Assembly (NCBI GenBank): GCA_004524545.1
Contig: SDNX01000007.1
Location: 1 to 48,699, forward strand
DNA from: Promethearchaeota archaeon
GTDB lineage: Archaea > Asgardarchaeota > Lokiarchaeia > Sigyniarchaeales > Promethearchaeaceae
Direction of reading: 5' to 3'
Length of the DNA stretch: 48,699 bases
Positions within the stretch are counted from its first letter, which is position 1. Every line of letters begins with the position of its first letter. The position numbers were made by a program, and so were the translations under genes. The notes under the pieces are model-generated. The model was not told the origin of the DNA. It searched no databases and worked only from the letters and a program-made list of their open reading frames with translations. Shown here piece after piece: positions 1 to 48,699 of this stretch.

Positions 1-9
1 AATATTGTC

Positions 10-1140
10 TTGGGTAGTGTTTTTAGTGCACTCCTAATAATCATCTCGGTATTAATTTTTTTTATTTGCAAAGCCTCATCTAAACCACGTTTGTTTGACC
101 AACGTCTAATCCTAGCTTTGATTATATCTCTCAATGGTTTGTTCACACTATTCATTTCATTCAATTTTGACTTATTTCAACAGCAATTGGTGTTCCTCTT
201 TACATTAGGTGTTGCAAATGCAATAATTTTTGGATTATCTGCTTTATTCCTATTGGATAAAAAGAAGAATCTCATTAGTAGTTTCGTTGGGGGTACTTTT
301 TTTATTTTAGAAGTGGCTTTCACTATGATTATTGGGACATTTCGAGACCTTTACATCCTCGCGGGGATTGTTAATGGAACCTCTACACTATTTTTTATTA
401 TATCAGCTCTTATTTCAGCATATAAGAAGAAAAATGGTGGACTTTCTTTCCAAATCGAATTTGGGCTTGTAGGAAATACCATATTATCAAGTGTTAGTGG
501 GATTGCTTTCGCTCGTAGTGTAAACGGCCATTCACTATGGTTTTTACTTTTACTGCTTTCAGGTGCAATTTGCATGCTACTAGCAATAGTGTATTTCCAA
601 AAAGAAAGAGACCGTGAGTATAACTTGGCATTAAGAGTAGCTATGGCCGCAATGTTCACTGCATTAGGCGTAGTATTAAGTTATATTAACCCCTTTGCGT
701 ATATTGTACTTGGAGGATTCAAGATTAATCCTTTTGCTCATTTGATCAATTCTATAGTAGGAGTCTTTTTAGGACCTCTATGGGGAGTCATTGTTGCTTG
801 TTTTATTGCAATTATTCGATATAGTGCTGGAATTGGGACTGTTTTTGCTTTTCCAGGAGGAATTCCCGGCGCTCTTGTTGTGGGGATCATTGCAGTTGTT
901 CTAAGCGCAATGAAAAAAGAGAAATACAGATCCTTTGCTGCACTCACTGAAGTGATTGGAACAGTAGGGATTGGTGCTGTAATTTGTTATGCATTTATGG
1001 GTGCCGCCTCCACAATTTACCTTTGGGGAGGATTCGCGATGTCTTCTTTACTGGGTTCCACTGTTGGTTTTGTAATTATTCGTATTTTAAAGAAACAAAA
1101 CATAGATTCTTCCAGTTTTGGTGATAGTATTCTTGTTTAA
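10..1140 (+). CDS. Multi-TM protein with C-terminal ThiW-like ECF transporter S component (putative thiazole/thiamine precursor uptake)
   Basis: C-terminal ~160 aa (LRVAMAAMFTALGVVLSYINPF...GGFKINPFAHLINSIVGVFLGP...FAFPGGIPGALVVG) resembles ThiW; N-terminal ~200 aa is an additional hydrophobic region. Start is a TTG near the window edge, so the true 5' end may be upstream. Confidence 0.65.
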   Translation: MGSVFSALLIIISVLIFFICKASSKPRLFDQRLILALIISLNGLFTLFISFNFDLFQQQLVFLFTLGVANAIIFGLSALFLLDKKKNLISSFVGGTFFILEVAFTMIIGTFRDLYILAGIVNGTSTLFFIISALISAYKKKNGGLSFQIEFGLVGNTILSSVSGIAFARSVNGHSLWFLLLLLSGAICMLLAIVYFQKERDREYNLALRVAMAAMFTALGVVLSYINPFAYIVLGGFKINPFAHLINSIVGVFLGPLWGVIVACFIAIIRYSAGIGTVFAFPGGIPGALVVGIIAVVLSAMKKEKYRSFAALTEVIGTVGIGAVICYAFMGAASTIYLWGGFAMSSLLGSTVGFVIIRILKKQNIDSSSFGDSILV

Positions 1141-1189
1141 TCATGCTCCATTTTATTCAAAATTCTCAATTTTTCATAAAAATTCCATT

Positions 1190-1819
1190 ATGTTATTTCA
1201 TGACCCCCGAATGTGTAATTTAGTACAGCCCATATCGTTTTCTCAATGCAAAAATAAGAAAATTCTCATTTTTGGTGATTCTAATGTAGGAAAAACTCAC
1301 TTAACTTCTCAATTTTTATCCTATTTACGAGATACGAGTAGCTTGAAGAAAATATATGTGGTTGAGATGGGACCTGAACGTTTTCAAGTGGATAATTATT
1401 CAGTCGGAGGAAGACTTATTGATTATGATCCGAGTTATCAACATGATCCTTCTGTTTTATATTACAATTATCCTATTACCCCCCCTCGCAGTGCATCAAA
1501 AAATGATGCAGAAGTCTATAAAAATTGCTTAAAAAACTACAAGATTATCCATGACGAGTTTACAACTGTTATTGATACCCTCGTAAATTCTTCAAATAAT
1601 GATTCAGCCCTCATAATTAATGATTTCAGCATTTACATGCACTTAGGATCACACATCCCTTTTCTGAAGCTGTTGAAGTCATCTCATACGGTATTTGTAA
1701 ATGCATATTTTGGTCAAAAACTAGCTGAAGATTATGGATCTAATATAAGTTGGCGGGAAAGGGTGCTTGTTAAACTATTAATTCGTCGTTTTGATTATGC
1801 AATTCATTTGATGAAATAA
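1190..1819 (+). CDS. P-loop NTPase of unknown function
   Basis: Walker A GDSNVGKT after a hydrophobic strand (KKILIFGDSNVGKTHL); Walker B-like SALIINDFS. The ORF extends to 1118; an internal ATG at 1190 is plausible. Confidence 0.6.
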   Translation: MLFHDPRMCNLVQPISFSQCKNKKILIFGDSNVGKTHLTSQFLSYLRDTSSLKKIYVVEMGPERFQVDNYSVGGRLIDYDPSYQHDPSVLYYNYPITPPRSASKNDAEVYKNCLKNYKIIHDEFTTVIDTLVNSSNNDSALIINDFSIYMHLGSHIPFLKLLKSSHTVFVNAYFGQKLAEDYGSNISWRERVLVKLLIRRFDYAIHLMK

Positions 1820-1822
1820 TCT

Positions 1823-2515
1823 TTATTGGCTCTGCTCAGAATTCAACTTTTTAAGAATGTTCACGACTTCTTCAAACACATTCGAGAGTTTAGATTTTGA
1901 GAGTGAATCCTTGTCGGATTCTTCCAAAATTTGTTTTAAATTTCGATATGAACGTTGATAAGCCCATAGAGCCTTATCATCCAGACCAACACTTTCAAAA
2001 CTTTTACCCAAATAATAAAATGCCAAAGGGTAATTATAATATGTTTTTATCAGACGCATCAAAGTGTTTATGGATAAGTCAAAACGCCCACTAAGAAAGT
2101 AAACTTTACCCAAAAGGAATTTTGCATCCACATTATTGGGATCATCATGATCCAGAACATCAAATAGGATGTTCAGGCTAGCGGTGAATTTTTGTTCTAA
2201 AAGTAGCTTTTTCGCACGATTTAATTTATCAATGACCACTATACATTCTTCGACTTCTTGCTCGTTATGGGGCTCGTTGGGTGTTAAAATTTCGTCAATT
2301 TGTGATTTTTTTGAGTATGTTTCTAAAATATCTGGAGAATACCTAGTATTACACACAGGACATGATTCAGAATTAAGCAACCACATTTTTAAACATGGAT
2401 CGATATGAAGACAATGTCCATTACTGCATATGACGTAATTCATATTCTCCCGTTTTTCATGCGGAGTGACAAGGATTTTGGTATGGCACACTATGCAACT
2501 GATTTCTGAAGACAT
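1823..2515 (-). CDS. RING-H2-like zinc finger protein with TPR-like C-terminus
   Basis: CIVC...CSNGHCLHIDPCLKMWLLNSESCPVC fits C-x2-C...C-x3-H...H-x3-C...C-x2-C with the CLxxWL element of RING-H2 fingers; C-terminal AKFLLGKVYFLSGRFDLSINTL.../AFYYLGKSFESVGLDDKALWAYQRS reads as TPRs. Confidence 0.65.
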   Translation of the reverse strand: MSSEISCIVCHTKILVTPHEKRENMNYVICSNGHCLHIDPCLKMWLLNSESCPVCNTRYSPDILETYSKKSQIDEILTPNEPHNEQEVEECIVVIDKLNRAKKLLLEQKFTASLNILFDVLDHDDPNNVDAKFLLGKVYFLSGRFDLSINTLMRLIKTYYNYPLAFYYLGKSFESVGLDDKALWAYQRSYRNLKQILEESDKDSLSKSKLSNVFEEVVNILKKLNSEQSQ

Positions 2516-2701
2516 GTATAGGACATATTTCGCAAGCGATCCAAAATGGTTTTGGAATTGGGTTTGAGAAAATTAGTTTTATTCGAAGAAAGGGGTATAA
2601 CAACAAGTACATTTTGTCTACTGAATACCACCTCAACACAACAAGAAAAATATTAGGTGGGGATTGATGTGATTTGTGTTTCTCCTGAAATATTCAGATT
2701 A

Positions 2702-3022
2702 TTACTCTTTGTCTTTCTTTTTGATTTCGATTTCTATTGAGGAAACGTTTGATACCTTACCATCAGCATTTTTAAGCTGTTCTGTACTCAAACGAATATC
2801 CGCATAGAGGGCATCTGTCACAAATTTCTTTTTTAGAATCTCAGCAACGTCAACTGCTCTGCTAATTCGTTTACCACGGGCTTTTATGGTGCAGTGCTTG
2901 AAGCCAGATTTTGTATCTGGATCCTCCTCATTTAAAATGACCATTGCGGCCATCACGTAGTTCATAATGGGTCTTGTGCCGATATATACGCTCGAATCGT
3001 TATCTTTATCATTTCTGGACAT
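2702..3022 (-). CDS. Alba-family DNA/RNA-binding protein (paralog 1)
   Basis: VYIGTRPIMNYVMAAMVIL...CTIKARGKRISRAVDVAEILKKKFV matches the Alba core. Confidence 0.88.
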   Translation of the reverse strand: MSRNDKDNDSSVYIGTRPIMNYVMAAMVILNEEDPDTKSGFKHCTIKARGKRISRAVDVAEILKKKFVTDALYADIRLSTEQLKNADGKVSNVSSIEIEIKKKDKE

Positions 3023-3250
3023 GGGTTTTACCTCGGTAAGTTGATTTTTTTGCTTTTCACTTTATCTGAATTGTATCAATGGAAGTCAATTGTTAATTTT
3101 GTCGTTGTACAGCTCTACGACTGTCTTTATTTAATTTACTGACAGTTTTTAAATTTTTTGAAAACTAACGAATGAAAGTAACGGGCGCTAATCGGCGTTT
3201 AACTAATTCAAGGTTGGAGTAAAAAAGGAAAAATAGAGGAGATTTTGAAT

Positions 3251-3562
3251 CTATTGAGGTTTTTCCCCATCTTTAGGAATTATAAGATCTATCTCAATTG
3301 AACTTACATTTGACGTATGTCCATCAGGGTTAGGTCGTTGTTCGGTATTCAAACGAATTTCTTCGTATACAGCTTCAGGTACAAATTTATTTTTCAGTAT
3401 TTCTGCTACGTCAACAGCAGCGTTAATCGCTCTTCCTCTCGCTTTCAGACTTACAAATCTATTTTTTTTGATTATAAACATCGATGCGGTGATGTAGTTT
3501 ATTTTGGGAGAGTTTCCGATGTATACAGAGACGTCGTCTTGTTTCTCGTTCTCATCTGGCAT
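3251..3562 (-). CDS. Alba-family DNA/RNA-binding protein (paralog 2)
   Basis: VYIGNSPKINYITASMFII...VSLKARGRAINAAVDVAEILKNKFV; clear paralog of the adjacent ORF. Confidence 0.88.
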   Translation of the reverse strand: MPDENEKQDDVSVYIGNSPKINYITASMFIIKKNRFVSLKARGRAINAAVDVAEILKNKFVPEAVYEEIRLNTEQRPNPDGHTSNVSSIEIDLIIPKDGEKPQ

Positions 3563-3745
3563 TTTTCATGTATCCTTTGTTTTTTGATAGATATGATAGT
3601 AATGATAGATTTTTGTCGATTGTACTATCTGCTAGAAAAAATAGCTATTGCACTATTTAAATGTAAGTAATGGAAGTAGAGAAAAAGTGGCATTATTCTA
3701 TGTAATACCGGCGTATTACTAGCGTATATTCTTGGAAGACCCATA

Positions 3746-4006
3746 TTATTGCCCGAATTCGATGAAAACAACGTTGTCTCCGCGAATAAGGATTTGACCT
3801 AGTTCCTCGCGTTCTTCTACAAGTTCATTTTTCTCGTTCTCAATTTCATAAATCTGGGTACAGTCATCTAAGAACAAGTTCAAATGTTGATCAAAAGATA
3901 ATAAAACTCCACGAAACAAGCGGTTTTTTTTAATTTTTATTAAGATTACTTTGTTCAAGCTCTTTCGTAGTTCTTCAATAGGATCCCGGTTATATCTCTG
4001 TGACAT
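3746..4006 (-). CDS. LSm/Sm-like RNA-binding protein
   Basis: LRKSLNKVILIKIKKNRLFRGVLLSFDQHLNLFLDDCTQIYE...ILIRGDNVVFIEF shows Sm1 and Sm2 motifs. Confidence 0.88.
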   Translation of the reverse strand: MSQRYNRDPIEELRKSLNKVILIKIKKNRLFRGVLLSFDQHLNLFLDDCTQIYEIENEKNELVEEREELGQILIRGDNVVFIEFGQ

Positions 4007-4104
4007 TATATTTCCTCCAAGAGAGTTAATTAAACCATATATGGCGTAAAATTAAAATCTTTTGAATAAAAGACCGTAAAAACGAGTAAAAAAACGCGTT
4101 TCAA

Positions 4105-5442
4105 TTATGGATTCATTAAGTTTTTATTTTTTTTGTCTTTCAGGTATTCTTTCAATTCAGAGCCCACGATTTCTCTCACAATTTCATAGAACTCTTTATC
4201 ACTTACTCCCGAGGTAATTTTTGCCAAATCTTCTTTTATGCGGTCATAAATCTTCCTAATATCATCTTTAGGTGCTTTTTCTTGATGTTCCTTTACTTTT
4301 TGCACGATTTCACTCAAAACTTCTTTAGGGAAGTCCATATTAATCAACTTGAGTTTTTCTGATAAAGCGTTAATGATCGCACCACTTCCAGACAATTTAC
4401 CCAAATAGAATTTCCTTCTCCGCCCTACTACTTTCGGATTAATCGGTTCATACGTTAAAGGATGAGTCAAAATTGCATTAACATGCAATCCACTTTCATG
4501 GCTAAATGAAAAGGGTCCCACAACAGGTTTATGCATGTTTAAGGGTAAGCAAAATAATTTTTCCACTAACTGACTCAGTTCAAAGAGTTTATCGAGTTTT
4601 ATACCAGTGTTTATCCCTAAACGTTCCAAATTCATAACTACTTCTTCAAAAGCAGCATTCCCTGCACGCTCTCCATATCCATTGACGCATGTATGAGGAA
4701 ATTTCGCTCCATGTAAAACCGCTTCAACTGAGTTAGCAACCGCAAGACCAAAATCGTTATGCATATGCACCCCTAATCCAACAGAGCCGTTTATTCCCTT
4801 TATAGCCTCTTTAGTTTTTTGGACTAAATAGGTAACAGAAGAAGGGGTTAGGACCCCAACAGTATCTCCCAGCACAATTCGTTTAACTCCAGATTCCACA
4901 GCTGCTCTATGAACATTATTCAAATGAGCCAATTGTGCTCGTGAAGCATCTTCTGACACCCAATTGACTGTTAATCCATGATCCTTCGCATATGTGATCA
5001 TGTTACGAATGACTTCAATTTCTTTTTCAGGAGTTACCTTCAGGATAGTCATCATTAATTGAGAGGTAGGCATGAATATCACAATTTCATCCACATTTGC
5101 TTGAATACATGCATCAATATCTCCTTTACGTGGACGTGCTATTGCGAGAATCTTACTGGTAGTATATCCTTCATTTGTTATGGCTTTTACCGTTTCCAAT
5201 TCCGTTTGAGACACTGCAGGAAATCCTACAGCAACCAGAGGAACTCCAATTTCGTCTAATGCTTTGGCAATGGTAATTTTATCCTCTTGAGTCAAATACA
5301 CACCCGGAGATTGTTCTCCATCGCGTAGAGTTTCGTCCCAGATATCCACTTTTGTGGGATGACCTTCGGGTAACACTCCCGCATCAAAATTATAATCGTA
5401 AAGCTGATCTCGTACTTCTTTACTTGAGAACCGATATTTCAT
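4105..5442 (-). CDS. Homocitrate/2-isopropylmalate synthase family protein (DRE-TIM metallolyase)
   Basis: WDETLRDGEQSPGV, GLGVHMHNDFGLAVANS, VNGYGERAGNAAFEEV and a C-terminal LGKLSG motif. Start set at the internal ATG (MKYRFSSKEVRDQL); the ORF extends to 5550. Substrate not resolved. Confidence 0.8.
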   Translation of the reverse strand: MKYRFSSKEVRDQLYDYNFDAGVLPEGHPTKVDIWDETLRDGEQSPGVYLTQEDKITIAKALDEIGVPLVAVGFPAVSQTELETVKAITNEGYTTSKILAIARPRKGDIDACIQANVDEIVIFMPTSQLMMTILKVTPEKEIEVIRNMITYAKDHGLTVNWVSEDASRAQLAHLNNVHRAAVESGVKRIVLGDTVGVLTPSSVTYLVQKTKEAIKGINGSVGLGVHMHNDFGLAVANSVEAVLHGAKFPHTCVNGYGERAGNAAFEEVVMNLERLGINTGIKLDKLFELSQLVEKLFCLPLNMHKPVVGPFSFSHESGLHVNAILTHPLTYEPINPKVVGRRRKFYLGKLSGSGAIINALSEKLKLINMDFPKEVLSEIVQKVKEHQEKAPKDDIRKIYDRIKEDLAKITSGVSDKEFYEIVREIVGSELKEYLKDKKNKNLMNP

Positions 5443-5592
5443 AAATAGCCTCCTCAGTGTGTTGCCTAAATGATTCTGACCTTTTATCCTTATTAAACAA
5501 TCTATATGTCGTTTTCGAAAAAGGAAAAAATGAAATGGTACAGAGTACATGTACCATCGTTACAGAAGGAGCACTCTAAAGAGGTATTATTC

Positions 5593-6372
5593 GTGATATT
5601 TAATTATTGTATTGGTCCTGCGGGATCAGGAAAAACTACACTAGTAGCCACTACCTATAACCATTTGAGCACTAATTATCATGGACTACGGGTAATAACC
5701 GTGAATTTAGATCCCGGAGTCAGGAACTTACCATATACACCTGATGTTGATATTCGAGATTATATTGTGTTAGAGGAAGTAATGGATAAATACGGACTCG
5801 GCCCAAATGGAGGTTTAGTGGCTGCCACTGACTTAATTGTCGAAAGCATTGAAGATTTGAAATTCGAAATCTCCGAATTTAATGATCCCGATGTCGTATT
5901 AATCGATACTCCCGGTCAAATGGAATTATTTGCCTTTCGAAACACGGGACCAATGGTTGTGAGTTCTTTGGGATATGGAAATGCACATAAAGTAGTTTCA
6001 TTTTTATTTGATCCTGCTGTATGCCGACTTCCTAATGGATTTATTTCTACCATGTTTCTTGCGGGTTCGGTGCTATATCGTTTTGCAAACATCCCTCAGA
6101 TAAACGTGCTATCAAAATCAGATTTACTGGAACCGGATATTTTAGAAACTGTTCTCTCTTGGAGTGAGGATTACAATAAACTTATGGAAGCAACGGATAA
6201 AACTGAGCGAGGATTGGTGCGCGAGTTAGACAGCGGAATTTCTGAAATTTTTCAGCGAATGGCGAATTTTCCTCCCTTAATAAGCGTATCAAGTGTAGAG
6301 TTTACGGGAATTGAGGATTACTGGGGAACTATCCAAAGAACTCTGAATTTTGATGAATCCCCGTTTTATTGA
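5593..6372 (+). CDS. GPN-loop GTPase
   Basis: GPAGSGKTTL Walker A, NLDPGVRNLPYTPDVDIRD, the GLGPNGG GPN loop, DTPGQMELF and LSKSDLL. Likely GTG start at 5593; the ORF opens at 5506. Confidence 0.88.
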   Translation: MIFNYCIGPAGSGKTTLVATTYNHLSTNYHGLRVITVNLDPGVRNLPYTPDVDIRDYIVLEEVMDKYGLGPNGGLVAATDLIVESIEDLKFEISEFNDPDVVLIDTPGQMELFAFRNTGPMVVSSLGYGNAHKVVSFLFDPAVCRLPNGFISTMFLAGSVLYRFANIPQINVLSKSDLLEPDILETVLSWSEDYNKLMEATDKTERGLVRELDSGISEIFQRMANFPPLISVSSVEFTGIEDYWGTIQRTLNFDESPFY

Positions 6373-6386
6373 AGAAAAAATAATGG

Positions 6387-6493
6387 TGGGACAGGGAAGA
6401 TTTGAACTCCCGACCACTCGGCCCCCAGCCGAGTATCAATCTGGTTCAGCCTATTTAGGTAACGGGCAGAAATACCAGCTAGACTACTGTCCC
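6387..6493 (-). tRNA. tRNA-Pro(GGG) with a ~34-nt intron in the D-loop (intron about 6439-6472); CCA encoded at 6384-6386
   Basis: Reverse strand: acceptor GGGACAG/CTGTCCC; anticodon arm CTCGG-CTGGGGG-CCGAG; T arm GGGAG-TTCAAAT-CTTCC; discriminator A then CCA. Removing 34 nt between GGTA and TGATA gives a 73-nt tRNA with normal D-arm spacing. Confidence 0.88.
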
Positions 6494-6594
6494 ACGTTTT
6501 TTTATTTTGGATTGATGTATCATATATATCAAGTTAAAAAAATTTTTGTATTAGGTAGTGTTATCAAGAATATCAAGTAGTTGGTTCGAAAAAA

Positions 6595-6669
6595 GGGCGT
6601 GTAGTCTAGCTAGGATAAGGTGCCGGCTTGCGGAGCCGGTGTTCGCAGGTTCAAATCCTGCCACGCCCA
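6595..6669 (+). tRNA. tRNA-Arg(GCG)
   Basis: Acceptor GGGCGTG/CACGCCC; anticodon arm CCGGC-TTGCGGA-GCCGG; T arm GCAGG-TTCAAAT-CCTGC. Confidence 0.93.
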
Positions 6670-6766
6670 CGATCTATTATCCATACTTTTATAATTCAGA
6701 TACTTACCTCCTTCATCCAGTTTCTGTTTTTCGTTTGGTTTAAAATCATCCATGGGAGGATAAACC

Positions 6767-7060
6767 ATGAGAAAAAAACACAGCTTTGTTAGTAGCAACT
6801 TAGCGAACAGTTTCAGTCAATTAATCGAAACGGAGCGCGACTGTGAATTTTTGGATGTGTTACGAAAAGTAACGCAACTGATGCAAATCAAAGAAGAAAC
6901 TCATTACTCCCAAATCTTGTCTAAAAACATCCTAAGTATGGCGGCGGAGATTGAGATGAAGTTTGATGAATATTTAGATAAAAAAGGAATCCCATTTCGT
7001 ACTGAAGTGTTTTTACTCATAGTTTTTCAAGAATTATTGGATAAATTCGTATTGAGTTAG
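6767..7060 (+). CDS. Hypothetical protein (97 aa)
   Basis: Open frame after an AGGA-containing leader (gggaggataaaccatg); no recognisable domain. Confidence 0.5.
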   Translation: MRKKHSFVSSNLANSFSQLIETERDCEFLDVLRKVTQLMQIKEETHYSQILSKNILSMAAEIEMKFDEYLDKKGIPFRTEVFLLIVFQELLDKFVLS

Positions 7061-7334
7061 GTGAGGATATCAGCTTCCAGAAACATCCGAATAATGGGTG
7101 AATTATTGCTCAGTTATTAAAATGAAAGTTTAATTGAGCTTACTTCTGGTATATTTATCCATAATTCATATAGAGTACTTGTAGTTAGGATAAGCACTCC
7201 GCTAATAAACGGGTTTAAATACCGCGACAAAAATATCTCATTACCGATTTATTGAATCTTGAGATGTTTAGAGATTAATACCTATCTAAACTATCGTGCT
7301 TACAACCGAACCTAGCAAACGGGGTAATAGAATT

Positions 7335-10300
7335 ATGGTAATCGACATCGATCAATATCCACAGCAACCGAAACACAATTTTGAAGATTTCTTCAAAAAC
7401 TATGAAGACAGCCCCAATCATTTCAAATATCGAGAAGAAATACAGAGTGCAGCCTTACGTAAAAAATTTCATGTGGATGTGTTATTCGAAGATATTTTAT
7501 CATATGATCCGCCATTGGCGGAATTATTACGTGAAGCTCCTGAGGAAACATTGCGTGAAGGAATTGAAGCATTCAAAGATCTCTTGAAATTTTATTCCGG
7601 AGGAAAAATTGATGAAGAATTGGATTATTTTATCAGGATTAAAACAGACAATAACTCCAACGAAGTCAATCTACGGAAATTACGGGCAGCACACATAGAT
7701 AAACTCGTGTACATCTATGGTATTTTAATTCGAGCTTCTCAAATCGTACCACAAATAACCGTAGCCTATTTTGAATGTCCAGTATGCCAGCAAGTGACCA
7801 AAGTAGACCAAATTGAAAACGTGTTGATTGTCCCCAAACAATGTTCGAACTGTAAAAATAAAGCAGGATTTATAGTAACTTCCAAAGATTCCAAATTTAT
7901 CGATTGGCAAAGCATTCAAATTCAAGAATTACCCGAAGAATTGACCCCAGGAAGAGTTCCCTATTCAATAAAAGGAATTTTAACTCATGATTTAGTAGAT
8001 AAGGCACGACCAGGCGATCGTGTTAAGATCACTGGAATTTTCAAAACTTTTGTGAACGAAAACTCCCGTGGAAGAAAATCGACCTTATTTACTCCGTATT
8101 TGAAAATCCTCAGCATTGAAGGGAGAAATGCGGAAGATGAGGAACTCAATATCAGTCCTGAGGATGAAAAAGAATTCCGCCGTCTTGCAGCAAAACCAAA
8201 CATCCAAGACTTGATTGCAAAATCCATTGCACCATCTATTTTAGGAATGGAACATCTAAAAATGGCAGCAGCGCTTTCCTTGTTCGGTGGTGTAAGGAAG
8301 GAAATGAAAGACGGAAGTGCTCGAAGAGGAGATATCCATATCTTATTCGTAGGGGATCCCGGAACGGGGAAGAGTATCCATGGTGCCGAAAAAGTATACA
8401 TTGGATATCCTACACAGAATAGTCTGCAATGGAATTGTGAAGCAATTGGAGATTTCGTTGACAATTTGATGAATAAAAATAAGGTTTCTATAATATCGAA
8501 TGATGATACCGAGATTCTCAAATTAGATAAAAACAGTCGATTTCATACAGCTTCAATTGATCCGAATACATTAAAAACCAAAAGGACAAAAATACTCGAG
8601 CTTAGTAGACATAATAGTAATAATTTGATAAAGATAACTACAAAATCAGGTCGAAAAATCCTTACGACTCCAGATCATTCATTTAGCACCATTTTAAATG
8701 GTCGACTAGAAGTGTTAACAGGAGACCAACTAAATGAAAATTCATATCTTCCTGTAGCTCGAAAACTGGATTTAAATGGTTTTCAACAAATTGATTTTGC
8801 GGACATGAGTGAAAATATCCCCGAAGGAGATCTTGTTAGTATAGAAACTATCCGATTGCAAAACTCATTAATCGAATCAAATCAGATAAGTAAAATGGAA
8901 GCATATGAAAACGCGAATATCACTCATGGAACTTTTAAAAAATATTCAGAAGAGTTGGATACCCTACCAGAAGGAGATTGGATAAGAACAAAATATGATA
9001 CATCTTGGTTTCCAAGAAAAATTGAACTTACTAAAGAATTTGGTAGAATAATTGGTTTTTATTTAGCAGAAGGAAATTCAGAAAAAACTACAATACGAAT
9101 CACTAATACAGATGAGGATATTGTAAATATTATATATGAAGATTTCCAAAAAATCTTTCAAAAAGCAACAATTATCAAGAACGGATGCATTCTTTGCCAA
9201 TCTACGGTGCATCAGTGGTTTAAACACAATTTTGGAACCGGAGCAGTCAACAAGAAGCTTCCGTTCACTTTTATTACGACACCCAAAGAATTTCGTAAAG
9301 GAATTTTGTCTGCTTATTTTTCAGGTGACGGTTGGATTGAGGAAAAAAGTGCAACTGTTAATGCACTTACAAAAAGTGAAGACCTAGCTACCTCTCTTCT
9401 AGACCTTCTAGCTAGTTTTGGAATTTTCGCCTCTGTTCATGTAAAAGAGATCAAGAAAGGGCAATATAAAGGAAACCACTACTATCAAATCACAATTACA
9501 AGTAGTGAGTTATTCAAGTTTGCCAATCTGATAGGATTTACATCCTCTAAAAAGCAAAAAGATCTTGAAAAATTTGTGGAAACTTGGGTAAATAGAAAAC
9601 ATTATCAATCAAATGACATGATTCCAAATTTTGGAACGTTAATCAAAGATGTTGTTAATGATCTTGAACTTGTTGGGAAAAGAGGAAGTTGGGAGAGGTC
9701 TTTCAAAGGAGAACTCAGAGGAAAATCCCAAAGACAACGAGTTGGAAGGATGTATTTACAAAACAAAGTACAAACACTTAAAGAACTTTATGATATAAAT
9801 TACAAAAAGTACACGGACGAATTAAATCGTCTGGAATATTTAGCCAATTCAGACATCTTCTGGGACAAAATTGCCACTATTGAACCGGTAAAAGGGAATT
9901 TTAAAGTATATGATATTGGAACAACGGATGGACATTTCATTGTTGCAAATGGAAATTTAATTGTGCATAACAGCCAGATCTTAAAACAGTGTGCGCATAT
10001 TTCACCGCAAGCAATTTATACTTCGGGCAAGGGGTCTTCTGCAGCGGGGCTAACGGCGGCGGTAGTCAGAGAAAATGATGCAGCTGGATTATCACTCGAA
10101 GCGGGAGCTTTAGTTTTAGCAGATGGAGGTAATGCTATAATCGATGAATTTGACAAGATGGATAATCGGGACCGTGTAGCCATACACGAGGCGATGGAAC
10201 AGCAAACGGTCAGCGTAGCCAAAGCAGGAATAATCGCAACTCTAAGAGCCCGAACATCTATTATAGCTGCTGCAAATCCAAAAATGGGGCGATATTCTAT

Positions 10301-11048
10301 ACATGATACTCCTACCGAGAATATTAATTTAAGTCCTCCCATCCTTTCTAGGTTTGATCTCATCTTTGTAGTTCGAGATGAACCCAATGCAACTTTTGAT
10401 AATGAAATGGCGGATTTCATTTTAGATTTAAACACAACTGGGGGGATGGTTGATACAGGGACAACAAGTGATCCTCTTATTCCAGGTGAAACCCTGCAAA
10501 AATACATTAAATATGCTCGAAATAAATTTTCTCCGAAATTATCCCCTGAGGCTAGAAAAGTTATCAAGGATTTTTATGTAGATTTACGGAAAATCAATCA
10601 AAACGATAAGAATTCAGCAGTTGCGGTAGTTGCACGAAACCTTGAAGGATATATTCGTATCGCAGAAGCCTACGCAAAGATGGCTTTGCGGAATGTCATC
10701 ACTAAAGAGGACGCGGAAAAAGCAAGAAAACTAGCAAATAAAAGCTTAGAAGACACCAGCATAGATCCAATTACCGGAAAATTGGATGCAGATCGAATAT
10801 TAACTGGAATCAGTACCGCTTCACGCCAGATTAACTCATATTTGGATGCGATTAAAAAGAAAATCGATGCAAACGGTGGAAAACCTATTGATGAAGAGGA
10901 GTTTATAACGGATTTTGAGTTTAGTAATGAGATCGAACGATCGAAAATTGAAGCGTTCTTAGCGAAATTAAAAGAAGAAGGAGCGATCTTAAGTCCAACT
11001 CAAGGTAAAATAATTATTACACCCGATTCAAAAAGCAAAAAAAAATAA
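7335..11048 (+). CDS. mcm: MCM replicative helicase precursor containing an intein
   Basis: MCM zinc motif (FECPVCQQ...CSNCKNKAG), Walker A GDPGTGKS split by the intein, Walker B IIDEFDKMDNRDR, arginine-finger region LSRFDLIFV. The ORF opens at 7296; the ATG at 7335 (MVIDIDQ) is plausible. Confidence 0.95.
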   Translation: MVIDIDQYPQQPKHNFEDFFKNYEDSPNHFKYREEIQSAALRKKFHVDVLFEDILSYDPPLAELLREAPEETLREGIEAFKDLLKFYSGGKIDEELDYFIRIKTDNNSNEVNLRKLRAAHIDKLVYIYGILIRASQIVPQITVAYFECPVCQQVTKVDQIENVLIVPKQCSNCKNKAGFIVTSKDSKFIDWQSIQIQELPEELTPGRVPYSIKGILTHDLVDKARPGDRVKITGIFKTFVNENSRGRKSTLFTPYLKILSIEGRNAEDEELNISPEDEKEFRRLAAKPNIQDLIAKSIAPSILGMEHLKMAAALSLFGGVRKEMKDGSARRGDIHILFVGDPGTGKSIHGAEKVYIGYPTQNSLQWNCEAIGDFVDNLMNKNKVSIISNDDTEILKLDKNSRFHTASIDPNTLKTKRTKILELSRHNSNNLIKITTKSGRKILTTPDHSFSTILNGRLEVLTGDQLNENSYLPVARKLDLNGFQQIDFADMSENIPEGDLVSIETIRLQNSLIESNQISKMEAYENANITHGTFKKYSEELDTLPEGDWIRTKYDTSWFPRKIELTKEFGRIIGFYLAEGNSEKTTIRITNTDEDIVNIIYEDFQKIFQKATIIKNGCILCQSTVHQWFKHNFGTGAVNKKLPFTFITTPKEFRKGILSAYFSGDGWIEEKSATVNALTKSEDLATSLLDLLASFGIFASVHVKEIKKGQYKGNHYYQITITSSELFKFANLIGFTSSKKQKDLEKFVETWVNRKHYQSNDMIPNFGTLIKDVVNDLELVGKRGSWERSFKGELRGKSQRQRVGRMYLQNKVQTLKELYDINYKKYTDELNRLEYLANSDIFWDKIATIEPVKGNFKVYDIGTTDGHFIVANGNLIVHNSQILKQCAHISPQAIYTSGKGSSAAGLTAAVVRENDAAGLSLEAGALVLADGGNAIIDEFDKMDNRDRVAIHEAMEQQTVSVAKAGIIATLRARTSIIAAANPKMGRYSIHDTPTENINLSPPILSRFDLIFVVRDEPNATFDNEMADFILDLNTTGGMVDTGTTSDPLIPGETLQKYIKYARNKFSPKLSPEARKVIKDFYVDLRKINQNDKNSAVAVVARNLEGYIRIAEAYAKMALRNVITKEDAEKARKLANKSLEDTSIDPITGKLDADRILTGISTASRQINSYLDAIKKKIDANGGKPIDEEEFITDFEFSNEIERSKIEAFLAKLKEEGAILSPTQGKIIITPDSKSKKK
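8373..9971 (+). mobile_element. Intein with LAGLIDADG homing endonuclease inside MCM Walker A (Ser1; C-terminal HN|S)
   Basis: Extein GDPGTGK | SIHGAEKVYIG...VANGNLIVHN | SQILKQ; block B LTTPDHSF; LAGLIDADG-type motifs IIGFYLAEG and ILSAYFSGDG. 1599 nt, 533 codons. Confidence 0.93.
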
Positions 11049-11101
11049 AATAATAATAGTTTTTTTAAAGAATGACTGAATATATTCAAGATTAATGGCT
11101 A

Positions 11102-11311
11102 TTATTCAAGGGCAATAGCTAGTTTCATATCGTCTTCTGTTAATTTCTTTCTTTGGGCGTGTCGAGAAAGTTCTAAAGCTTTGCTAGTTAATTCTTTAGC
11201 AACTGATTCTAAATAAGAGATTAATTCATCTACTGCTTCTCGGCTAACCATTTCTGCCCCACAGCTCTTCATGAGCTCTTTAATTGGGGACCAAGCGAAT
11301 ACTTTTGGCAT
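11102..11311 (-). CDS. Archaeal histone (69 aa)
   Basis: MPKVFAWSPIKELMKSCGAEMVSREAVDELISYLESVAKELTSKALELSRHAQRKKLTEDDMKLAI is a histone fold with the RKKLTEDD signature. Confidence 0.93.
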   Translation of the reverse strand: MPKVFAWSPIKELMKSCGAEMVSREAVDELISYLESVAKELTSKALELSRHAQRKKLTEDDMKLAIALE

Positions 11312-11473
11312 TTTTTTTTTCCTCTGCATTAAATTTTTGTTTTTAATTTGAAGCCAATTCAATGGCTATCATGAACAATATATCGGATTCCATTAATAAA
11401 TTTAACGGTAGATATAGTTTCGGTTAAAATTTTAAGAGTTCGACAAAAATTGGAGAAATATTAATTTCTGCCA

Positions 11474-11506
11474 GATCTAAAGGACCGAGGCACCATCTCG
11501 GAGATC
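11474..11506 (+). other. Possible structured RNA/hairpin in the histone upstream region
   Basis: Nested complementarity: GATCT...AGATC enclosing CCGAG-GCACCAT-CTCGG, followed by ATTTTTAAAAAT. Confidence 0.3.
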
Positions 11507-11704
11507 ATTTTTAAAAATACGCTGATATTAGGCAAAATAAGAAATGTAATTGTAATTGACACTAAAAAGATGAAATATCAGAAATATTCACTGATTTTAG
11601 TAGTTTAGATTCATTAATTAATGTAATACAGCCTAGTGGTTTCTTATTTTCTATATGTAATCATGAGCAATCATTTATCTTAGAGGAGTATCTAGAATGA
11701 AATA

Positions 11705-12793
11705 ATGACTCCAATATCAATCGCGTTAATTGAAGGAGATGGAGTGGGTAAAGAAGTAGTACCTGAGGGAAAAAAAACTCTGGAAACTATTTCACAATAC
11801 ACCGATTATAAATTCAATTTTCTTAATATTTCTGCTGGGGGAGAAGTATGGAAAAAGACCGGGCAATCTATCACTGAGGCATCATTTGAAAAACTGAAAA
11901 CTGTAGATACGATTTTATTGGGAGCCCTAGGAATCCCAGGATTACCCCAAGGTGTTGCAGAATATGCAGTGTTACGAATTCGACAAGAATTCAATCAATA
12001 TGTCAATTTACGCCCCATAAAACTCTATGAATCAATGCGAGATATTTGCCCCTTAAAAGAAGAGCATATCCAATCTGGTATCGATATGACAATAATTCGC
12101 GAAAACAGTGAAGGAATTTATCGACGCATAGGGGGATCAGTTCAAGATCGTACAAGTATTGATTCCATGGTATTTACAAAAACGGGTGTGCAGCGGATTT
12201 TACATTTTGCCTTCGATTATGCAGTAAAAAACCAACAAACAAAGATTACCTCAGTGGATAAAGCAAATTTACTGTATACTTCACAAATGTGGAGATCAAT
12301 TTTTGAGGAAGAAGGCAAAAAATATTCGAATTTAACCAAAGAGAGTTTTTATATTGATGCCTTTTGTCAGTGGTTAATACGTTCTCCTTATGATTTTCAA
12401 ACAGTAGTCACGTCTAATATGTTTGGGGATATTATAAGCGATGAAGCGGCTTCACTAGTAGGATCTCTGGGAATGGGAGCGAGTGGAAATATTAATCCCG
12501 ATCCCGAAGGGATTTCCATGTTTGAACCTATTCATGGGTCAGCTCCTGATATTGCTGGACAAAATATTTCCAATCCGATTGCAACTGTCCTATCAGTAAA
12601 ATTGATGTTTGAACATGTTTTTGATGATCCTTATATAGGAAAAGCAATTGATACTGCTGTAGAAAACGCGGTTAAGAAAAATAGAACCCCAGACATCTTT
12701 CCAAGGATGAACAATTCAAAATTACTCCAAGTCTCTACTCAAAAAATGGGTGGTTACATCCGAACAGAGTTAGAAAAATTGTTAAAAAAGTAG
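11705..12793 (+). CDS. Isocitrate/isopropylmalate dehydrogenase family protein
   Basis: IALIEGDGVGKEVVPEG, RENSEGIYRRIGG, VVTSNMFGDIISDEAASLVGSLGMGASGNI, FEPIHGSAPDIAGQNISNP. Confidence 0.85.
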   Translation: MTPISIALIEGDGVGKEVVPEGKKTLETISQYTDYKFNFLNISAGGEVWKKTGQSITEASFEKLKTVDTILLGALGIPGLPQGVAEYAVLRIRQEFNQYVNLRPIKLYESMRDICPLKEEHIQSGIDMTIIRENSEGIYRRIGGSVQDRTSIDSMVFTKTGVQRILHFAFDYAVKNQQTKITSVDKANLLYTSQMWRSIFEEEGKKYSNLTKESFYIDAFCQWLIRSPYDFQTVVTSNMFGDIISDEAASLVGSLGMGASGNINPDPEGISMFEPIHGSAPDIAGQNISNPIATVLSVKLMFEHVFDDPYIGKAIDTAVENAVKKNRTPDIFPRMNNSKLLQVSTQKMGGYIRTELEKLLKK

Positions 12794-13138
12794 CTATTTA
12801 TCCAGCAGCTGCCAGATTTTCTGCTGAATATCTGACAGTTCTATGGAAATTTTCTCTAATTGCTCTTTATCTAAGGATTCAGCCAAATTTCCTTTTTGTT
12901 CTAGAGCCCCCTCATTGGTAAGATCATAGTAATCGGTAGTGGTGAGTCTACCGCGATCTCGAAGATCCCGATCTAGTTGAAGTATCGTGTAGTGTGGAGG
13001 ATTTCCATGTTTAATGATGATGGGATACGGAAGTCGTTCCATTTGCATTACTTTTTCTTTTAATTCTTCCGTTTTCCGAATACTCACAAAATCATTACAG
13101 GTGGGACAAAACCATCTGATAGATTTTTCAGACATCAA
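12794..13138 (-). CDS. Hypothetical small protein with CxxC motif
   Basis: 114 codons; WFCPTCNDFV; 7 bp downstream of the next gene on the same strand, probably co-transcribed. Confidence 0.5.
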   Translation of the reverse strand: MMSEKSIRWFCPTCNDFVSIRKTEELKEKVMQMERLPYPIIIKHGNPPHYTILQLDRDLRDRGRLTTTDYYDLTNEGALEQKGNLAESLDKEQLEKISIELSDIQQKIWQLLDK

Positions 13139-13145
13139 ATTCCCT

Positions 13146-14534
13146 CTATTTTTTCCCCTTCGTATACTGCATTTCTAATTCTTTTATACGATTTAGAGAC
13201 CGATTTAAATCGTTAGAAAGGCGTTCGATCTGTTTTTCATATTGGGCTTTAGTATAGGATTTGTTTTTGTATTTACTTTCTACTAAATCCTTTAAATTTT
13301 CAATTGAATTCAATTTGTTCTTTAAAGTCTCTAATTCTACTTCAATTTCTTCTTTCGTCATGGGTAATGGATCGGGGATCGGTTGAGGTTGGTGTGTTTT
13401 TGTTTTAGGAAGGTGTGTATCAGTTTTCTTTTTAGTATCCTTCATAGATTTTGGTTTTTCAGGCATTTCAGTTAATCTTTCGGGTTCAGGAACTGGTAAG
13501 GGTTCAATATTTGGAGGTAGCTCAAGCGGAGTAGCTGCTTCTGCTGATTCTGTTGCTTTTTGCGTTTCTAGAATTTGTTCTTCGGAAGAGACGATTGTTT
13601 CAATCACAGTTTTAATTTGATCTTTAAGAACTGTAACCTCATCTAACAGTCCATGAAATAAATTCGCTAGATCCGATTTATCGGAAATTACTATGTGGGA
13701 GGACAAATTCAGCTTTGCAGAGATAAAAGATGGTTGAGACCCTACGTTTGCAGTTATTCCATTGGCATCATAATTCTGTGTAGGTTCCTGTATGGTCACC
13801 TTTGGCTTGATTTCACCCGTCTTCACTTTTTCACGGTATTCGGTTTTTAACCATTGGAAAATATTCGAGCAAAATTCCTGATGTCCGGGTTGTTCAAATC
13901 CTCCAGGTATTTCATTTCGAAACATCTCATAACTCCCAATTGCAACTACTCGACCTTCTTGAACTTCAGCGGTGACAATTAACGGGGTCGAAAAAGGATC
14001 AGATTCTTCATTAGAGATTGCTACAGGTACTACGTTTAATCCAACAGTGCTTAAGCTACACCCTGCTCGGAAGCATAAAGATGTAATTCCTTCTGTTATG
14101 GGATGCGGAGGGGAAAAATTTACCACCTCGGGAAGATTTTCCAACCCAAAATTCTTAGAATAATCTAGTACTTGGTCATTTTCAAAACTCAAACCAAATT
14201 TTTCTACTAATTCGCTCAAGTTAGATCGTCTACCTTTATCACCACCCGCATGGGAAAGCGCAAGTAATCCCCCACCATCTTCCTTAACCCATTGTGCAAT
14301 TGCATCAATTTCATTGGTTGAGAATTTAGCAAAATCTGGACAAGGAATAACGAGGATATCATACGGTGAAAGGTTCTGTCGAGTTATAGGAAATTCCATA
14401 TATGGTTGACAGATGAATCCTTGAGAATCTAGGAACTCTTTTAGGTGACTATAATTACCGGCAATCTTACCACGTGGTTTATGGGCTTCATCAAATGCTA
14501 CATAAAAAGAACTGGTCTTCATTATATGATTCAT
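13146..14534 (-). CDS. GATase1-like/GIFT-type domain protein with proline-rich linker and C-terminal coiled coil
   Basis: FYVAFDEAHKPRGK...YDILVIPCPDFAKFSTNEIDAIAQWVKEDGGGLLALSHAGGDKGRRSNLSELVEKFGL...GRVVAIGSYEMFRN...FCSNIFQWLK, then a Pro/Glu/Lys-rich linker and a heptad-like C-terminus. Confidence 0.55.
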   Translation of the reverse strand: MNHIMKTSSFYVAFDEAHKPRGKIAGNYSHLKEFLDSQGFICQPYMEFPITRQNLSPYDILVIPCPDFAKFSTNEIDAIAQWVKEDGGGLLALSHAGGDKGRRSNLSELVEKFGLSFENDQVLDYSKNFGLENLPEVVNFSPPHPITEGITSLCFRAGCSLSTVGLNVVPVAISNEESDPFSTPLIVTAEVQEGRVVAIGSYEMFRNEIPGGFEQPGHQEFCSNIFQWLKTEYREKVKTGEIKPKVTIQEPTQNYDANGITANVGSQPSFISAKLNLSSHIVISDKSDLANLFHGLLDEVTVLKDQIKTVIETIVSSEEQILETQKATESAEAATPLELPPNIEPLPVPEPERLTEMPEKPKSMKDTKKKTDTHLPKTKTHQPQPIPDPLPMTKEEIEVELETLKNKLNSIENLKDLVESKYKNKSYTKAQYEKQIERLSNDLNRSLNRIKELEMQYTKGKK

Positions 14535-14573
14535 ACCTATTTTTATCGAAATAATCTGAATATAGTTAATTGA

Positions 14574-15785
14574 TTATACAGAGTTGCCTATATGATTTTT
14601 TGAGGATCGAATATTCGATTGATCTCCGATTAACATATCCTCCTTAATAATATCGTCCATTACAACATAGTCGCCGATGATGGAGTTTTTTGTAATAATT
14701 TTTTCTAAGAGGCATCCGTCTCCTATCACAGAATTTCGCACGATGCAATCGTGTAGCACACAATTATCCCCAATTGAGCAATAGGGTCCGATCACACAGT
14801 TTTTCATTTGAACATTTTTCCCAATGAATGAGGGGGATTTGATCGATGAGTTCGAAATTTCTCCAACCAAATCTCCTAGGACATTGTCTTGCTGAGTTAA
14901 AAGAAATTTATTTCCCTCTAACAGCGTGTCATATTTTCCGAAATCAAGTATACCTTGGCTAAATTCCATCGGAGCTAATTTAAACCCATTTGATACCAAA
15001 TCTTGAATTGCAGGAGTTAACTGCGCCTCTCCATCTTTCCCTTCGAATTTTTCGACCTCTATCTTCAAGAATTTGTAAAGATTCTTCATTGTATTAGGTT
15101 TAAACCCATATACTCCCGTAATTGCTAAATTTGAGGAAGAATGTTCAGGTTTTTCAACTAGAGAATTTATATATCCCGTTTGTGAATCTACAGTTACAAT
15201 TCCATAACTACTTATTCTGGATTTCGGGACCTTCATTATCCCAATTACTCCATCCACTTCTGTTAGAGAATTTGTTCGGGTGATTGAGTGTCTATCATCA
15301 TTATCTTTGAAATCGTCCACTCGGTTTTCGAGTTGTTGTGTAAATTCTTCCCCACATAATAATGATACAAAATTGCTATACCCAGCTAGAGGTAACATAT
15401 CATTCAGATTTATTATTGCATAATCCTCTGGGTCATTAGATTCGTAGGAGGAAATTTTGCTCTTGTACCATTTTTCAGATAAATAGATTGCTTGACCTAA
15501 TCCTCCAAAATAAGGTATGTTACCATGATATCCCTTAGGTGCTTGAGATTCAAAAGTGATGTTAAAAGAAGAAGAATATTCGCTCTCAAGATAAATTTTA
15601 ATAGCTCGTTCTTCGGAACCCGTAATAATTAAGAGATCCGATGTAGTCGCTGTTGATTGTCTAAATTTGTCTAAAATATGATCAATAAGTCGTTTTCCTG
15701 CTACTTTGAAGAACCCTTTTGGCTTACTAAAGGTAAACGGGCGAAGTCTAGTACCAGCACCCGCCATGGGAACGACAAATTTCAT
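14574..15785 (-). CDS. NDP-sugar pyrophosphorylase (nucleotidyltransferase + left-handed beta-helix)
   Basis: MKFVVPMAGAGTRLRPFTFSKPKGFFKVAGKRLIDHIL signature; C-terminal hexapeptide-like repeats (GPYCSIGDNCVLHDCIVRNSVIGDGCLLE). Confidence 0.85.
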   Translation of the reverse strand: MKFVVPMAGAGTRLRPFTFSKPKGFFKVAGKRLIDHILDKFRQSTATTSDLLIITGSEERAIKIYLESEYSSSFNITFESQAPKGYHGNIPYFGGLGQAIYLSEKWYKSKISSYESNDPEDYAIINLNDMLPLAGYSNFVSLLCGEEFTQQLENRVDDFKDNDDRHSITRTNSLTEVDGVIGIMKVPKSRISSYGIVTVDSQTGYINSLVEKPEHSSSNLAITGVYGFKPNTMKNLYKFLKIEVEKFEGKDGEAQLTPAIQDLVSNGFKLAPMEFSQGILDFGKYDTLLEGNKFLLTQQDNVLGDLVGEISNSSIKSPSFIGKNVQMKNCVIGPYCSIGDNCVLHDCIVRNSVIGDGCLLEKIITKNSIIGDYVVMDDIIKEDMLIGDQSNIRSSKNHIGNSV

Positions 15786-16213
15786 TGAACGATTACTCGT
15801 CGGATAATTTTTTTACCTACTACATCCCAAAATTCTGCCTGGGAAGCTCCAATTTGTTCTGGATTATTTTTAAGGGTCTCCAGCTTTTTAATTGCATCTT
15901 CCTCATCAATAGGCCAATCACACGCAATTGTTTCAAAACTTTCCAGATCCATTACTGTTACGGAATTTTCAGTAATATCGGTAATTTGTCCTGTTCTTTT
16001 TGAAATTTCTGGTAAATCCACCATAGAATCTGCGGTAAACATTACACTTCGTTTTTTCTTATCAAATAGTCCTACACAACTAATTCGCATCTTTGCGTGA
16101 CCATGTTTTCCAGATTTTGAATGTTCTGTTCCAATTATGGAACATGGTTCTCCATCTACCATGAAATAATTTCCTTTTTTCAGTTTATTTGCAGTAGTTC
16201 TTCTTAGGCTCAT
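15782..16213 (-). CDS. Translation initiation factor aIF5A
   Basis: MSLRRTTANKLKKGNYFMVDGEPCSIIGTEHSKSGKHGHAKMRISC carries the hypusination loop SKSGKHGHAK. Confidence 0.93.
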   Translation of the reverse strand: MSLRRTTANKLKKGNYFMVDGEPCSIIGTEHSKSGKHGHAKMRISCVGLFDKKKRSVMFTADSMVDLPEISKRTGQITDITENSVTVMDLESFETIACDWPIDEEDAIKKLETLKNNPEQIGASQAEFWDVVGKKIIRRVIVQ

Positions 16214-16334
16214 AATACTCACTGTTTTTTCGTATTGTGTTCTTATCTAAGACACTCGGATATTTGAAATTTTTTGAGAAATGTAATTTTCTACCAGATT
16301 TATTATTGGTGTTTCATTCGACTAAGGTAGCAAA

Positions 16335-17690
16335 ATGGTCATGGAAAAGTTTGGAAAAGCTTTAGACAATATGATTCGAAGAATTCGTAAACTTCCTCGA
16401 ATCGATAAAGATGCATTAAAGCTTGTTATTCAAGATTTACAAAGAGCTTTGCTTTCTGCAGACGTAAATGTAGAAATTACCCTAGCGATTACGGAAGATA
16501 TCAGAAAAAGAGCATTTAATGAAAAGATTTCGGAAGGGATTGCACGAAAGGATTTTATCATCAAAATCATCCATGACGAATTGGTAAAACTTCTTGGAGG
16601 AAATCAAACTCTAAGGAAACTGAAATCTAACCGTCTTAACATCATTTTAATGGTAGGAATACAGGGATCTGGTAAAACTACAACAGTGGGTAAATTATCC
16701 AGTTATTATAGAAGTCGAGGGTTTAAGATTGGAGTCTTATGTGTGGATACATGGAGACCTGGAGCATATCAACAATTAGAACAGTTATTAACCCCCCTAC
16801 AAGTTCCATTATTTGGAATTCCAGAAGAAAAAAATGCTTTAAAAATTGTTAAGAAAGGAATCCGTCATTTTGTGCAACAAAAAGTTGATATTATTATTGT
16901 AGATACAGCGGGTCGTCATAAAGAAGAGAAAGATTTGATGACTGAAGTCCAAAAAATGGAAAAACTGATCAAACCTGATGAAGTTATCCTTGTAATTGAT
17001 GGAACTTTGGGTCAACAAGCATTCAATCAAGCCAAAGCTTTCTCAGAATCGACTCATGTGGGATCAATTATTGTGACAAAACTAGATGGGTCTGCAAAAG
17101 GTGGAGGAGCATTATCTGCGGTTGCAGCTACGGGTGCTCCAATAAAATTTATCGGTGTAGGAGAAAGAATTGATGCACTGGAAGATTTCATACCCACAAA
17201 ATTTGTAGGAAATTTATTGGGTATACCTGATATCGATGGTATTCTTCAAAAAATCAAGGATGCAGAGATAGAACCTGATAAAGATATGATGAAAAGGTTA
17301 ATGAAAGGAAAATTCACTCTTGATGATCTCTATCAACAGTTACAATCCTTACGAAAAATGGGGCCCTTTAAAAAGCTCCTTGGTATGATGGGAGGTCAAA
17401 ATATTCCCGATGAGATGAAGGATCAAGCAGAAGGGAATCTAGAAAACTGGAAAGTTGTTCTCACAAGCATGACGCAATATGAAAAGGAAAATCCAAATGT
17501 CATAAAAAAGAGTAGAATCGAACGAATCGCTAAAGGTAGTGGAAAAAGTTATACAGACATTAAAGGTCTACTCAAACAATATGATGATATGAAAAAGATG
17601 ATATCCCAACTGACCAAACCCCGAAGAGGTAAGAAAGGGCCCCCAGGGATGCCGGGGATGCCGGATCTTTCTAAATTAGGGGGAATGTAA
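16335..17690 (+). CDS. Signal recognition particle protein SRP54
   Basis: NG domain (GIQGSGKTTTVGKLSSYY, VDTWRPGAYQQLEQL, DTAGRHKEE, TKLDGSAKGGGALS) plus methionine-rich M domain. Confidence 0.96.
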   Translation: MVMEKFGKALDNMIRRIRKLPRIDKDALKLVIQDLQRALLSADVNVEITLAITEDIRKRAFNEKISEGIARKDFIIKIIHDELVKLLGGNQTLRKLKSNRLNIILMVGIQGSGKTTTVGKLSSYYRSRGFKIGVLCVDTWRPGAYQQLEQLLTPLQVPLFGIPEEKNALKIVKKGIRHFVQQKVDIIIVDTAGRHKEEKDLMTEVQKMEKLIKPDEVILVIDGTLGQQAFNQAKAFSESTHVGSIIVTKLDGSAKGGGALSAVAATGAPIKFIGVGERIDALEDFIPTKFVGNLLGIPDIDGILQKIKDAEIEPDKDMMKRLMKGKFTLDDLYQQLQSLRKMGPFKKLLGMMGGQNIPDEMKDQAEGNLENWKVVLTSMTQYEKENPNVIKKSRIERIAKGSGKSYTDIKGLLKQYDDMKKMISQLTKPRRGKKGPPGMPGMPDLSKLGGM

Positions 17691-17712
17691 TTACTACAGA
17701 GTGGGGTTTTAT

Positions 17713-18369
17713 ATGGATGTAATTTTAGGCATAGAAAAATTTCCACCTCTTTCTAAATTTGATATTAACCAAGGCAAAATTCCTGAAATTGCTTTAAAAA
17801 TTGCTGATTTTCTCAGATCTATATTTCTCTTATCCAATACACTCCTTCACGGGAATAATTTTATAATTTATTGTTCTGAACATTTTCAATCTCCCCCGAA
17901 AGGTTTAATTATTGTTTTTCACGGAAAATTACTTCGTTATTTAGCTCCAGATGAGAGGGGCATCTTATTTCTGCTTCTAAAGATTCAAAAAATAATAACA
18001 GGAGAAGGTGGTAAAAGGCAAGAAAAAAAAGAATCCCTAAAATTTGAAAATATGCTTAAAGCTCAATCCACACCAGGAATTTTTCTAAAACGAGGATCTT
18101 CTCGGGAGATTTGGGATATGAACCTCCCAATTGGGAACCAGTATATTAATGTAGGAAATCTTAATCAAGAGTATCCAACGTTAAATACATGGAATGAATT
18201 AGAGAGCAAACTAAATTCAGCAACGGTTCTCGTATTTTCTCAAATCGGTCATTTCTTGATTTCTCCCCCTAATGTAACCTCTATTTATGATTTTGTTGAA
18301 GATTCATGGAAAGCAAAATTTTACGAGAGTGAACTGATAAGTTATATACAAGCAAAAATTACTGAATGA
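17713..18369 (+). CDS. TrmY-like (DUF358) tRNA pseudouridine methyltransferase candidate
   Basis: LLHGNNFIIYC...GKLLRYLAPDERGILFLLLKI...TPGIFLKRGS resembles TrmY's RYLNPDER segment; directly downstream of SRP54. Confidence 0.5.
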   Translation: MDVILGIEKFPPLSKFDINQGKIPEIALKIADFLRSIFLLSNTLLHGNNFIIYCSEHFQSPPKGLIIVFHGKLLRYLAPDERGILFLLLKIQKIITGEGGKRQEKKESLKFENMLKAQSTPGIFLKRGSSREIWDMNLPIGNQYINVGNLNQEYPTLNTWNELESKLNSATVLVFSQIGHFLISPPNVTSIYDFVEDSWKAKFYESELISYIQAKITE

Positions 18370-19886
18370 GGATAAAAAACGTGCGACATCTTCTAAAAAA
18401 TGGAATTATTGTCACCCCGACATCTCAAAATAGGGGCTCAATTTTTATAAAAGGATCGAAAATTGTGAAAATTTTCGACTTGGGTGAAGAATTACCCGTA
18501 GTAAGCAAAGAGGAAATAGTCGATTGTACTGATTGTTTTATCCTCCCCGGAATCATTGATCCCCATGTGCATTTACGAGATTTTAAACAGTCCCATAAAG
18601 AAACTATCGAATCGGGAACGAGGGCTGCAGGTATGAATGGAATAACAACCGTGCTTGGAATGCCAAATACTACTCCTCCATTAGATTCAATTGATAATAT
18701 CAAATCATACATTACTAAAATTAAAGAAACGACGCATTGTAATGTGGGTTTGTATTCTCGACTCCCGCAAAAGGATGTTCAAAACTATTTCCACGATCTG
18801 AATAAAATCGGGATTTTTGGAATTAAAATTTATCCTGGGGACTCTCCAAGTATACTAAACTGGGGTCTCTTGTTAGACCTATGGGATAAATTAAAGGAGA
18901 AATTTAACGAATACACCCATGACCTTGATGAATTTTTACATAAACTGGATGTGCATCTTGATCATCATTACTCAAAATCTCAGTTGAAAAACTATGCCGA
19001 AAAATGGAGCACTATATTAGCGGAAATAGAGAAACATAAACTTCACGTTCTATTTCACGCAGACGTACCGTTGGATGAAAAAACTCGAGAAATTCGGTTT
19101 AAAACATTTGAGGGAATCCATAAATCCGAATTAAAAGCCCATTCTGCAAACCACAGTAAACTCCAAGAATTATTACATATTTATTTTGTATTTCAGGTAA
19201 TAAAGCTGACGGGATTAGCGAAATTGCCCCCAATTACATTTTGTCATGTATCCTCAATCGAAACAATTCATTTGATCCAGAAACTGCAAAGTAGAATTCC
19301 TGAAAAGAAAATCTTTATTGAGATAACCCCGCATCATATGTATTTACATAATGAAATAGAAATCCCGATTCCTTCTCATGGTAAAGTTTTACCTCCGTTA
19401 AGAACAGTAACGGATAACCTAGAAATACAAAAATTAATGAACACTACGAAGGTAAAGAATGCATTCTATGGAACAGACCATGCACCACATTCCTTGGAAG
19501 AAAAAAATCAAGAATTCGTCAAAACTCCCCCCGGTTTTCCCAGTTTGGATGTGTACAGCATTTTCGTGTTATCAAAATTTTTTGAGAATGGATGGAACCT
19601 CCAGAATTTTGTGTTTTATGCATCCTACAACCCGGCACGAATTTACCAAATAAAGAAAAAAGGATGGATTCATCCCGGATATGACGCAGATCTCTTGATT
19701 ATCCGGAAGGTTCCCCCATATATCATTGATAAAGGAACATTTCAGAGTGCATCTAAGGTATGTCCCTATCCACTTAAGGACATAAGTGCAAAAATCGAGT
19801 ATGTGTTTTTAGAAGGAAAAAAAGAACAAAGCCAAATGAAAAGCAATTTCATTGCGCGGTCATATAAATGGGATCATGCAAATTAA
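18366..19886 (+). CDS. pyrC: Dihydroorotase / amidohydrolase
   Basis: LPGIIDPHVHLRDFKQSHKETIESGTRAAGMNGITTVLGMPNTTPP; later ITPHHMYL and GTDHAPHSLEEK. Confidence 0.88.
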   Translation: MRIKNVRHLLKNGIIVTPTSQNRGSIFIKGSKIVKIFDLGEELPVVSKEEIVDCTDCFILPGIIDPHVHLRDFKQSHKETIESGTRAAGMNGITTVLGMPNTTPPLDSIDNIKSYITKIKETTHCNVGLYSRLPQKDVQNYFHDLNKIGIFGIKIYPGDSPSILNWGLLLDLWDKLKEKFNEYTHDLDEFLHKLDVHLDHHYSKSQLKNYAEKWSTILAEIEKHKLHVLFHADVPLDEKTREIRFKTFEGIHKSELKAHSANHSKLQELLHIYFVFQVIKLTGLAKLPPITFCHVSSIETIHLIQKLQSRIPEKKIFIEITPHHMYLHNEIEIPIPSHGKVLPPLRTVTDNLEIQKLMNTTKVKNAFYGTDHAPHSLEEKNQEFVKTPPGFPSLDVYSIFVLSKFFENGWNLQNFVFYASYNPARIYQIKKKGWIHPGYDADLLIIRKVPPYIIDKGTFQSASKVCPYPLKDISAKIEYVFLEGKKEQSQMKSNFIARSYKWDHAN

Positions 19887-19903
19887 TGGATAGGGTATGA
19901 AGT

Positions 19904-20785
19904 ATGAGTGAAGTATCGACTATAGAAAAAATACTACTAAAAAAGAAACTGGAACAATTTCTCGAAGAAGATATTCGATATGGTGATATAACCAGTAAAG
20001 TTTTGAAAAATACCAATGTGAACGCTCAAATTTTATATAAAAGTGATGGTTTGGTCTGTGGAATTCAAGAAGCAAAATTGCTATGTGAAATGGGAAATGT
20101 TAAGGTTCTTAATGCAGTTTCCGATGGAGATGAATTGAAGAAAGGAACAGAAGTAATGAAATTATCGGGCAAACTTCACGATATTTTGAGCATCGAACGA
20201 ACTATGCTTAATATTATGATGCGAATGAGCTCAATTGCTTCCACTACCTTTCAATTCAGTACCTTAATTCAACAAACGGGTGAATCGGTTAAAATAGCAG
20301 CTACTAGAAAAACTACCCCGGGATTTCGCATTTTTGAAAAACGTGCAGTAGAAATTGGAGGTAAGGGATATTCGGATACACATCGGTGGAGCTTGGATGA
20401 TATGATATTGCTAAAAGATACACATTTGGCTGCCTCGAAACAGAAAATAGCCAAATTGATAGAAACGGCAAAAAAAAAAACTTCTTTCTCAAAAAAAATT
20501 GAACTAGAGGTACAATCACCAGAGGATGCAATTGCAGCTGCACAAGCAAGGGTGGATATCGTCATGTTTGACAATATGAGCCCAGGAAAAATCAAATCAA
20601 CTATAAATAAAATCAAAGAAATCATGGGATCGGAAAAAGTGCCAATATTTGAAGCTTCAGGAAATATAACTCTGAAAAACATCTCAGAATACGCTAAAAG
20701 TGGTGTGAATATTATCAGTACAAGTCAAATCACATTTCACCCAAGCCAAAAAATTGACATTTCTTTGGAAATTATCAATGATTAG
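19904..20785 (+). CDS. nadC: Nicotinate-nucleotide pyrophosphorylase (carboxylating)
   Basis: EDIRYGDITSKVL, ERTMLNIMMRMSSIAS, AATRKTTPGFRIFEKRAVEIGG, IVMFDNMSPGKIK, FEASGNITLKNISEYAKSGVNIIS. Confidence 0.9.
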   Translation: MSEVSTIEKILLKKKLEQFLEEDIRYGDITSKVLKNTNVNAQILYKSDGLVCGIQEAKLLCEMGNVKVLNAVSDGDELKKGTEVMKLSGKLHDILSIERTMLNIMMRMSSIASTTFQFSTLIQQTGESVKIAATRKTTPGFRIFEKRAVEIGGKGYSDTHRWSLDDMILLKDTHLAASKQKIAKLIETAKKKTSFSKKIELEVQSPEDAIAAAQARVDIVMFDNMSPGKIKSTINKIKEIMGSEKVPIFEASGNITLKNISEYAKSGVNIISTSQITFHPSQKIDISLEIIND

Positions 20786-21165
20786 ATGAATAGGGAATCA
20801 ATCATAGTGTCCTTTATTTTGTTAAAGGATTCGGTGAAATCATTAATCCGGGACAATTTACCAATGATTACATAAATTCGCAGTATTTGATCCTTCATCA
20901 TATATTCTGTGAATGTTTTTACGATATCATCGAAACGCTGTTCGATGCTTGAGAACATCTCCATTTTGGTCGGATCAGATTTATACACGACTGTTACAAT
21001 TGAGCGTTTTATTTCCGAAGTATCTTGTTTTTGCTCTTGTTCCCCAATAAATTTTAAAATTGCATCTCGTAACGCTTCGCTTCTCGATAAATATCCAGAT
21101 TCTCGTTGGACTTTATCAAATTTCTGTAAAGTATCATCAGATAATTGTAATGAAACCATAGGCAT
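20782..21165 (-). CDS. NikR/CopG-like ribbon-helix-helix protein with degenerate C-terminal domain
   Basis: VSLQLSDDTLQKFDKVQRESGYLSRSEALRDAILKFI RHH domain followed by an ACT-like SIVTVVYKSD... domain. Confidence 0.75.
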   Translation of the reverse strand: MPMVSLQLSDDTLQKFDKVQRESGYLSRSEALRDAILKFIGEQEQKQDTSEIKRSIVTVVYKSDPTKMEMFSSIEQRFDDIVKTFTEYMMKDQILRIYVIIGKLSRINDFTESFNKIKDTMIDSLFI

Positions 21166-21220
21166 TTGGTGTAACCTCACTTGCGATACAATAATATAAA
21201 TCGACCACTCAAAAAAGATT

Positions 21221-21859
21221 ATGCACAAGACTGATTTCATGGTGAAAGTATCAGATGAGGTGCGTATCCAAGCAAGTCTTTATGCATCAAGGGAAAAAGA
21301 AAAGGGCTCAATTGCATGCATAATAACTCATCCGTATTCCCAATGGGGAGGGAATATGCAAAACAATGTGGTCATAGGAGTACGAAATCAATTAGTAAAA
21401 GAAGGATTTCCGTGTGTCACCTTTAATTTTCGTGGTGTGGGTAAATCAACAGGATCTATGGGAGATGGAACGCAAGAGAAGGAGGATTTGATTGGAGTGT
21501 GCAATTATACGCGAAATATTCTACATTTGACTCAAATTATTATAATTGGATATTCATATGGAGCGTTGATTAGCCTTTCCGCTATGAAAGAATTGGGTGA
21601 ACTAATTTGCATGTGTCTGATCTCCTATCCGTCAGGATTTGTACCACATTTATCACCTGAATTTGATGTTGGTATTCCCATATTATTTATTCATGGTGAA
21701 TTCGATGATGTAATCCCTATTTCACGTATTAAACAATTACTCCCGAATTTCACCCATAAAACAAAATTTGTGTCTATATCTACGGATCATTTCTACAATG
21801 GGAAAGAAAATCAAGTGGGAGCTATTATTACAGAATTTATAAACAATTTAAAGATTTGA
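21221..21859 (+). CDS. Alpha/beta hydrolase
   Basis: ITHPYSQWGGNMQNNVV, FNFRGVGKSTG, IIGYSYGALISLSA (GxSxG), ILFIHGEFDDVIP. Confidence 0.85.
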   Translation: MHKTDFMVKVSDEVRIQASLYASREKEKGSIACIITHPYSQWGGNMQNNVVIGVRNQLVKEGFPCVTFNFRGVGKSTGSMGDGTQEKEDLIGVCNYTRNILHLTQIIIIGYSYGALISLSAMKELGELICMCLISYPSGFVPHLSPEFDVGIPILFIHGEFDDVIPISRIKQLLPNFTHKTKFVSISTDHFYNGKENQVGAIITEFINNLKI

Positions 21860-22249
21860 TAATTCCTCAAGAACAGGTAACGCATTTTCTATTGCCCAAT
21901 CAAATAATTTCTCATTGTATTTGTCCACATCATCGTTTTCTGGTTTATCAGTTAACCCAATAAGCAGATATACTTGTCCTGTTGATGTTTTAATATTTTG
22001 ACAGACAATGCATGCATTTCCATAAATTGTCTTAAAGTATTCTAAATCCGCCAAACCCATGTCTTCCTTTGCGCGTTCAGCACCTTCTGACAACATCGCA
22101 CCCATTGCAGAAACCATTTTCTCATTATAGGTGCATTCTGGAATTTTTTTCGATGCAATTGGTAAACCATCTTTTAATGCAAAGATGCATACTTGATACC
22201 CATTCTCATTAAGCTGTTTTAAGATTTCCATCAGTTTTGCTGTTGTCAT
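21848..22249 (-). CDS. Roadblock/LC7-type domain protein
   Basis: MTTAKLMEILKQLNENGYQVCIFALKDGLPIASKK...EKMVSAMGAMLSEGAERAKEDMGLADLEYFKTIYGNACIVCQNI. Confidence 0.75.
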   Translation of the reverse strand: MTTAKLMEILKQLNENGYQVCIFALKDGLPIASKKIPECTYNEKMVSAMGAMLSEGAERAKEDMGLADLEYFKTIYGNACIVCQNIKTSTGQVYLLIGLTDKPENDDVDKYNEKLFDWAIENALPVLEELSNL

Positions 22250-22329
22250 AATTTTGGAACCACTATTTATTCATATATATTTTGTTTGTATATAATTATC
22301 TTAAGTAAGTTTTATTTAACTTTCGATTG

Positions 22330-22848
22330 CTATCGAAGAGTTATAATATAGGCAGAAGATATCTCCTCATCAATATTTAAAATCATTACTGTTGGCATTG
22401 GGTTACGTTGGACTTGATAGCGAGCATTCAATGGAGGTGCTCGGGGTTGTAGAGGAGATCCAGGATTTAGATGCAAAAATCCGTGATCCAATTCGAAATA
22501 TTCCTTGATAGAGGGAATATGAGTGTGTCCTGTAACCATGATGTCAATATTTTCTTGTTTAATAAATGAAAATGAGGGTATTTCATGCATTAATCCAATT
22601 TTTTTCCCCATAATTTCAATTTTACTAAAGGGCGTATATCGCTCATGGATCGTAGAATCATCTACATTCCCAACAACTGCTTCAACTTGTGCTATTTTCT
22701 CAAGGTCAGTAATAAATTTAATGGTAGATATATCCCCAGCATGCAATATAAGTTCCACATCTACAAATGCTTCTTGAACTCGACGATATAATCCTGAATA
22801 GTCCATATTGGATTTGATATGAGTATCTGATATAATGCCAATTTCCAT
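22330..22848 (-). CDS. YfcE/MJ0936-type metallophosphoesterase
   Basis: MEIGIISDTHIKS, ILHAGDIST, VVGNVDD, VTGHTHIPSI, LNPGSPLQPR. Confidence 0.9.
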   Translation of the reverse strand: MEIGIISDTHIKSNMDYSGLYRRVQEAFVDVELILHAGDISTIKFITDLEKIAQVEAVVGNVDDSTIHERYTPFSKIEIMGKKIGLMHEIPSFSFIKQENIDIMVTGHTHIPSIKEYFELDHGFLHLNPGSPLQPRAPPLNARYQVQRNPMPTVMILNIDEEISSAYIITLR

Positions 22849-22865
22849 AATTATCACATCTATCC

Positions 22866-23969
22866 CTAAAATGGAACAAATAATCCAAGTGTCCAAAATA
22901 CCAATCCAAAAATAATATCAGCAAGCACTGCTTTTCCACGTGGTTTACTGTCTGGTATTGCCTCTTTATAGGATTGAAAAGCCCCAAAATATGATTTTAT
23001 TCCATTTTTCACCTCATGGAAAAATATTGCAGCAAATATAAGGGATACTCCTAAAAAGGGTAAATACAACCATTTTGCGAGATCCCAAAAGTTGACATTG
23101 TTTACTCCATTTAACCAAAGAACGGAAGAAGAGATCACATTGTTTAGAGCATGAGCGATAATAATTGGCCAGATCATTCGTTTTTTAATGATGAAAACTG
23201 CAGATACAGATCCCACAAAAAACGCTCCCAGTGTCCATAATATCGCAGGGAGTAGATCTTGAGCTAAATTAACCGTACCAACTATTAATCCATTAACGAG
23301 ATACCCCAGATGTGAGAAACCAAAAAAAATAGAACTAATAACTACTGCAGAGCCCCCGTTGACGTACTTTTCCGATCGTATTGTCATATAACCGCGGAAA
23401 AAAAGTTCTTCTCGAATTCCTACCATTAAATGCAATAAAACTCCATAGACAATAAAAGGACCAAAATTCGTGAACGATAGATAAACATTTACACCTTGGT
23501 TTCCCAGCGATTTTTGAGAAAACTCTAGACTGCCGGGGATTGTGTATGTGATGAAATCTAAGGGGATATATACTAGAAATAGCAATAATAGTGCAAAAAA
23601 GAGTTGCATACCAAATTTTTTAAATGTAAATAGTGAAAAAGTTTCTTTTAAAGGGGGATCTGACTTAACCATCGGTAAGCTACTTTTATGAAATACAGAT
23701 TGCACAAAAGTTAGTGCTAAGATTACAGCTACCATAAGATATACTACACTGAAACCATATATGAATAATTCTCGAAAGGGATTGCCCGTTTCAGGTAGAA
23801 GATTGACTAATTTGGTCGCACCAATCCATAGTAAAAAACTAATTAGCATTACCAAAAAGGTTTCTAAAAATGTATAGAATCGACGTGTTGCAATATGTCG
23901 GGAATAGCTTCGTTCTTCCTCGGGAAAATTGTATTCATCGTATGGATCATCATGAATTGGATCTGACAT
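22866..23969 (-). CDS. CPBP-family intramembrane protease (Abi/CAAX-like)
   Basis: GIREELFFRGYM (EExxxR), FFGFSHLGYLVNG, IIAHALNNVISS, multiple TMs. Confidence 0.85.
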   Translation of the reverse strand: MSDPIHDDPYDEYNFPEEERSYSRHIATRRFYTFLETFLVMLISFLLWIGATKLVNLLPETGNPFRELFIYGFSVVYLMVAVILALTFVQSVFHKSSLPMVKSDPPLKETFSLFTFKKFGMQLFFALLLLFLVYIPLDFITYTIPGSLEFSQKSLGNQGVNVYLSFTNFGPFIVYGVLLHLMVGIREELFFRGYMTIRSEKYVNGGSAVVISSIFFGFSHLGYLVNGLIVGTVNLAQDLLPAILWTLGAFFVGSVSAVFIIKKRMIWPIIIAHALNNVISSSVLWLNGVNNVNFWDLAKWLYLPFLGVSLIFAAIFFHEVKNGIKSYFGAFQSYKEAIPDSKPRGKAVLADIIFGLVFWTLGLFVPF

Positions 23970-24026
23970 GTGCGTTACCTTTTACTTTACTAATTTAGTA
24001 TGTAACATAAATTAATTCCTAAACAT

Positions 24027-25220
24027 TTATCCCGACTTTTTTATAAACTGAAATTCTCCTTTGGAGGAATGAATATGTAATTCATTTTTTCCTTCTGGAG
24101 CTTGAGATGACTCTACATGACCAATTATTTTTGCGGGAACATCGAAAGAATTTGAAATGTCGATAATATTTTGAGATTGTTCCTTTGGGACGATTATTTC
24201 CAAGCGGTGACCCATATTAAAAACTTGGTGCATTTCTTCCCAAGTGACACCCGATGAGGCTTGGATCATTTTGAACACTGGTGGGATTTCAAACATATTA
24301 TCTTTGACATACCGCAGTTTATGTCCAAAATTAAGGCATTTGGTCTGCCCTCCACCGGTGTTATTATAAATCCCATGAATTTGGGAGTGATATTGCTTCA
24401 AAATTTTGACTAAAATCGGAGAGTAGGTTCGTGTTGGTGAAAGTATTGCTTCTCCAATTGTTAAATCGGTTCCAGGAAGATTTTCCAACAAATCGTGTTT
24501 TCCATGAAACACTAGGGCCTCATCAATTCCGGGGTCATAACATTCGGGATATTTAGCGTAATATTTATGTGCTAATGTTCCATGTCTGGCGAGAGTCAAT
24601 CCATTGCTTGAAATACCGCTATTATAGACGTCTTCATACGATGCTTGTCCATAACTAGCTAAACCGATGATTACATCTCCCTTTTGTACATGACTCGCAT
24701 CGATAACTTGCGATCTTTTCATACGTGCAAATAAAGAAACTCCGACTTCTAATGTACGACATATATCTCCAACATCCTCTGTTTCTCCCCCAGCTAAATT
24801 TATTATGAATCCTTGTTCAGATAACCATTTGCTATATGCAATATGATGATTAATTAGAACTGAAAGTACGTCTCCTGATATTATTCTTTTATTTCTACTT
24901 ATCGTATCAGATATGAGAACGTTTCCAGCAACACCTACACATAAAACGTCATCCACATTCATTACTATTGCATCTTGAACAATTCCCTTAAAGTATGATA
25001 ACTTTCCAGTTTCTTTATACATCATATATGCTAGATTTGCTTTAGTTCCTGCCGAATCCGAATGGAAAATGGAGCAATAGTTAGGATCACCACTGATATC
25101 AGGTAGTATTTTACAGAATGCACCCGGATACTCTCCCTCATCTTGACCTTTTAAGGCTTTGTGAACCTCATCCTTGGAAGCTGATACACCTAATTTCTCA
25201 TAAACATCGGATTTTTTCAT
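24027..25220 (-). CDS. purM: Phosphoribosylformylglycinamidine cyclo-ligase (PurM-like)
   Basis: HSDSAGTKANLAYM, AIVMNVDDVLCVGV, LAGGETEDVG, GDVIIGLASYG, IYNNTGGGQTKCLNFG, FNMGHRLEIIVP. Confidence 0.88.
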   Translation of the reverse strand: MKKSDVYEKLGVSASKDEVHKALKGQDEGEYPGAFCKILPDISGDPNYCSIFHSDSAGTKANLAYMMYKETGKLSYFKGIVQDAIVMNVDDVLCVGVAGNVLISDTISRNKRIISGDVLSVLINHHIAYSKWLSEQGFIINLAGGETEDVGDICRTLEVGVSLFARMKRSQVIDASHVQKGDVIIGLASYGQASYEDVYNSGISSNGLTLARHGTLAHKYYAKYPECYDPGIDEALVFHGKHDLLENLPGTDLTIGEAILSPTRTYSPILVKILKQYHSQIHGIYNNTGGGQTKCLNFGHKLRYVKDNMFEIPPVFKMIQASSGVTWEEMHQVFNMGHRLEIIVPKEQSQNIIDISNSFDVPAKIIGHVESSQAPEGKNELHIHSSKGEFQFIKKSG

Positions 25221-25240
25221 ACTCTTTGCCTTTTACACAA

Positions 25241-26590
25241 TTAGAAATATTTGGTTTTTAGAATTTTTACTAAATTCTCTACTTGCTCCACTGCACTGCC
25301 AATATAATTCCGCGGATTAAGCAATTCATCAATTTCTTGGGAGGAGAAGTGTGAGGATATGACAGGGTGTGAATTAAAAACCTCACGGATGGATTTTTTC
25401 ATCGTTCTGGAATCAATTACGGCGGTTCGGAGGAGTTCATGGGCATCTTGTCTTCCAATTCCTTTACCGACCAGTTCAATCATTATTCTTTCGGATAAAA
25501 TTGCACCATCCGATAAATTCAAGTTTTTTTCAATATTATCAAAATCCAATTCTAACCCTTTGAGAATCGAACGAAGCTGAACAAGCATATAATCCAATAA
25601 TACAAAGGTTTCCGGGAACATAACGCGCTCAGAACCGCTATTCGAAATATCTCGTTCATCTTCGAGAGTGATATTTTCTAAAGCAATATATACATTCGAT
25701 TTAATCACTCGGCTTAATCCGCATAACCGTTCTAGTTTATGAGGGTTTCGCTTCTGAGGCATCGTAGAACTTCCTACTTGTTTTTTCTTAAAAGGTTCAA
25801 AGGTTTCAGCAATTTCATTTCTTTGTAATACCCGAAGATGTCGTGCAACTTTATCAATTGTCCCTGCAATTATGGATAAGACAAGTATCAGTTCTGCATA
25901 ACGGTCTCTTTGAACTACTTGATTCGCAATTAGAACAGAATTAAGGTGGAGAAGTTCCATAACCTTATTCTGGATTTGGATACCATTGTCTCCGAAACTT
26001 GCCATAGTTCCTACAGCACCTGACATTTTACCGACAGATATTCGGGGGAGTAGTTCGTTTAATCTATCAATATGTCTCCCAAATTCTGCAGCCCAAACTC
26101 CAAATCTCATGCCATATGTCGTAGGTAATGCATGTTGACCATGGGTGCGACCTACACATACTAATTTTTTGTGCTTTTGTGCTTGTTCAAGCAATACCGA
26201 CAATACACTCTTAACGTTCTTCAAGATGACATTTGTTGCTTGAGTTAAGATCATAGCATTTGCTGTATCTTCTGTATCATAAGAAGTCGCAGATAAATGC
26301 ACATAATTACCTGCATCTCCCTCACACACTTCTGATACTGCACGAACCATAGCCATTAAATCATGATCGATTTCTTTTTCAATTTCATGGATTCTCTCGA
26401 TAGAGACATATTCAATGGTGGCTTTTTTCAAGATCTCATCTGCAGCCGATTGAGGAATTGTGCCGTATATAGCATGGGCTTGGGCTAGAGCTGCCTCAAC
26501 CTTCATCCAATTCGCAAACTTGTTATTCTGGGAGAAGATTTCTTTCATTTCTTCTGTAAAATATCGATATTCGATGGGGTGTAATACCAT
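25241..26590 (-). CDS. purB: Adenylosuccinate lyase
   Basis: HLSATSYDTEDTANA, GRTHGQHALPTTYGMRFGVW, VGSSTMPQKRNPHKLE (fumarase/ASL signature). Confidence 0.93.
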   Translation of the reverse strand: MVLHPIEYRYFTEEMKEIFSQNNKFANWMKVEAALAQAHAIYGTIPQSAADEILKKATIEYVSIERIHEIEKEIDHDLMAMVRAVSEVCEGDAGNYVHLSATSYDTEDTANAMILTQATNVILKNVKSVLSVLLEQAQKHKKLVCVGRTHGQHALPTTYGMRFGVWAAEFGRHIDRLNELLPRISVGKMSGAVGTMASFGDNGIQIQNKVMELLHLNSVLIANQVVQRDRYAELILVLSIIAGTIDKVARHLRVLQRNEIAETFEPFKKKQVGSSTMPQKRNPHKLERLCGLSRVIKSNVYIALENITLEDERDISNSGSERVMFPETFVLLDYMLVQLRSILKGLELDFDNIEKNLNLSDGAILSERIMIELVGKGIGRQDAHELLRTAVIDSRTMKKSIREVFNSHPVISSHFSSQEIDELLNPRNYIGSAVEQVENLVKILKTKYF

Positions 26591-26675
26591 GATATATGTA
26601 AACTAACGCTTAACACAAATTATATTTTTCGTGCAGTGTTTTGTTTTATAAAGTCTACATCATCAAGAAAGTTTA

Positions 26676-26939
26676 ATGCAAAGAATAATTCCACATTATT
26701 TGATAATTGTTTGTCCAAAATGCGGATTGGTTCAATATATAAAAGAAGGACAAAAATCACGTAAATGTCCCAACTTAAAATGTAAAAAACTAATCGATCC
26801 ACAGCGTGTGATTATTTATGCGCATTCTAGTGATATCCATAAAGCCGTTCAAATTGTGCAACAAATCAAGGAACATAACGTCGACATGCATGAGATCACG
26901 GATATTAAATCAATTCTTGAAGAGGTGGACAATGATTAG
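26676..26939 (+). CDS. Small zinc-ribbon protein (DUF1922-like)
   Basis: LIIVCPKCGLVQYIKEGQKSRKCPNLKCKKLIDPQRVIIYAHSSDIHKAVQIVQQIKE. Confidence 0.6.
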   Translation: MQRIIPHYLIIVCPKCGLVQYIKEGQKSRKCPNLKCKKLIDPQRVIIYAHSSDIHKAVQIVQQIKEHNVDMHEITDIKSILEEVDND

Positions 26940-26948
26940 GTATGTATT

Positions 26949-28364
26949 ATGGCATCAGAATCCATCCTTGACCTTCCAGTAGATGATCTTTTCCAGAAGC
27001 GTCTTCAAAAATTGCAGAAAAAATGGAATATAGATTATTTTAACACCCGATTCAATGTGAAATCTTCAACCTTAATTCACATTAATAAAGGAAAAATGAA
27101 AGAAAATAAGAGTACAAATACATATGGATTTTCAGTTCAAACTTTTGTAGATGGAGGGTATGGATTTGCTTCCAGTAATGAAATTTCTCTTTCAGAATTG
27201 GACCGAATTTTCGAAAATTCCGCGAAATTAGCAAGATGGAGTAGCACTAAAGCGGAAGAAAAATTCCGAATTAATCCATTGGATCCGATAAAGGTGTCCT
27301 ACGTTCAACCCCAAAAGAAAAATCTATTTGATGTAAGTAATGAGGATAAAATTCAATTTTTATTAAATCAAGATAAGGCAGCAATAGGATATGATTCCAG
27401 GATATCTAATTCAAATTCATATTATATTGATAACGTATCGCATGAAATTATCCACACTTCTGATGATCGTGTAATAGACAAAACCGAAAGTGCCTCACGT
27501 GTTATGATCTTAATCAATTCCAAAGAAGGAACAAATCTGCAGGAAGCCCGAAAGTCAAAAGGAATTACTGGGGGCTTTGAAATTGTTGAGCACGCTAATT
27601 CTCTCGGTTTAGATGCCGCTAAGGAATCAATCGAGAACTTAAGCGCTAAATCGGTTAAAGCGGGTCAATATAACATCATTGCAGACCCATTTCTGGCAGG
27701 CACCTTCATACATGAGGCATTCGGTCATGCATGCGAAGCTGATGGAGTCTTATCAAGAGAAAGCGTGTTATCCGATAAAATTGGTGTTCAAATGGGCAAA
27801 GACATAATAAATGTGATAGATGAACCTGGTTCAAATGGAGATTATGGATTCTTGAAGTACGATTCCGAGGGGATCGAGGCAAAGAAAGTTCAATTAATAG
27901 AAAATGGAATTTTAAAGGAATTTATGCACAGCAGGGAAACTGCAAGCAAAATGGGTTTAGAACCTACGGGAAATGGTAGAGCTGAATCTTTTACATCGAT
28001 TCCTATTGTAAGAATGCGGAATACATATATTGAACCAAGTGATTGGACATTAGAAGAATTGATGGAAGACTTGAAAAATGGGATACTATGTGTATCTTGG
28101 AATTATGGGTATACAGAACCCTCGATTGGGCAATTTATGTTCAAGATGGCACGTGCGTGGGAGATTAGAAATGGAGAAAAAGTCCAATTATTACGGGATG
28201 CAGCATTAGCAGGGATGATGTTGGATATTCTAAATAATATATCCGCTATTGGAAACACTAAATATAGTGATGATGGAACTTGTGGAAAATCCTACCAAGG
28301 AGCTCCGGTTAGTTCGGGATCTCCTTATGTTCGAATCAATGATGTCGTCATTGGAGGTCAATAA
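26949..28364 (+). CDS. tldD: TldD-family metalloprotease
   Basis: IHEAFGHACEADG (HExxxH), LEPTGNGRAESFTSIPIVRMRNTYIEPS. Confidence 0.93.
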   Translation: MASESILDLPVDDLFQKRLQKLQKKWNIDYFNTRFNVKSSTLIHINKGKMKENKSTNTYGFSVQTFVDGGYGFASSNEISLSELDRIFENSAKLARWSSTKAEEKFRINPLDPIKVSYVQPQKKNLFDVSNEDKIQFLLNQDKAAIGYDSRISNSNSYYIDNVSHEIIHTSDDRVIDKTESASRVMILINSKEGTNLQEARKSKGITGGFEIVEHANSLGLDAAKESIENLSAKSVKAGQYNIIADPFLAGTFIHEAFGHACEADGVLSRESVLSDKIGVQMGKDIINVIDEPGSNGDYGFLKYDSEGIEAKKVQLIENGILKEFMHSRETASKMGLEPTGNGRAESFTSIPIVRMRNTYIEPSDWTLEELMEDLKNGILCVSWNYGYTEPSIGQFMFKMARAWEIRNGEKVQLLRDAALAGMMLDILNNISAIGNTKYSDDGTCGKSYQGAPVSSGSPYVRINDVVIGGQ

Positions 28365-28369
28365 CGGAA

Positions 28370-29734
28370 ATGATTGAAAAAATTCAAGAAATCGTCGAAA
28401 AAGCTGGGGACTATTGTTCTACATTCCCAGGTGTGAAATCATGGGATATTATAGGAGGAGCTGTTCAAAGTTCTTCAATTTCTATTGAAAAAGGATTTTT
28501 AAAAACTACAGAGACCTCGGCACACCAGGCTATAAGTATTCGGATATTAGGCGAACAAGGAAAAACGGGAAGCGTAACTATCACAAAAATGTCGTTACCT
28601 TTCATTCAAACCTCAATTGAGAACACCGTGTCGCTCATGAAAGGATCTTTACCGAACCACGATTTTAAAGGTCTTGCAAAACCTGCAGAGAAGTATCCAA
28701 ATATTCAAACACCTTATGATGCAGTCGTAAAAAACCTATCAATTGAAGATACAAGCGATATCGTGGATTCATTTATGAATATAAAGTTTAAAGATGAACG
28801 TATTGTTTCAGTATCAGGAAATTTTTCCTTTTCGGATATCACTTATTCTTTATTAAACTCAAATGGAGTAAATCTTCATGATAAGGAGTCCTCCATTTCC
28901 ATATCTTCAGAAATCACTATGGAAGATGTCATAAAAGGGAATAAAGAAAATTCAAATGGATATGAGGGCCAAATCTATAACTATTTCTCAGAAGTTAATC
29001 CTGAAGAAATTTTTGAATCGGCATATGAAAAAGCAAGGATGGGATTGAAAAAATCAAAAATTTCAACAGATTCTTATCCCGTTATACTAAGCCCCCAAGC
29101 GGTGGTATTATTATTCAATAGAACCATTGCAGCAGCAATAAATGCACAAAATATCTATGAGAAGCGAAGTTTTATGAGAAATCAGCTGGATAAAAAGATC
29201 GCATCGGATCAGTTGGAAATTCGAGATGATCCGTGGCTGAAAGGGGGAATTGCGACTTCGGCATGGGACATGGAAGGCACTCCAACAAAACCATTGAAGA
29301 TAATTGAAAAAGGAGTTTTGAATTCCTACCTACACAATGTGTACACCGGAAATTTATTTGAAGCAGCGAGTACAGGACATGGATCTAGAGGACTTCACTC
29401 AACATCTGTGGGGATTAGCCCATCAAATCTTCAAATTATGCCAGGAAATGAAAATTTAGATGCTATGGTTAAAGGAGTGAAGAAAGGAATTCTTTTGGAA
29501 GCTTCATATGACCAACCAAATATTGTTACTGGGGAATTTTCTGGTTTAATCGCTTCTGGTTTTTTAATTGAAGATGGAGTTGTTAAAAATGCGTTGCGAG
29601 AAAGCACTGTAGGGTTAAATTTCTTTGAGATTTATAAAAATATAGCTGGAATTGGAAAAGAAATCTATCGTAGAGGGTCAAATTACGTCCCATATATTAA
29701 AATTAAAGATATAAAGATAAGCGCGAAAGAATAA
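28370..29734 (+). CDS. TldE/PmbA-family protein
   Basis: Adjacent TldD partner; VILSPQAVVLLFNRTIAAAINAQN, STGHGSRGLHSTSVGISPSNL, GEFSGLIASGFLIEDG. Confidence 0.9.
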   Translation: MIEKIQEIVEKAGDYCSTFPGVKSWDIIGGAVQSSSISIEKGFLKTTETSAHQAISIRILGEQGKTGSVTITKMSLPFIQTSIENTVSLMKGSLPNHDFKGLAKPAEKYPNIQTPYDAVVKNLSIEDTSDIVDSFMNIKFKDERIVSVSGNFSFSDITYSLLNSNGVNLHDKESSISISSEITMEDVIKGNKENSNGYEGQIYNYFSEVNPEEIFESAYEKARMGLKKSKISTDSYPVILSPQAVVLLFNRTIAAAINAQNIYEKRSFMRNQLDKKIASDQLEIRDDPWLKGGIATSAWDMEGTPTKPLKIIEKGVLNSYLHNVYTGNLFEAASTGHGSRGLHSTSVGISPSNLQIMPGNENLDAMVKGVKKGILLEASYDQPNIVTGEFSGLIASGFLIEDGVVKNALRESTVGLNFFEIYKNIAGIGKEIYRRGSNYVPYIKIKDIKISAKE

Positions 29735-29736
29735 TA

Positions 29737-30846
29737 TCAATTCTCATCGACAATTGTTTTAAACCATTCAATTGTTCGTTTTAATCCCTTTTTTAGCTGG
29801 ATTTGCGGTTTCCATTTTAATATTTCATTAGCTCGTTTTAATGCAGGTTGACGTCGAACAGGGTCATCTATTGGTAAGGGTTGGTGTATAATTTTGGAAT
29901 TAGAATTTGTTAATTCAATGATCAATTCTGCTAGCTCGACTACTGTGGTCTCAATATTGTTACCGATATTGATTACGGTTCCTTTCGCTTCTGGCGTAGA
30001 AATATCTGTTAAAATAGCTTCTATCTCATCCACAATGTAAGTATAGGAACGAGTTTGTTTGCCATCTCCAAAAATTGTGATATCGTGATCTTGTAATGCT
30101 TGATGGATGAAATTTGGAACAACTCTTCCAAAAGTTTTACCCCAGCGAATACGAGGGCCGTAGGTATTAAATATTCTTACCACCCAAGCATTAATCTGGT
30201 ATTCAAGAATATATGCCATCACAAACGCTTCCCCCGCACGCTTGGATTCATCATAACAAGAACGAGGACCAATTGGATTCACATTTCCAAAATAATCTTC
30301 TGATGTTGGTACGGCATCCGCAGGGGGATTTCCATATACTTCACTGGTAGAAGTATAGAAAAAATCAGCATTGTTCAAATTTGCTATACCCAGTGCATTA
30401 AAGGTGCCGATCGTATTTGACTTTAAAATTGATATGGGATGTCTTTCGAACTCAAATGGAGATGCCCGTGAAGCCATATGCATTACAAGATCGATACGTT
30501 TTACATCAGGAACGCTAAAGGCATGAGGGTGTACTTTTCCGAAATAAATTGGGGTCGCAATATCATGACTGATGAATCGAAAATTTGGATGATTATAGAT
30601 ATGCTCAATATTTTTGGGTTTCCCGCTTGAGAAGTTATCCATGCAGATGACCTTTGCACCTTGAGAAATCAAAACATCGCACACCCATGAGCCTAAAAAT
30701 CCAGCTCCACCAGTCACCAACACAGTTTTATCATTATAAGAAATACCTCGTTGTTGAAGACGTTTATTAATCTCAGTTATGTCTTCTTGAATGATTTTTT
30801 GGATATTGTTCACCAGGTTACGAGTTATTAGTAGGAGCTTTTCCAC
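29737..30846 (-). CDS. NAD-dependent epimerase/dehydratase (UDP-glucuronate decarboxylase-like)
   Basis: VLVTGGAGFLGSWVCDVL Rossmann motif, STSEVYG, CYDESKRAGEAF (YxxxK), RIFNTYGPRIR. Confidence 0.85.
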   Translation of the reverse strand: MEKLLLITRNLVNNIQKIIQEDITEINKRLQQRGISYNDKTVLVTGGAGFLGSWVCDVLISQGAKVICMDNFSSGKPKNIEHIYNHPNFRFISHDIATPIYFGKVHPHAFSVPDVKRIDLVMHMASRASPFEFERHPISILKSNTIGTFNALGIANLNNADFFYTSTSEVYGNPPADAVPTSEDYFGNVNPIGPRSCYDESKRAGEAFVMAYILEYQINAWVVRIFNTYGPRIRWGKTFGRVVPNFIHQALQDHDITIFGDGKQTRSYTYIVDEIEAILTDISTPEAKGTVINIGNNIETTVVELAELIIELTNSNSKIIHQPLPIDDPVRRQPALKRANEILKWKPQIQLKKGLKRTIEWFKTIVDEN

Positions 30847-31432
30847 AATTGGTACATAAAACTAAGTTTTTACTATATTTCTGACCACAATGAGGACATG
30901 TTTGCAATGAACGTTTTACAAGCATTTTCGCAATTTCATCAAATGCTTCTTGAATTCCTAAACCCTCTTTTGCGGAGGTCTCAACATAGTATTCAATTTT
31001 TTTCTTCTTTTTATATCGAAGAGCTTGTTTAGTTGAAATCTTTCGTTGATCAACTAAATCGACTTTGGAAGCAATTAGACAGGTAATTATATCGTTTTCG
31101 GCACCTTTGATAAGGGTATACCAGTTTTCTAAATCTTGGAAACTATTTGGATCGGTAATATCAAAAAGAATAAGAGCAGCGCTAGCACCGGAGCAATATG
31201 CGGGAAATAGCTGCCGAAATTTATTTTCTCCTGCAAAATCCCAGATACTGAATTGAACTGGTACTGGACCTGATGAAATGGATGTATCCGTAACTGTGAC
31301 GGTTTTTACTTCAAATTCTACTCCTATAGTGCTCAAAGTATCTGAATCGAACCGATCATCCACCGCACGACGAATCAAAGAAGTCTTGCCAACTCCTTTC
31401 GAACCCCCGATAACAATTTTCAATTTAATCAT
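30818..31432 (-). CDS. Ras/Rab-like small GTPase with C-terminal zinc ribbon
   Basis: GGSKGVGKTSLIRR (G1), STIGVEFEVKTV (G2), IWDFAGENKFRQL (G3), ASKVDL (G4), ETSAKEG (G5), C-terminal CPHCGQKYSKNLVLCTNCGK. Confidence 0.92.
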   Translation of the reverse strand: MIKLKIVIGGSKGVGKTSLIRRAVDDRFDSDTLSTIGVEFEVKTVTVTDTSISSGPVPVQFSIWDFAGENKFRQLFPAYCSGASAALILFDITDPNSFQDLENWYTLIKGAENDIITCLIASKVDLVDQRKISTKQALRYKKKKKIEYYVETSAKEGLGIQEAFDEIAKMLVKRSLQTCPHCGQKYSKNLVLCTNCGKAPTNNS

Positions 31433-31691
31433 AATAGAAAACCCATCCCTTTCCCAATTCTACTCTTCCGCTAATTTATATAACGTACCACCATTTTTGG
31501 ATTATATTTTGGGCTATTGGATCCTTTTTAGTTTAGTACCATTAATCATTTGTCCGTATTTTATTTAAATAATTTCCATTTTCCTACTGATAGAGGAATT
31601 GAATGGATCCAAGACAAAAATCATTAAGGGACTTCTAACCTAAAATCTAGTGATTCATCGAATAATAAGATGGGATGAAGGCGAGTGAGCT

Positions 31692-32900
31692 ATGGAAAGT
31701 TCGATACGGATCCCCGGAACAAGCTGGAACATGAAAATCTACCAATTAGATGATTCTTATAATGGATCTACTATCATAGTTGAGTATATTAAAGGAATTC
31801 ATGTCATGCATCAATTTATTCTTGAAAAAGAGGGATCTCTTGAAGAGATAATGCGGCAATTCTTAGAACGAGAGAATTTATCTATCCCAGATAATCGTTT
31901 ACAGAATTTTATCAACCTACATAGTGGTCAGATATATAAATTTGAGAATAAAAAATCAAAACAGAAGAAAAGTACTATTAAATCCATGATGAACTTAACA
32001 GAAATGAAAGATAAGAAAATCATCATGATGGGTTTGTCAGGGGTGGGAAAAACCTCTATGTATCGAGTTGTTTTCGAGCATAAAAAATGGTGGGATCTAA
32101 AAGCTGTGACCCCTACTGAAGGAATTCAACAATATGAACAAACGGTGAACTCTTTAAAAGATTTCAAATTATACATTATGGATTTTGCAGGAACCCATCA
32201 AGACTTTAAGGAGTATCAAAATATTCCAGAAGAGTTATTCCCCTCAACTTCTGCACTAGTTTATGTGATTGATGCTTCTGATCCAGAATCCCTCCATGAT
32301 TCGGTTAATAAATTTGCTTGGGCAGCAAGTCAGATGTCATTATATGCTCCTGAGGGGAAAATATTTTGCTTACTTCATAAAACGGACTTAGCGAGTAAAG
32401 TGGATGATTTTCAAGGAATGTCCGACTTCATTGAAAATAGCATAAACGGATCTCGACTCTCTATCCAGGTTATTCCCACAACCGTTCGAAATAATACCAT
32501 TTTCCATGCATGGGAGCAAATTTTTAAATCTTTGATCCCAAAAAGTAAAACTTTGAATATTCTAGCCCAGACTCTCAAAGAAAAAATGGGAGTTTACAAT
32601 TTGGTGGTATTAGAAAAAAGAACGGGATTTGCAATTTGTAGTTCATCCAGCCTATTTGATAGTGAAGTTTTAGTAGGTACTTTTAACAAAGTCTGGCATC
32701 AATTGGGAGGCTTAGCTGATGATTTAGAACTTGCAGGTCTTCAGAAAATTACTTGCCTTTTGGGTAATGGATATTTATTTTTAGAAGAGTTTGCGCAAAA
32801 CTTGATTATTGTCTTGATCAGTCCAAAACTCGAGTTAATCGATGAATACAAAGATTCACTCGACCAATTTAAAAATGAAATTACTAAGGCAGTCTTATAA
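31692..32900 (+). CDS. Rag/Gtr-like GTPase with N-terminal extension and C-terminal roadblock-like region
   Basis: KIIMMGLSGVGKTSMYRVVF, IMDFAGTH, ALVYVIDASD, GKIFCLLHKTDL (HKxD), TTVRNNTIFHAWEQIFKSLIPK, then YNLVVLEKRTGFAICSSSSLFDSE...; strongly reminiscent of RagA. Confidence 0.85.
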   Translation: MESSIRIPGTSWNMKIYQLDDSYNGSTIIVEYIKGIHVMHQFILEKEGSLEEIMRQFLERENLSIPDNRLQNFINLHSGQIYKFENKKSKQKKSTIKSMMNLTEMKDKKIIMMGLSGVGKTSMYRVVFEHKKWWDLKAVTPTEGIQQYEQTVNSLKDFKLYIMDFAGTHQDFKEYQNIPEELFPSTSALVYVIDASDPESLHDSVNKFAWAASQMSLYAPEGKIFCLLHKTDLASKVDDFQGMSDFIENSINGSRLSIQVIPTTVRNNTIFHAWEQIFKSLIPKSKTLNILAQTLKEKMGVYNLVVLEKRTGFAICSSSSLFDSEVLVGTFNKVWHQLGGLADDLELAGLQKITCLLGNGYLFLEEFAQNLIIVLISPKLELIDEYKDSLDQFKNEITKAVL

Positions 32901-32938
32901 TTCACAAATTTTTTTTTAGAGGTTCCATTATAACATCC

Positions 32939-34504
32939 ATGAAGAAAGACCTCGTTCTTATTTTGGATTTTGGATCACAACTTGCTCACTTAATAAGCCG
33001 TCGAGTTAGAGATTTAGGAGTATATTCGGAAATTCGACCATTTAATATCGTGGTATCACAGATTAAAGAATTTTCCAATATTAAAGGGGTAATCCTTTCT
33101 GGAGGACCTTCAAGCGTATATGATCCCAACGCTCCCCAAATGAAGAATGAGATTTTAGATTATTTCACTTCTCAAAATATCCCCGTTTTAGGATTGTGTT
33201 ATGGGCATCAGTTGATCGCTCAATTAAAGGGAGGAGTGGTAAGAAATGAAGATAATAAAGAGTTTGGGAAAACTTCTTTAACAGTGATTAGTCCCCGGAA
33301 TATCTTAGAAGGATTGAATCCCGAAGAAATTGTATGGATGTCTCATGGAGATCAGGTTGAATCCCTTCCAGAAGGATACGAAGTATATGCACGCACTAAT
33401 AACTGTCCTATTGCTGCATATGGGAATGTAGAAAGCAAAATATATGGTTTACAATTTCACCCTGAAGTAGTGCACACAAAATCTGGAAATATCATCCTTT
33501 CGAACTTCCTATTTTCTATATGTAATGCCTTTAAAACATGGAAAATGGATGATTGGACTTCTCAATCTATTAAAGAAATTCAAAGAGAAGTAAAAGACGA
33601 AAGTGTATTATTAGGACTTTCCGGAGGAGTAGATTCTTCCGTTACTGCCCGATTACTTCAAGAAGCGATACATGAACGTGTTCATCCCGTTTTTGTAAAT
33701 AATGGACTGCTTAGAGAAAATGAAGAGAGAGAGATCGTGCACACGTTCAAAGATAAATTGCATTTCAAGAATTTTCATTATGTGGACGCAAGTAAACTCT
33801 TTTTAGAAAAGTTGAAAGGAGTAATTGATCCCGAAGAGAAACGGAAAATCATTGCTACAACTTTTATTGACGTATTTGATCAAAAAGCTGCTGAACTAAA
33901 AGAAAATTTCCCCGATATCACCTACCTTGCGCAAGGAACTATATATCCTGATCGCGTGGAAAGCTCCGCTACATCTGCAGCAAGCAGCAAAATTAAATCG
34001 CATCACAATGTAATTCTTCCCGAAAATATGAAATTAAAGGTCATTGAACCTCTTCGGGATTTGTATAAGGATGAAGTCCGCAGAATTGGTAAAAATTTAT
34101 TACCAGAAGATCTAGTAAATAGACAACCATTCCCCGGTCCTGGTTTAGCAGTTCGATGCATCGGAGAAATCACGGAAGAAAACCTGTCGATATTAAAAAA
34201 AGCAGATCTAATTATTAGAGAAGAAATCGAGAAGGTTCCGGGGCTCCAAGAGACTCTTTGGCAATATTTTGGTGTATTCCTTCCAGTTAAAACTGTAGGA
34301 GTTATGGGAGATGCTCGAACCTATGAATCAGTATGTGTGGTTCGTGTAGTTCAATCAATCGATGCGATGACCGCAAATTTTGCAAAACTGGATTGGAATG
34401 TATTGGAGTCAATATCGTCACGTATTATTAATGAAGTGAGAGGGATTAATCGAGTTGTATATGATATTAGCAATAAACCTCCCAGTACAATTGAATTTGA
34501 ATAA
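32939..34504 (+). CDS. guaA: GMP synthase, fused glutamine amidotransferase and ATP pyrophosphatase
   Basis: LSGGPSSVYDPN, LGLCYGHQLIAQLKGG, LQFHPEVVHT; LLGLSGGVDSSVTA PP-loop; RQPFPGPGLAVRCIGE. Confidence 0.96.
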   Translation: MKKDLVLILDFGSQLAHLISRRVRDLGVYSEIRPFNIVVSQIKEFSNIKGVILSGGPSSVYDPNAPQMKNEILDYFTSQNIPVLGLCYGHQLIAQLKGGVVRNEDNKEFGKTSLTVISPRNILEGLNPEEIVWMSHGDQVESLPEGYEVYARTNNCPIAAYGNVESKIYGLQFHPEVVHTKSGNIILSNFLFSICNAFKTWKMDDWTSQSIKEIQREVKDESVLLGLSGGVDSSVTARLLQEAIHERVHPVFVNNGLLRENEEREIVHTFKDKLHFKNFHYVDASKLFLEKLKGVIDPEEKRKIIATTFIDVFDQKAAELKENFPDITYLAQGTIYPDRVESSATSAASSKIKSHHNVILPENMKLKVIEPLRDLYKDEVRRIGKNLLPEDLVNRQPFPGPGLAVRCIGEITEENLSILKKADLIIREEIEKVPGLQETLWQYFGVFLPVKTVGVMGDARTYESVCVVRVVQSIDAMTANFAKLDWNVLESISSRIINEVRGINRVVYDISNKPPSTIEFE

Positions 34505-34531
34505 AATTCTGTTTGAGGTTTTTTGAATTAT

Positions 34532-34543
34532 TAGCTTAAGCTA
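34532..34543. promoter_or_regulatory. Perfect 12-bp palindrome TAGCTTAAGCTA upstream of a ZIP gene, possible operator
   Basis: Sequence equals its own reverse complement; lies in the guaA-ZIP intergenic region. Confidence 0.25.
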
Positions 34544-34616
34544 GGTTTTTAAGACGTAAACTCATTAAGTGCCTTGGTATTTTCATAAACGGGAAAGTGA
34601 ACTTGAGGTGTTATGA

Positions 34617-35531
34617 ATGAAAGAAGTTTGGACTGCTCTAATTTTGACATCAATAGCCGGATTATCTACCACTATTGGTGCGTTTCTGGGCATAATTAAT
34701 AGGAAACCGAGTCCTCGCTTCGTATCTTTTATTCTAGCAACATCTGGAGGAGTTATGGTTTTCTTGTCCTTTGTGGAAATGTTTATTCCTGCTTGGGAAA
34801 GTACACAACAAGGCTATGCTCTATTATTTTTAGGTATCGGATTAGGAATTGGATTTATCTTTGATATGCTGCTTCCTGAAGATAAAAACGTTCATGAACA
34901 CATTTTTAACGGAACTATAGTTCATAATGAGGAGGGTGAACCAATTCTTCAAACCTCTGTTAGAAAAGAACATCATCGTGGTCACAAACACTTCAAGCGG
35001 GGAGGAAGAGCCAGAAGAGGAGGTAAGGAATGTAAGCAAATGTATTGTATAGATGAGGAGAAATACATGAAATTGGGAATCCTTACAGTCTTAGCGCTAT
35101 TTCTACATAATCTACCAGAAGGTTTAGCTACATTCTCGTCCACTCTGCTCGATCCAAAACTTGGAGTTGAAATTGCAATTGCAACTGCCATGCATAACAT
35201 CCCTGAGGGGATATCAGTTGCGATCCCTATTTATTTGGCTACAAAAAACAAGAAGAAAGCTGTTTTTTACGCATTTATAAGTGGACTTGCAGAACCAGTC
35301 GGCGGATTGATTGCGTACGGTATTTTATTGCCATTTATCCAGGGTCCAGCAGGTCAAATGGTACTTAATTTCATGCTTGCATTAACAGCAGGAATAATGA
35401 TTTATATATCGGTTGATGTGTTAATCCCTACCGCAAAATCAATTGAGTATAAGCATACCATGATTATCGGGTTTACACTTGGAATGCTGGTAATTGGAAT
35501 TACAATTGTTTTTCTGAATTCTGGTGGTTAA
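34617..35531 (+). CDS. ZIP-family divalent metal transporter (with His/Cys-containing loop)
   Basis: ATSGGVMVFLSFVEMF, ALFLHNLPEGLATF, IATAMHNIPEGISVAIPIY, SGLAEPVGGLIAY; loop HHRGHKHFKRGGRARRGGKECKQMYC. Confidence 0.93.
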   Translation: MKEVWTALILTSIAGLSTTIGAFLGIINRKPSPRFVSFILATSGGVMVFLSFVEMFIPAWESTQQGYALLFLGIGLGIGFIFDMLLPEDKNVHEHIFNGTIVHNEEGEPILQTSVRKEHHRGHKHFKRGGRARRGGKECKQMYCIDEEKYMKLGILTVLALFLHNLPEGLATFSSTLLDPKLGVEIAIATAMHNIPEGISVAIPIYLATKNKKKAVFYAFISGLAEPVGGLIAYGILLPFIQGPAGQMVLNFMLALTAGIMIYISVDVLIPTAKSIEYKHTMIIGFTLGMLVIGITIVFLNSGG

Positions 35532-36376
35532 AGGTTGAGCAAAATCAAGCTTGCAGCCATGACTACCATCCCAACCATTATACCAATTATGGTAAGATGC
35601 CCTTTTTTATCATATTTTTGAGCAGTAGGAAGAATCTCGTCCAGTGAAATATATACCATAACTCCAGCGATAAACCCAAGCATTCCACCGATTATTTGGT
35701 CATTTAAGAACGAAAAGAGAATTAAATATCCGATTGACGCACCAAATGGTTCTGCTAATCCCGATAGAAAACTATACCAAAAAGCCTTTCTCTTATTTCC
35801 TGTAGCATAAAATACTGGAATGGATACCGATATTCCCTCTGGTATATTGTGAATAGCAATTGCAATGGTTAGGAGAACCCCAAGTGAGGTATCAGAAAGT
35901 GCAGCTCCGAATGTGGCTAAGCCTTCAGGGAAATTATGAATGGCGATGGCTAACGCAGTCACAAGTCCCGTTTTCATTAAACCTTTCCTATCTTTTTCAT
36001 GGATGCCTTTTTTATCCTCTTCCAGTTCAAATTCGTTCCCCTTCTTCTCGGTTTCCTTCTCCATAACGGCAACAATATGATGTGGATTCTCGACTTTCTC
36101 AGGAATTACTTGATCGAGTAGAAACATGAAGGCAACTCCAATGAAAAAAACAATAACACCCCAATTATAATTAATTGCATCAATAGCTTGTGGAAGTAAT
36201 TCTACAAAAGAAACGTATGTCATAACGCCTCCTGATAGACCTAATGTAAAAGATAGAAATCCAAGCCTTGGTTTTTTGATCATATACGCGATTAAACTTC
36301 CTATTCCCGTACTTAAACCCGCAATTGATACTAATAAAAATGCAATCAGAACTGAATCCATGTTGTGATTTTGCAT
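35528..36376 (-). CDS. ZIP-family divalent metal transporter (second paralog)
   Basis: GLSGGVMTYVSFVELLP, AIAIHNFPEGLATFGA, AIAIHNIPEGISVSIPVF, SGLAEPFGASIGY. Confidence 0.93.
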   Translation of the reverse strand: MQNHNMDSVLIAFLLVSIAGLSTGIGSLIAYMIKKPRLGFLSFTLGLSGGVMTYVSFVELLPQAIDAINYNWGVIVFFIGVAFMFLLDQVIPEKVENPHHIVAVMEKETEKKGNEFELEEDKKGIHEKDRKGLMKTGLVTALAIAIHNFPEGLATFGAALSDTSLGVLLTIAIAIHNIPEGISVSIPVFYATGNKRKAFWYSFLSGLAEPFGASIGYLILFSFLNDQIIGGMLGFIAGVMVYISLDEILPTAQKYDKKGHLTIIGIMVGMVVMAASLILLNL

Positions 36377-36524
36377 TTTTCACATAAAATGATTACTCTT
36401 TAGAAACTGGTATACTCAAATACAACAGAAGCAAAGTCAATAAGATGTTTCATTAGGTATTTTTGTCATTCATTTGGGAAACTTTTTTGTATAGGAAGGT
36501 ACATTTTGAACTATCAAACTGATT

Positions 36525-39017
36525 GTGAATAAAATGGAACCAAAACACTATTTTCTTCATTTGGAACCGGATCTCGAAACATTTGTATTTTCAGGAATCA
36601 CCCAAATTAAGATACATTCTGAAGAAATCATAAAGAAAATCGTGCTGAATGCAAAAACTCTCAATATTCTATCATGCAAGATAAAGAAGGGAGAAGATTA
36701 TGTTGCTTGTGATTTTGACTATGATGATGATAAAGAAGAACTTGTCATAAAATATCCCCAAGGAGTGCAAGGGGATTTTGAGTTAAAAATCCAGTTCAAA
36801 GGAGAACTTAACGATAAGCTGTTGGGATTTTATAGAAGCAGTTATGTTATCGAGGGGCAAGAAGGAACTAAATATATCGGAACTACTCAATTTGAAGAAA
36901 GATATGCTCGTTGGGCATTCCCTTGCTTTGATGAACCGAAATATAAAACCCCCTTTGATATCGAATATGTTATTAATGAAAATTTAACAGGTATTTCGAA
37001 TACGGCAGTCTCCGAGGAAATTAAACTAGAAAATGGTAAAAAATTAGTGAAATTCGAACAAACTCCTAAAATGTGTACCTATTTGTTATATTTTGGTATT
37101 GGTGAGTTTGAATATATTGAATCAAAAAGTGATACAATTACCTACAGAGTATATACTACTCCAGGACATGCACATAAAGGAGAACTTGGTTTAGAAATAA
37201 GTAGAAAATCTATTGAAATACTCGAAGAGTTGACAGGAATCCCCTTTCCAATCTCAAAAATGGACAATATTGCAGTAAAAGATTTCCAATTTGGGGCTAT
37301 GGAAAATTATGGGGCAGTAACTTATCGTGAACCTCTTATTCTAGTATATCCAGGAAAAACTTCAAAATCATCCAAAACTCAAATTGTAATTGTAATTTGT
37401 CATGAAAATGCACATATGTGGTTTGGTAATTTAGTTTCACCTGCTGACTGGCCTTATGTATGGCTAAATGAAAGTTTTGCCTCATATTTTGAACGAGTAG
37501 TCACAGACCGTATTTATCCTGAATGGAACATCTGGGACGACTTTATTTTTGATTCTACAGCCAGTGCTTTAATGCGCGATTCATTGATCAATACTTTTCC
37601 TATTGAACTCCCAGGGGGAAAACCCATTGATATTAACTCTGCAACCGCTCCTATTATCTATGATAAAGGAGCTTCAGTCATTAGAGTGTTAAGCGATTAT
37701 TTGGGAGAAGAAAAATTCAAACTTGGAATTAAGAGTTACATGGAAAAATTCCAATTTGACATTTCCAATACTGCTCAATTCTGGGAAACTTTTGAAGAAG
37801 CTACGGGAGAACCTATTACGGAATTCGCGAAGTCTTGGGTACACCAAGAAGGTTATCCCTATGTAACTGCCCACCGAGAAGGAAGCCTATTAAAAATTGA
37901 GCAGTCCCGATTCACGTTCCTTGAACATGAATCGGAAACTCTTTGGTTGTTACCCATTTCTTATACAATTTTTCTTCAGGATGGAACCCAAGTAAGCGAA
38001 AAAGTTGTACTCAAAGAAAAATCAATGGAAATAACTCTACCGGTAAATACCGTGGCTTACAAACTTAATGCAGAGCAAAAAGGATTCTATCGGGTATTGT
38101 ACTCAGATGAAAATTTAGAGAAACTAGGATCACTCATTAAAGAAAAGAAACTTCACCATCTTGACGTTTATGGTATTCAAAGTGATATGTATAATTTTGT
38201 TCTACGAGGAACATACACTGTAGAACAATATCTGGATTATTTGCAGAAATATTATACCCACGAAGAAAGTTATTTAAGTCTCCGGGACATCGCAGCTGGT
38301 TTAGACTCGTTGTATTTCTTCTTAGATTCAAAACGCTCTCGTATTGCAGAAATTGGAAAAGCAATGTTTGATAATTATCTTGAAAAGAATGGATTGGAAC
38401 CAAAAGAAGATGACAGTTTAGAAACTTCACGTTTGCGAAGCAGTTTGCTTTGGTCAGCATTCAAATATGGGTCAAAGATGGTTACTGATTTTATCAAGAA
38501 GAAGTATGAAGCATTCAAGAAAGACGAAGCTATCCACCCTGATATTCTCAGTACCGTGTACCGGGCAATTGCAGCTTATGATAAAAAGTCTAAAGACCTA
38601 TTCTTTGCTAAATTGACCGATCCAAGTACATCAGGTCAAGAAATGTTGTACTTATGCCAAGCAGTGGGTGAAATACGTGATGAAGCAACTTTAAAGGATG
38701 TATTCGATATAACGTTGGAAAAAATGCCTAAAAATGTTCGATATATACCCATTGCATTAGCTGCTCGGAATGAAACTACGAAACCTTGGATGTGGACGTG
38801 GTATAAAGATCATGCAGAACTTTTGAAAGAGAAATTAACTCCTATGGATCTTGGAAGAGTATTGATAGGTTTTGCTTCTCGATCTGGAATTGGCAAAGAA
38901 GAAGATGTAGGTGTAGTGCTAGAAAAACTTGCTACGCAAATGCCCGAACGTGAAGATGATATAAAAATGGCATTAGAAATGTTAAAAATCTATTCCACGG
39001 CTGTGTATCGTAACTAA
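36525..39017 (+). CDS. M1-family aminopeptidase (tricorn-interacting-factor-like)
   Basis: QFGAMENYGAVTYRE, VICHENAHMWFGNLVSPADWPYVWLNESFASYFE (HExxH + downstream Glu), ERAP1-like C-terminus. Start could be a few codons downstream (MEPKHYF). Confidence 0.95.
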   Translation: MNKMEPKHYFLHLEPDLETFVFSGITQIKIHSEEIIKKIVLNAKTLNILSCKIKKGEDYVACDFDYDDDKEELVIKYPQGVQGDFELKIQFKGELNDKLLGFYRSSYVIEGQEGTKYIGTTQFEERYARWAFPCFDEPKYKTPFDIEYVINENLTGISNTAVSEEIKLENGKKLVKFEQTPKMCTYLLYFGIGEFEYIESKSDTITYRVYTTPGHAHKGELGLEISRKSIEILEELTGIPFPISKMDNIAVKDFQFGAMENYGAVTYREPLILVYPGKTSKSSKTQIVIVICHENAHMWFGNLVSPADWPYVWLNESFASYFERVVTDRIYPEWNIWDDFIFDSTASALMRDSLINTFPIELPGGKPIDINSATAPIIYDKGASVIRVLSDYLGEEKFKLGIKSYMEKFQFDISNTAQFWETFEEATGEPITEFAKSWVHQEGYPYVTAHREGSLLKIEQSRFTFLEHESETLWLLPISYTIFLQDGTQVSEKVVLKEKSMEITLPVNTVAYKLNAEQKGFYRVLYSDENLEKLGSLIKEKKLHHLDVYGIQSDMYNFVLRGTYTVEQYLDYLQKYYTHEESYLSLRDIAAGLDSLYFFLDSKRSRIAEIGKAMFDNYLEKNGLEPKEDDSLETSRLRSSLLWSAFKYGSKMVTDFIKKKYEAFKKDEAIHPDILSTVYRAIAAYDKKSKDLFFAKLTDPSTSGQEMLYLCQAVGEIRDEATLKDVFDITLEKMPKNVRYIPIALAARNETTKPWMWTWYKDHAELLKEKLTPMDLGRVLIGFASRSGIGKEEDVGVVLEKLATQMPEREDDIKMALEMLKIYSTAVYRN

Positions 39018-39562
39018 TCCAGCCATTTTTCCATTAGTAGTTCATCAATATATTTTTTTTTCATTAAAAACTGTTTTTGACGAATACCTATCCGCCGAAA
39101 TCCAAGTTTTTCATATAATTGGATCGCTCGAGTATTAGAAATTAAGGTTCCAAGGACTATTTTGCTTTTTCCGTTCTTACGGGATTCGTTCATGGCAAAT
39201 TCCATAAGTTTTCTACCCAAGCCCAAATCACGGAACTTTTTCTGGATGATGATTCCAAGTAGCCCAACATGTCCAGATGCCTCCCATTCATCGTGATGAA
39301 TCGTACATTGGCCAATTACAATGTTTTCATCTTTTTTTTGTACTACTGCGACTATACATAAGTTTCCGAATCCGATTAGTTCATTATACCAACTAATCTT
39401 CTCAAACTTGTCGATTACCTTCGAAAAGGAAGGTTGATATATCCCTTCATCAATTACATCATTGTAATTGTCCCAAATGTCGTTTAAATCCTCCTTAAGA
39501 ATGTGTCGCAAGACTACTTGTTGATTATTTTTTAGTGTTACAGTGATTTGTGACATGGGCAA
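39014..39562 (-). CDS. GNAT-family N-acetyltransferase
   Basis: GLLGIIIQKKFRDLGLGRKLMEFAMNES...VLGTLISNTRAIQLYEKLGFRRIGIR. Confidence 0.93.
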   Translation of the reverse strand: MPMSQITVTLKNNQQVVLRHILKEDLNDIWDNYNDVIDEGIYQPSFSKVIDKFEKISWYNELIGFGNLCIVAVVQKKDENIVIGQCTIHHDEWEASGHVGLLGIIIQKKFRDLGLGRKLMEFAMNESRKNGKSKIVLGTLISNTRAIQLYEKLGFRRIGIRQKQFLMKKKYIDELLMEKWLD

Positions 39563-39666
39563 TCGTTCATTTTATTACAAAGGTTTTTTGGAATAAACAG
39601 CAAAAATTTCTTTTAGTTGTCCAATTAAAGCAATTAAATAAAATAAACGTACAGAATTTGAGTAAA

Positions 39667-40026
39667 ATGAGTCACAAAGACGAAAAAAACAAGAATATTG
39701 ACACGCAACCCATTAGTTTAGAGGAAGCATTACAATCCAAACTTTCTCAAGAAAAACGATTGTTAGGACAAGATTTAGATTCCGATGAGAGAACCATTAT
39801 TGGATTTTTTGAACAGAAAAAACGATTGATTTTGGACCGAATCTATATCATATTCAATCAAACTCGAAAAAACCTTGATATGGAGCTCAAGACAAAGAAT
39901 GAACTGCGAGAGAAACTTGTTAGCTTAGCAGAGAAAGAATATATCCGAATCGAGGGATTTGTGTATGAAGGAGAGGAACGTGAAGCGTTCATTTTAATGG
40001 AAAAGGGCGAAGAGCTTATTAAATAG
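39667..40026 (+). CDS. Hypothetical protein (~119 aa)
   Basis: Charged helical ORF; internal ATG at 39667 (MSHKDEKNK) is the likely start, ORF opens at 39550. Confidence 0.5.
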   Translation: MSHKDEKNKNIDTQPISLEEALQSKLSQEKRLLGQDLDSDERTIIGFFEQKKRLILDRIYIIFNQTRKNLDMELKTKNELREKLVSLAEKEYIRIEGFVYEGEEREAFILMEKGEELIK

Positions 40027-40123
40027 TAGGTTTCATTTTTCATTAGTTAAATTTATCTTTCTCATTTTTTGTCTATACGGATATATAGGTCATTTTGACT
40101 AATAATAAACTAAGTGAACTATC

Positions 40124-41905
40124 ATGTCTGAATCTGACGAAAATTTTAGTAATGTACATTCTGCTGAACATAAGGACGTAAAATCACGTTCAGCACTGTG
40201 TATATCATTCTATCTGATTATATCCATTTCTTGTTATGCTCTATTTATTGGAGGATTGTGGGCAATACTAGACGTAATTCAACCTACAGGAAAGTGGGAA
40301 TGGTTTAAAAGCTTATGGCAGGATGGAAAGCAGATGTTAGTAATCCTTCTAGCGGGAGGTTTCGGAATTGTTGGAGTAGTAGGAGTGCTAATGTTGTGGT
40401 TTTTGTATCCCAAGGGAACAAAATTAATTCACAAAATGCTTTACCCTCCGATAACCAAGGAAGAATTTGAAAAGGGCAATTTTCTTGCGCGATTCATCAC
40501 TGCGGGGCTATTAATTTCCATCTTTGTGATAGTAGTTGGTTCGGTCCTCACATTGGTTGAACTCGTGGTCATTGAGAGTGGGAGTTTCATTGCATTCCTA
40601 TATGATACTCCTAATGGACTATTGATCATGCTGTTTTCTTCCATCTTAGTTGTATTCACTATCTTGGTCGTTGTGTTTACTTGGGTATGGATAAATGGAT
40701 ATCAAAAGACTCTGAAATGGATTGCAGATAGCAATGCAAGTATTGATAGGACGGAAATTGACACTGCAGAATGGACCACTGGGGTTACCTTGTATATTAT
40801 CATCCTAATAAGCATTCTTGGTGCTGCTTTTGGAGGAGCATGGTATGGAATGCAAGCATTTTCAGATGAAATTAATTGGTTAAATTTCGGAACCACTACT
40901 TTAGTCATTGGAGGATTAGCTAGTCTCGTATTTTTGGCTCTTATTGGAGGTCTTGTATTATTCAGTAGAGGTAGCTATACTATTTGTCGCATGTTATTCG
41001 TTGTTCGACGAAAAATGTCTGATAAAATCTCCTCACCTGATGATAAAAAGTACGTAAAAACTATCACCATCACCCTCTTAATTGCTATTGCACTCCTAAT
41101 TATTGGAACAGTTGGAATTTTAGTAGAATTGTTAATGAATTTAGCATCTGGGGGAACAGAAACATTCTATGACTTCCTCATCGGACTTCCTTCCTATGGA
41201 ATTTGGGTATCCATATTTAGCGGGATGCTATTTGCTGGAATATGGGTGCTAATTTTCATAATTTTCACCTGGAGCCATGGATTTTTTGCATTCTTTAATC
41301 TAATTGGTAGAAAAATTCTGCGAGATAATGAAAAGATTGAACGTGATCTTCATAGTAAGGCCCAAGTTGCATTTGGAGTGATAGTCTATCTGCTAATTTG
41401 GGTAAGTGTACTCGGAATTGTGTATGGGGCAATTTGGTGGGGTCTAGAATATTGGGCTCTGCAACCTTCTTGGACGACAGTGACTCTCTCTCTGAAATTC
41501 TTAGCATTTGAATCCATGGGTAGTATATTATTCCTCTTACTAACAGGGGGTTTACTATTGGCGCGCAGATTAGTCTTCTTCATTAGCAAGATGTTATTTG
41601 TTCGAAGAGAAGATATCCCCAAGCAAGCGGAGAAAGCGGATAAAATTTTTGCAGGGATTTTTACGGTTGCACTTTTAGTAGCCATTGCGTTAGTTTTTGT
41701 GGGCTCTTTCGGTATACTTGTGGATTATCTAGTAGATCCGACTATAGTAAATTTAGTTTTACTTCAACCTAGTGGAGTTCTCATCATGATAATCAGTGGA
41801 ATGACGTTAGTCTCTATGTGGATACTCATATTTTGTATTTTCATATTTACCCATGGCTACTTCTTTTTCTTCATTCGGTTCTTACAAAGAATTCTAAAAC
41901 AATAA
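40124..41905 (+). CDS. Large polytopic membrane protein with three internal ~4-TM repeats
   Basis: Three tandem units of about 180-195 aa recur with similar landmarks: (Y-I/L)...IGGLWAI / FGGAWYG / YGAIWWG; GTVGILVELL / GSFGILVDYL; FTWVWINGY / FTWSHGFFAFF / FTHGYFFFF. Confidence 0.8.
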   Translation: MSESDENFSNVHSAEHKDVKSRSALCISFYLIISISCYALFIGGLWAILDVIQPTGKWEWFKSLWQDGKQMLVILLAGGFGIVGVVGVLMLWFLYPKGTKLIHKMLYPPITKEEFEKGNFLARFITAGLLISIFVIVVGSVLTLVELVVIESGSFIAFLYDTPNGLLIMLFSSILVVFTILVVVFTWVWINGYQKTLKWIADSNASIDRTEIDTAEWTTGVTLYIIILISILGAAFGGAWYGMQAFSDEINWLNFGTTTLVIGGLASLVFLALIGGLVLFSRGSYTICRMLFVVRRKMSDKISSPDDKKYVKTITITLLIAIALLIIGTVGILVELLMNLASGGTETFYDFLIGLPSYGIWVSIFSGMLFAGIWVLIFIIFTWSHGFFAFFNLIGRKILRDNEKIERDLHSKAQVAFGVIVYLLIWVSVLGIVYGAIWWGLEYWALQPSWTTVTLSLKFLAFESMGSILFLLLTGGLLLARRLVFFISKMLFVRREDIPKQAEKADKIFAGIFTVALLVAIALVFVGSFGILVDYLVDPTIVNLVLLQPSGVLIMIISGMTLVSMWILIFCIFIFTHGYFFFFIRFLQRILKQ

Positions 41906-41907
41906 TC

Positions 41908-44292
41908 TCACTTTTTTTTTTTATCTTTATTATAATCGTATTCTGCGATCTCACGTATTTTTTTTGCAGTTTTCTTCCCGATCCCTGACACTTTTTCAAT
42001 ATCTTCCACATCTGCATTGAATATATTCTCCACGTTTGAAAAAGCAGTCAATAATTCCTGCGCCCTGTATAAATTAATTCCTGGTATACCAGACACTATC
42101 TGTTCTTGAGCTTCTGCCTCTGTGGAAGTCTTTTTCGTATATACTTTCTTGGACGATGTTTTATCTTGATGCACTTTTTTCAACAATGCTTCTAGAAGAT
42201 CCGCAGTATTCTCGGGGGAATCTGAATACAACACATTAATTCTCATATTTATCACAATGCTGGCTAATGCGCCCAATATTGCCGGTTTGGAATACCCCGA
42301 CTGGTTAATCGGATTTCCTTCCAAAATAAGAAGAGGAGTATAAAAATTCTGAGAAAGATTATGCAATTCATCAAAAAGGCGTCCATCCTTCAAAGAATCC
42401 ACAAAATCAGAATCGGTTTTTCGTTCGACACCTACGTTTTCAGAGAGAATATAATCCCCAACTGGTAATGTTTTAAGAACGACATTAATATCTTTCAGTG
42501 CAAGATGGCGTACTACCGCTGATTGAGTTTCTCGGGTATCTATAATGATTACTGGTTTGGTAGAATCTGTGTTTTTCTCAACGTTTTCATCCTTGATTAT
42601 CGGAGTAGGTGTTTCATGTTCAGGTTCTTGATCTGCTTCGGGAATAAAATCTAAAATGCTTCCAGATTTTGATTTTTTAGTTCCTTTTTTTTCCATATCT
42701 CCCACGAGTGAATCTGAGGTATGAGTATAATTTGATAGTACTTTGTTCATCTCTTTTTCTCTTCTCTTCTCTGCCCAATAGTATCCTTCCTCACGAGTCC
42801 CTTTCGCCATCAAAATATATAGATTTCCCTTACTTTGCCTTCCAGTTCTTCCTCGGCGTTGGATGGTTCGTATCTCACTGGGAATGACATCATAAAAGAC
42901 GACCATATCGCATTCTGCAATATCCAATCCTTCTTCGGCAACACTGGTAGCAACAAGCGTGTTGATTTCTCCGTTTCGGAATTCATCTAAAATCGAAATT
43001 TGCTCTTTTTGGGTCATACCTTTTTCTGTTTTTTTCCCTTTTTGGCGAGCCTGTTGACCGATGAATTTTTGAGCAACGATACCCTGAGTCTCATTTATAA
43101 AATTTACTATAGTATCTACTGTATCTCGAAAATTTGCAAAAATGAGTACTCGGGATTCTGGATTTCCCGCAAATTGGGTTTGAAGGAGATCACGGATTTT
43201 TAGGAGTTTCGGATGAACGAAATCAGATTCCGCTAAAGTCTTGACTAATTGCATTGCTTGTCTGTATTGCGTGGATTGCATTAATTCTCGAAGAGATTTA
43301 GAAGCTTTTGGAGTTTTAATTTCAGCTAGATTTTTCTGATAAAATTTATACAGGGGGTCAATTCCTTGTGCTTCTAATAACTCTAACATATGGGAAACTC
43401 GAATTGAATTGGAAACTACTTTCTTTAAATAAAATGCATTAGTCAGCTCTTCATTGGATGCTGTTGTATCACGAATTTTGAAATCGATTTTTCGGGAAGC
43501 AGCAAGTAAATCTTTTCGGGAGACGTTATTTAACGCATAATGATCCAGAAAATTACTATTGTGTAATTCTTTCTGATACGTTTTCAACATAGATTCTAGG
43601 ATATTCTTGGGCTGCAGATATTCATCGGGTAGTTTAATATGAATCCAATTTGTTTGCACATCTTGAATGAATGGCTTGACATCGGAACTTTCATCTGATC
43701 GTATCTCTACATTCGTGATGAATAGGTTGTTACACACATCTTGTATTTTTTCTTTATTTCCTCCAGGGGAAGCACTCATCCCTAATATTAATCCTTGCGG
43801 GTTTTCTTGATGATATTTTTGAGCAATAAATGTGTAGGCATAATCCCCCACTGCTCGATGCGCTTCATCGAAAATTATTAACCCTACATCACCTAAATTC
43901 ACCTTATTATTAATAATATCATTCTGTAGAATTTGTGGGGTTAGAAATGCTATTGCTGCTTCCAATAGAATCTTTTCCCGTTTCTCAGGAGTCAATGAGG
44001 TTAACATCGGCAGTCGCCAATCTTCTAAATCACTCAGATCTGAGAAAGATCGTTGATGTTGTGCAACTAAAGGTTTAGTGGGAGCAAGGAAGAGAACTTT
44101 CTTGTCCGGATTTTGGGAGTACGTATACAGAGCCAATAAAAGCGCGATAATAGTTTTCCCCATTCCTGTTGGGAGAACCACAAGAGAGTTTTTCCCAATG
44201 CAAGAAGCGAATATGTTTACTTGATATTCCCTTTTCTTCACAAGATTAGGTTTTAGATGAGGATAATCTAAAAATTCGGTATTTTCGCTCAT
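41908..44292 (-). CDS. Hef-like (FANCM/XPF family) helicase-nuclease
   Basis: LPTGMGKTIIALLLAL, LIIFDEAHRAVGDYAY, TIQRRGRTGRQSKG; C-terminal nuclease IIIDTRETQSAV...VGVERKTDSDFVDSLKDGRLFDEL; HhH motifs GIPGINLYRAQELL...KVSGIGKKTAKKIREI. Confidence 0.94.
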   Translation of the reverse strand: MSENTEFLDYPHLKPNLVKKREYQVNIFASCIGKNSLVVLPTGMGKTIIALLLALYTYSQNPDKKVLFLAPTKPLVAQHQRSFSDLSDLEDWRLPMLTSLTPEKREKILLEAAIAFLTPQILQNDIINNKVNLGDVGLIIFDEAHRAVGDYAYTFIAQKYHQENPQGLILGMSASPGGNKEKIQDVCNNLFITNVEIRSDESSDVKPFIQDVQTNWIHIKLPDEYLQPKNILESMLKTYQKELHNSNFLDHYALNNVSRKDLLAASRKIDFKIRDTTASNEELTNAFYLKKVVSNSIRVSHMLELLEAQGIDPLYKFYQKNLAEIKTPKASKSLRELMQSTQYRQAMQLVKTLAESDFVHPKLLKIRDLLQTQFAGNPESRVLIFANFRDTVDTIVNFINETQGIVAQKFIGQQARQKGKKTEKGMTQKEQISILDEFRNGEINTLVATSVAEEGLDIAECDMVVFYDVIPSEIRTIQRRGRTGRQSKGNLYILMAKGTREEGYYWAEKRREKEMNKVLSNYTHTSDSLVGDMEKKGTKKSKSGSILDFIPEADQEPEHETPTPIIKDENVEKNTDSTKPVIIIDTRETQSAVVRHLALKDINVVLKTLPVGDYILSENVGVERKTDSDFVDSLKDGRLFDELHNLSQNFYTPLLILEGNPINQSGYSKPAILGALASIVINMRINVLYSDSPENTADLLEALLKKVHQDKTSSKKVYTKKTSTEAEAQEQIVSGIPGINLYRAQELLTAFSNVENIFNADVEDIEKVSGIGKKTAKKIREIAEYDYNKDKKKK

Positions 44293-44445
44293 AAATCATA
44301 ACTCCGTAGATATTGATTAATGAAGCTTCTAAAGAAGCATTGTTATCGCGTCATTACTAAAGATGTACAGTGTATGTATAGAAAAATTATGTGAGGAGAA
44401 AACAAGGATGATAAATTTTTCGCCAAAAATTGATGTCAGAATATA

Positions 44446-44482
44446 GTAGGGAAGGAGGAAAATGAACCCTCGATATCCATTG
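44446..44482 (-). repeat. Partial duplicate of the tRNA-Val(CAC) 3' half
   Basis: gtagggaaggaggaaaatgaaccctcgatatccattg versus gtagggaaggagggaattgaaccctcgatatccagtg in the tRNA 66 bp away; a few mismatches. Confidence 0.8.
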
Positions 44483-44512
44483 AGAAAAGAGATCTCCAAT
44501 GAGAGATTTTGG

Positions 44513-44585
44513 TAGGGAAGGAGGGAATTGAACCCTCGATATCCAGTGTGTGAGACTGGCGTCATAACCACTAGACCACTCCCCT
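44513..44585 (-). tRNA. tRNA-Val(CAC), CCA encoded at 44510-44512
   Basis: Reverse strand: acceptor AGGGGAG/CTTCCCT, anticodon arm CCAGT-CTCACAC-ACTGG, T arm GAGGG-TTCAATT-CCCTC. Confidence 0.92.
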
Positions 44586-44698
44586 TTGAGATTATTTTCT
44601 AATCTATTTTGGTTAAGTTAAGAAATTTTCGCATCATCGTCATTCTAAAATAGAAAAATTAAAATTTAAGCATTAATAAGCGCAAAGTATCACTTCTT

Positions 44699-45010
44699 TT
44701 GTTAGGTCTCCCTAAAATGGTACACAGTAGGATCAAACGGAAAAAATTAGAAGATATACGGGAAAAGGTTCAAGTTGGACCCGTGTTTCTTAGCCGATAT
44801 GAGAAAGCAAGAATTATTGGAGCACGAGCACTTCAGATCAGTCTTGGAGCACCTATTTTAACCGACATCAGTGGAAATAGCGTAGAACTTGATTCCATGA
44901 AAATTGCGGAGAAAGAGTTATTATCCGGGATCTTACCCTTAACTGTTCGGAGAACCCTACCTAGCGGTAAATTTCAAGATATTCCGCTCGCTTGGTTATT
45001 TTTAGAGTAG
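44699..45010 (+). CDS. rpoK: DNA-directed RNA polymerase subunit K (Rpb6)
   Basis: LSRYEKARIIGARALQISLGAP...MKIAEKELLSGILPLTVRRTLPSGKFQDIPL. True start may be slightly downstream (MVHSRIK). Confidence 0.92.
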   Translation: MLGLPKMVHSRIKRKKLEDIREKVQVGPVFLSRYEKARIIGARALQISLGAPILTDISGNSVELDSMKIAEKELLSGILPLTVRRTLPSGKFQDIPLAWLFLE

Positions 45011-45025
45011 TAAAAAAAAAGGAAA

Positions 45026-46540
45026 TTATAATAAATCTTCCCATATTCTTGAGTCGGCTATTCGGGAATATAGAGTTTTTGTCAATTTATACAATTTTTC
45101 GTATTTTTCAACAGCTTCTGGTTCAGGAGTCCATTTCTTAGACATAACCGCAATATTCTCCGCCGCGTCTACGATATTTTTATAGTCTCCCACACCATAA
45201 CTTGCCAAGATAGCAGCTCCTACCGCCGTACTCTCTTCTAATTCTCCACGTCCACATGGAATATTCAACACATCTGCCATGATCTGATTCCACACATTAC
45301 TTCGGGATCCTCCTCCAGTTACGCGCAATTCAGATATTTTGCTTCCCAATTCGTTGAATACTTCAATATTTTTCCTCACTTCATACGCTACGCCTTCCAT
45401 AATTGCACGAAGCAAATCTTTTCGTTCATGCCCTAGTGCTAAACCCAAAAATACTCCTCTTGCATTCGGATTCCAGTGTGGTGCACCTGCTCCCACCATG
45501 TGAGGTACAAATAATAAACCTTTTGACCCAACTGGGGATTCAGCTGCGAGTTTATTCATTATATGGTATGGATCAATGTTTTGTTTCTTCGCATCTGCTA
45601 CCTCTCCAGCACACATAACATCTCGAGCCCATCTATAGGCAGAACCAGTAGTAAAAATGCTTGCTTCTTGTACCCAAGCTCCTGGTACAGTGTGACAAGA
45701 GCACAGAACTCGTTTATTTGGATCGAACTTGGGTGAATCTAGATATCCCAAGATAAATGAACCTGTTCCGGTGGTGCATTTTGTTCGTCCTGGTTGGGAT
45801 ACTCCAACTCCCAATGCAGCACATTGTTGATCTCCGCCGCCTGCAACTACAATAGTGCTTGTATCGAAGAGGGTCTCCTTTGTTGTGATTGGTCCAATCT
45901 GAGTACCGCTCGCCACTGCGTCTGGCATTTTATCAAGATCTATTTCTAGTTTTGAAGCAATTTCTTCATCCCACTTCAGATCTTTTATATTGAAAAGCAT
46001 GGTTCGAGAAGCATTGGAGTAATCCGTCATCCATTTTCCAGTAAGTTTCATGGCTATAAAGTCATGAACCAGCATGAACTTGTAAGTATTTTGATATATC
46101 TCGGGCTTGTGGTTTTTTATCCACATAATTTTTGAGGAAGAAAAGTACGGATCGATAGTTAACCCTGTTTTCTCATAGATCGTGTCCACACCAACGTGTT
46201 CCCTAATGAAGTCGCATTCCTCATTTGTTCGCCGATCTTGCCACACAATAGCGTTGTGCAGAGGATTGCCTTCCTTATCTACAGGAACGATAGTTTCTCT
46301 CTGGTTTGTGATTGCAACACTTTTGATGTTTTTCGGTCGTATTCTTCCTTTTTTTAAAGCAACTTTTATGGTAGTCTTAAGAGCATTCCACCAATGATTT
46401 GCATCTTGTTCTACCATTACGGGAGTGGGAAAATAGGAATCCCATTCTTCATAATGACGAGAAATCTCCTTACCTTTTTCGTCAAATACAATAGTTCGAC
46501 AACCAGTTGTCCCCAAATCTAATGCGCAGTAAAAATTCAT
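45026..46540 (-). CDS. glpK: Glycerol kinase / FGGY-family carbohydrate kinase
   Basis: ALDLGTTGCRTIVFDEKGK, VAITNQRETIVPVDKEGNPLHNAIVWQDRRT, CTTGTGSFILGY, ELRVTGGGSRSNVWNQIMADVLNIP. Confidence 0.9.
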   Translation of the reverse strand: MNFYCALDLGTTGCRTIVFDEKGKEISRHYEEWDSYFPTPVMVEQDANHWWNALKTTIKVALKKGRIRPKNIKSVAITNQRETIVPVDKEGNPLHNAIVWQDRRTNEECDFIREHVGVDTIYEKTGLTIDPYFSSSKIMWIKNHKPEIYQNTYKFMLVHDFIAMKLTGKWMTDYSNASRTMLFNIKDLKWDEEIASKLEIDLDKMPDAVASGTQIGPITTKETLFDTSTIVVAGGGDQQCAALGVGVSQPGRTKCTTGTGSFILGYLDSPKFDPNKRVLCSCHTVPGAWVQEASIFTTGSAYRWARDVMCAGEVADAKKQNIDPYHIMNKLAAESPVGSKGLLFVPHMVGAGAPHWNPNARGVFLGLALGHERKDLLRAIMEGVAYEVRKNIEVFNELGSKISELRVTGGGSRSNVWNQIMADVLNIPCGRGELEESTAVGAAILASYGVGDYKNIVDAAENIAVMSKKWTPEPEAVEKYEKLYKLTKTLYSRIADSRIWEDLL

Positions 46541-46651
46541 ATATGATCACTTGTTTTTATTTAATATCGACAAATGTTATTCGTCCTTGATAATTATATA
46601 TTTTCGTCTAATTATACTATCAAAACCATACATTACAAAAAGGGGATAAAA

Positions 46652-46897
46652 ATGGAAATTAGTAAAATACAGAAATTCCTAGGCAATTTACACAAATTCG
46701 ACCCAAAGAAAGAGGAAATGGATTATTTCGAAATGATGAAGGAGCATATCAATAATTTGGAAGCGCTCATCAAAAAACATGATGGACAGATGGACTTAGC
46801 TATCGGAAAAATATTTCTCGACCTGCTACAATTCTGTAACATGGAAGGAATCGATTTAGAGTATGTCTTAAAAGAAAAATTAAAATTTGGATTATAG
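46652..46897 (+). CDS. Hypothetical small helical protein (~81 aa)
   Basis: AAAAGGGGATAAAAATG leader; MEISKIQKFLGNLHKFDPKKEEMDYFEMMKEHINNLEALIKKHDG... Confidence 0.5.
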   Translation: MEISKIQKFLGNLHKFDPKKEEMDYFEMMKEHINNLEALIKKHDGQMDLAIGKIFLDLLQFCNMEGIDLEYVLKEKLKFGL

Positions 46898-46900
46898 CAT

Positions 46901-47563
46901 TTATGCGACTTTTTTCTTAGAAAAACCGCACTGTGGACATACTAACGAAGTAAATCCTACTTCGTACCCCTCTAATCCAACCAGCTGTGCATTACAGACA
47001 GGACATTGAGGTAAATATGCAGGGAACCATTGACCCTTTTCATTTGGGGCAATTTTCAAGCTGTCTATCCAGTTAGAAAATTGCTTCAATTGAGGGGATT
47101 CTAGTTGAGTTTTTGCCTCTTGTGCTTCTTTGGGTGAAGACACAACAACTGCAACAGATTTAACCATATCTGGTTTATTTAATAATGTCAAGGTCGCTAG
47201 AATTGCAGGTTTTCCTTCTCCTCGTAAAAATTCAGCAAATTCAGGCGGACCAACAGCAGCTAAGGCCCCATTCCCCCCGTATTCAGAAGCACGGGAAAAT
47301 AAGATATAGAAATATCTTCCTCGGAAATCTTCTGCCCAGAGAAATATCCACTGATGAGCTTCAAATTCCTGGTTATAAGAATCTTTAATTCGTTTTAGGC
47401 CGCTCTCTGCAAAAAATCGATTGCTGCTTTGAATGTTAGTAACTAAATGCTGAAAAAATAATTTTGATATCGTGGGATACGTCCCATATATATCGCGAAT
47501 ATCAGTCAACTGAAAGGTTTGTGGGCCTTTTAACCAGCTAACCACACAATTTAATGTAAACAT
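46901..47563 (-). CDS. Hypothetical protein with C-terminal zinc ribbon
   Basis: QCPVCNAQLVGLEGYEVGFTSLVCPQCGFSKKK; no recognised N-terminal domain. Confidence 0.6.
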   Translation of the reverse strand: MFTLNCVVSWLKGPQTFQLTDIRDIYGTYPTISKLFFQHLVTNIQSSNRFFAESGLKRIKDSYNQEFEAHQWIFLWAEDFRGRYFYILFSRASEYGGNGALAAVGPPEFAEFLRGEGKPAILATLTLLNKPDMVKSVAVVVSSPKEAQEAKTQLESPQLKQFSNWIDSLKIAPNEKGQWFPAYLPQCPVCNAQLVGLEGYEVGFTSLVCPQCGFSKKKVA

Positions 47564-47617
47564 AATTAAATGCCCGTATGGGTTTTTGGGCGGAAATTAA
47601 TTGCCAAATTTATCAAA

Positions 47618-47690
47618 TGGAGCCGGAGAGAATTGAACTCTCGATGTCCGCTGTGTAAGAGCGGCGTCATAACCACTAGACCACGGCTCC
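47618..47690 (-). tRNA. tRNA-Val(TAC)
   Basis: Reverse strand: acceptor GGAGCCG/CGGCTCC, anticodon arm CCGCT-CTTACAC-AGCGG, T arm GAGAG-TTCAATT-CTCTC; no encoded CCA. Confidence 0.94.
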
Positions 47691-47709
47691 TGATTTCTCA
47701 GACCTATAG

Positions 47710-47745
47710 TAAAACTGGGGTTGTACCCACCAGACCACTAAGATA
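47710..47745 (-). repeat. Possible degenerate 5' tRNA-Val fragment (D-arm region)
   Basis: Reverse strand AGTGGTCTGGTGGGTACAACCCCAGTTTTAC resembles the adjacent tRNA-Val GTGGTCTAGTGGTTATGACGCC...CTTAC. Confidence 0.35.
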
Positions 47746-47770
47746 GTTGACTTGATCTTTGGATAATAAT

Positions 47771-48574
47771 TTAATTTTTCGATTTTTTAGATGATAGGAG
47801 AGTCTTTACATTCTTTGGTCGGAACATAGAGAATTTGGTATCTTTTAAATGAGGACCAATATCGGCCAGAATTCCAGGTGCAGAAGTACCTTGTTTCAAG
47901 AACACTGCAGTTTCAAGAAATCCCATTCGTTCTATTACGATGTAATCCGGATAATGTTTCGTGTATTTAATTGCTTTTTTTATGCGTTTTCGAGTTTGTC
48001 CTGAAGAAAAAAGCATTTCAAATTCATCACTGATCCAAACCTGTAACATATCTAATGTTTTCTGGGCGAGTCTACCTTCAATTTTTCTACTATCTTGATG
48101 TACTTTAGTAAGTTCTACAAATACCGGCATATGCTCAAAAAATCCATACGCTCTAACAAGTTCTCTTTTGGATAACTTTTTCCCGCTACACAACTGCTTA
48201 CGCATTTCGAATAGGGGATATAGCACATCCTTTTGGGGATTTTCGATACCGCAGTCAATAAAAATCCCAAAGTTTACTGTATCGGGATCTCGAATTCTGC
48301 CCCGAAGAATTAGTCCCGATTTTAGGTCATCAATTTCGAAAATTGTACCGAATTCTGAAATCAAGTAATTTTTCACAAACACTTCATCCTTACCCCCAAT
48401 AGCGATAATGGGTCGATTTCCAGGTTGGTGTAATCCTCCATATTCAAACTCTACCTCATATTCTTTGGTTTTTTCTCTAATCAATTGAAGTAAAGCTCTA
48501 GATAAGTACTCCGCATCCAAGGATTTCTCTTTGGAATGGGAATAGAAATTATCTAGAAGGGTTAGTAGGATCAT
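47771..48574 (-). CDS. Conserved archaeal protein, possibly DUF2110
   Basis: 267-codon ORF; GLILRGRIRDPDTVNFGIFIDCGIENPQKDVLYPLFEMRKQLCSGKKLSKRELVRAYGF resembles the archaeal DUF2110 family as I recall it. Confidence 0.5.
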   Translation of the reverse strand: MILLTLLDNFYSHSKEKSLDAEYLSRALLQLIREKTKEYEVEFEYGGLHQPGNRPIIAIGGKDEVFVKNYLISEFGTIFEIDDLKSGLILRGRIRDPDTVNFGIFIDCGIENPQKDVLYPLFEMRKQLCSGKKLSKRELVRAYGFFEHMPVFVELTKVHQDSRKIEGRLAQKTLDMLQVWISDEFEMLFSSGQTRKRIKKAIKYTKHYPDYIVIERMGFLETAVFLKQGTSAPGILADIGPHLKDTKFSMFRPKNVKTLLSSKKSKN

Positions 48575-48699
48575 CCATTTTCACACTAGCGGGGTAAGTA
48601 AAAACTCACTATGTAGGATAAATTATGAATTTTGGCAATTTTTATTTAAGTGTAGATACCCTATTTACTGTGATAATTATGTACGAGATGCTAGGCGAA

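Follow-up and report, generated by a model that had tools for sequence, protein, structure and literature searches.

The tRNA-Pro(GGG) gene on the minus strand of the window carries a 34-nt insert in its D-loop, and this insert is almost certainly a genuine intron that would be removed by EndA, with the exons joined by RtcB into a normal 73-nt tRNA-Pro(GGG). The intron-bearing gene is very likely functional. The window is the whole stretch of 48,699 nucleotides that was analysed and represents contig 8 of its genome, here G000 (2.55 Mb, 76% complete, 154 contigs). G001 is a same-genus genome, and G002-G007 are further members of the same family. The gene, its parts and its neighbour are located in the window as follows.

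6387..6493, minus strand: tRNA-Pro(GGG) gene with intron, 107 nt; acceptor GGGACAG/CTGTCCC, discriminator A
6473..6493, minus strand: 5' exon, tRNA positions 1-21; boundary fixed by the intronless orthologue L201 (G002)
6439..6472, minus strand: predicted intron, 34 nt, D-loop position 21/22
6387..6438, minus strand: 3' exon, tRNA positions 22-73; its anticodon loop CTGGGGG (7 nt, intact) holds the anticodon GGG
6384..6386, minus strand: CCA directly 3' of the discriminator base; encoded in G000, not encoded in the G001 orthologue
6595..6669, plus strand: tRNA-Arg(GCG), divergent neighbour; the two-gene arrangement with tRNA-Pro(GGG) is kept in G001 and G002

Read from 6493 to 6387, the minus strand is GGGACAG TA GTCT AGCTGGTA, the intron TTTCTGCCCGTTACCTAAATAGGCTGAACCAGAT, and TGAT A CTCGG CTGGGGG CCGAG TGGTC GGGAG TTCAAAT CTTCC CTGTCCC A. 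All pairs of the acceptor stem (7/7), the anticodon stem (5/5) and the T stem (5/5, including one G-U) are formed, and none of the conserved bases T8, A14, G18-G19, A21, T33 and TTC at 54-56 is missing. ARAGORN made no call on the unspliced gene; when the insert was removed, it returned a clean 73-nt tRNA-Pro(ggg), which bears out the identity proposed in the first-pass annotation. Against RF00005, the unspliced gene scored just 14.4 bits (E = 6), and Rfam gave no tRNA call. The first-pass annotation had also placed the tRNA at 6493-6387 (minus strand) and the intron at 6472-6439 (34 nt), with a 73-nt product and with the extra length confined to the D arm. These claims hold, the insert lying at 21/22 and the anticodon loop being an intact 7 nt. 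A group I self-splicing intron was considered and rejected, since the insert is only 34 nt long and had no Rfam intron match. The catalytic core of a group I intron takes up some 200 nt or more.

The nucleotides around the predicted cuts make up the following elements.

6475..6478, minus strand: central 4-bp helix, 5' strand CTGG; pairs with 6441-6444
6441..6444, minus strand: central helix, 3' strand CCAG
6472..6474, minus strand: 5' splice-site bulge TAT; predicted cut between 6473 and 6472
6465..6471, minus strand: intron helix, 5' strand TTCTGCC
6445..6451, minus strand: intron helix, 3' strand GGCTGAA, with one T-T mismatch
6438..6440, minus strand: 3' splice-site nucleotides ATT; predicted cut between 6439 and 6438 (minimum-energy structure)

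In the fold of the whole pre-tRNA, the acceptor, anticodon and T arms stayed intact, and the D arm was lengthened by CTGG/CCAG and the intron hairpin. The intron helix TTCTGCC/GGCTGAA was paired at 6/7 positions, and equally good pairing in the bulge-helix-bulge register occurred at a frequency of 5e-5 when the intron was dinucleotide-shuffled 20,000 times. The D arm together with the intron folded into the predicted structure with z = -2.4. In G006 and G007, the fold of the intron region was no better than that of shuffles. As for the splice sites, the 5' element TAT is a true 3-nt bulge in the fold, and the 3' element ATT lies opposite TAG (6479-6481), in a 3x3 internal loop that separates the D stem GTC/GAT from the central helix. 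The earlier description of a bulge-helix-bulge therefore stands for the 4-bp helix and for the 7-position helix with one T-T mismatch, but not for two equivalent 3-nt bulges, the 3' one being this internal loop. As modelled, the splice motif is a relaxed bulge-helix-bulge (HBh' or bulge-helix-loop) rather than the strict form. Relaxed forms (HBh', hBH) are counted among archaeal pre-tRNA introns (PMC4090602, PMC6379350).

A near-equal alternative fold was found in the 5-bp register CUGGU/ACCAG, in which the 5' cut would move by one base. Because of this close alternative, the intron boundaries are decided solely by comparison with an empty site. The relatives were searched with a model of the tRNA-Pro 3' half. 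Comparison of the tRNA-Pro genes of relatives, a check proposed in the first-pass annotation, covered eight family genomes (G000-G007); the tRNA-Pro(GGG) intron was present at the same site in seven of them (G000, G001, G003, G004, G005, G006 and G007), and the site was empty in G002. The G001 orthologue has the same location and intron site, and its 36-nt intron has CTGG/CCGG and a differing but well-paired intron hairpin. A second intron is located at 37/38 of the G001 gene. When a single cut rule was applied to G000, G001, G003, G005, G006 and G007, it gave GTCTAGCNTGGTATGATA in all six, with one nucleotide fewer in G000, and the spliced D arm followed the pattern GTCTAGC(T/C)TGGTATGATA, again one nucleotide shorter in G000.

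The intronless tRNA-Pro(GGG) of G002 (L201) has a divergent tRNA-Arg(GCG) as its neighbour, like the gene in the window. Its D arm, GTCTAGCTTGGTATGATA, equals that predicted after splicing in its relatives, and the same D arm was found in the intronless Lokiarchaeal genes L099 and L100. By sequence and arrangement, the G002 gene is the orthologous empty site, which fixes the predicted intron boundaries. If the 5' bulge were instead cut one nucleotide further along, an 18-nt D arm, GTCTAGCTGGTATTGATA, would remain. In favour of this, the minimum-energy fold adds a U-A pair to the central helix, and the product length would then match the relatives. Against it, ...GGTATGAT is the reading in every relative as well as in the intronless orthologue, and the standard geometry in archaea is a central helix of 4 bp with each cut made behind the second base of the bulge. 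The shifted cut is thus improbable, and splicing at 21/22 is preferred. A clean orthologous empty site beside intron-bearing relatives can also help to date the gain and loss of introns. Judged from one gene, loss of the intron in G002 would be the simpler reading, because the GTPase of G002 is closer to that of G000 (62% identity) than are the GTPases of the intron-bearing genera g3 and g4 (46-51%). The placement of the tRNA beside the neighbouring GTPase gene was kept only in G000 and G001 among 30 loci, including those of distant relatives. The GTPase gene also had matches of 53% and 51% identity in Lokiarchaeota assemblies, and the genome search put G050, G051 and G052 into the order of G000 but a different family.

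In six family members, the central helix was 100% paired, with one pair changed on both sides (C-G to U-A). For the central and intron helices together, neither the covariation score nor the percentage paired was reached by any of 500 shuffles or by any slid register. For the central helix alone, covariation was not beyond chance (195/500 shuffles); it is uninformative by itself because it is too conserved.

An assembly error had been named beforehand as an outcome that would overturn the intron. G000 is a metagenome-assembled genome lying in 154 contigs, so an assembly or sequencing artefact was considered. However, the independent genome G001 has at this site an intron that has diverged in sequence but kept its pairing, which excludes an assembly error, and five more family genomes likewise have an intron there. 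We regard the chance of such an artefact as negligible. It was also considered whether the gene is a randomly interrupted tRNA pseudogene, the work being done by a second intact tRNA-Pro(GGG). Such a copy, which the first-pass annotation had listed as grounds for refutation, was searched for with two tRNA-Pro 3'-half models, and neither found one in the 76%-complete G000. Generic tRNA finders give no call on the interrupted gene and another copy could be missing from an incomplete genome; nevertheless, the single-contig G005 gave one strong tRNA-Pro match, which was the intron-bearing GGG gene, seven family genomes have structured introns at this site, and no stem or conserved base of the gene is damaged. 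With a tRNA body both intact and conserved, pseudogene status is unlikely, and the account with a second working copy is highly improbable.

Two EndA-family genes were found in G000, one of 184 aa (alpha, L030:1219-1770) and one of 243 aa (beta, L031:1129-1857). The alpha protein matches Aeropyrum pernix EndA alpha (3p1z; E 2.6e-39) and has all three catalytic residues (Tyr, His and Lys). In the alignment of the beta protein, Phe replaces Tyr and His is absent at the triad columns. Because the catalytic Tyr and His are absent, the 243-aa protein was taken as a structural beta subunit. The EndA architecture, whose typing had been suggested in the first-pass annotation, thus comprises two subunits, a catalytic alpha and a structural beta, and an (alpha-beta)2 assembly is predicted. 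The RtcB ligase is also encoded in G000 (E 4e-167).

A splicing endonuclease of broad specificity had been expected for an intron at this position, and the expectation is supported by the presence of the 'Crenarchaea-specific' loop lysine in EndA alpha. The loop of G000 is RKPKP, which fits the loop type defined by a Lys, then Pro or Val, then a basic residue, and K41-P42-K43 aligned to K44-P45-R46 of A. pernix. The loop lysine was kept in 23/23 aligned Asgard EndA alphas from many families (alignment including L174-L193). The loop motif varies among Asgard EndA, being KPD in family f3 and KIK in G114, and the aligned M. jannaschii EndA is without the loop. Published work links the Lys, Pro and basic residue of the loop with cleavage and a broad specificity (PMC6379350, PMC12397907). 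In Asgard EndA alpha, the loop lysine would fit a broad-specificity enzyme.

We infer from these sequences that the pre-tRNA-Pro(GGG) is actually cut and ligated. The transcript of the sole detected tRNA-Pro(GGG) gene would contain the 34-nt intron at 21/22. Before splicing, CTGG of the D-loop would pair with CCAG near the intron end, and the intron hairpin would stack inside, giving a relaxed bulge-helix-bulge in which one splice site is bulged and the other belongs to an internal loop. The two-subunit EndA, with the 'Crenarchaea-specific'-type loop in its alpha subunit, would make its cuts behind nucleotide 2 of both 3-nt elements, and the exons would then be ligated by RtcB into a 73-nt tRNA. 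With splicing at 21/22, the predicted junction of the mature tRNA is GGTATGATACTCGG.

Introns were present in about 14/32 detected tRNA genes of G000. All three tRNA-Pro genes and tRNA-Gly(TCC) have D-loop introns; besides tRNA-Pro(GGG), these are the following.

G000:C16:11075-11121, plus strand: tRNA-Pro(TGG), D-loop intron ~22/23 (L028/L077)
G000:C105:481-527, minus strand: tRNA-Pro(CGG), D-loop intron ~21/22 (L081)
G000:C105:8972-9068, minus strand: tRNA-Gly(TCC), D-loop intron (L022)

When spliced with the same geometry, tRNA-Gly(TCC) takes on the same D arm as tRNA-Gly(GCC), an intronless gene of G000. Three of the D-loop-intron genes were listed by RF00005 below the cut-off, at 24 to 14 bits, and tRNA-Pro(CGG) was missed; models of the tRNA 3' half replaced the generic RF00005 for gene searches. 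ARAGORN with introns allowed mislabelled tRNA-Gly(TCC) as tRNA-Tyr(ata). Standard tRNA finders miss D-loop-intron genes and mislabel others, as with this tRNA-Gly(TCC) called as Tyr, and their output should be read with this warning. In the Ala, Gln, Thr, His and two Ser tRNA genes, ARAGORN placed introns in the anticodon loop, at or adjoining 37/38. The D-loop insertions of tRNA-Arg(TCG) and tRNA-Trp are probably introns, with approximate boundaries.

Further observations were made on these loci and on the window. A probable tRNA-Trp(CCA) (L085, G000:C16:7498-7547, minus strand, plus upstream) combines its D-loop intron with a long 37/38 intron, and the latter could contain a box C/D guide RNA, as in other archaea. 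A possible tRNA-Ile(TAT) with two introns (L088, G000:C104, about 1180-1330, plus strand) would be unusual, as AUA is read by a modified CAT anticodon in most archaea. In the window, an MCM helicase-like ORF of 1250 aa (7296-11048, plus strand) looks intein-interrupted from a reading of its translation only.

Intron sites were also compared between lineages. The tRNA-Pro(TGG) of G001 has an intron at ~15/16 (L124, G001:C27:146380-146571), a site unlike that of the tRNA-Pro(TGG) of G000, and in the neighbouring Lokiarchaeal family f4 most of the tRNA-Pro genes inspected are intronless or have an intron at ~25/26 (L095, L096, L101, L103 and others). The intron sites shift between lineages, because 21/22, ~25/26, ~15/16 or no site was seen in different lineages. 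We tentatively speculated, with the balance tipped slightly against it, that tRNA-Pro is an intron hot-spot in Lokiarchaeia with lineage-shifting sites, permitted by an EndA alpha loop ancestral to Asgard and Thermoproteota. In this turnover the site is 21/22 for this family, ~25/26 for the neighbouring family (where the intron may also be absent), and ~15/16 for one same-genus gene. If this were true, the archaeal ancestor of eukaryotes would already have had tRNA splicing of broad specificity. The published view is that the eukaryotic and crenarchaeal EndA loops arose independently (PMC12397907), and a loop common to Asgard EndA alphas bears on it. The loop distribution and the turnover of intron sites are by-products more interesting than the intron itself.

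Noncanonical tRNA introns are already known in archaea, with 673 reported in 217 archaeal genomes (PMC8450103), and the Lokiarchaeal case is a well-supported new example. A partial literature search, weak on novelty, found no report of noncanonical introns in this Lokiarchaeal lineage or of the loop in Asgard EndA. Noncanonical sites include 20/21, 22/23 and 25/26, and a Pyrobaculum tRNA-Pro has three introns (PMC4090602). The noncanonical introns of Thermoproteota, Thaumarchaeota and Nanoarchaeota, which have bulge-helix-bulge motifs, are likewise short, with EndA-type sites and a D-arm position, and they sometimes co-occur with a 37/38 intron, as in G001. However, the host here is an uncultured Asgard archaeon (Lokiarchaeia), and the site 21/22 lies between listed neighbours. 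The EndA of G000 resembles the (alpha-beta)2 enzyme of A. pernix in its separate catalytic and structural subunits and in the Lys-Pro-basic loop next to the active site (PMC6379350, PMC12397907). This loop was named Crenarchaea-specific, yet it occurs throughout the sampled Asgard alphas. The first-pass annotation was right about a noncanonical position, but its statement that such introns are established mainly from Thermoproteota is outdated for this case, since the host is Asgard and other Asgard classes have been published (PMC11291895). In the Asgard Atabeyarchaeia and Freyarchaeia, reported in 2024, 92-95% of tRNA genes have introns and noncanonical ones are abundant (PMC11291895). Those introns share with the present ones the phylum and noncanonical positions, and some of the genes have multiple introns; in contrast, about 14/32 tRNA genes have introns here, in a different class. 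The present case extends noncanonical tRNA introns from those two Asgard classes to Lokiarchaeia.
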